From Marchantia polymorpha subsp. ruderalis (taxonomy: Eukaryota; Streptophyta; Marchantiopsida; Marchantiales; Marchantiaceae), in NCBI GenBank assembly GCA_037833965.1, contig AP031351.1, positions 11,792,501 through 11,856,500 on the forward strand: a DNA stretch of 64,000 nucleotides, in the 5' to 3' direction. A program made the position numbers and the translations under genes. Under the pieces are notes generated by a model. The model ran no database searches. It saw nothing but the letters and a program-made list of their open reading frames with translations, and was not told the origin of the DNA. This document shows positions 1 through 64,000 of the stretch, in pieces (the stretch's first letter is position 1; every line of letters begins with the position of its first letter).

Positions 1-1401
1 TTGGATTTGGGATCAACGTAGAGTTGGATAAGGGTCGATTGCATCCAAAGCTTCGGCTGAAGGCAAGGCACGTGGCGTTGCATCTTCTTCCTGTACCAGA
101 AATTGAGCTGCGAGGAAAATGGCCTCTAGGGGGTACCAGACTAGCAATAAATGCGAAGTATAGGTACGTGAGGTGCTAGGTGTATCATTATATTCCAACT
201 TGTGTTTTCTATTTAGACGACATAGTACTGTTTTCTGCGTGACAATGTGGTCACTCTATTGAAACTTCAGTTGTTTCCATTAAATGTCTCGTATTTCTTA
301 TTACCAAGCGACTCTAGCTTGCTTGGTTTCATCAGTTGCTCGTCAGCGGCCAGGCCTTGTGTCGAGTCATGCTGCGCACAACTCGAAGGTGTCACTTGAC
401 CCGGGTGCCGGCCCGTACGGCACTGTAGTGAATGTGAATAACGAAAATTTCCTGGCTAAAATTTGCTTCAAAAAAATTCAAGGACACTTGCCATGTTCTC
501 CAACTTTTTTGCTCGTGAATGAATCTATTATCTTACTTTTTTGATTTGAATGTAGTCAGGTGATATACATGAGATCTCCTAGTACAGCAGGTTTTCTTAA
601 GATATGCTCCAAAGAATCCAAAGATACTTGCCAAGTTCTCCAATTTCTTCGCCCGTGAATCGAATTTTTATGTTTTACTGTTTTGATTGAATGTAGGTAG
701 GTAAGATACATGAGATATACTAATACATCAGAGTTTGTTGTTAGTTGCATAGAGGTCACCTTGTTTTTTTGCAGTAGTATCATTGTCTTGCAGTAGGCCT
801 GGTGTTATGCAACTGACCGCTTGATTGTTGCTTGCAGAATACCTCTCGCAACGACTTTTGAGGAGATTTGGAGTAGCACCGGTGCTAGGCTGATGATCAG
901 CTTTTTTAATCCGCTAGGAACTGGGGTGCATTTGACACCTGGAGGTATTATCTGTCTTTCGATCCAATTCCTGGATTACCTGTTCCCTTAAGTGTGATGA
1001 ATCTTGTCGACTAACATGACGAAGATTCTTATGCTGGACAGTGGCAAAGTAGTACGTATTTGAGTTAAGAAATTCCCCTCTGCGTTTCATGTGGCAACGT
1101 AAAATGGTTTTTATAGTTTGCTCGTGACTTAAGCACCTCAAACCCCTCCACATTGGAAGATACTTCAATACAGTTTTTCCACTGAAAACGTATAGACAGG
1201 CACCGGCCGGCAGAGGTGACAAATGTCTCGCTTCCTTCGACAGGTCTGGAGTTTGATGAACATTTAATCAGGCTTGGAGAACATACGAAGCTACGACTGG
1301 CAGCCTCTGTAGATTTTCCTCGCAAGTTTCCTCTGGAAGAGGGTGAGCAGCCCGTTCGACTAAGAGTTCATCGCCTGGGATTGAAAACGTTGATAATGTG
1401 A
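1..1401 (+). CDS. 3' end of an unrecognised protein gene (three exons visible)
   Basis: Three exons read in one phase-consistent frame: up to 163, 838-944 and 1244-1401. The first ends in phase 2 before gtacgt, the second ends in phase 1 before gtatta, and the last ends with TGA. The roughly 140 visible residues alternate short hydrophobic and charged stretches, as in WPLGGTRLAINAKYR and EEIWSSTGARLMISFF, and end RVHRLGLKTLIM. This looks rich in beta strands and has no membrane helix or catalytic motif I know. A beta-barrel or lipid-binding fold is possible but is only an impression. The 5' part lies outside the window, so I cannot give length, targeting or start. The exon model is fairly safe because both joins keep frame; the function is unknown. 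Confidence 0.6.
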
Positions 1402-3180
1402 GCATTCTTTGCACTTACGACCCCCCGAGATCATTGTGTCGTTGCAATTCTAGATTTCGTTTAATTCCGATATCATGTGAAAACATTGCTTAGACATGGG
1501 CGTGCCGCTGCGAAGAATGCAGACTTTGTCATGTACAGATAGTCAATTGATAACACAATAAACTTTCATCTAGCGTGTGTGTTTTTGTTCAAACCTTTTT
1601 GTACCCAATTGAATCACTTGACTCGTTTTTTGTGATGTGAAGGCCTACTACAAAAGAAAATAACCCGCAGCTCGATGGTTCACATAATGCTCATGCCGTC
1701 TGAGGACCGCGTCGCCCAGTAGTATGTGCCTGTCATAGTCTGAATACAATAGACTCGCCGTTGTGAATTTTAAGTGGACGGATTGAAATGAGACTCAGTT
1801 GTCCCTATGAAATATTGTGTACAAATCGATCAGTCTCTTGACGCAGGTAGTTATTCATGAGTTGTCTCGGGAAGGACAAAGTTCTTCTTTTCGTCGCATA
1901 TTCCTTGTGGTTAGTGTTACTTCCTCTTGTTTGCTGGCAGCATCAACCAGGTGCAATGTGCTAAGTGGTGAGTGGAGACCCTGATGTTTTCCATTTGATA
2001 ATTGACTTGTACACTGTTGTAGGAAGATATGAGCTTGTAATACAGTACTTCTTGAAGTAGGAACACTCGAAATCCTGTTGTAAATGAGGAAGAACATATT
2101 GGAGTAAATTTTAATCCATCTCAGTTCGCCTTGCCTGTATCTCTTGTATTACCTCGACTATTCTTCTTTGTCGTAAGCAAGTTTCAACAGTAACGGACAA
2201 CAGAAAGATCTCTCAGACCTAAACAATTTACGTGTGAATACATGGGACCGTCTCTTCTTTGTGCGTCAAGTTACTACAAAAATAACAGCCTGCGTATCAA
2301 TCTGCGTAGCTGCACAATAATCTGCTGCGATGTCATGAATTCCTCATTGCTGCTTCAAGTTTCAGGAGTGCAGAAAGATCTTCGAGGCAAACTTCTTAAC
2401 ACCAATTCGAACTCCAACCTCCCGCTCATCAAGCGGCGTTTTAGTGTCTCATAGCATGCATGATATCACCGGCATGAGGTCATGGCAAACTCTATATGCA
2501 CTAGGTCTACAACAACAGGTTTACAACACGTCTGTACCATATGATATATGTCTTGCAACAATCGGTTGCATGATAATCCCTCTGACTTACTGCCTGCCAA
2601 CCCCGCAGAGATCTTGATTTCAATTCATGGTGAACATTCACTCAAATGGTTTCGAACTCTGTGCGTATGGAATGCCATAGGATCTTCAATGGTTCTCACT
2701 CGCTGTTTGCAGTGATCCACCCAAGGCTTCCAGTTTACATGCGGACATTGTTTAGATCACGACATCGAAGCCTGCAACCATCGAAGCAGTTTGACGTAGA
2801 TAGGTGACGTAAATAGTTGGTTACTATGGACACCTCCGAACAGATCCAGGTAACACAATGGTACTATGGTTTTTTCCTAGCCCAATGTCACCCGGTGGTG
2901 TTCATCATGTGGGATCTTTCCATCATTCCTGCGGTTCTACTTGGCCCCTTCTGATGTGATCTAGAACTGTGGAGGCCGATGGGCACATGTCGGACACTGC
3001 AGTAGAGCAGGATTACGGTACTCCAAGGAGCCAGGCCGTGAAGTCGACCTTACTCTCATGGAATCAGCCAGCGGACCTTCCCAATTCGTGTATTGAGGAG
3101 ATTTCCCCACTCACTCATCCGCATGGTGCTGTTACTGGCAATCGTCAACGCTGTAATGTGACTTTTTCCCAGCGACATGA
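1402..3180. other. intergenic, nothing recognised
   Basis: This is the downstream flank of the preceding + strand gene. Mixed-composition sequence with short open frames on both strands that resemble no family I know and show no consistent splice pattern. It probably contains the 3' UTR and terminator of the upstream gene. I see no repeats. Confidence 0.4.
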
Positions 3181-3645
3181 GATCCGGGCTCTAGATTCCC
3201 TGCAAATGTCAGTACGAAGAAACACCCGCGATCCGCAGTCCTGCCGAATGGACCAAATCTCAGCTCACGATCGTTGAAATGCAAGAGCCAAGAGCCACCG
3301 GTGACATTGCACTGCTCGAGCGTGCAATGTCTCTCCTCTCGAACCGGATGCGATCGTCTCTCGGAACAGCTGCTACAACTCTCGAAACGGGTGTTTAAGA
3401 ATTTGCAAGCGCCGGCAGCTCTGCGGGCAATGTCAATCGCGACGTGAAGTCTATCCGACAGGAATTCCGCGTGGGCAGACGTCTCATTCTCGGAATGCTT
3501 ACCTCTCTTCGTCGACATAGCGAAGATCATCGACGCTCGCATCTCCAACGGAGTGTTCTGCGTCACAGTGGAAGAAGCAGAAGGGTTTCGGATTGACGAA
3601 ACACGCGCGCGTCTCAGAATCATGATCCACGAAAGTAGAATCCCA
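3181..3645 (+). pseudogene. doubtful GC-rich coding island, interrupted once
   Basis: A GC-richer island between AT-rich flanks. The + strand frame starting at 3181 is open for about 155 codons apart from one in-frame TGA near 3448. It contains protein-like runs such as LSEQLLQLSKRVFKNLQAP and, further on, VFCVTVEEAEGFRIDETRA, and stops just before 3650. The - strand also has an open frame (3132-3623, 163 aa) across the same DNA, so strand is uncertain. I recognise no family. Options are a decayed host gene, an exon of a gene whose other exons I missed, or chance openness from high GC. Confidence 0.25.
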
Positions 3646-4687
3646 TAGGGCCGAGTGAACAGCCAAGAGGATTAAATATTTAAGTGCGAGGATAATGACA
3701 ACATGATTTTTTCCCCAACTCTGCCGCGCGAGGACAAGAAGGGCCCATCGTTGGAACTGTTTTCTGCAATCTGATTCTTACGGCTAACTTGCCAATGTTA
3801 GAATTTGACTCTGTGGACGTCGATGGACAAATGTCTTTCCAGTTTTTGCATCATTTGAAACTCATGATGAGATTTATGAATGGACAGTTCATGAATCATT
3901 CTGCGTATTATTTTATTTTGTTTTTCTGACTTGAGGGGATTACTGTTTCATTCGTTCATTTAACAGGATATGATGACATTTGTTGTTATTCACAAGAGTT
4001 TAAGTATAAACATGTCCAGATCGAGAATTAACATTACACTTTTTGCTCACGGAAATGCCGAGCTCTCTCGTTCTCCCGGCCCTTCTAACAAAGCTTCTCC
4101 CGCGCAGGTGAGAGCTACAACAAGAGCACTGGGTTGGCATGACCAATGACTGACTCAGCGTTCAACGTCCTACTAAGGTTATGTATAATACTCAGCTTCG
4201 AAATTTGGTGAATTTAATACTGTATTATACACAATTGACTCTGTACAGTGATCTAACGGTTGAGATATTACATTGCTCCGTTTAATCCTCCGATGTCGAC
4301 ACGTGTCTACCCTCACAAGCACCACAAAGAAGAGTAGAGTCATGCAAACAAGTAAAATCAATGTGGTTGCTCGTCATAGTGTTACAAGAAACTTCTATAC
4401 TGCGTTGTGGGATGGCAAATTCAGTGATTAACCTTCTTTTCCTACCAGCAGATGTTGAAAAATACGATGACCGTATTATGAGATGATTTGTTTCTACCAG
4501 GAAGAATTCTAGAGGTACTTAGTAATGTCGTAAGAGAAAGAATCGAAGGGAAGGGACGGAGAAGAGGAACAGCGCAAAGATAAGCAGAAATTCTGAATTA
4601 AAATCATTCACAGTTAGTAAAATTCAAGTCGATTTATTAACAGTAAAATATATATGGACTTTTGATGCCCTGTATAATACTCGGGTT
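3646..4687. other. AT-rich intergenic, nothing recognised
   Basis: AT-rich sequence with only short frames. I see no gene, RNA or clear repeat in it. Confidence 0.4.
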
Positions 4688-4931
4688 TTATATGTACAGA
4701 TCACTAGTCCCTACACGTCCAGATCCAACATCCGCACCGCGCAGGAGTGTGTCAGGTGGAGTTATGAACTGACGTACGCTGAACATGAGGGCTTGAGGAG
4801 GTGAATACGGAAAATTCTCCTAAAAGTCCATGCCCCACGATTGTGCACGATTTTGACGGCCCACGCAACAGACAACGTCGAGGCATACCTGCCACTGGTG
4901 ATCCACCATTTGATCCAGTCCAGGTTTCTGT
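4688..4931 (-). CDS. two possible terminal exons of an unrecognised gene
   Basis: On the - strand, exon 4889-4931 ends at a gtatgc donor in phase 0. It joins exon 4688-4819, which follows a ttttag acceptor and ends in TAA. The last exon gives 43 residues including PQALMFSVRQFITPPDTLL, which look like real protein, but I recognise no family. I could not find convincing upstream exons. A further donor-like site near 5400 (ctcg followed by gtgagt) could belong to the same gene. The call rests only on phase agreement and residue composition. Confidence 0.3.
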
Positions 4932-6128
4932 CTGTTGAAGTAAGTTGCTCTAGGTTGCAAAGAACGAATTGCCAAGATTCATGCGGGCTTAAGGATAATT
5001 CTGGTACATATCTCTTTCGAGTTCAATCTGTTCACAGGTTGAGTCTTTATCGTCTACTTATTTCAGGCTTACTCTTCGGACGGGGGGAATTTCGCTGCTT
5101 TCATAATCCGTTTCAACGAAGTAGAGACAAAATAATTTTTTTAACGACATTTATCTTTCTCTTTCACTAGGCTAATTAAATTATTCTACTCCAACATATC
5201 TCTCCCCCCTAATGTTTCACTCGACATTTCGTTATCATGGAGAGACTTCGACAGTTTTTACCATGTCTTCCCCTTCGTTGACGAAGGGTAAGACATTCAG
5301 ATGCTAAATGCTCTTCAAAGATCCCCTTTTGTTTCCAACGAAGACACGACGATCATGTGGTATGACGAGGAAGTAAAGCGGCTGAAACCACTCACCGAGA
5401 GCATTTTCGAATACACATATGGTTCCCTGCTTTACGCCAATGTCAATCAGACTTCTCACATAAAGTCATCAAAATCCAAGCCCGGCTCAATCCCATACCG
5501 GAAGAGACAGAGGCAGGGTCGCAAGACGATAGAAAGCCTTTCAAAAGTAGGATAAAGTACTAATAATTGCAGAACAACAATAATTTGTTCAAACGACAAA
5601 TGTTTGAACAGATATAAGAACAGTGTTTACAAGGAATGGAATACCATCTCCTTTTTCCCGGAAATCAATACCCCAAGAATGGATTCAATAATAACCAGAT
5701 CAGGTTTTCAATGTATTTACAAGTCAACTTCCAAACTTCCGGCGGCGGAGTCCAAAGAGACAGATTGCGACTGGATTCTTTACATCGAGACTCCGTCTCT
5801 TATATACAGGCCCTGCAAGCTAAGCTACCCTTAGATTCGCAGTAACCATGATTTACATTAGAACGATAATAAACCTTCAGCGAAGGAAAGAGACAAAAGA
5901 TGGAAACTTGCCGGCCTCGATTCGCTAACGGGGTCAAACAGATCAGCCTCAAGCGTGTCAAACATCACACTCGGCCAGGTACGTAACCTATGTACACTAT
6001 ATAGACAAGGGCGACTATCACGACCGTGACTGCATGCGTCTCAATTACACGCAAAGAATCGTCAAATTACAGCCAGCTTTGTGGCTCTAAATCGAGGCTT
6101 CAAGTCTGCAGAACAGAAACTCATAAAG
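4932..6128. other. intergenic or intronic, unresolved
   Basis: Short frames at 5301-5555 and 5604-5845 on + are not matched to any family. On - there are exon-like snatches near 5400 and 5760. None could be joined into a gene model. The right end should hold the 3' UTR of the nuclease gene that ends at 6129. Confidence 0.3.
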
Positions 6129-9100
6129 TTAGATGCTAGGAGAAGTCACTAACGGTGCACATTTTCTCTGCTTTGTACCACTCAGATCAATGACTGCAGC
6201 ATTCTTGTACTTTTTACACACCTGCTTTTGCTGGCGCCTCTTCTTTGTCCTCAGCTGACTCAACTCATCTCTTAAGCGAGCTGTAGGAACAAGAACACCG
6301 TGAGAAAGTTGCTCCAACGAGGGCTTACAACAAGCTGTGCTGAAAAGAATTTGCCCGTCAGGCTGTGACGGGCAACTAGAATAGCCACCCTGGCGGAGTG
6401 GTACCGGTAGGAAGTACAAGTGCTATATTTGGGAAGAAGTAGGATTGAATGCAAAGGGAGTTCAAAAACGAGAGCACTATTAGAGAATGAAGAGGGTTGG
6501 TCCTCTGCTGGGACTTCTCACCATACACCAGTACTTAGCCAAAAGGTGGGTTGTTTTTTCTGAGGTGGAATAAAAGATTATTTCAATCACACCTGTGTAT
6601 CAATTATATTATCTCAGAGCCACTCATAGTGACTCTGAGATAATCTGATTGCTAGGTGAATTACCTGCGTCACTGTAGCGCTCCTCAATGGCAGCCATCA
6701 TCATGCTGCGCACGAGAACAAACTCCTCTGCTGCTGCACAGGAATCTGACTCGGGCCTGTGTGACACAGAAAAACCCATGAAGGTGTAAGACCCAACTTG
6801 TTGCTGTACACAAGAAGCGGGAGAACGGAAGAGAGATGCGTTGGAGATCAAGAAGTTGTTCGCAAATCGTACCTGTCCAGTTCTGTTAGCACTATCCCCA
6901 CATTGGCTCGCAGAGCACGAGATGGTAATCTGGCGGGATCATTGACAATTCTGACTCCGTCACCGTAGGCAAGCTCCCGGTTTACTTGAATAGGGATCTG
7001 CGTCACCATATCCACGATCAGGACGAGCCAGCCTTTGTTGACGGACACCGAACGAACTAAGATATCGCGGGTATGGAAGGAGACCTGTCCTAGTAGCAAG
7101 CTACGAGGTATAGTAGTTGCGATCTTCAGAAGTTTGAACTTGGGGACTGACGTGAAAGAAGAACAAAAACTTAACATGATTATAATGAAAATCATGACTG
7201 TTCAAGAACAGGATCGTAACAGGACACAACCAAAGTAGCCCTTTAGACAATTTTATACCTTGCATCGGATAGCGAGGTTGATGGCGTCCGATGGCCGCAG
7301 GTCCAGTGACACCATCTTCTGAGTTTCATCTCCCACCTGCGCAGAATAGGACTTCAACTCAGTCACAGGACGAATCATTGCAGACCACTCAGAGTCTTGA
7401 TTATTCCAGTTCAATTCAAATTCAGTTCATACCTTGGTGACATAAATGCGCGCATAGTACGCCTCCTGAACTCTCCGAGTTACCCGTACAAGCTTGGCCT
7501 GGAAAAAAGAGAGATTTCCACGTAAGTTTTATTTCCAATTTCGTCAGACAACTTACAACTGCTTCGCACAACGTCGAGCTTAGCTTAAAGTTTAAACTGC
7601 ACCTCATAGCCCATCAATTCGAGCATATCCTTCATCACTTGGTAGACTGTTGGTCTAGCCTGCGAAAAAACACCAACGAAAGGCGCAATTAGGATGCTGT
7701 GTCGGCGTTTATCGCAGTCCAACTGCTGACGAAGATATTCACCATCTTGCTGACAACTGTGCAAAGAATGGCTATGCTTCCAGCACCTAACGATCAACAG
7801 CATATAGACTACAAGACAACAACGTCCAAGGGCAAGATGCAGAACGGGGAACGTTCAGCCGGAACTCAGATACATACCACTTGGACGTTTCGTACTGCCT
7901 CCATGAGCATGGTGCTGGGCAACTCCACTGTCAAAGGTGCAATCAGAGGTTAAGTCACGTCCCTCAGAGAATTGTAATACAGACGTACTTCTATCAGCCT
8001 CGAGCACAAAGGGGAAAACAAGAAGGCCGCATAGTGAAGAGGTTGAGGACCCAATTGACATGTGAATTGCAAGCACCTGTTCATTATGAATGGGAACGGG
8101 TTGCAAATACTCACAAACAATAATGGGCAGCAACAAATCGCTCCCATCCTCCATCTTCAGCACGATAGCAGGCTGTGGGGCATAATCTGGAAGATGTCCT
8201 CCTTCCGGGTTGTTGTGAACGCACTTCACAAATCTTCCATCGCGCATTTTGATGAGAAAGCCTTCAGACCCGCTCTTCACCTCCACTGCACACACGTCAT
8301 CGTCCGAAACAAGTTGAGAGGCTAGGGACAGACACACATATGAAGCCATTGCTGACGTAGAATACGAAATTGCCCGACGCCATAGCCTACGAGATCATGA
8401 CAAGTTTACAGCAACCTCACGGCCCGAAATGATTTCAAACCAATTTCCCGGAAAATAAGGAACTCTGTGGTCGTAGAGCACGTAGGAGAATTGAGGCACG
8501 TCAGGTGACTATTAAAAAAGGGTCTGGACGCTTAGGTTGTCTCGATCAAGGCCGATAAAAGTTCCAGCGCGTTCCAAGACAGAATTGCGGAAATGATAAA
8601 ACTTGCGCAATTTCGGTTACTACTACTGCCGCTCTACCGTGAACTTTTCGTATCCGTGTCCAACATACATGTCCGCATCGAAGAAATGCAACTCGATTGC
8701 CAACGAAGCATGACATTTAGGGGGAGAATTCACTCCGGCATCCCGAGAAGAAAACAAAATCTAGAATGAAAACCAAGGAATGCTTTGCGACGAGTGGGAC
8801 AATAGGAGAGACCAGAAAGGAAAACATGTGCCGAAACTCGAAAGACAGCAGAGCACCGATCAAGACGCGCAAATCTTGTCTCTTAACAAGAATGAAAGGG
8901 CAGTTTCGCGTCGAGGGCCCCCAATTGGGCCACTCGGGGAGCACTACGAGGACGAGGCGCAAGTCTCACCAGCTTCGACCACGGTCGAATCGACGTAGTC
9001 CTCATCGTTCTCGCTGAACCCGGAATCGGCAGCGCTGCTGCCATTGTTGAAAGACATGCTCGACTGACACTGAGATGTACGACTCTCCGTCCGCTCCCAC

Positions 9101-9243
9101 CGCAACCATCCTCCTTGCTGCACGGACGGCACCCGCCTTCCCGCGCCAAGCTTGCACGACCTCAAAGCCACGACGCGGCCTCCGGTCTGTTGCGACATCA
9201 AAATCGACGCCGGAGCCGCTGCCACCTGCAACACGACCGCCAT
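6129..9243 (-). CDS. BBD-type bifunctional nuclease (BFN domain + UVR motif), plastid-targeted
   Basis: Nine exons on the - strand: 8970-9243, 8115-8285, 7878-7927, 7603-7659, 7433-7498, 7259-7336, 6873-6997, 6665-6756 and 6129-6280. They total 1065 bp (354 aa) and every junction keeps frame. Residues 1 to about 65 are Ala/Ser/Arg-rich with few acidic residues, like a chloroplast transit peptide. Then comes DEDYVDSTVVEA, shared with Arabidopsis BBD1/BBD2. The BFN (DUF151) domain follows, with GSEGFLIKMRDGR, HLPDYAPQPAIVLKMEDG and SLDLRPSDAINLAIRCK. A C-terminal UVR-like helix (IEERYSDA then RLRDELSQLR) precedes a basic tail. Known members cleave RNA and DNA in vitro and are tied to abscisic-acid or basal defence responses; the substrate here is not shown. 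Reading to the stop at 6129 rather than splicing again after QQKQ is my choice. Start ATG 9243 is the first in the transit-peptide frame. Confidence 0.92.
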
Positions 9244-10620
9244 CCTTCTCTATCTAAAGAACCCGAAATCAGGACACCTTTGCCAATTCCACCCACGCGG
9301 ACTTTCGACGCCTCGCCCTCCTGTGCGGCAGAGAGCAAAATTGACCGCCACTCGAGCCCAATTGGCGAATGCGGAAACCGGGGCGCTCGACCCCTTCTTC
9401 CTCAATTCGAGCCCGCAGAGGAGCGAGTCAATCGAGGCACCGGCCGATCGACGAGGCACACCGGAGCGGAAGGAGCGACTCCCGACGACCAACTGACCTA
9501 GCGGGGAAGTGATGCTATCGTCGGGCCTGCGTGCTCATCACATCGAGCACTCGATCAACCGCTCGGTCGGTGGGTCGATCGATCGATCGATCGCGGGGCG
9601 AGAGGTGCGAGCGGCGTGCCGAGGCCAGGCGGGGGTGCGCAAGACTGGGCGAGGGGAGGGGAGGGCAGAGGCGACTGAAACTCCTGCTGCTGCATCGAGC
9701 TCTTCAGCTCTTGCTGCTTTCTGCGCTCGCGCTCGAGGACAAGCCCGAGCCCGACGGGGGCTCCAGCCGGCCGGGAGAAGATAACCCTGCTCGCTATTCT
9801 CTGAGCTCCGGGCGGGCGGGCAGGCGGGCAGGCGGGCAGCAGGCAGAAAAAGAAGAGCTCGCAGTCTCAGGTTGCGCTGTGCTCCTTTCCTTATCCGTTC
9901 GATGTCGCGGTTCGTTCGTTCGATGGCTCGGATCGGCGACCAACTTGGGTCGACGGAACGGCGAGATTTGAAAGCGGAAGATGGGAAGCGAGCGCACGCC
10001 AACTTGCCGGACACGTGTCTCCGCCTCGATGGTGCTTTTCTCGCACCACCGGGTTCATCAGCCGACGGGAACACGATGGTGCCGTCAGCTGACAGCCCGG
10101 CGTCACAGTCGGCCACCCCCTGCCGTGGTTACCGACCTCAACCCCTGGTCTGGTTTCTTGTCCTTGATATTTCTGACCCCTCCCTGGCTGGACAAAGCTA
10201 TTCCACGCTGACTCCCTTGCTTCCCCTTCGGACAACTCCTTTCCGCAAAAGTTCCCTGCGGTACCCATCGGTACCTGCTCGAGAGAATGAGACTCAGGAG
10301 ATTCTGGGCCATACAATCTCTCGCTCGGCACCATGTTCACTATCTGTGTTCGGATTCTGCCATGGGATTCTTCACTTCTCTGTTGGACAATTCGGAAAAG
10401 GTTGTGCTTGCTCTTTTCACCTTCCGAAGTGCTTCCCGGGTGACAAAGGTAGATGGCCTGGAATCTTCAGCATCGGCATCTTCGCTCATGGCCATATCCA
10501 GGGTGTACATGATTGCTTCGATTCCGTTGCTGGTGCTCAATATTCTCCCCGTTCTCTCTCTCTCTCTCTCTTTTTCACACAATTGAGAGCACAATAGGAA
10601 ATATCATATGTTTATCGGAA
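9244..10620. promoter_or_regulatory. GC-rich leader and promoter region of the nuclease gene
   Basis: Very GC-rich sequence directly upstream of the nuclease ATG, with short repeats: gatc units near 9573-9596, gggcggg/caggcggg units near 9811-9840, and a CT run near 10556-10574. Several long frames on both strands (9538-10116 -, 9872-10597 +) have biased Arg/Ala/Ser composition without any motif, as expected by chance at this GC level. It most likely holds the 5' UTR and promoter. The - strand frame at 10340-10594, with SEDADAEDSRPSTFVTREA, is the most protein-like piece and could be an unrecognised exon. Confidence 0.4.
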
Positions 10621-12400
10621 TTTTGAAGTTATCCACATTTCCTCGAGAGGATCGGAGGCTAGTAAGACTGCGCGCGCCGACCTGGAGTGCCCGGTAAGTC
10701 GGTCCGGGTCGGGGTCCGGGTCTGGTTTTCTCGGTCACTTTACCGGTCCAATGCTTGGTTCGCCAGTCGGGAGCACGGCCAGATCTTCCAGTAACAGAGT
10801 CAGCAGCCATCGGGTACCGAGTGACCGGCGTGGTGGGTTCGGCTCAGTGATTTGACTTTTGGGTTCTTGTCGATCGGTTATGGCGTTTGCTCTCATTCAT
10901 GCCGCCGCTGGCTTTCGAGTCCATCGTCTCGGGCCGATGATCGAGATTGTCCGAGCTGGAATCGCCAAGGCCGAACGAAGGCCAGGTCACTCGCGTAACT
11001 TTCTCCCAGGTCCAGCACACTTAATGTCCTCGTCACGTTAGCCAATCATCGTCAGCACGCACCGTCCAGCGTTAAACCATCCGAACGGTATGTGCGACCG
11101 TAACGGAAGATTTCGTTCTCCGTCCTCCGTCTTGGCCTTTTCTTTCCTTCGCTGCGATCGCAGCATCGCTACGTCTACGAGCGCGCCTTTAGAGCGGTCT
11201 TATCATGATCGCAAACGAACGATTCGATCCCGATCTTTGACTGAGGAATTGCGAATTATAGCCAGCCGAGATTCTCCCGCAGGAGAGGAGAATAAAGGAA
11301 GCTCTGACATGACTGCGGATGTCAGAGCTCCCGTCGTGAAGGATCACCTCTCGTGAACTGGCGCGGGGGCCGTACAATCTATTCCTGTCCACTCCGGCGT
11401 CCAGAGCCAAGTGACGCCACGGTCGTCGGCAAATCCAATCTGCTAGAACAGTAGGTGCGTTCTGTAGAGCCCTCGGGACGGGAAGGCAACTTACCGTCGC
11501 CCAGGTTCGGATTGGTCGGCATGCGCCGTTGATCTCTCGCTGTCGAGCTCACGACTCCACCTCCGGGTCGAGCCGAACTGGTTTGGATGGACAGAAGCTG
11601 ACGGCGGGGTCGACGTTCGGGTTTTGATGACTCGCGGAACGGGGTCTAGTCAGCAGTCATCATCGGTGGGCCCGGTGCTACCGCAGCATTTCATCCACAA
11701 GGGCGAACTGTCAGATACGCCGGGGCACGGTGCGAGCGTCGGGTTCCATGAGTCCCCGGCGAGGCGGTCGCGAGGATTTCCCAAGTCCTGGTTGTGACCG
11801 GTCCACGCGGTCGGACATGATGGTGCGGTTGCTTGCATTCTTCAGATAAGTGAGACATCGAGGCATTCTCCTCGATCATCACCTCGAGCCGAAAATCGGT
11901 GGAGGACTTTGTTTGAGATGCTGGTGGAACTGACATCTCTACGAATGGAAAAGCCCTCGGTCTGTGGCCATGGGTTCTCACATGGAGGCGGCAGAAAGGG
12001 ATCACGCGCCATGGAAGTGGAGGAACCGGACACCGGGGAGTGCTATGGGCAAACTGGAACTGACACACTTCGATTCGACGTCGAGCAAGCTCGCCTCACA
12101 CTAGCTCACAGTAACATCATGACATATCGGATCCAGCTCATGGCGCCTCATGACAAATTGATGCTCGCCGTTCACCGAGTGTGCTAGTCAGTTGTGCATT
12201 CTCCCCGCTGCGTTCACGTTGGCTGTCACAAAGCCAACCGACTTTCGGTTAAACCTCGAGGACAAATAAGCCTCTAAGTACCTCCGACCGGTCTGGCCAG
12301 TTTCTCGTTTCTGCACAATCTCAAAATGAGTATTGAGTTGATGATGGATAATGCAATCATTATTACCCTGGACAATGCATGGGACAGGTTGCAAATCATT
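10621..12400. other. GC-moderate intergenic, nothing recognised
   Basis: Overlapping short frames on both strands (11090-11356 +, 11691-12068 -, 11909-12187 +) with no family resemblance and no phase-consistent splice pairs. It could hold a non-coding transcript. Composition changes sharply to AT-rich near 12400, marking the edge of the transposon-rich block. Confidence 0.35.
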
Positions 12401-13169
12401 TGCAGGGGTAGATTCATTCGTTTTATATTACTTAAGTATTAGCTTCATGACTATTTTTGTCTTTCAAAGAAGAAAATACAAACTGTACACGAAGATCCAT
12501 TATTTGAAATTATGATATATTTTTGAAGAACTTTTTGATACAAATGAAATATTTTATTTATCATTTTCTACTACAAAATTTGAGATTCTCCATCAATTTA
12601 ATTTTTGTTTCAACCCCCACAATTTGTTAGGTGTAATCTAGTTGGTAAGGATGCTTTAATTACACATGATGATGGGTCTAGAGAATCAGAATAGTGGGAT
12701 TTACCTTTTGATTGAACTGAATGTGTCTCTGCGGTAGAGTAGACTCTCACTTAAGTACACACCCGTTTAAATATGCATATTATGACAAATTTTGTTTACA
12801 AGCTTTTAGTGTAACATAGCATGAATTGTCGTAAGTCTCACGTACAACTACTCATACCTTGCACTGGAACTCTTCAAACAATTGAAGATGGACGAATGAT
12901 TCTTTGGCTTATGTTTGAACGTTAAAGCAGAGTAGCTTATACTCAATATGAAGAACTTTCTTATACAAAGACTCAAAATTATAAAATTCAATTCTTAACT
13001 ATGACTATAAAATTTGATTTGGTTGATTAACATCACTGTCTTCATCAAGCCTACCTTCAATAACCTCAATGATTCTAACAACTCTTTGACTTTTTTCAAC
13101 ACCGTTGTGATTCATTCTTCACTACTTTTGGCATAAATATTCACAAATATTTCCAGTCTGATTCATTGA
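12401..13169. other. AT-rich flank of the pogo-like relic
   Basis: AT-rich sequence without coding potential. Near 12625-12680 there is a weak tRNA-like promoter resemblance (ctagttggtaagg followed by gggtctaga), as in a SINE head, but it is too degenerate to call. Confidence 0.3.
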
Positions 13170-14300
13170 TCAATAATATAAGCTTTTGATGATTTGGACC
13201 AACTTAGTGACAATAACATTCATTTCTCTCTCAGTCGCTGATTCCGGTTTCAAGTTTTTGAGCAATGCATCTGCAATGAAGCTTGACGAGATAGAATCCC
13301 ATGCTTCTTTTACATAGCTTGCGGCATCCACCAGCTGCACTAGATTTCCGTAGTAATCTCTTGTAGCAGCTTGTCGTAATTGTTTTCTTTTTATCTTTGC
13401 TTTTACTCCTCATCAAGCTCTTAAAAGTCAAGTATCTACTTGAAATAGAGATATTTGTATGATTTCTTGAGAGTGGCGATGATTCTCATATCACAAGATT
13501 GTTTCCATATGATATGATTGGAAGGAAGGAATACTACGCGGATATTGTTGCGTTCGAAGACATCTAAGTGTCATGGCGCTTTATCAATGAATATAGAATA
13601 AGAAGTATTGTTCGCCTTTTGATTTCTGGAACAAAAACTTTGTTGAATTAATTTCTAGCAAGTTTTCAAAATCATCCATGACTTTGCTTGATTGAAATAA
13701 GGAATTGGTCAGTGTAGATCTTTAATGCACGCTAGATATTTTAGCTTTCAAATCATTACGCAAGGTATTTTATGTGTTTTAGATGAGTTGACGCAAACTA
13801 TCAAAGAAATAAAAGAGTAAACAATCCTTTGTTTACTCTTTGACTCTAGTGCTTGAAATGTACTTGTTTGGCATCAAAATGATATATTTGGAAACAAACA
13901 ATAAAATCAAATTCCGTTCATGTTATAGACAAATCGTAGTGAGCGATAATAGAGTATAATTTTTCTATTGCTAATAATAATTTTGGATCATTTTTATCAA
14001 TCTTTGCATCTATTTTACAAAGAATCACTTTATGTAAAAACCTTTGTGTCTTAAAATGATCAAGTCATTGCCATGAAGATTTAAAGTTTGAATCGGAAAT
14101 GCATAATATATAAGCAATATTTTTCACTTTTGCAATGGCAAAAGATGGTGGTAGAGGAAGTTTGGCCCGATGCATGCTATCAATCCAAATGTATATCATA
14201 TTTTCAAGTTCGATAAATCATCCAACTAAAGCTCTGATGATCTTCTACTTATCTTTTTTTCGTTGTAAAGTGGATCGTTCAAGAATTGAATTTTTGTTTC
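13170..14300 (-). mobile_element. pogo/Tigger-like DNA transposon relic (DDE_1 transposase)
   Basis: Read on the - strand in different frames, three pieces occur in the order expected for a pogo-family transposase. About 14140-14230 gives WIDSMHRAKLPLPPSFAIAK, like the CENP-B-type helix-turn-helix. About 13500-13590 gives a DKAP..H stretch followed by NNIRVVFLPSNH and MRIIATLKKSYKYLY, matching the family's catalytic DNAPSH / VVFLPPNTT / IIxxFKxxYR block. About 13170-13315 gives VKEAWDSISSSFIADALL, matching the C-terminal AWxxVSxxTIxNCF helix, ending at TGA 13170. Frame changes and an in-frame stop between and within these pieces show that it is dead. I could not define terminal inverted repeats or TA target sites. 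Confidence 0.6.
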
Positions 14301-16479
14301 TTTCAAATCATCACGATAACGCATTGGTTAATGTCATACTCACATGCTAGAGCGCGTTTGCTTTAAGCTTTTGTCTTGCTCAATTTTCAAATGATCACGT
14401 AACGCTAGAATTCATTTAGACGTTTTTCGGTGAGATTCTTTGATATTGTAGCAATTGAACTTTTCATTTCACAACATTATGAAATTTAAGTTGCATAATT
14501 AAATAAGAGACCAAAATATTACTTAGCGCGGTGAATTTACTTGCTCATCTAACATTATTTGTGTGTTTCCGTTAACGTAGTCAGAATGACAAATCACATT
14601 ATTTTTTGTGTTTTTTGTCGTGTGGATTTTGACTATCTCGATGTAATTACGCAATAATTGATATTACTGTTGAGAGAGACAAAAAAGCAAAAATCACATC
14701 AGAGAGATATCAACAATAGTTCTACTCTCCTTTATATAGCTCTTATCAAAAAGTACAAGGAGATAATATCTCATCCTCATCATACATTCCACTCCTAGTG
14801 GATGAATGTAATGACGGATAATCATAATAAGACTTTTGGTTAGAAAAATTCCAACCATCCGGGCTGACGGCAAACGCACGTCTGTCTTGTGTCACTGTCA
14901 TCCAAGAGTTTCACCATCACCGTCATTCGCGATTTGACGTTTTGCGCCCTCGACGAGCCGGCCCAAACTTTTCTTGGAGTGATCTTGATATTCATGTGGA
15001 TGTGATTTTTGGACGACGAAGTTCTCAAGCAACATGGTAATTGCTCATGGATGCATGCGAAAGAAATTAGAACTTGTACCTCTAATTTGAGTAGTTGGTG
15101 CACGTTTGGGCCTCTTAAGTTTGTTCACATCTTGTAAAAGCCATCAATTCACTACGGAGAGCGACCTATCATGTTTTATAAGTTCAAACTTTTGAATGCA
15201 TATCTCAAATGTTTGAGCTAGTGTTACAAAATCACTAGTATAAAACATTGCAAATTTGACAAAGAATCTGCAAAATTATATGCAATTGGTAGGAATTACT
15301 AAAACGTAATTTATGTCTCTGCTTGAGGCCAACAAAAAAGAGGTGAGCTTAGTGGAATAGTCAAATCCATTATAAATTGAAAGAGAGCTCATCGTTTGAC
15401 CAAGTTTGATAGCTGGTGGTCCGGATGCTTCTTTTTACTTAACTTGTCTAGCACTTGATCAATTTTTCAAAATTTATCCGAGTTAGTATATCAACAAAAG
15501 AGGTAAATTATTGAATGATTCAAAAAGATGAAAAGATTCTATCAAGCCGATACAGCTCGATCAAGCTCTCATACATCTAATGATTGTAATTAATATATGT
15601 TTGGATTGAACTTTGTGTATCTCTCTCAAATCTACTTCAAACAATGAAACTCTAACAATGACTTCATTTGTTTCTAGTAACGTAGGTTAAAAAATCTTCA
15701 CATTTGCATGTAAGTTTCGTTTGTAAGGTTTTTTAGTTTTCTACTGCAAGCAATAGTATCACTTTTCATCTTAAATCAAAAGTGGTTTATGTTCTTCAAG
15801 TGAAAGTGATCTCATGCTTGGTGGTTGTACATTGCTAGATACAAACACAATGATATTACATATAGAACACATTTTAGATTTTTCATATTATTTTGGACAG
15901 ATGAAACCTGATCGATTTTGTTATATGTTATAAGATAACTTTATATCTAGAGATACTACGCAACTTTCAAACTAATGATCTTGATCCATGCATAGGGGTG
16001 GGTAAATTTTGATAATACTATCAAAGATTCTGAGAGATTGAAAGAATGTAGAGAGTTTAACTTGTCATTCAAATGCAAGACAATATTCAATGTATGTAAT
16101 GTGTCTTGGAATATAAAATGATCTAAAAATGTAAAATGTGAAATAAATGTAGTTCAATTTCAATCAGAGAGTTGAAGATCTTAGCGACTATGATGTCAAG
16201 TCTACAGTTTGAGATACTTTTAATTACTTTTCTGTTCACAATGTATGTCGTGGTGTATGTGCATTGCATTCCACTTTTCCAAGTTTGTATCTTGGACGGT
16301 GCGAATTAACCTGATTATTTCAATGTTGTTTACAAAGATTATTAGGCATCGGTTTTTGAAATTAAAAAATTAGTTCTCATAATTAAAGATTGCGTTTGTA
16401 GTAAAATTTCTTTGTAATTTTACATGATTTTTCCACTTGTCAATAAAATATAATCTTCATTTAATTAAATTGTTTAAAG
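14301..16479. other. AT-rich repeat-derived sequence
   Basis: No genes. Contains one copy of the 77-bp repeat (14755-14831). A short GC-richer patch near 14880-14970 has repeated gtcatccg/gcgattt-like words, resembling a patch at 46385-46550. The rest is AT-rich and unrecognised. Confidence 0.4.
14755..14831. repeat. 77-bp dispersed repeat, copy 1
   Basis: Aligns without gaps over 77 bp to 18747-18823, sharing acaaggagataa, ccactcc.agtggatg and ggataatc.taa..ag. The two copies lie in the same orientation about 4 kb apart and bracket the copia fossil. This copy is the less regular one. Confidence 0.6.
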
Positions 16480-18565
16480 CTTCCACGGAGAAATACACTC
16501 AGAGAGTTTACTATTTTAGGTGAAAACATAAGATAACCCACAAAAGCATCAGGGTATATATATCCAACGTAGGCGACCAATTTCAGCTATAAATAAGTAC
16601 ATATGAGGTTACTCATTATCCGAAATTAATCTCAACAATCTTCACTTAACTTGTGTTAAGAAATATCAATAATTTCTTTAATCAAAATTATTATTTCCAT
16701 AACAGTATAGAGTAAAAACATAAAGAAATAACTCAACAATCTTCCGCTTAACTCATGTTAAGAAATCTAAGTAACCTCTCCTATATAATTACTCAACGGA
16801 AAGTTCTAGATGACTTAATTCTAGTTAATTCAAAAATTAACTAGAATTAAGTCGTAGCCATAACATGAAAGAGTTATAATATGCAGAGGTAATTAAAAAT
16901 TTTATCTCTTGTGCTCCATATACACAACTTGCATAGTAGTATAGTGTAGCATGAAACTCTTTAAAGGAATAACTTTGGTCAATGCATAAGTTCGATTGAG
17001 TTTTAGGGTCAATATCGTTGATATTGATTAGCTCAATTGTCTAATAAATTGATACTTGATGTCGATGTGCTTTATTCCGCTATCCATGACTTGATTTGCA
17101 GCCAAATGTAAAGCACTATGGCTATTATAATAAAAATTGACCATGCCTTGTGTCAATTCCATCTCCATGATAAGCCTATCCAACCAAATAGCTTTCTTTG
17201 ATGCTTCTACTACTGCCACATACTCAACTTTCGTTGTTGATTGAACTACACACTTTTGCAAGGTAGATCTCTAACTAATGCCAAGTATAAACACATATTC
17301 ACTTGTAAACTCCTTTTGTATAAATTTTGTCCGTAGTCATCATCAATGTAGTCAAACAAGGACTTAACATTTTCTAATAATCCATCAAACAATAAGTCAT
17401 AATCCACATTACTCTTTAGATATCTTAGGATCCATTTCACTTTTTCCTAGTGAACCTCATGGATTCGACATGTACCTGCTCACCTTCCTCGTTACCAAAG
17501 CAATATCAGATCTAATGCATATCATTAAATACATGAGGTTGACTACATCTTGTTCATAGAAAACACATGACATTCTTTCTTTCTCCACAACATTTGTAGA
17601 ACATTTAGCTGCGGAGAATTTAAAATGTGATGGCAAAGGAGATCATACTTCTTTCAAATCGATCATGTTTAACCTGTCAAGTATACGGCTAACACACACT
17701 TGCCCTTACTCAATCATAGCTTCTTCTCTTCAAAATTCCTATAAATATTCATGCATAATATTCTCTTTGACTCCCCCATATTCTTCATCTTAAATGCAAA
17801 CTTGAGCTGACTCTTGCATTCATCGACATCAATATTTGCCAAGATGAGCATGTCGTCAACGTAAACTTCTAAAATGATAAGATTGAACGTTTCATCATTC
17901 ATATTCTTCATGTAGACACAAGGATCATACATGCTTAGTAGAAAACCTTGTGCATTCATAAACTCATCAAAACGTGTATTTCATTGCCTAAACGCTTGTT
18001 TAAGTCCTAACATTGATTTTAGCAATCTACAAACCAACCTCTCATGGCCTTTGACCTTAAAGCCAACTAGTTGTTTTATGTAGATCTACTACTCCAAATA
18101 TCCATAAAGAAAGGCCGTAATCACATCCATTATGTGCATAACAAGACTGAATATTGTGGCCAGTGCACATCTTAGACAAATTGTAGCATACTTTGCAACA
18201 ATCTAAAAAACTTCGTTATAATATACACTCTTTGACTCTGTGAAACCTCTAGTCACCAACCTGGCTTTGAAGATTCTTGGCTCATCTCCTACTAAATTGT
18301 CTTTCAACTTGTATAGCCACTTGAAGTCAATCAGTGTTTGATCTTTATGAAGCTCAACGAACTCCCAAGTCATGTTGTTGATCAGTGATTGCATCTTCCG
18401 CTCCATAGCAGCATTACACTTAAGCTTGTTGATCAAAGCTTGAGTTTTCCTATATGAAGAAGATTCATTTTTTTCCAAAATCAATGCCATATCATCCTCA
18501 TACTCAAAATCAAGGTCACGATCTTTGAGAATGAATGAGTTGGCCCCATACACCAAATATCTCAA
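16480..18565 (-). mobile_element. Ty1/copia retrotransposon fossil A (partial)
   Basis: - strand fossil with parts in copia order: reverse transcriptase pieces at 18203-18565 and 17714-17959 (VYVDDMLIL), the RT-RNase H linker near 17246-17440 (MKWILRYLKSN), and RNase H at 17028-17261 (VEYVAVVEASKKAIWLDRL, then KHIDIKYQFIRQLS). An LTR-like stretch follows at about 16480-16637. It is similar to the LTRs at 46027 and 48406 and ends in the same ctcaacaatct word. Gag and integrase are not seen next to it. It is broken in many places and old. Confidence 0.8.
16812..16853. repeat. perfect inverted repeat (19-bp arms, 4-base loop)
   Basis: Arms gacttaattctagttaatt (16812-16830) and its exact complement (16835-16853) flank caaa. 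It lies between RNase H and the LTR-like end of copia fossil A. The homologous stretch in the nested element near 46310-46345 keeps only the right half of this word. Confidence 0.85.
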
Positions 18566-18746
18566 GAGCTCTACTATGACGTTATGACGTTTTTGTTTGA
18601 TCTTTCTTGTCTGAACTGTTGCAATAGACTCACCAACAATAGCTTGGTTTTGTAGTTGCTATTGCTCAAAAACTTGCTCCACATGCATCGATGCTTTGTC
18701 ATTTGACAGATCATTAGTGATGGAATGATCAAACTTCTCCACAAAT

Positions 18747-18823
18747 ACAAGGAGATAAGATCTTATCTCCACCATCCATCCCACTCCAAGTGGATGGATG
18801 GCGTGGTGAATAATCCTAACAAG
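18747..18823. repeat. 77-bp dispersed repeat, copy 2, with nested palindromes
   Basis: Same unit as 14755-14831. This copy contains the perfect 20-bp palindrome ggagataagatcttatctcc (18751-18770) and, next to it, an imperfect hairpin built from ccatccatcccact and agtggatggatgg. Confidence 0.65.
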
Positions 18824-19791
18824 CACACGGATTGCTGACGTGGCGTTGTTAACTGACACTTCTACTCTCCACCTACCAAGAGCGCGGATCCTTGACGTGG
18901 TAGCTATGACTAGTGCACGCTAAAGTATCTATATCAACATTTAAAATAACCCCTATTTTAGTTTTAACTCGTTAAATATGGTTACAATCACAGACTAATT
19001 TGAGTAGAATCTCTTTGACTGTGACTAGATTTATCATGCCAAAACGTCTAAGTAGAGAGCTTTTTGCTGGCACAAATATGATTAATTCAAATGATAATCC
19101 AGTATAGTGAATTGATTGATAATTAGATTTCGTGATTAGATTTGCTCTTTTCACAGTTGTCTAACATCTTATTACAGTTTTTTCCGCTCAACAGCATTAT
19201 CACTTGTTTTTTTGTCTGCATGAGATATATTTTTTGTGCAATTTTTCTTAGAATAGTTTCTGGCCCAAGTTTCTTCTAGTAAGATGCACGCCTAGAAAAT
19301 GTATGCAGCTTGCGAACATTCTCAACGTAATTTTCTCACGGAGTACTTTTTTTTCCCCTTGATGAGATTATGTTGGATTGGATGTAGTATTTACTTCTGA
19401 TCAATCACTCGGTTTTGGCTATCTTGTATTGTGTGAACAATTCGTTGATTGCAGTATGTTTTTACACTCCATCACGAGCTTTTGTCTTTTGTGCCACAAT
19501 GTAACAATATGTTAATTAGCATTTTTATACAAAGGCTTTGTATAAAAATGGATCGATGTTGATCACGATTGAAAAGTACTTATCAAGATTATGATCATAC
19601 GACACAATCTATTTTGCAAATTGAATAGGTTAAATTACATGATATTTTTGAAGAATCTCCGTGAAATATTGTGTAATTTGGTTAGTGTATGTTTGGACTT
19701 CAATGATCTTCTAAATCTAGAACTAGTATCATTCATGATTCTTTTTTCACTATACGTTTTTAATATTCATGTAAACAACGTTATATTTGAA

Positions 19792-19927
19792 GTACATATC
19801 AAACAAGCCATTATATTAGAAAAGATCAGTTTTCACTTAGTCTTCATGGAGAGCTCCTTGTACATATCAAACAAGCCATTATATTAGAAAAGATCAGTTT
19901 TCACTTAGTCTTCATGGAGAGCTCCTT
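19792..19927. repeat. perfect 68-bp tandem duplication
   Basis: 19792-19859 is repeated exactly as 19860-19927, and gta, the first three bases of the unit, follows. Identity of both copies in otherwise decayed AT-rich DNA implies a recent duplication. Confidence 0.95.
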
Positions 19928-22824
19928 GTATGTCAGGTATGGTATATAACTGTCACTATTGATAAAACGTCGGACTTTTATGATCACACAATCACAACAA
20001 ACCTTACAATAGATTCTACGCAAAAAATACGTTGTTATCTTGAAGCTTCGTACACAAAAGCACAAAAGGTTATAACCAATAAATAAAAAGTTGTGTCATC
20101 AAAAATTACAACCCCCAATCTTATATAATTCAAATTAATACTAGTCATTCTTACAAGGGTTACAAGGAATTGAGTTAAGAAGATCAAAATCAAGTTGTTA
20201 CATATATTGCTTAATAAACTATCTAGCATTTTTTTGCATAATTTTTACTTCTTTTATGTCCTTATCATACTTGAAGATGTTTGATAAATGGATGTTGGGA
20301 TCCATTTGTAAAAAAAAAAGAAAAAAGTATGTGATATGAATTTTACGTAAAAATTTTCATAATTGTTTCAATTTTATAAATTGAAACAAATTTATTAAAG
20401 TGAGATAGTTTGATAATTGAAGTTGTGGTTTTTACTGTGCATTTTTAGCCAACTATACAATCTACACATCTTTGTTATCTTTGCATTTTATATTGTAAAT
20501 AGACTCAAAATATATGCTGGAGATGTATTAACAGATGAATTTTTTTAACATCTATTATTGTGTTATATGACAAAAGTTTTCATCATGGAGTTACGACATG
20601 AGACTTTGTTTCTCTTTCATGTTTAGCATTATCAAGAATTGGACTGGATTTTCATAAACTGAAGGTTTGAAGAGTGTACATATATATTTAGTTTTAAGGG
20701 TATTAAGTAATTTTTATGCTAAAATATCAATAATATAGTCTCGCTCTTGTAAAAGTTATGCTAGTCAATCGTGTGTTTCACGCATGATTGACACATTAGG
20801 ATTGTCTCATTAACACATTGTGCTACAAATTTGGTTACTATTATTTTTTCTATCATGATGGAACGATATAGTTAATTATCATTAAAATTATTAATTATTA
20901 AATTAGAGAATTTTTACATCATTTTGTGATTGAAACCAATAAATATTCTTAAATTTTTTTTCAAAAATATGATTACGTACTGTTGATGGTTAAAAAAGTT
21001 TCACTCAAGTGAAGATTTAAACAATTCTTGAAATTTCTGCCACAGGTATTGATTTGAGAAGAAATTTATTTGTAGTTATGATTATAGTATTATCTGACAG
21101 TTTATATCAATAGTTCAAGAATAATGTATAATTATTCTTAAACAATTTATTTCCATGTAATTTACAATCAGCTTGTGTTGTTAAATATATGCTGCAGGAA
21201 TGATGAAAATTGCTGTCAGATTTAATTTCTTTATCTCAACGTAAATAATAGGTTATTGCCTAGAATCCAATGTCATATTTTGCATTCTGAATGCTTTGAA
21301 AATTATTTTAGATCATTTAATATGAGATGCCTAACTACCATAATAAATCTCTAATATGATGAAAACAAAGAGATTTACTTGCCTACTACAATCTTCATCT
21401 TCGAAAATTACGACAAAACTTGTAGGTTAAACTTTCTCTAACAATAACATGTGTGTTAGCATAGCGTATCATGTGATTAGCTTTCGATGAAAAGTATCAT
21501 TAACCATCTTTTTCTCATGCCTGACTGTGTTTCTGTTCACCATACGTCGTTCCAGTTGCCAACTAGCATTGTTGTTGCTTTTGTTTTCCTCAGAAAGCAA
21601 AATGCCTGTGCAAATTTTGTTTTTTCTTTCTGCAGATGCAGAGTGGATAATAAGACATGTTGAGATTTGATTGTGGTGACTATTCAGATTTTAGCAGTAT
21701 ATGAATGGAATAAAAAACATCATCATCATCATGTACCATCATGCTATATACAATTAAAATCACCACCAGGCAGAAACCAGCTTATTTCATTCTTGTCATT
21801 TGACAACCTTCCCAATCAATTAACTCCTCTCTGCGTGAGGATGTTTACACGTAGGCCATTTGCATCCAAATGACAGACGATGACTACAAGTAAAACATCT
21901 GCAGTGGGTTTGGGTTGATACAGATGTATATATGCATCTTCGTGTTTTTTTCTACGTAATTGGTTTCTGTACACGCTTCGCAATTTTGATTACAGGCGCA
22001 GGTGTCGTTTTTTTAGCCGAGAAGAGGAACGTTCGAAATACAGCTTCTTTAAGTTAACTGCAACTTGAGCTTTGTTTCTATCGGATATTTTTGTCTCGTT
22101 ATCTCTCTCACTTGCTGCAGGACAGCGCGTTAGACACATTTATATTCTGACAAGAGCATGTAATTTAGTTATCCTGTATTCATCGTAGCAGCGATTTTCA
22201 AAAACAATTATCCACGCTTTTATTTAGTTAGATAACATATTTGCCTGTCAACTATTTGGATTGATTCTGATTTTAATTGAAGATTTAATTCAAATTATAC
22301 GGCTGCACAGAGTGTATCGTCACTCAGAGTCGCAGGCTGCAATTATCATCTTCAAGAGGAGATGAGGAGCAAATCGAACAGTGACACAATCACAAGTCAA
22401 TCAGGTTTCATCATCTATGAAAACTGCAACAGACTTCCCAGCGATTAGCATAAACACAGTAGATTGGCATCACCCACTAGCCCGGCAGACACAGCTCAGC
22501 TTCTACAAGGCTCACCCGGATCGGCTGACAGAGCGAACAAGTATAATTCCTAAAACTAGTAGGACAACATAAATGCATGCCTTCCAAAATATATCCATGT
22601 GTGGTGAGGGTAAGTGAATGAAGATGAGTAACATGATGTTATTTGCTGCACCAATGCAGCGTTGGATTTCACTATTTACTGTTCTCGACCTAGAACAACC
22701 ACAAAATTGTGCAATTGTGCCGTACAGGCTGGACGACACATTAAATTGTTCCCTGCATTATTACAAGTTAACTAACTCATAGTAAGCCTGTCTCCTATTA
22801 CGGTGAACCTGGGTCATATCTACT

Positions 22825-25584
22825 TTAAATGGCGGCAAAGTACTCCTTGCTCAGCTTTGAGTCGGGCTTCATTGTCTTTTCACCTGGCTTCCAGCCGGCA
22901 GGGCATACCTCATCGGGGTTCTCCTGCACGTATTGTACAGCCTGACAGAGAAAATAAGTTAGTTTCCCATAATGTACATGTAAAGTGATCTACAGTTCAA
23001 TCTAAAACCGAGAGCACCTGAATTCGAAGACCAAAATTAGACTTCAAACCTGCAGGGTTCGAAGAGTTTCTTCAACGCTCCTGCCAATAGCCAAGTTGTT
23101 GATAGTCGCATGCTGAATAACACCTTCCTTGTCGATGATGAACAATCCTCGTAGAGCAATACCCTAAGACATGACGTAGTGAGGCTTCAGGAATTAATCG
23201 GAATTCGGCCGATGTATGTGTAGATCATACGTAGTCCTGGTTAATGTAAATTGCACAAACCATTCTCTACAACAATTGAATGGGATGTGTGATAAGTGGG
23301 CGTTCAACAGGAGAGGAGGTATCCTTTGTTCTGTCAGACATATGAGCAGGGGTGCGGGGAGACTTCGAGAACCCATAATCAAGATGTGTTCATGTGTGGG
23401 TGTGATAACCGTTTGGGATGGTGACTGAGGTTGAGTACTTAAAATACGGGAGGCGGACCATCGGCAGTCTCGTTGAAGCTGTAAGGCATGAGAGGGTAGT
23501 CTTTAAGGATGAGATATTTGGCTGTTTATTGTCTACCTGACTTGGTCCGCTATGGGCGGTTACAGTTTTTTCCACACTCTTCCTTGAGTTTTGATCTTTC
23601 ATTTGAATTTCCCACATTCTCTGTGGAACATAATCATAACATCAATCTCCATCCATAAAAATGGGACCTATGGTCAAAGAAGCTTGGATCTCGGTATGAT
23701 TGACATATATATAACGCACCTGGTCGGGAATCAAAACTCCGAAGTCCTTAGATATCTTCTTCGTCAGGTCAGACACCAGTGGGTAGTTCAAATCTCCGAG
23801 GCCTCCAGCCTTCCTGTCGGTTTGGATCCATGCAAGATGGGAAAACTGTTCACAACAGGAGTTTTAACCACAGGTCATTCTCGACAATTACATGAACGTT
23901 GGGGTTCCGGGTTGACGATTCCATAAAGTTAGATCCAGGGTATAAAAGACAGATTGTATATGACATACTTACCACGCTGTCAGTAGAAACGCCGATGACT
24001 TCGGTGTTCAATTTCTCGAACTCGGCATGCTTGTCGCTGAAAGCAGTGATTTCTGAATTGGAAGGAAGAAACTATTTAGTACTCAAGAGATTCATTCTCG
24101 ACAGCAGTACTTTGTTTGTGCCTTATGATCATAATCTCGACAGAGATATATACACATTTATAGAAAAACCACTTGTCCGTAAGGAGGAGTTAGGATGCGT
24201 CCACATGCCCTCAGAAACACACTGGAAAAGTATTGCTTGCCTGACAGATTGAAAGAAAATCAATAGGAAATTCGCAAACGTAGAGATAATCACGAATCGA
24301 CAACTACTCGGGAGACAAATGGTAACTCATTCACACGTGCGACACGAGAGAGAATTTTCAAAAGAAACCTACGCCTCACCCGTTGGGCAAACGAAGGTGA
24401 AGTCCAATGGGTAGAAGAAGAGAACAACATATTTCTTTCCGATGTATTCCGAAAGTTTGATCTGAATGCACACGGTTAAAAAGCTTCAGCATCTCTGTGC
24501 AAGCAACCGTTACAATGACAGGTCTTACATTAACCAAATGTAGTTGATTTTGTTCAAGGTCAAAACTTTATACCATCAAATCACAGAAGAAGCCAAAACG
24601 CAGTCCTTCCTAAAACACGTCCTGCGAGTGGAAGAATACAGAGGAAACTATATCGCTGCCAGTTATAAGCTAGAAGACGAAGATATTCTCAAGGATGTAA
24701 CGTACCTTGACGAACTCCTGATCAAAAACAGCCTCAGCTTCGAAGTCAGGGGCTACATTTCCGACAAGCGGTGCCTCCTTGCTCTGAGATGAACATAGTG
24801 GAACACTGTCAAAATGGCAGGATACTTTCGAGAAAATTGAGGACGAAAGCAGCAAACACATTCAGTGACTCCAAAGACGTATAAAACGTGATGACAATTT
24901 CCGTGATACTCCGAGATAAACAATGTCATCTCCGAAACGTGCGTATTCCGATAACCCTGGTTCCAGAGCTACATTCCTCTGTGAATTCAACCTTCCAGCT
25001 CGAAATTCCCGGAATAGAAAGGGCCAGTATTTAGTTACAGTCGAACGTAGAGATATAACATGGACGTTTCGGAAAATAGAATCTCCTACATTATAAGTGC
25101 ACAGACACTAACGCGAACGAGCGGACAATTTAGAAGATAAAGGGCGATAATCGCTAGACGGCTTTGTGGAGGGATAAGGGAAAATGCCACAAGTCGGTGC
25201 ATTGAAAGCAATCATGGGCACATTCGTCTCATCGGTCGACCAATGAGCTCGATGCTCCTACCTAAGGGTCATGGCACTCTCATCGCAATTTACATGATTA
25301 CAGCTAACACACAGACAGATCATCGAAGTGAAGGCAATGTAGCAAAATCTTACCGCAGACACGACGAATCTCCTAGCAGACTGTGACAGCGAGACTCCGG
25401 TGACAGGCTTGCAGAACGCAGATGTTGATCGGGTCGCCAACCGGGCGCCAAACGACTTGTTGAGACCATCGAAAGACCTGGGGATGGCGACGGAAGGAGC
25501 GGCGGTCGAGGAAGAGGCAGTGGTAGCGGCCACGGAAGCGAGAGGAAGAGCGACCGCAGACCTTGCTGCACATGCGGTTGCCAT
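22825..25584 (-). CDS. chloroplast 2-Cys peroxiredoxin
   Basis: Seven - strand exons: 25354-25584, 24706-24783, 24380-24461, 23973-24052, 23720-23845, 23050-23163 and 22825-22941. Total 828 bp (275 aa), all junctions in frame. Residues 1-77 are Ala/Ser/Thr/Arg-rich and end SARRFVVSA, a typical stromal transit peptide. The mature enzyme has the peroxidatic cysteine in DFTFVCPT (exon 3), the resolving cysteine in EVCPAGW (exon 7), the GGLG loop in [16 protein letters not shown] and the C-terminal SKEYFAAI. Its length is near that of Arabidopsis 2-Cys Prx A/B. The family reduces H2O2 and alkyl hydroperoxides in the stroma as obligate dimers and is recharged by NTRC or thioredoxin. The GGLG plus YF pair is the feature linked to overoxidation-sensitive Prx. 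I am very sure of the family. Confidence 0.97.
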
Positions 25585-28500
25585 CTTCGCTGCCTTTCGC
25601 TGGACAGTGAAGGAGGGATGGGGCGCAGACGAGGAAAGAAATCACAGAATGAATGATCTTCAAGAGCCCGAGGGCAGAGACGTATCCTCGCTGCTCTGCC
25701 AGTGGACGAACGGGATGGCCGAAGGGATTAGGCAGCGAGCGATGGCCCGAGGCCCACTGCCGAGTGGGCAAACCGTGCGCGCAACCGCGCCCTCTCGGGC
25801 CCTCGTGACAGCATCCCCGCGGTTCAGTCTTCCCTCCGCAGTCGGACATTAGGTGGTGGACCCAACCACCTTCGCGGATGGCGTTCCTTTAGAACTCTCT
25901 CCGGTCTCGACAAGCCTTCGCATATCTCGATAATCGAGCAAAATAAAAAGTTCGCCGATAATCGAGATTTTTAGAGTCGTCGAATGCGTGTTTGCCAGAA
26001 CCGTCTACACCATTAATCTTCGAGGGAGGCCGCCTGCGTGACGAGGTTCACGAAAGAAAAAGAATTCTGGATTTCGCAAATTATCCCTTCGCCGGGGTGC
26101 AAGATAGGCAAGCCGCGTGCGGGCTGATATCTTTTATCTTTACTACGAAAGTCGGACAACCACGTTCCGGCAGATGCGCCAGAATCTGCCGGAACATGCG
26201 GCGACCACGTGCGGTGCATCGTCCGCGCGAAGTGTCGAGAGGAGCGGAGCACGAGGGAGAATCCACGGCTTCGATTCGTGCGCCTCGTATCCACGGTCCT
26301 GGACCAAACCCGCTCACGGCTCTCGATCGAGAGGATTGCGCGCAACCACGCAGTTCAAAGTAGACGCAGCGCGGTATGAGATGAGTCTGGCTCTGGGGCG
26401 TCTGGGGCGTCGACCGGAATCAGACAAAGCGGAGGCAGCACATCCGAGTCGACCAATCCGAAGCTCCGGACGAGCAGCTTCGCTATCGGACGGCGCGATG
26501 GTTCGCGCAATTCATCTGCCCACTGCCACTTTTGGACCACATATACCTTACCGCTCTATCGGTTCTATCGGCTCCATGCTCTTCGTTGAACGGCCCCCAC
26601 CCTAAACGAGCGTCTGATGGCCTGCTGAAGTTCACATCATCTCGGTTCTGCGCCTTCCCTCGTGTTAGCTGGATGGCTGGATGGGCACGAAGAAGGCGAG
26701 GGCAGAGCGCTCCGTCGAGCATGTCGACGATCGAGCAAGAAGTCACGAAGCTCGTCTCCCGGGGGCTTGTTACTCGGTGGTTAATCTAGTAACGGAAGCA
26801 GGCAAGGCAGCCGACAATTTCAGTGGCTGAGGATTTTAGATGGAAAATGCTGCATGGCACGAATTTGTGGGGGCACTCGCTCCGTACAAAACGCCGGGAT
26901 AACATTGTCAGAGGAAAAGACGAGGTACATTACAGTGTCACACTGCGTTGATCTCCGATCGAGCGCACGGAAGGAAGAACTTTCTTTGGAGAAACGTTCC
27001 ATCGTTGCGGAGCTAGCATGAGCCCAGAGCGATTCTACGAGAAAGTAGTCCAGGTTGTTTCTTCCGAACTAACTCGGCTTCCGCAGCATTCGCGAAGTTA
27101 CACTTTGAAGTTACACTTGGTGACAGCGGTCTGCCTTTCTGGTTCTGGCATCAGCAATAGGTGACGTTTTCGAAAGTGGTTCTGTCGTTGCCGAGGGTGT
27201 CTGGACTGTCGACATCTAAGTGTTGGTTCGGGTATACGTACGTCTCGTTAAATCCGAAAGAACCTGTGAAATCAGTCAGAGAAAGAATGGAGAATGCTCA
27301 CATTGTGCTTTCAAGAACACGACCTTCATTAGACTGCTCTGCACCCGTTCCCAGATAACATCTCAAAGAATGTCGATGTGCTTAAAGTTGCAGCTCCAGC
27401 CTCCCTGCTCGTAATGTTCTATCTAATAACGAGATTAACTCTAAACGTTCGCGCTGCGTGAACGTGTGCTCTGAAGAACCCGCTATTTTCGCCCGCTAAG
27501 ACTATCCTGTCCTGTATATTTCATTGGCCCAGGTACAGTCAGACGCTCTGTCGCGCACAACAGTTTCCATCGCTCACGATAAAGAACTTGTGGACTGAGA
27601 GGCTTGAGAAGGTGGAACCTACTGTCAATCAAACTTGAGCATCAGTTCAGCAACAGCTGAATCTATGGATGGGTACCGGCTGTAGAAGGTGCATTGCGAG
27701 AGGATCCGAGGCTTTTGCTTCGTCGTAGAGATCATCGTGAACAAGAGGAACACAAACATCACTCACAGAGACGAACTTCTTACACGTAGCACCTTCTTGG
27801 TACGACTCGTGACTAGGTACACCATGTAGCATAAGATAGGGCCGACAGTCGCGGTTTAATATGCTAGAAGCCATTACAATTCAACGGAAAGTATACTTAG
27901 GACTAGGTATGCACGGCCGGACACTTGATAGGTACCTGAGAGCCGGACAAAGACGAGAGTCTCACGCACAAATCCCGAATTTCATTGCTGGGAGCCGGCG
28001 GCTTAGCCATTTCATCCACACTCAGAGTAGCGGACTGCCCTATGGTGTTGCTGAGACTTCTTCTAGCGTCCGTAACACTCTCGACGGATCTCAGCTCGTT
28101 CTTCTTATTCTTGATGTGTCGGAGAGGACGTAAACGAACTGCAACGCAGTAGGACCATGCACGTCGAGACTCGAGAGGAAGTGGCTTATGAAGAAGTTCA
28201 GCAGGCGTAGTAGAAGCAAGCCAAGAAAGCAAGGCATTTACGTCAAGAAGAAAATTGTCGTGGCAATGAATGCAAGTGATGGACAGGCCCTCTTCAAGCA
28301 GCCGCCGGAGACCTGCCCGTGAACGGACCTCTGTGACCGTCAGCCCGCCATTACCGACCCATCATTCCGGCCGGCCGTCACCTCGCTGCCGCAGTTCAAC
28401 ATGACGCATGTGAACACAAACCTCACTGAAACCTTCCCATCGTTGATCTATCCACTCGCTCCCTTTCATACCGACACCGGATTCGACCCTCGCGTTGGTT

Positions 28501-28850
28501 CGTCATTTCTCGCCATGGAATTGGAACAAGTCCGCTAATCCTACCCAATCCGCTCAGAAGTGAGCAATTGTGTTTCATCCATAGTTGTCTCACTCGTACT
28601 AAAATTGCTCGTTTAGTCTTTTGCCACTTCGCCACGTATTTGCGTGCTCAAATCCCATTCTACAATGATGCGTCTTCTCCCCGGATGTGTTCTAGTATGG
28701 GACCAATTGCAAAAGATGTAATTACTACAGATAGATTTCATTAGCCTGTACAAGGATATAAGACTATGTGTAACCATTATATTAGATTCAAATAGTATCA
28801 CAATGAAATACATAGACTATACCAACTAAGAGATACCAAACTTCCGCCAA
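25585..28850. other. peroxiredoxin promoter side and unresolved intergenic DNA
   Basis: 25585-26000 should hold the 5' UTR and promoter of the peroxiredoxin gene. Further right there are overlapping frames on both strands. The most protein-like are on - at 27903-28232 (contains TLSVDEMAKPPAPSNEIRDL) and 27647-27874 (contains KFVSVSDVCVPLVHDDLY), with a cag/gtacct donor-like site between them. They may be exons of a gene I do not recognise, but I could not join them with confidence. Confidence 0.3.
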
Positions 28851-31800
28851 CCCTAGTAGCATGTAATGATGCATCGTTTACCAATGTGAAGATGTTTTCA
28901 TTTTCATTTTCATTTTCTGTTTTCATTTTTCTACAAACAACGATGAAATATACAGGCCTTAGAGTTTGATAGCTTATAAATCATAGTACGGTAGGCTTCA
29001 TGCAATCTCAAAAAGAAAACTACATCAATTATCAATGTATCTTCTACAGTGAAATAAAGAAAATACGAAGCCAGGAACAACTTGAAGTTCAAAGCAACAC
29101 TGAAATTAGATTATTCCTTCACAATGCATTTTAGAGAAAAGCTTTTCTATTCCCAATATCTATACTTTGAATATAAAATTATTAAAATCACAGGAGAATA
29201 TTTGTAATACATTTTGAAATTGCAATTAACATAGTAAATAGTCGTTAGGATTTGAAATTATCAAGTGAGTCTTGAAAGTCTGAAATGTATAGTCTGATAA
29301 GTTTTGATTATAAAATTGGAACTAATTTTTATATATTGAAAATAATAATAATTAATAAGTGTTAAAATATAAATCAAGTCTCGAGTTAGTTCTAGGGTAA
29401 GTCACCATAATTAGGTTTGATCTTAAGATTTCAAGTTTAGGGTTACCTAAGACTTAAACTTGAAACCCAAGTATATACACAGGAGGTGTGTCTCGTCCAT
29501 AACAATAGAATCAACTTATATCTTATAAATCTTTAGAGTAAAGTAATAGTTGTTGTTCCCGTGGAAGGAGACCAAACTCTAATGATCTTTGTTTTTGCCT
29601 TAACACAATCTTATTTTTAATTTAATAATAATATGATCAGAAAAAAATTGCCTTTGATTTTTGAAATACGTATAATTTCTATTTTTAAACACATTTTAAA
29701 TTAAATTTTTTTTTTATTTTTCACATATAACATTAATAAATTACTTTAAATTCAGGGAAAAATTGAAATTTATTTCATACATGAATTTTTGGTTTTTACT
29801 TCTTATTCAAGATGTTAGTTTTGAATTAAATTTGATTAACAAAATTATGTCAAGGATGAATTAATGAACATGAAATGCAATAGATTTAAGTATAAAATTA
29901 TAAATTTTATATTATATGCTGGAAAAGAACCTTGTGAACTTTCATGTTTAGAAAAGAAAAAGCTCGCTTTATAAATTCAATAAATAGTTATGCAACATGT
30001 GTGAAACAAGTTGCGTAGAGTCTAAAATGTTACAATATATGATCGTATAAAAATAAATAAAATAGTGAGCAAATTTGCATAATAAAAATAGGATTCTAGA
30101 TAAAAAATTATGCTAAAATTTAGAAGTAAAATAACAAATTTCATTGATAAATACAATTAGTTAGTCAAATGTATCAATTCATAATTTTATATGTGAAAAA
30201 ATTATGAAAAGCTAATTTTTTATATATCAATATAGATTTTTTTAATCAAATTTTATCCAAGTATATACATAAAAGTCAATGTATCTGTATTCAATGCTAT
30301 ATTAGCATTTACCATTTACAAAATCTTATGTAAAACTCTATTGACTTTTGCAAGATCGAATTTGTTTATTAAATTATTTACTTATGTCAAGGTATTTTTT
30401 TTTAAATTTCATATTTAGTCACGTTACAGATTATAAATTTTTTCATTTTACTTTAAAGATAGTGTGTTGTTCACGTTAGGTTACAGTTTTCTTTTATTTG
30501 CAGTAAACCTCAATCTATTTAATATACAGAGTGTAACATTGATGATAATCTACTTTCTTATCCTGCCATGATCATAAACCTTCAAAAAATTTATGATAGT
30601 GAAAATCAAAATTTTTTTCTTTTGTAGATCAAATTTAAGAATTTAAGAGATTAAGAAACTAATTTATCATTTGAATGTTAGCGTTGTGAAACTGTGTACA
30701 TGCCCAATATATGCCAATGTATTGAAGTTATTAAATTTCATTTTTTTCCTTTTAATTTCAAAAGGTTTCATTTCTAAGATTTAACAAATTCAATATTTTA
30801 CTCTTTAAATTTTGAATATTTTTTCCATAATAATTTAAATCATAAATTCAGCTTTCACTGTATGATATTAACTTCAAGCTAATCAGTTTATTTTGAAAAT
30901 ATAAACAAATCTAAAAATAATATCTGCATGATAAATTTGTTCATCGATTAGCCGCATTCTATGACGAAATTTTTGTGGCATAGGTTTTAAACGTTGCAAA
31001 CTACATTAAAAGCAAGTTTTTTATTTTTAAAAAGTAAATTAAAATACTTATAGAATATCAATGAAAATCAACTTAATAGTCTAAGCAATACGAAAAGTTA
31101 AAATATAATTATGAAATATATTCTGTATTTTTCTTAGCTTCATCATAATAACCCTCTCACTTGAGATCTCTTCAAGATTTTCCCGCCTCGGCGCTCTTGC
31201 CACTGCAAACATAGCCAAATCAAGAAAGCGGTTATCTTAAGTCTAATCAAATGCAGCAAAAGTTTTAGTTAAATCTCTTAATGTATATATTTTATTAGCA
31301 ATAGACATGCAAAACTATTTACATTTTAATAAAATTTGCAATGAATATAACTTGAATCATGATAACATAGTATCACTTTTAATTCTATTATGACATAATT
31401 TTAGATGCATTGCGTTGTAAGATGACAGTCTATGAATCAAGTACAAAAAGTTGAACTGCTTCATACAAAATGTATGTTGTGTACAATAATAACATTTTGC
31501 ATCATGATAGATAATAATGGTTCTAATTCAGAAATTTAGTGGACGTCAGTAATAAATTAACAAGGTGTATAGAGTGTATTTGCTTGCGGCACAGAATTTT
31601 AACAATATAGAGATCTAACATAAATTGATATTGCTTGTATTATGTGTTGGAGTTCCACAATGTAATAACACTTCACTGAAAATCAATTTCGATAAGATTC
31701 ATGATCATTATCATAACAGTTTTGTCCCGTTCTAATTTTTAGAGTGTTCTCATTCACTTTTTCGTTTTTAAGCGTGATTATATTGTTGCAAAAGAAATTA

Positions 31801-32471
31801 ATAAAGGAGATCTGATCATGGTTTCTGTACATATATATATTTCAGCTGGATGTGGTGTCTTAAATCGAGATTGTGATGGGCGAACGAATTTGTTCACTAG
31901 AAGTTCACATTGAAATTTGACCCAGATGGACTGATTTTGGTCTCTGTCCATAGTACAAATCCGTATAATAATAATACCGCTGTCAATTAGACACCATACT
32001 CATCTACTGAAGCATATCCTACGTACACATTAGCTAGCTGCCATGTAAAAACCAAATCCATCGAGAGATAGTGCAACCGTACAACATCAACTCCTCTTTA
32101 GATGTCTGGAATGCATAACACGGGGCATGAGTGGGGAATACATTCAGTTGTGTCTATGGCTCCTCATTCATGTTACGTTCTGCAATTGCTTCAATGTTCT
32201 CCAAGGTTTCATGCTACTTCGCTCGCGGATTCTGAAGAAACATAAACACAACTGTTGAAGAGGCCACAACAGAATCCTCAAGGACATACTTCCGAACCAC
32301 TAATTCGCTCTAGATCGAAGCACATATTTTCCAAATGCTAAGAACTAAAAACTAGAGGAACTGGGAAGTTTCAAGTTTCAAACTGCATTGGTCTTGAGTT
32401 AAATACAACAATGCGGGTTCAAAATTAGCTCGTTTGCATCCTTGAAGTTTCCAGGACAATCAAGTCGATAT
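28851..32471. other. very AT-rich intergenic block
   Basis: No long open frame on either strand. A tttca microsatellite lies at about 28896-28930. The rest is low-complexity AT-rich sequence, probably eroded transposon DNA whose family I cannot tell. The last few hundred bases should contain the IBA57 3' UTR. Confidence 0.5.
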
Positions 32472-35400
32472 CTACGCAGCTGCTACTGTTGTTTGGTGCT
32501 CCTCTCTCCCCCATTCACCTGGCCACCATTTCGGTCGTATAGCTTTCAATCGAACATTCTTGGCGGGAATATCCAGTTTTAGCTTGCTTGTTGCTCGTTG
32601 AGCTGCATCCAACCTTATAAGGGCAAACCCGCGAGGTCCTAGAACTGTTGTGACTTTTCCAACCTTCTTGTTGGATTCTGCATCCAGAATATCTACCCCA
32701 GGCACCACCTCTTGTTGAGCTTCTGCATAGTCGCATGGTAGTAAGAAGAAACCTTGTCAATTCTCCCCCTCTCGCTAGCGCATATTACTTCTTGCGTGGC
32801 AAAGTACCAGGGTAATAGAGTGCTTTCAACTGCTGTCTATGTCCGCAAGAGATATGAGGAAATTTCAAGTTTGACAAAGTTGAGATGAACTAAATCTGGC
32901 GTTCTCGCTTCATTGGAAAATATCATTATCATGGACGGTATTTAGTCTGTGGATCCAGGGCTGTTTAGCTATAGATATACTCTACAGCATCCTACAAGAC
33001 AAACCACATAAAGTCATCGTTTAACTCACCTGATCCATCTTCGAAGACAAAGTTCACAGGCATCAATCGTTTCCGAATAACCCCACGGTGATGAGTTCGT
33101 GCTACAAGTTCTTGACCTATGTAGCACCCTTTCTCAAAACTGATGGCATTCAGTCCTGCCAGATTATACTCCAGAGGAATAGCTTCTCCTGCACCAACGT
33201 CCAAGGTTTTGTAATCACTGTAAGACACAGTCTGCGGACATCCCTTAAAACTGCTTGGAAAAGAGAAGAAGAATTAGATGATGAAAAATTCAATAAAAAA
33301 TTCCGTGATTTATAGATAACTGAAGCATAGTGGGGCCAGACCTTTTGGAATCTCTGTTGATCCTTCTGCAACCCCTTGCTCTAGTCTCCAAAGTAGGTAA
33401 TACTCATCACCAACAATTTGATCTGCTGTCACCAACGGTGCTGATGCCCACATCAAAATATAATGTTATGTATTAGCTGACTTTTGTGCGCAACATTCAC
33501 AAAGATCGTGTTCAAATTAACCTTTCTTGTCAGAGAAAAGAGTGCAAAGGTCGGATGAAATACTCACGGACATCATTGCCAGGGAATACACCCCTATGTC
33601 CTAGTTCTCGCAAACGTGGATCCGCGTACCATCGCCAACCCTGTGCATCGCTCTCCGCTGTCTGTTGTGCTGATCTGTCCGTGCCACCAGACCAACCCAG
33701 AGACCCGGCCTCTGAACCATTATCCGCAGAAGCACCTCCAAACCTTTGCCAAACTTTGAAGTCAGTCGAAAGGTTTTCAATATTCACTTTGGCTCGCAGT
33801 CTGTGCCTGCAAATGACACAAAATAGTTGAGCTTTGCAAGAATAGCGTCATTCTGTCTTCGTTCGTCCTGTCCATTTCTGTCGCTCGACACTCCTCTCCT
33901 AACAGTCTCAACTGCCCACAGAGAAAATTGCTGCTATAAGGTCGTTGATCCTATAGACAACTTATGAAAACTTATTACTTTTGATCATACCATGACTCCT
34001 CTGCTCGTATCAATCCTTCTAATGAGGCACTAAATGCCTGCCGAAAGAAGACCCAAGATCGAAAAAACGATGCTTCTTTCCTTGAGTTGTAAGAAACCAC
34101 AAGCTGTAAAGGTCTAGTCCTCCGGATCTACTCCACCTAGCATTTCATGAACCGAGAAATGAATTGCAAGGCGAGAGCCCTTTGCTTTATTGCTCTCAAA
34201 TGTTGGATGTGAGGACCATCTCAGAAGTCTACGTCATGCACCAAATCTGCTCTACCTGCTCGTAGGCCTGCTTTGAAACTTATGACTTGGTAATGGTCAT
34301 TGCGCAACGAACGGTTTTTTGACTGCTGTCTTTTACAGATTTAGACTGTTCGCAGGGCATTAATATGCACTCAATAAGAGTTTCCTTTTCGAAGGGAGGG
34401 TCAAGGAAGTTTCATGAGAGGGTTTTGGTGTGAAGTGGTGCCTACACCACTTGACAGCTCCACAAGTGAACCCCTGAACCTCTTCTCCCACAATGAACTG
34501 GAAGTGAAAGACCTTACAGACCTCTTAAGATGAGATATGATGTTATCAACTTCAGCCGTATCCACATCAGCTACAAGCGCCGGCACACCATTGCCCTCAG
34601 TGTCGGGGCCAGATCCCGAACGATCGAGACGTTCAACTGATTGAGTGGGCCTATAGAGGACCAAATCGTAGAGAAATCTGCCTTGTGGACTTAGAAGAGC
34701 TGTGTACATGGGAGGCGTCATGGCAACTGGTGTCGTCGGAGAAGGTGTTGGAACTGCGGACTCAGGTATTCCTTCGAGTCTGTGGACATCATTTGTAATG
34801 AGGCCCTGCAAGAACTTGAAGACATCTGGCCCATCCAGGCTGATCACACCTCTGCTCTTCACCTGCCATGAACCAGGAGAACATGAGTATATGAGCAACA
34901 CTAGCCCAGTATACAGGCAAAGCTTTGCGTGGCTAGGAAACCCAGACTCCCATCTACTCTTTCCACTCGCTCTGGATTGGTTAGCTGCAAACAGAAAAAG
35001 CACATAACCCTAGGTGATGCTTCATGCAATCGACTGGAAGTAGGGAAATAGGGAATATCGCTAATGGCAAACAGTTTCGCATCGACATGCGATATGCACT
35101 CTGGGATATGGCAAGGCAGTAAGTATGATAGTACAATTCACGAACTGATGATATAAATACTCTTAAAGCGATGCAGGAGAGCAAAAATTCCCAATGGCAA
35201 CCAATAAACCCTGCGACGCTAAATGTCACAAACAGAGGAGAGTAGCTATTGCGTGGAGCATTTTTCCTTGCATACAGATGCATACTCACTGCATCTTCAG
35301 ACCTGAGTGAAATAGGGTCCGCGGTCGCTTAAGGGTGTGCGGCCTGAAGAGGAGGCCTCGGAAGTCTCACTCCTGGCTCCCGCTGCTCGAGTATGAAGCG

Positions 35401-35536
35401 ACACATTTTTCTCATTGACGAAGGTCGAGGCCTCCAAAAACGCGTGACAAGAAGCCCGGTACCCGCATAAGATTCTGCATGTGGGTCGCTTCCGAATCAG
35501 CTGCAGTCCAGAAGAGGCGGCTCTGTAGCTGGTCAT
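32472..35536 (-). CDS. IBA57: IBA57, mitochondrial Fe-S cluster assembly factor (YgfZ/GcvT-like)
   Basis: Six - strand exons: 35303-35536, 34522-34862, 33568-33806, 33342-33440, 33030-33188 and 32472-32722. Total 1323 bp (440 aa), all in frame. The N-terminal 45 or so residues are Arg/Ser-rich with almost no acids, fitting a mitochondrial presequence. The first folate-binding half has [20 protein letters not shown] and the second has [17 protein letters not shown], the YgfZ/IBA57 signature with its conserved cysteine. It ends with [10 protein letters not shown], also found in plant IBA57 (Arabidopsis At4g12130). The family helps mature mitochondrial [4Fe-4S] proteins with ISCA proteins, using a GcvT-like fold without aminomethyltransferase activity. 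Exon 2 could end at either of two nearby GT sites; gtctgt is chosen because it alone keeps frame into [11 protein letters not shown]. Confidence 0.95.
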
Positions 35537-37774
35537 GATTTACAGAGCGGTCATCAAGCGACCGATGACCCACTCGGGAAATTCTCGCAAAGTCCTCGTC
35601 TGATGCACTAAACCGAGGACCACAAGAAAATTCTTGCGATCCGCAGAAGCCAATCACGGCTGCAGGAAATTCAGATTCGTTTAAGAACTCCGAATCCGCC
35701 GAGCAGTTCTTTCGACTCTTTCAGACTGTCTTCTGATCGGCGTCGGTGGATGGCGACAATGCTACTGATGAGAAGCGAAGATCGACACCAAGCTGGCCCC
35801 GGAAATTTGAGCGTGAGCACGCCACAGCAGACCTGCATCGTTCTGCTGCTGCCTTCGTTCCCGACGTGTCTTCGTTCGTGGCCTTCTCGATGCTGATGTG
35901 CACAAGCAAGGACACGGCCACGTGGTTTTCCATGGATCGATTCACTCACCAAAAGCCCTTCCAGACTGCAGTCACCATGCGGGCAAGCCTTTTCATATTT
36001 ATCAACAAGGAGAAAAAGACCGAACCATGAAAGGCAATTGGTTTCAACACTCTGTAGTATGAAGATAGAAATAATGTCAACAAGACTACACGTGATTAAA
36101 AGCGAGTTCCTGTGGAAAGTGGGTTTCCGTGTAATAAATACATGATTAACCTTGCCAAATTCATTTCATATGGGGTTTAAGTGGTAGTGTTTATCTTTTT
36201 GTTTCATGATATCCGTCATTTGCCTCAACTGTACGTGTGTTTGAGTTATTGATGATTTAGAACAACAGTTTTTGTAGGAGAAGAATGAATAGTAATCAAA
36301 GATTGTCATGTAGTGATGTATGGGAAACACTGACTGTGAAGAAGGTAGTGAGGCATCTATTCATATTTTGTGTGCTGAATGTGGCCACTTTGTGAATCGC
36401 AATGATAGGTTTGAAATAAAGTTGCGATATTTTTTAAAAAAATTTCAAATGTGCTCAAATTGTTTTCCACAGAACTGTAGTGTTTTATAAGATGCAACAG
36501 CGCAGGAGATGATGTAAGTCAGTCTCAGTCTATAATAATTTTTTAATGTGATTGGAAGAGTGGGCGAATGTTTTAGCAACACAATGATGTATGTGTAATT
36601 TGTTTTAGAAAATAGTAATCAATATTTTGCAAAGCACGTTTGTTCATGTTATGCAGATTCTTATAAGCTTGGCATGCAAGAATCATCAATACACAGTTCG
36701 GTATATAGTATATACCTTCCTAAAATATATAAGTGTATATATAAGTGTATATACTATATACACTATCTGTTCAGTGTGTTTAAGGTATCCAGGTTCTTAA
36801 ATACTTGCATGCAAGAATTGTCCATAAGCCATTCGGATATAAATGTTCGGAACTGTTCAGAACCAATCCATAATTCCCGCCGATGCAAGGAGTAGATGTG
36901 TACTACGCTATCGGGATTGCTGTGCGATGGACACTAACAGGTTAAACCACAAATTTCTTAAGATGGATTGATTATGGAAGTTTGGGACTTCTGGTTCATA
37001 CGACCTATAGAGTGGTCGATGTTCCAAGCCTGAGTATTTTTGAAATAAAGAGAGTGGATGTAACGTGTAGTGGAAGATCACGGCCAAGTGTAAGAGAAAA
37101 TGAACGAACTATGGATGCCCTATTTCAACATCTTAGTGAAAGAATCGACATCAAAATACTGATTTCCAGACTCGAGTTTCCAACATGTACAGATTATTGA
37201 ACCACTTTCAGCTTACATAAAGCGAATAGATTTGGAATCTTTGGGTAAACGAACCGAATCCACCTGGAAGCTCAGTATGGCCTGATTGGGCAACAACCTC
37301 AACCTCAGCAACAATCTAACAACGACATGGATCGGACAGAGCCAATCCAACCGAGTTCAACATTCCATCGTGTGCACGGAGGACTCGAAGTTCTTACAGA
37401 ATACGACTGCAAGGCACGCAGTGAATCGCGGCCGACGTCTCCGACTTAGTCTTCGTGGAGAACGTATCGTAGAGACGTCGGCTATGAAGTGATTGATTCA
37501 TTACGTAAAACAGCGTACAGCATATGGTCGGCACAGAACTAGCCCATTCGCTATGGCAAGTCCACGACAGAAGAAGGCAGGAGCATGGACTGCACTCGAG
37601 GTGGCCGTATGGCAGGCTTTGAAAGAGGCAAAAATGGGGCAAAATGAGATGAGATGAGAGGGGAGAGGAGAGGCCTAGAGTACAAACAGCGCCATTCCAT
37701 TCCATTCCATTCCATTCCCTGGAGGTTTGCTCTTCGAGTATTCCTCCCGAGGGGCACAGAAGTTGATGGAAGGA
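35537..37774. other. IBA57 promoter side and AT-rich spacer
   Basis: 35537-36030 is GC-moderate and probably holds the IBA57 5' UTR and promoter. A + frame at 35746-36030 (94 aa, starts MDGDNATDEKRRSTP) could be a small divergent gene but matches nothing I know. 36031-37300 is AT-rich with palindromes near 36696-36765. A cattc microsatellite lies at about 37693-37717. Confidence 0.4.
36691..36770. repeat. pair of AT-rich palindromes
   Basis: Two perfect odd palindromes lie about 40 bases apart: ggtatatagtatatacc, and agtgtatatactatatacact with its centre on c. Each could extrude a short hairpin. They sit inside a loosely repeated segment: tgcaagaatc and ttcggtata near 36675-36700 recur as tgcaagaatt and ttcggatata near 36810-36840. 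Confidence 0.6.
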
Positions 37775-39195
37775 CTAGCGACGACACACCAAACCACCGG
37801 ACCTCGCGTTTCCGCAGGACGCAGATGCAGCTTGCCGGATGGTCTGGCCCGAAGGGGTGGCACCGAACTTCGACACGGCGCAGTCGGTCTGGAACAGCGC
37901 CGAGGAGACGTAGCTCTCGTCGCCGCCCATGATTGGCATCGGGACGCCCACCTTCACGGGGCTCTTGTAGCCTGGGACGTACGTCTGACCCAGGATGCCA
38001 TTCACTTCTGTCGAGAGGTTGAAGAACTGGAAGTTGAGCTCCAAGTGCGCGAAGCAGTTCTCGGCCGTGATGTCGTAATTGTGTATGCGCGACTCCTGCT
38101 TCGTTATAGGTACGACATGCGCCTCCAACTTGAAGCTCCCTTTAACCTACACGCACGCACCCATTTTCTCTTCCATGTCAGCCACCTCCCTCACGTCCCT
38201 CTTTGTTACCAACGAAACCAGAAAAAAATTTTCACAAACTCGATTGCTCTGACGTAACAGAGTGATCGACCCATGGTTGCTGTTCTAGCCTAAACCCGGG
38301 AGTTGGTTCGACAACAGACGGTGAAGTGAGTGAGATGGCCCATCTCAGCTCGAGATTAGCACAAATAAATTCCACAAATCACCACGGTCCCATCAGCGCC
38401 CATCGATGTTGTCGAGGTGGCTGCGTCGTCATGGGTTCCGATAGGCAGTTGAGAGTAGCCAATCGTGGACAGCATGATAGAATGTTGAGACGACGGGTTT
38501 GGTTTGATTTTACATCAACTCACTTGCATAGCACGAATTTGGATGCGACAGAACGAAGACGAGAAACGAGGAGTCGACGATGAGCAAGGAGTGGTGTCAG
38601 GTTGATTAGTTGAGTGTAAGTGAGGAACCTGCTAAGAATCAGTTGAGTGCTATTCTGGCAGAGAACTGAGGCATCGACCCTGCAACAGGCATATTGATTG
38701 GAAGCAATGGCATATCACTGACCGGAGAAGAGCACCAACTACGTGCGCTGTATTGGGCTCCGGTGGCACACAAAGCGAGAAAGCTGATTGAAAGGATCAA
38801 TGTCCAGCGAATAGAAAACGAGAAAGGGAAACAAATAACGATCTTTACTTCTACAGAATTTCCACAATTTAAGCTAGGGTTAGCCGGAGTGCTTTGAAGG
38901 TTGAAGTAGATGAAGGTTTCCTCGCAAAAGTTTTCCGAGCAGTCAGAGAAAGAAACGCCAGATGATACGAACATGCTTCTCTAGGGATCGTGGATTGTTA
39001 ATGAGAGGAATCGAATTGCACGCAAGGTGTTGATCCAGTAGAAAGCTGCGCATCTTCTCTTGAGGAATTTTGAGATATAGTAGAGAAATAGCTACTTCCA
39101 AGGTATGGTTCAACTGGTCTACGAGAATCAGTGCTAGGCAGGTAAATGTGTCCGACATCGAGTTGGAGCAAAATGGACGAAATTCAATCGTGCCC

Positions 39196-39293
<98 letters not shown>

Positions 39294-40632
39294 TGTCACC
39301 TCGACCGTAACAGCATTCTTTCCTTCGACACGAACAATTTGAAGCCCGGCATCTGGAAACTCGAGAGTGGCATTGACTCGGGGCGGCAACAGGAGAGGCT
39401 GGCCGTCGAAGGACAGGGAGAGAGCATCGACGTGATTGTCCCAGGTGCCGACGGTCTGAGCTCCGATGTACAGAGTGCGAGAGCCGAACATGATTCCCAG
39501 AGACTGGACCCACGTGAAATCGCGGGTCATGCCCGAGCCCCTCTTGCCGATGAAGTGCGCATTGATGTGCAGGGCCGGGTCCGACACGATGCAGAAGTCT
39601 TTGTCCTTCTCGCCGTGGAAGTAGAACATCACTCCGTCGCCGCCGATGAAGCGCGGGTCCTGGCAGACTGCGCCGGGCTTGTCACAAGCTGTAGTAACAT
39701 CATGCACCAGCTGTGAAGGTATCAGCGGCAGCGTCTGTATACATCCGTCAATCAATCACTGACACACTCGCTGCTGCATTTCCTTTAACAAATGGAAGGA
39801 AGCAAACAACTCAAAAACGTCTGAAATTTCCAAGGCAGCCATTGCCGCCTCACTCCCACCCGAGAGCGAGGCATTTCTTCGTGTGCTCCTGCTATTCTGC
39901 CCTCGAGCTATGCCCACAAAATCATCATCTCACAATCGACTTCTTCCTGGCTCTAACTCGGTCCTCCGTCCGAGCTTTTCCCTTGAACCATGCCGTCTCC
40001 AGCAGGCTCTGGGTGGCCCGACCCCAACAACGAGGAAGACCTTGCTCTGAGAGTGATGCTTTAAAATTTGGGGGAAAGCTTGCACTGTCCAGTGCAGGTA
40101 TACACACCTTGCCTTCGGGTTCAGACAATCAATGTATAGTGTGATTGCTAGTGGAAGTCATGAAGGGGACTCTGGCGTTGAAAGAGTCCAGGATTCTCTC
40201 CTGACAGAAGGCACATTGGGATGGCAGTGGACATTTCATCCTATACTTCTCATGCTTCCGTGAGCTTATGTAAGGAGCTCGTCAATTTCGAAAATTGAGA
40301 TGCGGAAACGTCACCGCAAAGAGTGGCCGTGCACTGAAATTCAGACAGGGATTTTGCGATTGCCACGAACAGAGTCACAATCGAACCAGACGAGGAAGGA
40401 CCTTTTGCCTGAGAGAAGATGACGGAGAAGAGGAATAAGGAAGTCACTCACCGCATTGGACGTTGCAAGTGGTACAGTCCACCTCGCACCACTGGGCGCA
40501 GTTGGCCGGGCAAGTCTGCAGCTGACCATAGCATTGCGAGTATGGATTCGAGCAGCTGACACTCCAGGCACCCGTCTTCGAGACCAACGCAGCTAAGAGG
40601 ACGAAAACCGTGCTCAGGACGACCGCCGCCAT
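37775..40632 (-). CDS. secreted root-cap/LEA-like protein (Root_cap family)
   Basis: Three - strand exons: 40452-40632, 39300-39688 and 37775-38146. Total 942 bp (313 aa), in frame at both joins. Residues 1-22 form a classic signal peptide (MAAVVLSTVFVLLAALVS). A Cys-rich segment follows (CSNPYSQCYGQLQTCPANC), then the Root_cap/LEA-like domain with DPRFIGGDGVMFYFHG, KDFCIVSDPALHINAHFIG, RDFTWVQSLGIMFG and, in exon 3, ESRIHNYDITAENCFAHLEL and GVPMPIMGGDES. The family is land-plant specific, secreted and cell-wall associated; biochemical activity is unknown. Apart from the Cys module it is close to full length for the family. Intron 2 begins only seven bases from a very long CT tract. Confidence 0.93.
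39198..39291. repeat. GA/CT microsatellite, about 47 units, inside intron 2 of the root-cap gene
   Basis: Uninterrupted ga dinucleotides on the + strand (ct on the transcribed message). It ends seven bases from the 5' splice site at 39299. On the - strand the exon frame runs through it as Leu/Ser repeats, but splicing at gtgaca into VKGSFKLEAH matches the family, so the repeat is intronic. Confidence 0.95.
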
Positions 40633-42104
40633 CTTTCCAAATCCCAGTAGAGTTCGTCAGTCCTCACCCAGCGAGCCTCGAAGCCGACCGAGCTGACCTG
40701 CCGCTGCTGGTGCTTGCTCAAGACTCAGAGCGTACGACAGACCCTGCAGCTGGTTTCGACGATATCACTCGGAAACAAAAAAAGCGTCGATTTCTCTCAT
40801 TCTCCTCTGCAAGCTGCTCTTCCTCGTCCTCGTTCTCCAAGCGAGTAATCAATCACTTCCGGCCCTCCGCGTCCTTCGTTCAGCTCAGCTCGACCGACAC
40901 TTCTCTACCCAGGAAACACTGAAACCAGCTCAGACAATCTCAAGTACAGTTCTGGCCGCTGTCGGCCAGCGCAGACTTGTGTTTCCGACAGGATGCCCAC
41001 TTCTTCGGCGATCGACTCGATTGAGGCAGGCAGGCAGGCAGCAGTGAAGCAGGATGGCCCTCGAGCCTCTCTCAAATGTCTCGCGTCCACAATGCACGAG
41101 GAACACTTGCTCTGTCTTGTACAGGTATGCAATGCATGCCCTCGTACGTACTCACTCGTTCACTTACTACGCTAGCTTTTCCGTTCATAATGCAAATCAT
41201 GGGAACGCAGTTCTGGGGCGTCGCCACCTCAGCTCGTGCTGGACTGCACTGTGGCCCTTTTATTTTCGAGCAGTTGGGCGCGACACGGTTCACAAGAACG
41301 AACGACAGCAGTAGCTCGCGGGAGGCGGAGGCGGAGGCGGAGGCTGCGTTGGCAAACCTCGTCGCTCAGTAACTTCGGTTTATGAGTCGGTAGTCGGGGA
41401 CAGCTCTTACGCTGTCGCGACTAGTAAAAGAGCCATTTGTTGCATATCGGTAGACGAGGATCCCCACGACCACGGGAATCCACCGCGGTAGCACGATGCA
41501 GAAATTCCAACCACGTGGCGTCTCGCTACGTAGTTGGAACTCTCGTGTTCGGAGCGGACGAAGTCAACGCAACGACGTTGGAGTAAATGAAGACAACGAG
41601 GGTCGCGGACTCTCGGTGACCAGCCGAGGCGACGGATGTCAGAGGGAACAGAGAAGGCTGACGAACCGACGGTGCCACGGACGTCTGGGAGCGAGGGACG
41701 GCGCGGATGGACCGAGCAAGATAGCCATTCGCGAAATGATTAATGCAGCGTACAGGTCGCAATGTGCACTTCAAGGCAGTTCAATGTGTGCCATTAAAGC
41801 TGCTCCTGCTCCATTCGTGCCTTCCTGCGCTGCAACAGCTCAGGAACTCCGTTGGAGTCCGTCCCTCCCCGTCTTCCCACTGTACAATACGTTTCCACTG
41901 TTCCTCCATGGGACTCTTACTGTATACGTATTTTTGACGACGACGAAGACAACTGTACGTCGAATTCTTGTCCACTTTCTTCCCTACAGTGCATGGAGTA
42001 CCGGCTGGGTCTCCTCATTTATCATCGCATCATTGCCCCCTTTTGCCAACTATGGTCGTCGCAAATTCTGACAAGATGGGAGTGGATCTTTCTTTCATTT
42101 CTTT
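40633..42104. other. promoter side of the root-cap gene and unresolved GC-moderate DNA
   Basis: The first few hundred bases should be the 5' UTR and promoter of the root-cap gene. Short repeats: caggcagg near 41026-41042 and ggaggc near 41323-41345. The 191-aa + frame at 41496-42071 is Arg/Ser-rich in its first half and has no known motif, so I do not call it a gene. Confidence 0.35.
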
Positions 42105-42221
42105 GGTAGCAATTCAAAAATTCTTATTGGGGTGGATAAATTAGAATATATTCATATTGATGGGAGTGGATCTTTCATAGAATATTTTATCCACCCCAAT
42201 AAGAATTCTTGAATTGCTACC
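42105..42221. mobile_element. short hairpin element (36-bp inverted repeats), MITE-like
   Basis: Arms 42105-42140 (starts ggtagcaattcaaaaattct) and 42186-42221 (ends gaattgctacc) are inverted complements with one mismatch. They surround a 45-base spacer. The words gggagtggatctttc occur just left of the left arm and again inside the spacer. The size and near-identical arms suggest a foldback transposon or a recent inverted duplication. Confidence 0.6.
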
Positions 42222-43038
42222 ATATAACTAAGATCCCTCAATAGTTAAAAGTTAACGAAATAAACACAACACTACAAAATATTATCAACGCTATACCGAT
42301 TTCAACACGGTGATCTTTTAATAATAAGAATTGAAATAGATCTTGGTTAACTCTAGCTGGTTTTATTTTGATTAGTTAGTCCGATTAGCTTGCCAATGCA
42401 TTTGAGATTTGAAAAATAACTTTTACTGACACACTTACAGTTCAGTGAAAAAATTTTGTGTTTCCATGAATGCAGTATTTCTAAAAATGAATTATGGATT
42501 GTGTGCTTCACCATTTTGCGTTGATGTATCATTGAGATCTCTGATTGATATCAGAGCTTTGAGTACATCAACGTGGGCTAAGGTTGAATGTACATAAAAA
42601 CTGCCACTCCTTTGACAACGATAAAGAACTCTGCACATGTCTTTGAATGAAACTAGTTAGTAGATACTTAAAAGAAGGAAGTTATCAACGCCGTTGTTTT
42701 TTTCTTTATAGCATTACGCAATTTTCCACTTTGATATCTGCGTACATTCGCAAATGCTTGAAATTAACGCGTAATTTTATGCTCACATCTTTTGATCCGT
42801 TGTGAAATAGTAATTTTGGTAGTTGACTCATTCTCGGAAGTTAGGTCACATATATCTTATTCCTTTGTATAGATCAAGTGGACACACATTATGGCAAGAC
42901 CAAGTCAGAAACAATGTTCTTGTTTTGCGATTGATTACATACATTTTGAAGCTATATCAATGAAAATGCAGTGGATCCGTAGTACCTGGCTGGAAAGATA
43001 AATGATAAGGTAGCATTCTTTTGATACGGAGAGTTGCT

Positions 43039-43417
43039 GAGTAAATTACTTGATGGGACCCCTTGGAGACACTACCCTCTTGAAGTCAACCAACAGGTTT
43101 CAATTTACCCCGTTGGACGGCCACCCTCAGCCATGTTCTTATAATCTACTGATTTGCTCTATAGAGTGGGGAGTGTCTGCCACTGTCGGCCGAAGTATTT
43201 TGGCGACTCCTTCGCGGCCATGTCTAAGAAAGCTACGGGCACCATGAGTCTGAACCGGGACTTCATCTTTCTACACAATATGACCCCAGATAGTACAGTA
43301 CTGTAACATCGCTGACGGTGGGATTCCAGGGCCGTCGATGGGTCCCATCAGTTAAAATAAAACCTGTTGGGTCCATAAGTGTTTTAGTTTCCCCAGGTCC
43401 CATCAAGTAATTTACTC
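43039..43417. mobile_element. 379-bp MITE-like element with perfect 22-bp terminal inverted repeats
   Basis: The left end 43039-43060 (gagtaaattacttgatgggacc without its first base pairs) is perfectly complementary to the right end 43396-43417. Inner sequence repeats parts of the same words, such as ccaacaggttt on both sides and gatgggtcccatcag near 43345. It is GC-richer than the AT-rich flanks and lacks a transposase frame. I see no clear target-site duplication. Superfamily unknown. Confidence 0.65.
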
Positions 43418-46400
43418 TAGAGTTGATTTATATTGTGACAAGTTAATCTCAGAATAAAATAGTAACATTAAAAGTATAGTAAAATCACACGAGAGGATAT
43501 GATATAAAACGCATCTACGCGGTTCACCTGGACTTCATCCACGGTGGAGGAAAAACTTCGATAGAATGAAGTTCTCCGGACAAAACACCTAATGCCAACG
43601 GGTTTACATAGTGGCAGCTCACCTGATCACTAACTAGATATAGCTAACCAGGGATTAACTCAAAACCCGAGTTAAACCCTAAAACTTACTAGAGTTATGT
43701 AAAATTTTATGAGCGAAATTTTAAGAACGAACAAATAAAAATGCACAAAATATTCATATATACGCGGTTAGTCTTATCCAAGCTACATCCATAAAATGTA
43801 AAAACGTAAAAACATGTTGTTTTTCTGAAAACCTAAAATATTGTTTGAGTTGTAATATGTCTCTTCTACCGATATAATGGATAGAAAAAATCCTAAATCC
43901 AAGAAAGGTAATTTTAGGTAAATTGACTAAAATTAATTTTAACTTGAGTTTATACTAACAGTATTCTACTTCATTCATGTTGTGAAAAGAACATAGTATA
44001 CTCCTTCCATAGTGCATATATTATTTTGCGGTAAGTATACAAGGAAATTTAAAATGGTATACTTTTTGAATTAAAGCTAATTAAAACTAAACTATATTTA
44101 GAAAGGTTATAAAATAAAAATAAATAGAGGTAAAAAAATTGCAAGTAAATTTTATTTGTATTCCTCATGCAAAATCTGCATAGTAGCACAATGTATCTTA
44201 AAATTTTCCAAAAAAATAAGTTTGACATTAGATTTATATTAGATTGAATTTATCATCAATATAGACTAGCTCATTCCTTTTTATTAGAAATTGCAATCTT
44301 GATATAAATTTATATAATGTCAATGTGTTTTATTTTTTTGCTCATTATTTGTTTTGCGAAACAATTTAACACACTCTGCCTATCAAAATAAAAATTAAGA
44401 TTTTGCTACATATTTAGTTTTCATTTTGAACTAAATTATTCACTTTTGCAAAATAGATCTCCAATTAATACATTCATCATCAAGTGTAAACACATAGCTA
44501 TTTGTGGATTTTTTTCCAAATCTTATCCATAATCAACATCAACATAGACTAGCAAGAATTTGACTTTGTTTAAAAATACATTAAACAAAATAAAATATTT
44601 TTTATTACACCTCATATATCTAAAAATTCCTTTCATTGCTTTTTATATTTAATGTGTACTTGTTCACCTTACTCATAGTTAAATCAAAATCAAATCTTGT
44701 GCAAATCATCAAACATATGAAGTTACTCATAACTTGTCATAGAGCTACTAATGATATCTTTATTTTTGAATGCCATCAGTTGTAAATCAACTGAAAAGTT
44801 TGAAATGTGCTGCCAAAGAGGTTCATCTTTCTTTAGAGTTTGTCATGTTAAATTTTCAAAGCGCACATTGAACATACTTGCTTTGATTCAACCATAGATT
44901 TTTCTTTTGCAAATTCCAATAAATAATCTTTTCTAATCTACTCATATCTTATCTAGTTAAATGTAAACTTTAGTTGTCTCTTGCATACTGATTTTCTTTA
45001 TCAAAATCAGCATGTCATTCACAGAGATAGATACTAAAATAATAAAATTAATGACCTTATTATTAACGTTTTTTGTGTATTCATGGATCATACATACTCT
45101 GTGAAAATTTTTGTGCTTTCATGATACTATTAAATATTGCATTTTACAATTTAAGATTATTTCAATCTATATAATAATTTCAGCAATCTATACATCAATT
45201 TTTCTTGAAATTTTTCTTCATGTGATTTTTTTTCTAAATATTCACAAAAATTATTGTAATTATATCCATCAAATTCAAAAAAATTAAATATTGTAGCAAA
45301 TACACATCTCAGTCGCATTGTAGCATGTTTTGTTACAATTAATAAAACTTTGTTTTAGTTCATACACTTTTCATGTGTGAAATCTCTAACCATCAACCAG
45401 GCTTTGAGTTTTTTCTTGTTTTCATCTGCTTGACTGTGATTAAGTTTGTAGACACACTTGCAATTAATCAAAGTTTGATTACCTTGAAAGCTCTATTAGC
45501 TCATAGGTTATGTTATTGATCAACCATTGCATCTCACACTTCACAAAAAAAAATCATTTAATCTTATTGACAAAATTTTAGTTATTCTATTGGAAGAATC
45601 ATATCATTCATGATCAACACAATATTATAATCATCTTCAGCGCTAATATTGATCTTCAACAATGTTGAATCAATCCATAATTTATACTTTACTATCCCAA
45701 TTTGATACTCTCTTGGTAGACAATTTTATTTGATCACTATTGTTTGATGCAAATATATGAGTCTCACAATAAATAACATATTCTTCTCATTTTTGCTCTT
45801 AAAAAATTTTGCTTCATTTGTATCAAAGCTCATTTTTATTGAGTCACATTATTAATCACACAACGAACAATCTTTTCAAACAACATTTGTAAAAGAAGAT
45901 TTATCTTTGTCAGTACGAGAAGCTTGAAAAATCTTTATTTCTTTAACTAATATGTAGACTAAAAAAAACATATCAAAAGATTGTAACGTCAAAACACGCA
46001 AGTGACAGGAAACATGCGAGACAATATGTAACGTGATTCACCCCTTGAATTGACTATGTCCACCAAAAACACGCTGCACTTTTTCTCACAAGACTTACTT
46101 CATGTACAGGCAGAAACCGAGTATTTAATTCTAGTGTATACAAACTTTCTAGCTAAATATAGCTAGGACTTGAGGTGACTCATTAACTGAAGTTAACCTC
46201 AACAATCTCCACCTTAACTCATGTTAAGGAAAGAGTAAACTCTGTAATTTACATTATTACTCTGCGGTAAGTTCTAGGACAAAAACCTAACACAAGGTCT
46301 TGTCTTTACATGAGAGTTAACTAGAATTAAACTGTAGCCATAACAAGGTAGAGTAATAACATAAAAAGGTAACCAAAAATCTTCCGACTAACTGTCATCC

Positions 46401-46599
46401 GTGATTGACTCTCATCGTTGTCCACAATTCACTATCATTGTCGCTCGCGACTAACTGCATCCGCAATAGACAGTTATTGTCATCCGCAACTGATCGTGCC
46501 CGCAACTAGTTCTCACCGTCGCCTGTGACTAACTGTGCCCATGACGAGGCGGTCACCGCTCGGGAGGCTCGGCCCAACCATGCGACGAGTAGAGGAATT

Positions 46600-47195
46600 A
46601 GGCCACGCGCCGCTTGGCCCGGCCCGCCAAGACGCTATTTTTGCTAGCAGTCTATTGGTGGCGATTTTCATTGAGTAGATATAATCGAGCTCACTTCGAG
46701 ACGCACTTCGAATCTTTTCAATGATAATTATACCTGCCGGTATCCTTTGATCATAAGAATTCAGTACAACCAGACTACCGTTGAACACTATCATTTTTTA
46801 TATCTCTTCTTGTTTCCAATAAGTTGATGTAATTTTTGATCCAAGTTACTGCCTTGAATCATCATCTTTTTCACCCTGCTAATAATGTCCAAGTATGCTT
46901 CGTTGATATTTGCTTTCTTGCACAACTGAGAAAACCGTTGATATATCTTGAACACGGAAGCTGAGGCCTGCCAATATTTTTCCAATGACAGTTTTGTGTG
47001 ATCTCTACTCGTATCATCCACATTGCCACTTCCATCATCAATGACTTCAACGTCCACTCATATAAGCTATGGACACTTTTTGATAGTCTGAAGTACACTC
47101 TCATGGCGAGTAATTCAAGCAGCACGAGTTACATAGTTGATGGCAATCAGCCTTTCCCACTATTGTACAGCCAAAGGAACCTCCCTTAGAAAACC
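46600..47195 (-). pseudogene. captured DNA polymerase eta (Y-family) fragment inside element C
   Basis: On the - strand, pieces follow the order of plant Pol eta without introns: RLIAINY and TRHESV (family: GLIAVNYEAR, VTRHMRGDEA), then LEKYWQASASVFKIYQRF and NEAYLDI (family: YRxAGxEVxxIL, ASIDEAYLDL), then IRSASRSELDY and ATNRLLAKIAS (family: SAGIAHNKMLAKLAS). It spans about 190 residues of the palm and finger region. Lack of introns suggests capture from an mRNA, and it lies in the same orientation as the element. It is degenerate and, being part of a fossil, not expected to make protein. Confidence 0.65.
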
Positions 47196-47332
47196 TAGCC
47201 TTACATGCTCCAAAGCGATGTCAGCATCGCAATTCGTATTCGGGTTGCCATTGCTGTATCCTGTTCTAGAGGATCACGCCTAGCACTGCACCTCAAAAAC
47301 TAGCTTGCTGCGCAGAAATAACTTTGAATGCC

Positions 47333-47581
47333 TCACACTTCCTCCACTCCGATTGGAGCATCTCCGATACAATAGCTGGTTTCATCACCGATAGTATCAT
47401 TGGAAACTCCGGCCGATGAGGATCTGAAGTGCCTAAGAATACAAAAGGCATACGGGCCATTGTTCACAAACTCTCCTTGAAAGGTCTTGTTATCAAAAAC
47501 AAATCTTGTGTATTCTTTAACATCCACAATCACAAATTGATTATATGACAGCGAAGAAGAAAAGATACTCGTCCCTTTCAA
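47333..47581 (-). other. unidentified open frame inside element C
   Basis: An 82-codon - strand frame (starts MKGTSIFSSSLSYNQFVIVD) between the Pol eta fragment and the right LTR. Composition is protein-like. It is not the Pol eta N-terminus and not a copia gag I recognise. It may be a second captured host fragment or an element-specific leader. Confidence 0.3.
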
Positions 47582-50360
47582 CCAGCAAAAAATGTTTCAT
47601 TTAACTGCTCCAATCTTCTCTCCCAGCTATCATGGCTCATACACATGACAACTTCCATCCTTCTTCAAATACTAATAAGACGAGTGTAATCAAATTTATT
47701 GTGCCTTTAAAATCCACTCGATAATTGCGTGTTGTTAAACTTGATCAAGGTAATAAAAGTTTCAATTTTGCCCTGAACCAAACTAGCTATCTGACAAAAG
47801 AATTCTCTCATCCTAAGCCGCACAACAGTACAGAAGACGATGCTTCATGCGTACGAGGAAACACATGTTCATCGGAGAACGACAAAAATGATAAAAAAAT
47901 AGATTAGAGATCTCACCGTACTATTATATACACACACAATTTCAAATCACTGTATGTGTAGCAATTTTATGAAAGAAAAAACATTGCCACAAACATAATT
48001 AAAAAATTGTCACTCATTCATAAACTTGTTAGAACACACATCACCCATTAGAAAATTTCACCATATAAATTTTTCACTTTCAAACTTCTGTCAGTTTTAG
48101 TCAAAAGATCATCATCACGTCTAAAAAATAATCATTAATAAATTTCACCCTAAAAAACCTTCAGTAACATAAATAACTGTCAAATAACAATTCGTCATTG
48201 TTGTCTTAGAAAATTTTGAGATTCACCAGAAAAATATCACTGTCATCAAATTTTTGTCACAATAACGTTAGCTGTTTCATCAACGGAGAATAACAGTGTC
48301 ATAACCCAGATCTTTTTCAAAAGGTTTAAAACCAAAATCATCACAAACTCCAAACCAAAATTTGATGTGAAACAAAATCCGAATCGAAATTGCTTTGATA
48401 TCAATTATAACGTGGTTCACTCTTTGAACGTGCTACTTCCACCGCGAACACGCTGCACTTTTACTCACAAAACTTACTTCATGTACAAGCAGATGTCAGG
48501 TATTTAACCCCAGTGTAGACGACTGTTCTAGCCAAATATAGCTAGTACTTGAGGTTACTTCTTATCTAGAGTTAAACTCAACAAAGACTACAACATTTCA
48601 AGTTACTAGATTTCATAGCTTATGATATTTTGATATTCAAACATATCTAAGAATATGAATCTTCTTGGATGTAAGTAAGATCCAACTTGATACTATTTAA
48701 CTTTGATATAAAACTAAAATTTGTAAATCTAAATTTTTTTGAATAATTGTAATCAATCCTACGTTTGTGTTTGATTTCAACTGAATGAAAAAATTGATTG
48801 CAATAAAGTTTAAAAATTAATTCAAATAAACTGAAGAATTGAAAATTTTAGTTCAAAATTCATATGACTAATTAGACTTTTTCAATAAAGTGCTTCAATA
48901 TCATTTGATTGAACTGCTTAAAAACAACATTTTGTTGTGGAGTATTGATTATGATGAGTTGAAACATAATTCTTTGTATGAACTTTAAAACTCTTGAAAT
49001 ATATACTTCTTGTCAATATTCGTACATAGATATCTCATCTTTTGTCAAGTTTAAATTTGAACATGGACTTGCACATTTTTAGAAATTGCAAAGATTTTAG
49101 ACTTTTGTGTAAAAAATAAAGTGAGAAAAAGTTTTTATTCATCAATAAAAGATACATAGTACAACTTTTCAATAGAATGAATTTTTGGAAGAGTATTTTC
49201 ACTATTTAAGTATGTACATACCTATGTACATATTAAATAACTCAAAATTGTGAGTACAAACATCATAGATTTGCCTCTAATGTATGTTCATAGAGTTTTA
49301 AGACAATTATAACAATGCCAAGTAACAAACTCATATCGTCGAATTGTGTCAAGCATCTATAACGCATGTTTCATAGCCTAGAATGTCATAAAAAAAACAT
49401 CTCAACTTAAAATTTAGTAAAATTGACTTTACAAAAAATGATAATGCTCTCTAGCCTGAATACATTGTTGTGCTTGTGACCTCTTAACATGTCAGGGTCT
49501 GGGCAAGTCATCTCAAAAAATTATATTTTAGGCTCTGCTTCATAAGTGTTAATAGTCCGATCAAATTACTTAGCTCCAAGAGCAAGAGAAGTTTATCACA
49601 TATTACCACCTCAAGCACTATTTTTAAAAAAAAAAAACAAACATTTCAATATACATAGATTTAATAATTTCAATCTTACAAGACTTATTTTTTTTTAATT
49701 AATCATTTAATACTAAAAAATACCAAATAATGTTTTTAAATTGTAATATATTTGATAAAAAAAGCACTATTTAGAATACATACATCACAAACATTACTTG
49801 ATTTGTTACAGAGGGCATATCTTTGACATCATAGATCATATTCAACCAAATCATACTCCTTTTGATCAAACTCTTTAGCCTCATTGACTATAGAGAATTA
49901 GCACATTTGATATTCATATGTCAGTACTTTTTAACGTGAACAATTATGACAAAATTGTGTCAAGATTGGTCAATATATCATAATCTTTCTCTCTAGAGAT
50001 GTATCCATACACTTGGATTTATTCTTAGATCTAACAATCTTGTTATTCTTGTTATTATTTGAATATGATCAATCTCAAGTCAAATTCAATGCCTTACAAA
50101 AGAAAAGAATGGAAAAAAGGTCGAAATAATTTTATGTTGTATATAATTAATTAACAAAGCACTTATCATTTCATGGTAAGTGATAATTTGCCGATCAAGA
50201 TGAAACAACACGCATGACAAACATTGATTTGAAGCAGATAGTGAGCTCAAAAAATTGTAGACTTTTTTTGATTGGTTTTTGATTGGTATTTTGAAGCCAA
50301 TCACAAGATCATCAAACATGTCAATGTGATGTTGAATCTTTGTATCAAAATCTTTCATCT

Positions 50361-53300
50361 AAAACTCATGAATCTCAAGAAAACATAAAATTTCTTTATC
50401 AATTCTCTGTGATGAAAATCTAGTCAATCTAATAGTTCAAAAAGGAATAATAAATAAACTGTTCAAATTTTTTTAAATCATATATTGCCATTTATCAAGT
50501 ATTTTTATGAGATCTTGATGCAAAATCACATCATTATCTAAGAATTTTTATTTGAAATTTTTTTTTTCAAATTATATCATCCTTTCGCCAATTTCATTTA
50601 AAAAAATTCTCTTCTTGAATATGCAAATGTTATGCATCAAGTCAATTACTTGTGCACTACAATTTGCAAGCTAGTGTGCTCATCGTCATAAACGGATGTA
50701 AGCATGTACTTCGCTATATAATCTCTATGTTTTGTTTACTATCTCCTCTACAAAGCTCATTGAGCAGATGATGATGCATGTCTACACTTCTTGCTTGCAT
50801 GCTTGTTACTATGTTTCTCTAACGCTTGTTGCAACTTTGCTTTGATGTAAATTATAACAAAAATGCAAGAGAATACTTAAAATTCATAATCAAAGAAACT
50901 CCATGCTGACTAGAAAATACGTGGTTTGTTAACCTTGAGCTGAGTCCATGGAACAACAAGATTGTTAGCCAAAAAAATTTTCAAATCATATATTGTCATT
51001 TATTCAAATATTTTTCTTTTATGAGATCATGATGCAAAATCACATAATTATCTCAGAACTTTTACTTGAAATAACTTTTTCAATGAATATTCTGGTTGAA
51101 AAGTTTCATGCTTTTTCTACAATTTTTTCTTTAACTGTTTTTATCATTTTAGAATCAAATTATATAAATTCCGATAAAAACATGGCCAATTTTTCTTTCT
51201 TCCTGTCATTATTCCTTAATCAAAAAATCTTGATAAATCTTTTCATTATTCCTTCAATAAAATACATAAAGGATTTTCATTTCCGTTTTTTATTATTATT
51301 GGAAATTCAACTCAAATAATCTAATACAACACAGACATAACAAATGTCATTTGAAGATTATTTATTGATGAGAAAATGAATTATATATCTCTACACAAGA
51401 TTATCATAGCTCTACCTACTCATCTAACACAAGATGAATTTCATCTTATCAAAATCTTTCCAATCATCTAATGATACTTTTCATCTTCAAATTGAGATTG
51501 ATTAAGTGTAAGTCAACTTTTTTGTCTGAGAAAGAAATTCATCATCCAAAAACTCAATGAAAGATTCAAGGAATGATTTTACATCCATTGAATTCCACCT
51601 TTAGTTTTGATTGCTCCAAAATTTTCATAGTGGATTACATTTTGATCTTCAAGTAAATAAGATCATACAAGTTGAGGCTTTAGTTCTCTCAAGAATCTTT
51701 ATTTTCTTTAATCTTTGTTACGTTGAAATCAAATTACAAGTTTATATTACCTTTCTCACAATAAAGACATATATTGAGTTTGTTTCTTGGAGAAGTATTC
51801 ACTATACTTTTTTTAAAATTCACCCCAAAGATTTTTGTGTTGGTATTAGCATATACTATAACATCTAGATTTTTAATAACTTTGGATTTTCTAATTTTTC
51901 AATCAAGTCAATAAAATACATTGGAAAAAATATTATAAATACTCAAATATTTTTCAAAAATTAATATTTTTATGATAATGTATTATGAAACAAAAAATCT
52001 TTTCACTCTGATGTATATATAACTAAAATTTAGAACATATATATGTTTCTTCATAATTTCTATTAAAGCTTAACCTTACAAACATACATAATTGTATGAT
52101 GTAAACATGATCTAAATTATTACTAATCATTATTGCAGTATATGATTATCCAACTGTGCATTTTGATTCAAGCAACCGAACACTTGGATGAGTAAAATGA
52201 CATCTGCACATACATAATATTTAATCAAATCAGAATGATTTTTTTCTGTATGATATTATTGAAATTTTTTTTATTCATAGAATAACATATACAGGTTGAA
52301 ATTGATATGTCAATTTTATGTACAGCATTCTTCCATAACTATATTATGGATGAATCTCAATAAAACTTGATGCAATATGTATATATATTTCTTTTTAAGC
52401 AATTTAAATTATTCCAAAGTTCAAATTGAACTAAAATCATCATTTTCATTGCTCAATTGGTGCCATATTATTTCTACACGTTATGCAATTATATTTTTAT
52501 TTCCCCAAATCATCAACAAAACATTTAGGGAGATGACTAAATTTTGAGCATAGTAGAATTGAAAGAAATGTTGCAAATTTAGACCTTATAAGTAGGTTTT
52601 AGCATTGATGGTATTACTAGCTATTGCATTAGATTGTTCATTTTTGGTTTATTATCCTTGCAGTAGAAAAAAATTGGAGTTTTTTAAATGTAAGACTGCT
52701 TAAAGATAATTTTCACACAAGAGTGACAGAATTTATTAGGGAAAATGCACATCTCAAAGTTTAACATTTATACCCTCAGGAAAATAGATTACTAGGGATA
52801 GAGAACTAATCAATTAAGCCCACTTCATACATGTGATATAGGATAAATATGAAAAAATGATTCATTAAACAACCTACTAAAGTGCCTACGCACATTAAGT
52901 GAGAAGGTTTTCTCTTCGTTTTCATTATCTATCTCACCAACCTTTTCATGAGATAAGACACTCGAATACTTGTCATGTCGAATTTAAGTACGAGTGATGA
53001 TGACACATTCTCAACCATGCAAAACTAGGATGTATTATTACCTAACTCAGTCAAAAACATTGCTCATTTACACATAATTGAGTGACCTTGATTACTGTGT
53101 CGAAAGCTGGTTCTGGGCGGTGGAATCTCGAGCTAACCGCATCTGAGGCAGTGTACAAAACTTCTTCGCACTTTAACCCGAGTGCTCTTGCACACACGTC
53201 TCTCACACGTGAACGAGATAGGAAGATTTTCAACTTTTCATCTATTGGATAAACGCAGACTGGGCAACAGATTTCCGACATCAGTGTAATGAGACGTCTT

Positions 53301-53798
53301 TCTGGCATACAACAGGTGAAAGATGGTACATAGACTACGCTCCGAGAGAGGAAATGCATTGCGAATGGACCCCTACCAACCTTCGCTTACTCGGCATAAT
53401 GTCGGCATCAGAGGACGAGTAGACCAACCTTGGCTTACTCGTTGAAAGATGCGGTAACATACAAAGTGACAAGTTAAAACAGCTCAATCCTGAAATGCTT
53501 TCTATTTTGCAGATCTAGGGATAATTCACAGCGACCCAATGAACTCCCTCATACATTGCACTTTTCCGAGTCTGAAAAACTTCGCAAAACTTTGCTCCCA
53601 CTTGATCGGAAAGTGTCTGAGCTAACTAGTCTAAGCTGCTACAAATTGTACATGTTCAACATGAAACGTCATGAGCATAATAAGATAGTCCTCTAAAATA
53701 CTGCTAAATCACACGAACTGACCTCGCGCTTCATATCCAGAAAGTAAAATTAAAAATCCCCCGTACAGCGTCGGAAACACCGCATCCTCGGCCATTTC
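50361..53798. other. very AT-rich intergenic block
   Basis: No recognisable gene. Holds a direct repeat pair (50466-50575 and 50976-51078). The - frame at 53051-53359 (102 aa) is not like any family I know; it lies in the probable 3' flank of the FAM32A-like gene. Confidence 0.45.
50466..51078. repeat. direct repeat pair of about 105 bp, 510 bases apart
   Basis: Both copies share tcatatattg.catttat, tttttatgagatc.tgatgcaaaatcacat and attatct.agaa.tttta.ttgaaat, with small indels. They look like an old local duplication. Confidence 0.6.
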
Positions 53799-54239
53799 CT
53801 ATCCTGGTCCCACCTTCGGGATGTCATAATGCTCACTCAAGTTTGCTAAATACTGATTAAACTCCTCAATCTTTTGTCTATGTGATTTACTCGCCACCTT
53901 GGCAAGACGGCGTGTCTCTAATTCTATTCTCTGCTCATCGTACTTCTTCTCTGCAGGTGTCCGATGATCCTCATATACAGCAAGTTGTCTATCATTACTT
54001 CCTCCTCCTCCTCCTCCTCCTCCTAATCCTTGTACCTCCTGGTCGTCATGTGCCGGAGATTCCCTTTTCTCCTCTGCGTCTGACCCATGTTCTAATTCCT
54101 CCTTTTCCTTCAGTTGGAGAAGCTTCTGCTCTATCGACTCCTTGCTCTTCTTCTTCTTCTTCTTCAATCCGCCCGCTTTCACATCCAACGCCTTGCCTTT
54201 CAGCTTCAACTTGCCACCGATAACATTATTGTAGGACAT
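53799..54239 (-). CDS. FAM32A-like protein (DUF1754), spliceosome-associated
   Basis: Single - strand coding exon of 146 aa starting at ATG 54239 (MSYNNVIGGKLKLKGKALDV). Features in order: the KLKLKGKALDV motif shared with animal FAM32A, a Lys-rich nuclear-localisation stretch (GGLKKKKKKSKES), an acidic Lys/Glu coiled segment, a Gly-rich linker of eight glycines, then the conserved end: RTPAEKKYDEQRIELETRRL, KVASKSHRQKIEEFN and LSEHYDIPKVGPG. Human FAM32A acts as an exon-ligation factor in the C* spliceosome, where its C-terminus reaches the active site; the same role here is inferred from the conserved end. Length is slightly above the animal protein because of the Gly linker. An in-frame ATG 45 bases upstream (54284) is less likely, because tttgtcag just 5' of the chosen ATG looks like the acceptor of a 5' UTR intron. 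Confidence 0.92.
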   Translation of the reverse strand: MSYNNVIGGKLKLKGKALDVKAGGLKKKKKKSKESIEQKLLQLKEKEELEHGSDAEEKRESPAHDDQEVQGLGGGGGGGGSNDRQLAVYEDHRTPAEKKYDEQRIELETRRLAKVASKSHRQKIEEFNQYLANLSEHYDIPKVGPG

Positions 54240-57233
54240 TGTCGACAAACCTGACAAAGAGAGCATAACAATTAGTCCCCTCACCTAATCTCAAACAGCA
54301 TATCAGCTGTGTATTGCTCTGCCCGCATACAATCTGATGAGAAAAAGACGATTTGGACTATAACTAATCGTGTAGAACTAAATTTCAGCAAATCGATGCT
54401 TTCCAATTTATATTAGTGTGGAGATACACATGGCCATCGACTATGTGTTCTACAATAAGAAAACATCACAACCATGCGGGAAAATAGCCAAGATATCTGA
54501 CGTAAAAACCATAACCCTAAATATAGAAAGCTATCCAGGACTTTTGAGAAGAACATCTCGGATGGACTCTGGAATTCTTTGCTATTCGCAAAAAGACTGA
54601 ACCTTGGAATTACTACGATATTTTAGTCCTCGACATAACTCCCTTTTCAGTACATTGACTCCAGATTCGACGAAGGTATAGGTCTCATGTCTACACTTGA
54701 TCGCGCCTGCTTGAGCAGAAATTCATTTTACTCACTACCGAATAGTACCAAGAAACAGTGTGAAGAATTCAATTCTTCCCCAAGAAAACTACACACACCA
54801 CTATTCAGTACCTACAACGCAGTTTTTCTGCCAAACAAGCAAAACAATTTATTATCAAAACTCCCCATTCAGCGAAACAAATACCACAGAAAAAGTCCAC
54901 TTCACAAAGCAAAGCGCGAAGAATTTTTTGGACTTCGATCCAAGGTGCGGTTCAAATCTAGAACAGCGCCTTGAGGATCTATCCCACCTGCCCTACAAGA
55001 AACCATGAGGAGAAATTCTGCGGACACGTTTTCCATTCTGAAAATATGACACCCTGCGAGTTTATTTCACCTCCCTAAAAATGAGACTCTCCGGTTTCAA
55101 AGCCCTAATTTCCACAAGCTAAAATGGAACCGCCATAAATTGCATCAAGTCGTTCACGTAGAGAGATTTTCCAGCTCTTTCAATGAATGTATAATATGAC
55201 GATCTGCAGGACTTCGCACAGCACTTATAGCACGAAAAGCAAAGAAACATTTGTAATATAACAATGCCCCTGAGGCATTAAGCGTCTGTGCGTGCCCTCC
55301 CCCAACGACTAACTAGGTTAGAGTGCAAAATTTTAAAGTCCATAAAAATTTGGAAGCTTAGGGCATTACACAAGACTCTTTCCAAACGCCGAAAGCGATA
55401 CAAAATACACAAACACGAAGAAAGGGCAATATAAACCTAAACCCACAGCACGGTCGCTGTCTTCCTTTGCTCTGAGCTGCGTAAACTCGCAGAGTCGTCC
55501 GGAGAGGAACTAAAACCAGCTTTCGACTGCCGAGAATCGCATCCACAACCCTGGCAGCTTCTGCGAGGCCCGCCCGCGACGGCACTTTGCTCCGGCGATT
55601 TGTCGGGTCGAATTTCTGCTCTCGCTGCGTCTGCCTCCGAAGCTGCTCGTGCGAATGCGAACCTCCTCTCGGCGTCGCGATCGAAGCTCCGCCTCGTGCG
55701 AGAGCGCGGAAGCAATTGCTGAAGCAGGGGCAGCCTTCGAAGGATGAGCACCGCTGCGGAACACTGTCGAGGCTCTCCACAGAGTCCACGTCGAGCTCTC
55801 GGCATCCCCTTCCCCAACGAAGTGTCATTCCATCCTCCAGGCGAGGATGACTTGGAACGACAGGTCCGAGTCATCGTGCCACTTTGGAAAGTCCACCGAG
55901 TGCCATGTCACGGAGGTGAGGTGGCACTCTCTGCACCGGCGTAAAACCCATCCAGTTCCCCATCCCTCATCGAACGGCCAGCCTGCGTTCCGGTGGTCTA
56001 CCCGCCGCCGAGTCGGAACGAGAGGAAGGGTAAGCCGAGGGTACGGGAGTACACGTACGACATGTTTGGATGGCGATGCGATTGGAGTCCCGCCCCGTGT
56101 CACCCGGAGGACACGTAGGACATGGCCCGTGTCCCCCGTCCGGTTTGGCGCTGGATATAGAGGTGCCCAGTTTGTGAGTGCGGTAAGTAAGTTACGGGAG
56201 AGTGTTCCAAAAGGTCTATCCAGTCAGTCAATGGACGGACGGACAGACCGCCGAATGATGGGGAGAAACGGATGTACGTGAGGATTGGATGGATGGGAGG
56301 AGACGTTGGAACCACCTGTGCAGAAGAAGAGGCGAGGACGCTTTGGTAACTGCCCGGCGCGGGGCGGGGGCTGGGGTTGGGGTTGGGGCTGGGGCTGCCC
56401 CGGGGGTTGGGGGGGGGGGGGGGGGGGGGGGGGAATGTCGCCAACCGCTTTTCGAAGGGAGGCTGTCGGGGTCCACGGAGCGTCTGCTGCCTGCTCTGGG
56501 CCTGTCGCGCGTTGGAAGGAAGCGCCCCCTCGCTTCGCTGCCCGAGCCAAACCGAAGCCCGCAAAGACCCCTTGCCTTTCAACTCCCGCCCGCCCGCGCC
56601 CGCCTCCGCCTCTGCTCGGGGCGAACCGGTGCCCCGTGCCTTTGCCTCCTTTGCTTGTGGAAGCTCCGCGAGCTGTCCCATCGCCCGCAAACCTCGGCGC
56701 CTGTGTCTCTCACTCCCTGTCTGTCGTCTGCGAGCGAGGGGCCCCAAGGAATGAGTCGAGTCGAGTCGGGCGCCCGGAGGCGGATGGAATGGAATCGATC
56801 CAAGTGAATGGGAGCGGAGCGAATCGAATCGAATTGAAGTGAATTGGATTGAATTCCTTGCGGAAGCGCGCACCACCTTTGTCGTGGATCGCCGTGATCG
56901 GTCGTGGACGGTGGGTGCGTTGCAGAAGCGTGGAACTGGTGTCTCAGTGGTCGCTCTCCGCTTCGAGTTCGCAGTGTGAGTGAGTTCGTCAACCCGCGGC
57001 GTCAGATTGCTTGCTGCCGAGCGTGACTTCTTCCTCGTTCGTCGAAGTGAGACTGGTCAGAGGAGCCTGGGATGAAGCGGATGGTTCGTCGGTCGTGAAT
57101 TCGGCGAGTCTCGGGCTGGTGGTGAAATCTGTGCTGTGCGAGAGCAGAATTCGTCGTCGACTCTGCCGGATGGCTTGAGGTGAAGGGGAAGGGGAAGGAG
57201 AAGGAGAAGATGTGAGCGAGCAGCGGGGGAATC
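54240..57233. promoter_or_regulatory. divergent promoter region between the FAM32A-like and RWP-RK genes
   Basis: About 3 kb separates the two divergent starts. The FAM32A side (to about 55350) is AT-rich and probably contains a 5' UTR intron. 55350-55900 is GC-rich with long but featureless - frames (55358-55828, 55437-55874). The RWP-RK side is very GC-rich, with a G-rich tract (56361-56433), gaatc-type repeats near 56815-56860 and a purine-rich leader just before the ATG (57181-57210). Confidence 0.45.
56361..56433 (+). repeat. G-rich tract with potential G-quadruplex and a 25-base G run
   Basis: Five or more G4/G5 tracts separated by ct or tt (as in ggggttggggttgggg) are followed by an uninterrupted run of 25 G at 56409-56433. 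It sits about 800 bases upstream of the RWP-RK start codon on the coding strand. Confidence 0.85.
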
Positions 57234-60200
57234 ATGATGCCGGCGGCGGCAGCAGCAGCAGCAGGTAAGGGTTTTGTCCCAGGCAGCCCACCTCCGGCCG
57301 AGAAAGTGAAGTTCACAGTGTCGGTGCGCGGCCACCAGTGGAGCTCCGCACGGCATGTCTCAGAAACGCTGCAGGAGTTCGCCAGAGTCATCCAGGTACG
57401 TCCTCGTCGATGAATTTGGCAATCCGGCCCCGAATTGCGCCCATTCGAGGACAATCAGTGAGAGATGTGAATTTCCGTTATTTGCGACCGCCTGCACAAC
57501 GGATCCGCTCTCACCTCGCAGCGATGGCGGGCGGGCGAGCGAATGGTCAGTGCAGGCGCAAGCTAACGGGAGGGAGGGATGTCGCGTGCAGAAAAATGCT
57601 CGACGCCTGGTCTTCATCGGCGAGAACGACAGCATCCAGCGGCTACAGCTGGCCAAGGCGGACGGATCCGAACCCGAAGAATTGGACGTGGACGCGACGC
57701 TGGAAGATGTGATCATATGCATGGGCAACAAGCATCTGGTGGCCATCATTACGCCCGCCGGCAAGCCCAGCGGCAATGGCCGCCCCGAAGCCGCGAATGA
57801 GAAATTGGGGCCGACGTCCCCGATGGCTGTGTCCAGCCATCACCAGAAGCCCAAGCTTCGGAAGGACGTAGCCAGTTGCTATGCCCTCCCAGCGACCCCC
57901 GCAGCTCTGACTGCCGAGGATTCCGACCTTGCCACCTTCGGGCTCGCGTCCCGAGTGCCTCCGTTCAAGTCGAACTGTGAGCCGCCTGTGCGAGGCCTCA
58001 AAATCACCATCCCCTCCTCAGACCCGATCCCTGCCGCCTTCCACGACGAGAGAAATGTGTTCGGGCAGGACTCGGGCCTGGACCAACGACCGCCCGTCGT
58101 TCCCCAGGCCCCGGCCCTGGCGCCAGCCTCAGCCTCGGCCCCGGCCCCGAGAGCGAGCGCCTTCATTGGGGAGATCCTCAGCAGCAATAACAATAACAAT
58201 GCATCGATCCCGGGAGCAGTCTCGAGCTCCATCTCCACCCCCAGCCCGGCAGAGCTTGCCCACTTTCTCGTGAAGGGATCGTCTCTGCCTCTGAGCCGAC
58301 CGAGCGGCGGCATGTGCCTGAACAATCCGATGTACCCGCCGTGTCACAGTGCCGGGTTCCAGACCTTCGCATCGGCTCTCATCAGTCGACTGCCGGTGAA
58401 GGCTGCGAGCAATGCAGCTTGCCCCTCGCCCCAGCCCAACATCGCGCTGCTGGTTCAGTTCCTGGCCTCGCAGCTGCGAGCCTTCATCCCCGTTAGTGGA
58501 GCCCAGTCCTCGCCGAACTCGGCCCCGCGCTCTCCCAGCGGTGCCCGCAGCAAAGCTTCCACTGTTGAGGTCGTTCCTGTTGCCACCAAGCCTGGGGACA
58601 TGAGTCGCTGCCAGACTGGAGATAAACCTTCGGAGAGGCCTTGTTCCAAAGAGTTCCGTGAGGGCCCCGACACTGAATCGCCTAAGCTAGCATCCGATCA
58701 CGTGAAGGCCTCTGTCAGCGAGTCTCACGAAAAAGATGACTCCTCGTCCTCTGCTAATGTAAACACCACCGCAGCACCATCGAGTGATGGCCTTGAAAGT
58801 GAGACCATGCAGGACAGATCAGAGCTTATTTTCCTCGTGAATAGAAGAAGCAAGACGGTGGGCACTAGTAACCTCATCCTGACCTCTCAGCCCGGTACAT
58901 TCATTCCTGCTTTATCTTAATCGCCCACTCACAAATTGCCTCAGTAAATCAAACTTTCGTGCCACAGGCAGTTATCACCACCGATGATTGTGAGTACCTG
59001 CGGAACCCTTGATGTTCAGTAGGGAATCAGCCATTCAGTCGTTCTCGTTTTTCTTCTTATGCATCCATCTGTTGTACCTTTTGATTCTGGCAAATGTCTT
59101 CGATCTCCCATCCCCCAGTGCACACTGGCAAAAACCGCCTGTTGGGAGATGTTGTAATTCTAGAAGGCATAGCGCGCTCTAGCTCCACAAGCAATGTTGT
59201 AACGGATTTTCGCAGATGGTAAGACCGGTTCAATCGGGTCAAGGTGTGGCCTCAGATGTCAAATTCTTGCCAGATAACTTGAATTTCAAGGCGCCTGCTT
59301 GTTGTTGCAGGGTGTGGGAACACATCATCTGAAGCTGTCAGATCTATCGGCGTACTTTCATCTTAGCGTCGTGGATGCAGCGAAAAAGCTTGGAGTCTCC
59401 CAGACCACATTGAAGAAGGCGTGCCGCAAGTTCGGTCTCAAACGGTGGCCAGGACGCAAGGTAAATCGTGGGTCGTGCTCTTTACTGCAAGTGTTCTCCG
59501 TTCCTTCCCCGGTCGATATTCTTTTCCATAATAGAACTCGGCGCATAGTCAGCTCAAACAAAGAGTCACCAATATCAGATCTTCAGGCTTCTGAAAAGTT
59601 GAATATAGACTCATCGCTGTACGTGCACATTTTAGCTGCTCCAGGCGAAGTTATGATGAAAGTGGGGGCCTCGGCTGGAATGTCTACGGGAGGGCACTCT
59701 CTCCGCAAACTTCACGCCTGTACTGTTGTTATATTGCAGGTTCGAAGTTTAGAAAGCACCATCCATGGGCTCGAACATACCATAGCGGTTGGACAAGGGG
59801 CGGGCATGGAAGAATTGACTGAGGCATATATGAGATCGGAGGTTTCTAAGCTACAGCAAGAAATGGACCAACTTGTGCATGGTACTCCCCCCCAGGTAAG
59901 CCATGAGTGTTCGTGTCTTCCGACTGACAGTTGCCAGAAATTTTCTGAGTCTGATTGCCAAACTGCGACCAAGAGGTCACTGCCGGGCACATTGTCTTGC
60001 GTAGGCAATAGATCTCATTCACGTGTGTGGACCGCGTGGAAAGTGACGATAAACACCTTTTGACAGCGTGTTTGTGTCTCCTTACAGCAGCATTCACCAG
60101 TGGCCAGAACAGCAGATTTGTACAAAAGGCTGTACTCCAGAGGATGGAGGTCTAAGTACCACAGTTCCTGCGGTCGATTCGATCTGGACCTCAATATGGA

Positions 60201-60618
60201 CAGTAGAGATAGTGAAGGGATCCTATCCTTCACTCACAGGAAAAGCATAGAGGAGGTGAAACCTGCGATAACAAGGTCGAAAACTGACCATGTAGGTCCA
60301 ACATCACAGGAAATGGAGACTAATGGTAACACGCCAATGGCATCTCTCTGCAAGGACGATTCCTTAAGTCAGACAGGCAATGGCCTTACTGACAATATCC
60401 ATGACAATGCTAGTTCTTTCAGCAAAGGGGTTCAACTGGAACTTATGAACACATCGACACCCGACACTGCTGTGGATTTTGTGGCATCTGGCAATCGCAT
60501 TAGAACTCAGAAACTAGAAGAACTTCCTGTAGATGTAGAAGTGATTGAGTTGGACAGAGAAAAGGACTTGACAACAGAGAGATGTCCAAAGCGGCACAAG
60601 GCTGAGACCATTACCTAA
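57234..60618 (+). CDS. RWP-RK domain transcription factor with long disordered N-terminal part
   Basis: Model: exons 57234-57395, 57592-58857, 59311-59460, 59740-59895 and 60088-60618. Total 2265 bp, about 754 aa. The N-terminus has an Ala run (MMPAAAAAAAGKG) and conserved-looking KVKFTVSVRGHQWSS and ARRLVFIGENDSIQ. About 300 residues rich in Ser/Pro/Ala follow. Exon 3 encodes the RWP-RK helix: LSDLSAYFHLSVVDAAKKLG, then TLKKACRKFGLKRWPGRK. Exon 4 is a heptad-like coiled coil (VRSLESTIHGLEHTI), usual after this domain. The last exon is acidic with a basic C-terminus (CPKRHKAETIT). RWP-RK factors bind DNA in nitrogen or egg-cell/gametophyte programmes; this one lacks a PB1 domain, so it is not NLP-like. 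The exon 2 donor (before gtgggc at 58858) is a phase-compatible guess; another lies after 58836, and unspliced the frame stops at 58920. Confidence 0.85.
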
Positions 60619-61046
60619 TGGCTGAAATTTTTTGAATATATAACATGGTAATTCAGTACAACTATTTTCTAATGTCAAATTGTTTTTCCATGACAATGAC
60701 ATCCCCATAATTCATGAACCCATCGACTACTATCAAGCGCAAGGAGCAACAAGTGTACTTGGACGACATCCAGTCATAAGTAAAATAAATATATAAAATC
60801 TTAACCTCGCCATAAACCACATAACTGGACGATGGTAAAATACCCAAAGTTTTAGACCTTTATACATGTATTTGAAGGCTTCTTAGTCAGATTCCAGTTT
60901 CTGTACACTGTATCTTGACCACTTTCTGCAGACTATCAGGCCTGCTCTGCCAACCAGAATGCATAGAGAGGCTTAGTACCAAATATATGGAGTATAAATC
61001 GGCGGAAGTGTTGACTTCCAAAATTCCGTAAACGTGCACAGCAAAC
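60619..61046. other. convergent 3' flanks
   Basis: AT-rich spacer between the stop of the RWP-RK gene (+) and the stop of the PYROXD2-like gene (-). It should contain both 3' UTRs; nothing else is seen. Confidence 0.5.
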
Positions 61047-62760
61047 CTACCTTCCCATATCCTGCAAAACCACGTTAGCCGCATTTCTTCCTGGAGCTCC
61101 CATCACACCTCCTCCAGGATGTGCACCGGCACCACAGAGATACAACCCAGCCAGTGGAGTTCGATAATGGGCCCTAATAAACACACAGCAACTGGTCAGG
61201 CATTGTAAAAAGAGAACGACGTACTGCATTCATGCATCAGAACCATTATCTGCATGCTGTTACGCTTCTCAGTGACGTCTGTGGTTGGTGTCATATTTGG
61301 ACGGCTTCTGCGGATTGTAAATTGAACGACGAGTTCCAGACATCTTTTTGTCCTACTCTGTGCATTCCAATGGTGTGCGAGTACAAGCGAGAAGATGTCT
61401 TCGACTCGGTTGACGCAACACAGCAAAGTATTGTAATCATGTTCCTCAGAGCTATAAGACTCTGTGTTCCCTCATCCTGCTGAAGTAGATAGTAGGAGGT
61501 GATTATATTATAGAAATAATTAAGTATGTTTAGGGGTCTACCTTCATCAAGGAAACGCTTCCTTGGTGAAACCAACGAGTAAAATGAAATGGAGTAACAG
61601 AGAAATGGGGTTAAGGACTCACCAGCCTTTGATGGGACGAAGAAGAAAGAGGGCATCCAATCCCATTTCTCCATGGAAAATATTCCCACCTGCTTTTCCC
61701 ACACGTACATTATGAGTCCAGATGATCAAGCGAATTGCTGAACTATCAAATAATTCTATTTTAGCTGCAATCCAGCACTCCTGCACATTTTTTCCACCAA
61801 GAACTGTGATGCAAATGCGTACAAGAATTAAACGAACATTGCGGTTGCTACGTTCTCACGCGACACACATCATAACTCACAATTAAATTCCAGTGTTTGA
61901 AGAGGCCAGGAAAGATGTTACCTGTGAGACCAAAAATCCTCTCCAGATCAGGTGGTGTGAGCATGTCATAACCTACAATAGATGAACTGAATCCAGGAGC
62001 GTACTCATCCACTATAGAAAAACATTTCTTTGCAAAGGCTGCCTGTGGAAGAGAACTATGTTAGAGAGCTCATATCGATGTATCGACATGCGGGGACATG
62101 ACCTTACGAAGGACCCCCAAGCCCGAAAATACGACCTGATAAGCAGCATTATTTCAGTGCCTAGGATAAATAAAGCACGACAGCATTTCTCTACGTGAGC
62201 AACCAATGGAGCTGAGTTAACGCAAAACATACATAAATGTCCAGTGTTCATACTTTGTGAAAAAATGCTCTGAAGGAGTAAGTTTCGCTATCCGATCCTG
62301 CTGGACATTTCTATATCTATGTTGTACACATTCAAAACTTAGTTACTCACTCTAGTTTCCTGATCTTGCCAGCTTCCTTCTGCCAGATGAAAAGGTGTAT
62401 ACTGCACGAACATGTTGATGACATGCTTTCCTAAATGTGTCACATTTAGGAAAGCATACCACTGCCATTCAGATAATTTGAACGCAATAACCAAAAAGAA
62501 TTGCCAGACCTTCAATTACAAATGGTATATGCTCTGCAATCCCCTTGAGGAGAAACTGATCAGTTTCGCACTTGATTATGTTAATTACATAAGAAGACTG
62601 AACTAAGGATCAACAGCATGTACTTCTTGAGTTTCAAACTCACGCACCAGGAGGAGCGATCGTAGGGTCCACTGCGGATGGAATAGTAAGTTCAATCAAA
62701 GGTCTTGCTGAAGGTCGTCCGTTTAGAGCATCTTTGTATGCCTCGTCAAGTTCCTGCATA
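61047..62760 (-). CDS. PYROXD2-like FAD-dependent oxidoreductase, C-terminal exons (5' part not found)
   Basis: Five - strand exons in consistent phase: 62648-62760 (or from 62753), 62351-62430, 61922-62042, 61623-61689 and 61047-61173. They encode the last ~170 residues of a phytoene-desaturase-like flavoprotein: [70 protein letters not shown], and the family's most conserved end, [19 protein letters not shown], which binds FAD. Human PYROXD2 matches throughout; that protein is mitochondrial, and its substrate is not settled. The N-terminal FAD-binding exons should lie beyond 62760, probably past the right edge after an intron holding a copia fossil. A good donor (gtaggt) overlaps the stop at 61047-61049, so a further 3' exon is possible, though the human protein also ends about here. 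Confidence 0.9.
62423..62457. repeat. perfect inverted repeat across a 3' splice site
   Basis: atgctttcctaaatgtg (62423-62439) and its exact complement (62441-62457) are separated by one base. The PYROXD2-like exon 62351-62430 begins inside the left arm, so the acceptor AG is within the predicted hairpin. Confidence 0.9.
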
Positions 62761-64000
62761 CTGTGCACAATGGAAAGTAAGTCTAAACCAAAGTCCACGA
62801 TGAGCGAACTATGCTCTAGTTCGTAACTACAGATATTTTCTCGATATCCAACAATGGCCGAGCATCACTGCTCACTCAATTAAAGGTTTAGTTGTATCAA
62901 GTTAATGATCAGTGGTGTGAAGGTTGATGTCAAACTTGGAGATGAAAAAGGCCTGTCATTCTCGTATATCTTCACAATGCCGGTAGATCATATAGGAATT
63001 TCAATCCAAGTCAGAGATTTTACATAATTCTTTAAGACCTTTTCACTGCCTTCACTCCCTTTCCCGACCAGTGGCAGATCATCTACATACAATGCATTGT
63101 AAAACACTCCATGCTTGATATACAAACTCAATTCTGGGAGTGCTCTCTGAAAGTCTTGTAGCCTGATATACCTATATAATCTTTTATTGCACTTGTAGGA
63201 GCTTGCTTCAGCCCATAGAGTGCTTTCTCCAACGAACACATATTTCCACATGAAACAATGTACCCATCAGTTACATGTAAGTACGTTTCCTCTTCCAATA
63301 CCTACTTCATAAGGCACCATCTGACTTTCAACTTCAGAAGCAGCAGAAATTTGGGGTTCTGAAATGTATGTCTTCGTGATAAAGATAGACTTCTATGATT
63401 ACAAGGTACTGGAAATGATAGTAAGACAGGTAGAGTAGCAGGTTCAGAAGCTATAGCAAGTTTTGCAAAGCTAACATCCGTTCATATCCTCAGGATTGTT
63501 CTCTAGATTTTTTGATTGAATAGAATGATTTCTTTTAATCGTTCTTCATAACGATTAAGAAATTTCTTGAGCTTTTCATTTCACGTTTTTTCTTCTGATT
63601 CTTTGGTATGTGAGAATGAGCTGAACACCCAAACACTCTCAGAATGGTATGAAGTTACTTACCACTTAATCCTTCCTCTGGTATGATGCCCCTCGATGCT
63701 TGAAGTATGACATTTGCTTCAGATGCAGTAAGCAGTCTTTAAACCAAAGCTCCTCCCAGAATTATTCCCGAAATAATCATTAATGGAGATTCTTCTAGTA
63801 AATAAATCTAAGTAAATTAAATATGAGGAGAATATTTATAGATGTAACAGCTAGAGATATTTCATCACACAATGCAATAACAGAATGATATAACAGCAGC
63901 GTTTTAATTATAGTAAGAAGCTTTGGCTCCTTCTCGACATTGTTCCCCGAAATTACACATTCAGATTAGCTCGGGCTCTCTCATAGTTTTATCTCTGATG
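62761..64000. other. probable intron or 5' flank of the PYROXD2-like gene
   Basis: Beyond the copia fossil listed separately I find no exon-like piece of the FAD-binding half, so either a long intron continues past the window or the gene start is lost. The last 100 bases are not recognised. Confidence 0.4.
62988..63760 (-). mobile_element. Ty1/copia retrotransposon fossil D (partial)
   Basis: - strand copia pieces: reverse transcriptase at 62988-63251 (FYNALYVDDLPLVGKG, preceded by an ALPELSLYIKHG-like stretch) and the C-terminal integrase motif near 63560-63680 (LRVFGCSAHSHIPKN). Order and strand fit one element. LTRs were not found. It is broken and old, and lies upstream of the visible PYROXD2-like exons, probably within an intron of that gene. 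Confidence 0.7.

Follow-up and report, generated by a model that had tools for sequence, protein, structure and literature searches.

Gene capture by Pack-MULEs and Helitrons yields DNA-level chimeras of several host gene pieces, without LTRs. According to a study of soybean TRIMs, such capture carries introns along, unlike capture by LTR elements (PMC4717578). Among the latter, maize Bs1 is described as an LTR element with pieces of H+-ATPase, xylan endohydrolase and beta-1,3-glucanase, reported to be transcribed and translated (PMC13317346), and as having captured exons only (PMC4717578). To the soybean TRIM GmaRetroS15 three genes are described as contributing: one its 5' UTR, a second an exon, and a third its exons 5-9 without introns; in the same account gene-carrying TRIMs measure 1,172-1,449 bp and have mostly multiplied after capture (PMC4717578). 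Also, surveys of rice and sorghum report that LTR elements often contain host genes (PMC3726574). Among the papers listed in searches of the open-access literature, none dealt with host genes captured by LTR elements in a liverwort, and none with a captured Pol eta gene. Here we describe an LTR element that carries host gene pieces in a 64,000-nucleotide stretch of contig C2 of the liverwort Marchantia polymorpha (the window).

Boundaries and type of the element

The LTR retroelement occupies positions 45982-48583 of the minus strand and measures 2,602 bp in total. The original prediction of LTR-like direct repeats was borne out: stretches 46029-46226 and 48408-48605 share 76% identity, and the 5' and 3' LTRs align at 78.7% over 178 columns (K2P 0.257). 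The element is old. Its predicted start at 46027 proved wrong, as the LTR of a relative (L012) aligns at 72% to window positions 46206-45960 and thus extends the 3' LTR to 45982. Both LTRs have TG...CA ends; the 3' LTR (45982-46204, minus strand) is 223 bp long, and the 5' LTR (48406-48583, minus strand), delimited by repeat and end comparison, is 178 bp long, having lost some 45 bp from the U5 end. With the corrected 3' LTR end, the second that was tried, AAGAT on the left (45977-45981) and AAGAC on the right (48584-48588) have 4 of 5 bases equal and are the probable 5-bp target duplication, compared with 1 of 5 (by eye) for the end first proposed; the apparent absence of a target duplication was probably an artefact of that wrong end.

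A primer binding site of the Met-tRNA type, ATTGATATCAAAGC (48392-48405, minus strand), was found beside the 5' LTR as anticipated; its typing is based on resemblance to TGGTATCAGAGC, which we take to be the Met-tRNA primer-site motif. The polypurine tract AAGGTGGAGAT (46205-46215, minus strand) adjoins the 3' LTR, and both signals are oriented correctly for a minus-strand element. Purine-rich tracts occupy the corresponding place in L012 and in a second copy of the element on contig C8. No inverted repeats of at least 20 nt were found at the ends of the window element. An untranslated leader (47939-48391, minus strand) has only short partial matches elsewhere, and a family-specific 3' interior region (46205-46386, minus strand) matches other places in the genome. 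Used as a query, the element gave at least 53 matches, most of them to the LTR and 46205-46386 at 74-86%; this number is a lower bound, with 40 of 889 candidates scored.

No pol family appeared among the 7 of 13 ORFs of the window element given to Pfam, in agreement with the predicted lack of recognisable pol genes. Two of these seven matched IMS, one of them below the cut-off, and one IMS-matching ORF also matched CENPH below its cut-off. A single window ORF scored 24.6 bits against IMS (cut-off 23.2), and the genome search gave an IMS match of 51.7 bits (E 1.3e-11); the roughly 190 residues of Y-family resemblance expected in the orientation of the element were recovered, with 195 codons compared. 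At the sequence level, the Y-family similarity of the polymerase piece exceeds chance. The best explanation for the window element is a small non-autonomous LTR retroelement which would need the enzymes of another element. In the Ty1/copia superfamily INT precedes RT in pol; because this element contains no pol, its putative copia affinity is read from the primer site and the polypurine tract only.

Host gene pieces and the second copy

At least four host segments are present in the window element, every one in the sense of the element. The cargo had been expected to be a polymerase fragment, which was confirmed, and three further host genes were captured alongside it. The order, in element sense, is dual-specificity-phosphatase leader, exon 1 of an ALMT (malate transporter) gene, part of a GH5 cellulase exon and polymerase, with sources on four contigs (C2, C5, C9 and C7, respectively). 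The phosphatase piece (47655-47938, minus strand) aligns at 76% over 298 columns with C2:18828096-18828392, upstream of the coding start of a gene whose ORF matches PF00782, and from this place it would be a 5' leader. The ALMT piece (47359-47657, minus strand; 83% over 307 columns with C5:19461910-19462216) covers the exon 1 region, that is, the leader end and the N terminus; downstream ORFs of its source locus match PF11744, and Pfam gave no match for the exon 1 ORF. Next comes a remnant (47333-47361, minus strand), which compared with the C8 copy has an internal deletion of some 178 bp, and then the GH5 piece (47216-47332, minus strand; 87% over 119 columns with C9:18208398-18208609), the ORFs of whose source match PF00150. 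No source was found for about 33 nt following the ALMT piece: the ALMT downstream sequence (score 10, shuffled maximum 14), L041 (11, maximum 12) and L028 (11, maximum 15) were rejected. A GC-rich stretch common to the C8 copy (46550-46627, minus strand; 73% to L009:3227-3302) was not traced to an origin; a genome search with the C8 version found only itself and had limited sensitivity, because it also missed the diverged window copy.

The polymerase piece (46630-47215, minus strand; about 586 bp, 195 host codons comparable) aligns with a Pol-eta-like gene on C7 as an intron-free captured transcript, comprising the last 2 nt of exon 1 (47215-47214), exons 2-6 and the start of exon 7, with exon ends at 47076, 46968, 46875, 46745 and 46669. 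The GH5-polymerase junction is thereby not exactly at a splice site, as these 2 nt stand before exon 2. The C7 gene scores 139 bits against human Pol eta and 107 against Pol iota. The proposed origin from DNA polymerase eta holds for this gene and not for the Pol-eta-like gene on C4 (L023), which was discarded as a source since it gave no DNA match and only a weak tblastx match to the C8 copy. All five introns between exons 2 and 7 are absent from the window copy, so that the lack of introns noted from the letters stands on comparison with the host exon boundaries. In the two copies together, eight distinct host introns (138-348 bp) are missing over 13 junctions, 12 of which are clean (5 of 5 in the window, 7 of 8 in the C8 copy), located at host GT...AG introns and with 12-16 of 16 flanking bases matching; the junction script favoured GT-AG within about 8 bases. 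The one unclean junction is that of exons 8-9 in the C8 copy, where matches are limited to 7 of 16 flanking bases and the exon 9 start is missing; the joined host polymerase model is out of frame from exon 9 onward.

The search of the genome for the same interior found the LTR-flanked copy on C8, of about 3.8 kb. Since segment order and GH5-polymerase junction are the same in the C2 and C8 copies, the mosaic moved after it had formed. No primer site could be recognised in the C8 copy, whose phosphatase piece abuts the 5' LTR. Putative target duplications are CATAC/AATAT for this copy (3 of 5 bases) and one with 2 of 5 bases for L012.

Related elements with other cargo

The primer-site pattern of the family matched the genome 31 times and the backward control not once; the diverged site of the window is not among the 31. 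Twenty of these matches were examined as loci L047-L066, L047 being the same element as L012. A Pfam scan of 35 of 68 ORFs of at least 70 aa from 16 loci, covering in nine minus-strand loci the outer side of the primer site, gave one RVT_1 only (L047 was left out, and L054, L061 and L065 had no listed ORFs). On the interior side, 64 sense ORFs of at least 60 aa from 18 of the 19 remaining loci (L050 had none) were scanned against Pfam, with 5 matches at an E value of at most 0.01. The matches were DUF908 (L064), OATP and DUF7772 (L052), Lip_C (L053) and TrAA12; the ORF behind the last was not traced, and the other four matches all lie under their family cut-offs. DNA searches matched L064 and L052 to host genes. 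Host cargo was found in 2 of the 19 primer-site loci, plus L012/L047, and this count is a floor because ORFs miss stop-rich pieces and 1.5 kb was covered per locus.

Elements with related LTRs and primer sites contain three further cargo sets (a dioxygenase, a UPL-type ubiquitin-ligase gene and an MFS transporter), each in at least two copies and with the host pieces in sense. That three further sets exist, each multiplied, supports repeated capture. The jump in the dioxygenase cargo spans 1.1 kb and lies at a direct repeat of 7 nt, not at GT-AG. In the UPL cargo, one join connects a GT donor with a CAG within a downstream exon, with one extra base, and another lies away from splice sites. The MFS cargo is uninformative on introns because its source is one long ORF; the C3 gene piece carried with it lacks a 195-bp host stretch, at a join that is not GT-AG. 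No exact GT-AG cargo join was found among the junctions examined in relatives, and exact intron removal is demonstrated for the polymerase piece only. On balance we favour the view that one related LTR element set repeatedly takes up host transcripts in this genome of eight large contigs and a small one, with at least four cargo sets (phosphatase-ALMT-GH5-polymerase; dioxygenase; UPL-type ubiquitin ligase; MFS transporter with the C3 gene piece); in every set the pieces are in sense, and every set has at least two copies. If true, the elements would preserve naturally made examples of template switching from outside the flowering plants.

Origin of the mosaic and known counterparts

Most probably, pieces of spliced host mRNAs were joined into a non-autonomous LTR element during reverse transcription by template switching, and the mosaic was then mobilised again. 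The exon joins and the second copy support the original idea of an RNA-level capture of a DNA repair gene by a small non-autonomous element. The RNA of such an element may have been co-packaged with several spliced host mRNAs, between which the reverse transcriptase would jump at short shared sequences. At three joins the two partners appear, by eye, to have short sequence in common: AGCTG at the phosphatase-ALMT join (AGTTG in the element), GCTGAGA at the repeat-GH5 join in the C8 copy, and one G at the GH5-polymerase join. The product would be a mosaic between ordinary LTRs, in which the phosphatase leader and malate-transporter exon 1 are followed by a repeat piece of 100 bp and then by the cellulase exon and the polymerase exons. 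This mosaic would have moved at least once more to give the copies on C2 and C8, possibly mobilised in trans by the enzymes of another element.

It is rather unlikely that intron-bearing genomic pieces were captured at the DNA level and lost their introns afterwards by RNA splicing and reverse transcription. The sense orientation of every segment would permit such splicing, the ALMT similarity in the C8 copy ends at what looks like the exon 1 donor, an end that splicing and jumping would explain equally well, and the GT-to-CAG join of the UPL relative, with its extra base, resembles aberrant splicing. However, separate DNA fusions from four contigs would be required, neither copy retains a polymerase intron, the GH5 piece breaks within an exon and the polymerase begins 2 nt inside exon 1. 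A processed pseudogene of a chimeric transcript, made by a LINE and inserted into an existing LTR element, would likewise be free of introns; we regard it as very improbable, because a single insert holds pieces of four unlinked genes and is common to two copies, between LTRs, and the polymerase piece ends within the coding region, with no poly(A) after it in the stretch inspected. Equally improbable is that the cargo might act via RNA, the transcripts of the element feeding small RNAs that silence host genes: the 83-84% identity of the cargo to the host polymerase gene is the one point in its favour, and at this identity few perfect 21-24-nt matches would be expected.

The polymerase frame contains five stops in each copy, and in the window these come with one 1-base deletion over the comparable codons; dN/dS between the window and C8 copies is 1.08 over 186 codons. 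The broken frames together with this ratio indicate that the cargo is dead, and, as judged from its reading frames, the cargo of the C2 and C8 copies is without present protein function. The least credible reading is that selection maintains, or maintained at some time after capture, a chimeric protein encoded by the mosaic, as has been proposed for Bs1 of maize. In its favour, the GH5-polymerase junction is in frame in the C8 copy (AADIA then VEHVRLG); against it stand the stop at codon 50 common to both copies, four further stops in each, the window frameshift and the dN/dS value.

Template switching between spliced transcripts remains our preferred explanation. Multi-transcript capture by one LTR element is a known route of gene shuffling, seldom resolved to junctions; with four sources, eight absent introns, three joins with shared sequence and cargo-bearing relatives in one genome, template switching becomes directly examinable here. 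Also, such stretches may be misannotated as extra polymerase, ALMT, GH5 or UPL genes.

The element is a further case of the known gene-carrying LTR elements, with Bs1 and GmaRetroS15 as precedents, and the suggestion of a gene-carrying family not described before fails at the level of kind because these two are published. Pack-MULEs and Helitrons also form multi-gene chimeras, but at the DNA level, with introns carried and without LTRs; terminal inverted repeats and carried introns characterise Pack-MULEs, and the window element has no inverted repeats of at least 20 nt at its ends and lacks the polymerase introns. The LTR-captured genes of rice and sorghum are presented, in the accessible part of that report, at survey level and without junction anatomy. 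Like Bs1 as described, the window element is an LTR element carrying several host gene pieces: its LTRs enclose exon pieces, free of introns, from more than one host gene (intron absence was tested in the polymerase piece only), and two LTR-flanked copies, on C2 and C8, attest movement after capture. It differs from Bs1 in the genes involved, in drawing on four or more sources and a repeat piece compared with three sources there, and in its cargo, whose broken frames suggest no expressed chimeric frame, whereas Bs1 is reported to be translated. The layout described for GmaRetroS15 is nearly identical to that of the window element, and LTRs of 178-300 bp fall within TRIM expectation; the differences lie in the host and in the size, which at 2.6 kb in the window and about 3.8 kb on C8 is outside that of TRIMs, the gene-carrying ones being given as 1,172-1,449 bp.

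The intron-free polymerase piece and its source

Searching the whole genome (241 Mb, 9 contigs; the window lies on contig C2) with the Pfam IMS profile, we found eight matches: one in the window element, one on C8, and six spread over three loci (C9, C4 and C7). Among these three loci, the DNA-level match to the element is confined to C7. The exons of this C7 gene (L024) align consecutively to the window copy with 77-89% identity, and all five exon junctions of the window copy coincide with GT...AG introns of the host, 12-16 of the 16 flanking bases being identical, as scored by a script that gave preference to GT-AG inside about 8 bases. In the C8 copy (L009), seven of the eight junctions behave in the same way (12-16/16), while at the eighth, between exons 8 and 9, the match is 7/16: the element lacks the beginning of exon 9, so that the exact join is not readable. 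The original prediction of an intronless, RNA-level polymerase capture, to be checked against host exon boundaries, is thus supported. The absence of host introns at the exon joins indicates that spliced RNA fed the element. Compared with solved structures, the protein of the C7 host gene comes closest to Pol eta (139 bits; Pol iota, 107 bits), the joined host model being reliable to exon 8 only, after which the frame is lost. Apparently the genome encodes two Pol-eta-like genes of different type, on C7 and C4 (L023), the latter presumed to be so from its motifs.

In-frame stops number five in each of the two polymerase pieces, and the window piece also has a 1-base deletion. The dN/dS values of the two copies to the host (0.88 and 0.77) reflect constraint on the host branch; between the window and C8 copies the value is 1.08 over 186 codons, with nine stop-containing codons set aside. 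By these sequence criteria the cargo is not alive as a gene. The stop at codon 50 is common to both copies, which suggests that the mosaic went on moving after its polymerase frame had been disrupted.

Architecture of the mosaic and its two copies

On the minus strand, the element opens with the 5' LTR (48583-48406), adjoined by the primer site (48405-48392) and a leader; then come the cargo of host pieces (47938-46630) and a GC-rich piece, followed by the 3' region typical of the family, with its polypurine tract, and, directly after it, the 3' LTR (46204-45982). The end first placed at 46027 has to be moved: it arose because the 5' LTR is without its last ~45 bp, and the alignment with the LTR of L012, a relative in better condition, continues to 45960. 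Setting the end at 45982 gives flanks, AAGAT and AAGAC, that share four of five bases; this is good but not strong evidence since two candidate ends were tried. Additional degraded stretches resembling the LTR and 3' region lie at 16540-16903 and 43939-44139. Elsewhere in the window, we noted by eye a 151-aa ORF resembling part of a putative copia-type reverse transcriptase (18203-18658, minus strand) and an ORF with what we take to be an RWP-RK-like motif (59278-60063, plus strand), as well as a long dinucleotide microsatellite within a large ORF (39138-39755).

All cargo pieces run in the element's sense. The ALMT piece matches a C5 source gene (PF11744; 83% over 307 columns) and the GH5 cellulase piece a C9 source (PF00150; 87% over 119 columns in the window copy and 84% over 212 in the C8 copy). 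The phosphatase piece corresponds to sequence lying 5' of the coding region in a C2 gene for a dual-specificity phosphatase (PF00782; 76% over 298 columns in the window copy and 85% over 144 in the C8 copy). By eye, AGCTG, GCTGAGA and G are common to both partners at the joins. The C8 copy alone has an extra ~100 bp from a 1-kb repeat present at four other places; this repeat was seen at L041-L044 (C7, C5, C2 and C8), L041 being 96.5-97.3% identical to the other three.

The same interior recurs: in the C8 copy, LTRs of ~300 bp, 80% alike, enclose the identical piece order, with an identical GH5-polymerase junction. Its polymerase similarity reaches through exon 10 and its primer site is lost or replaced; the window copy ends in exon 7 and has lost internal sequence between its ALMT and GH5 pieces. 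The LTR-LTR distances (K2P 0.257 window, 0.221 C8) and the difference between the two polymerase pieces (0.249) indicate that both insertions are old and of similar age. The rice substitution rate is 1.3e-8 per site per year and may not be that of this host; at this rate, uncalibrated for the host, both ages would be of the order of 10 million years.

Relatives with other cargo

The LTR and 3' region occur many times in the genome, these counts being lower bounds, and the primer-site pattern has 31 genome matches and none in the control, the window's own diverged site falling outside the 31. A fragment of a C8 gene for a 2-oxoglutarate dioxygenase (PF14226, PF03171) is found in L012 (LTRs at K2P 0.076) and in L011. 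Inside the L011 element region, 5637-6045 and 7753-8162 are 98% identical direct repeats, perhaps a nested insertion splitting the element. L064 (C5:734352) carries pieces of the gene at C5:30122732-30126459 (85-87%), with DUF908 and DUF913, domains of plant UPL-type ubiquitin ligases; in the host gene, its three adjoining pieces are separated by ~1.0 and ~1.6 kb, and one join links a host GT donor to CAG within a later exon. Further copies of this stretch (75-77%) occur at C4:25997706, C4:1526308, C5:5245296 and C4:3084481, with a partial one at C9:17964161, and in L068 and L070 LTR similarity is found where the UPL match starts; the UPL-carrying element has multiplied to several copies. L052 (C2:21730118) and L073 (C8:11690447) carry a piece of a C5 MFS-type transporter gene (84%, PF07690); L052 has a second piece, derived from a C3 locus and lacking a 195-bp stretch of it.

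The LTRs of the UPL- and MFS-carrying relatives are 63-78% similar to that of L012 over 58-258 bp, which makes them related elements and not one tight family. No exact GT-AG join was found among the cargo joins examined in the relatives, so RNA-level origin is shown for the polymerase alone and, by analogy, is likely for their cargo.

Comparison with known gene-carrying elements

The proposal of a gene-carrying family not previously described does not stand for the kind of element. Maize Bs1 (PMC13317346, PMC4717578) and soybean GmaRetroS15 (PMC4717578) are of the same kind, and the window element therefore adds to a known kind. In GmaRetroS15, three genes have contributed a 5' UTR, one exon and several joined exons respectively, nearly the same layout as in the window element (PMC4717578).
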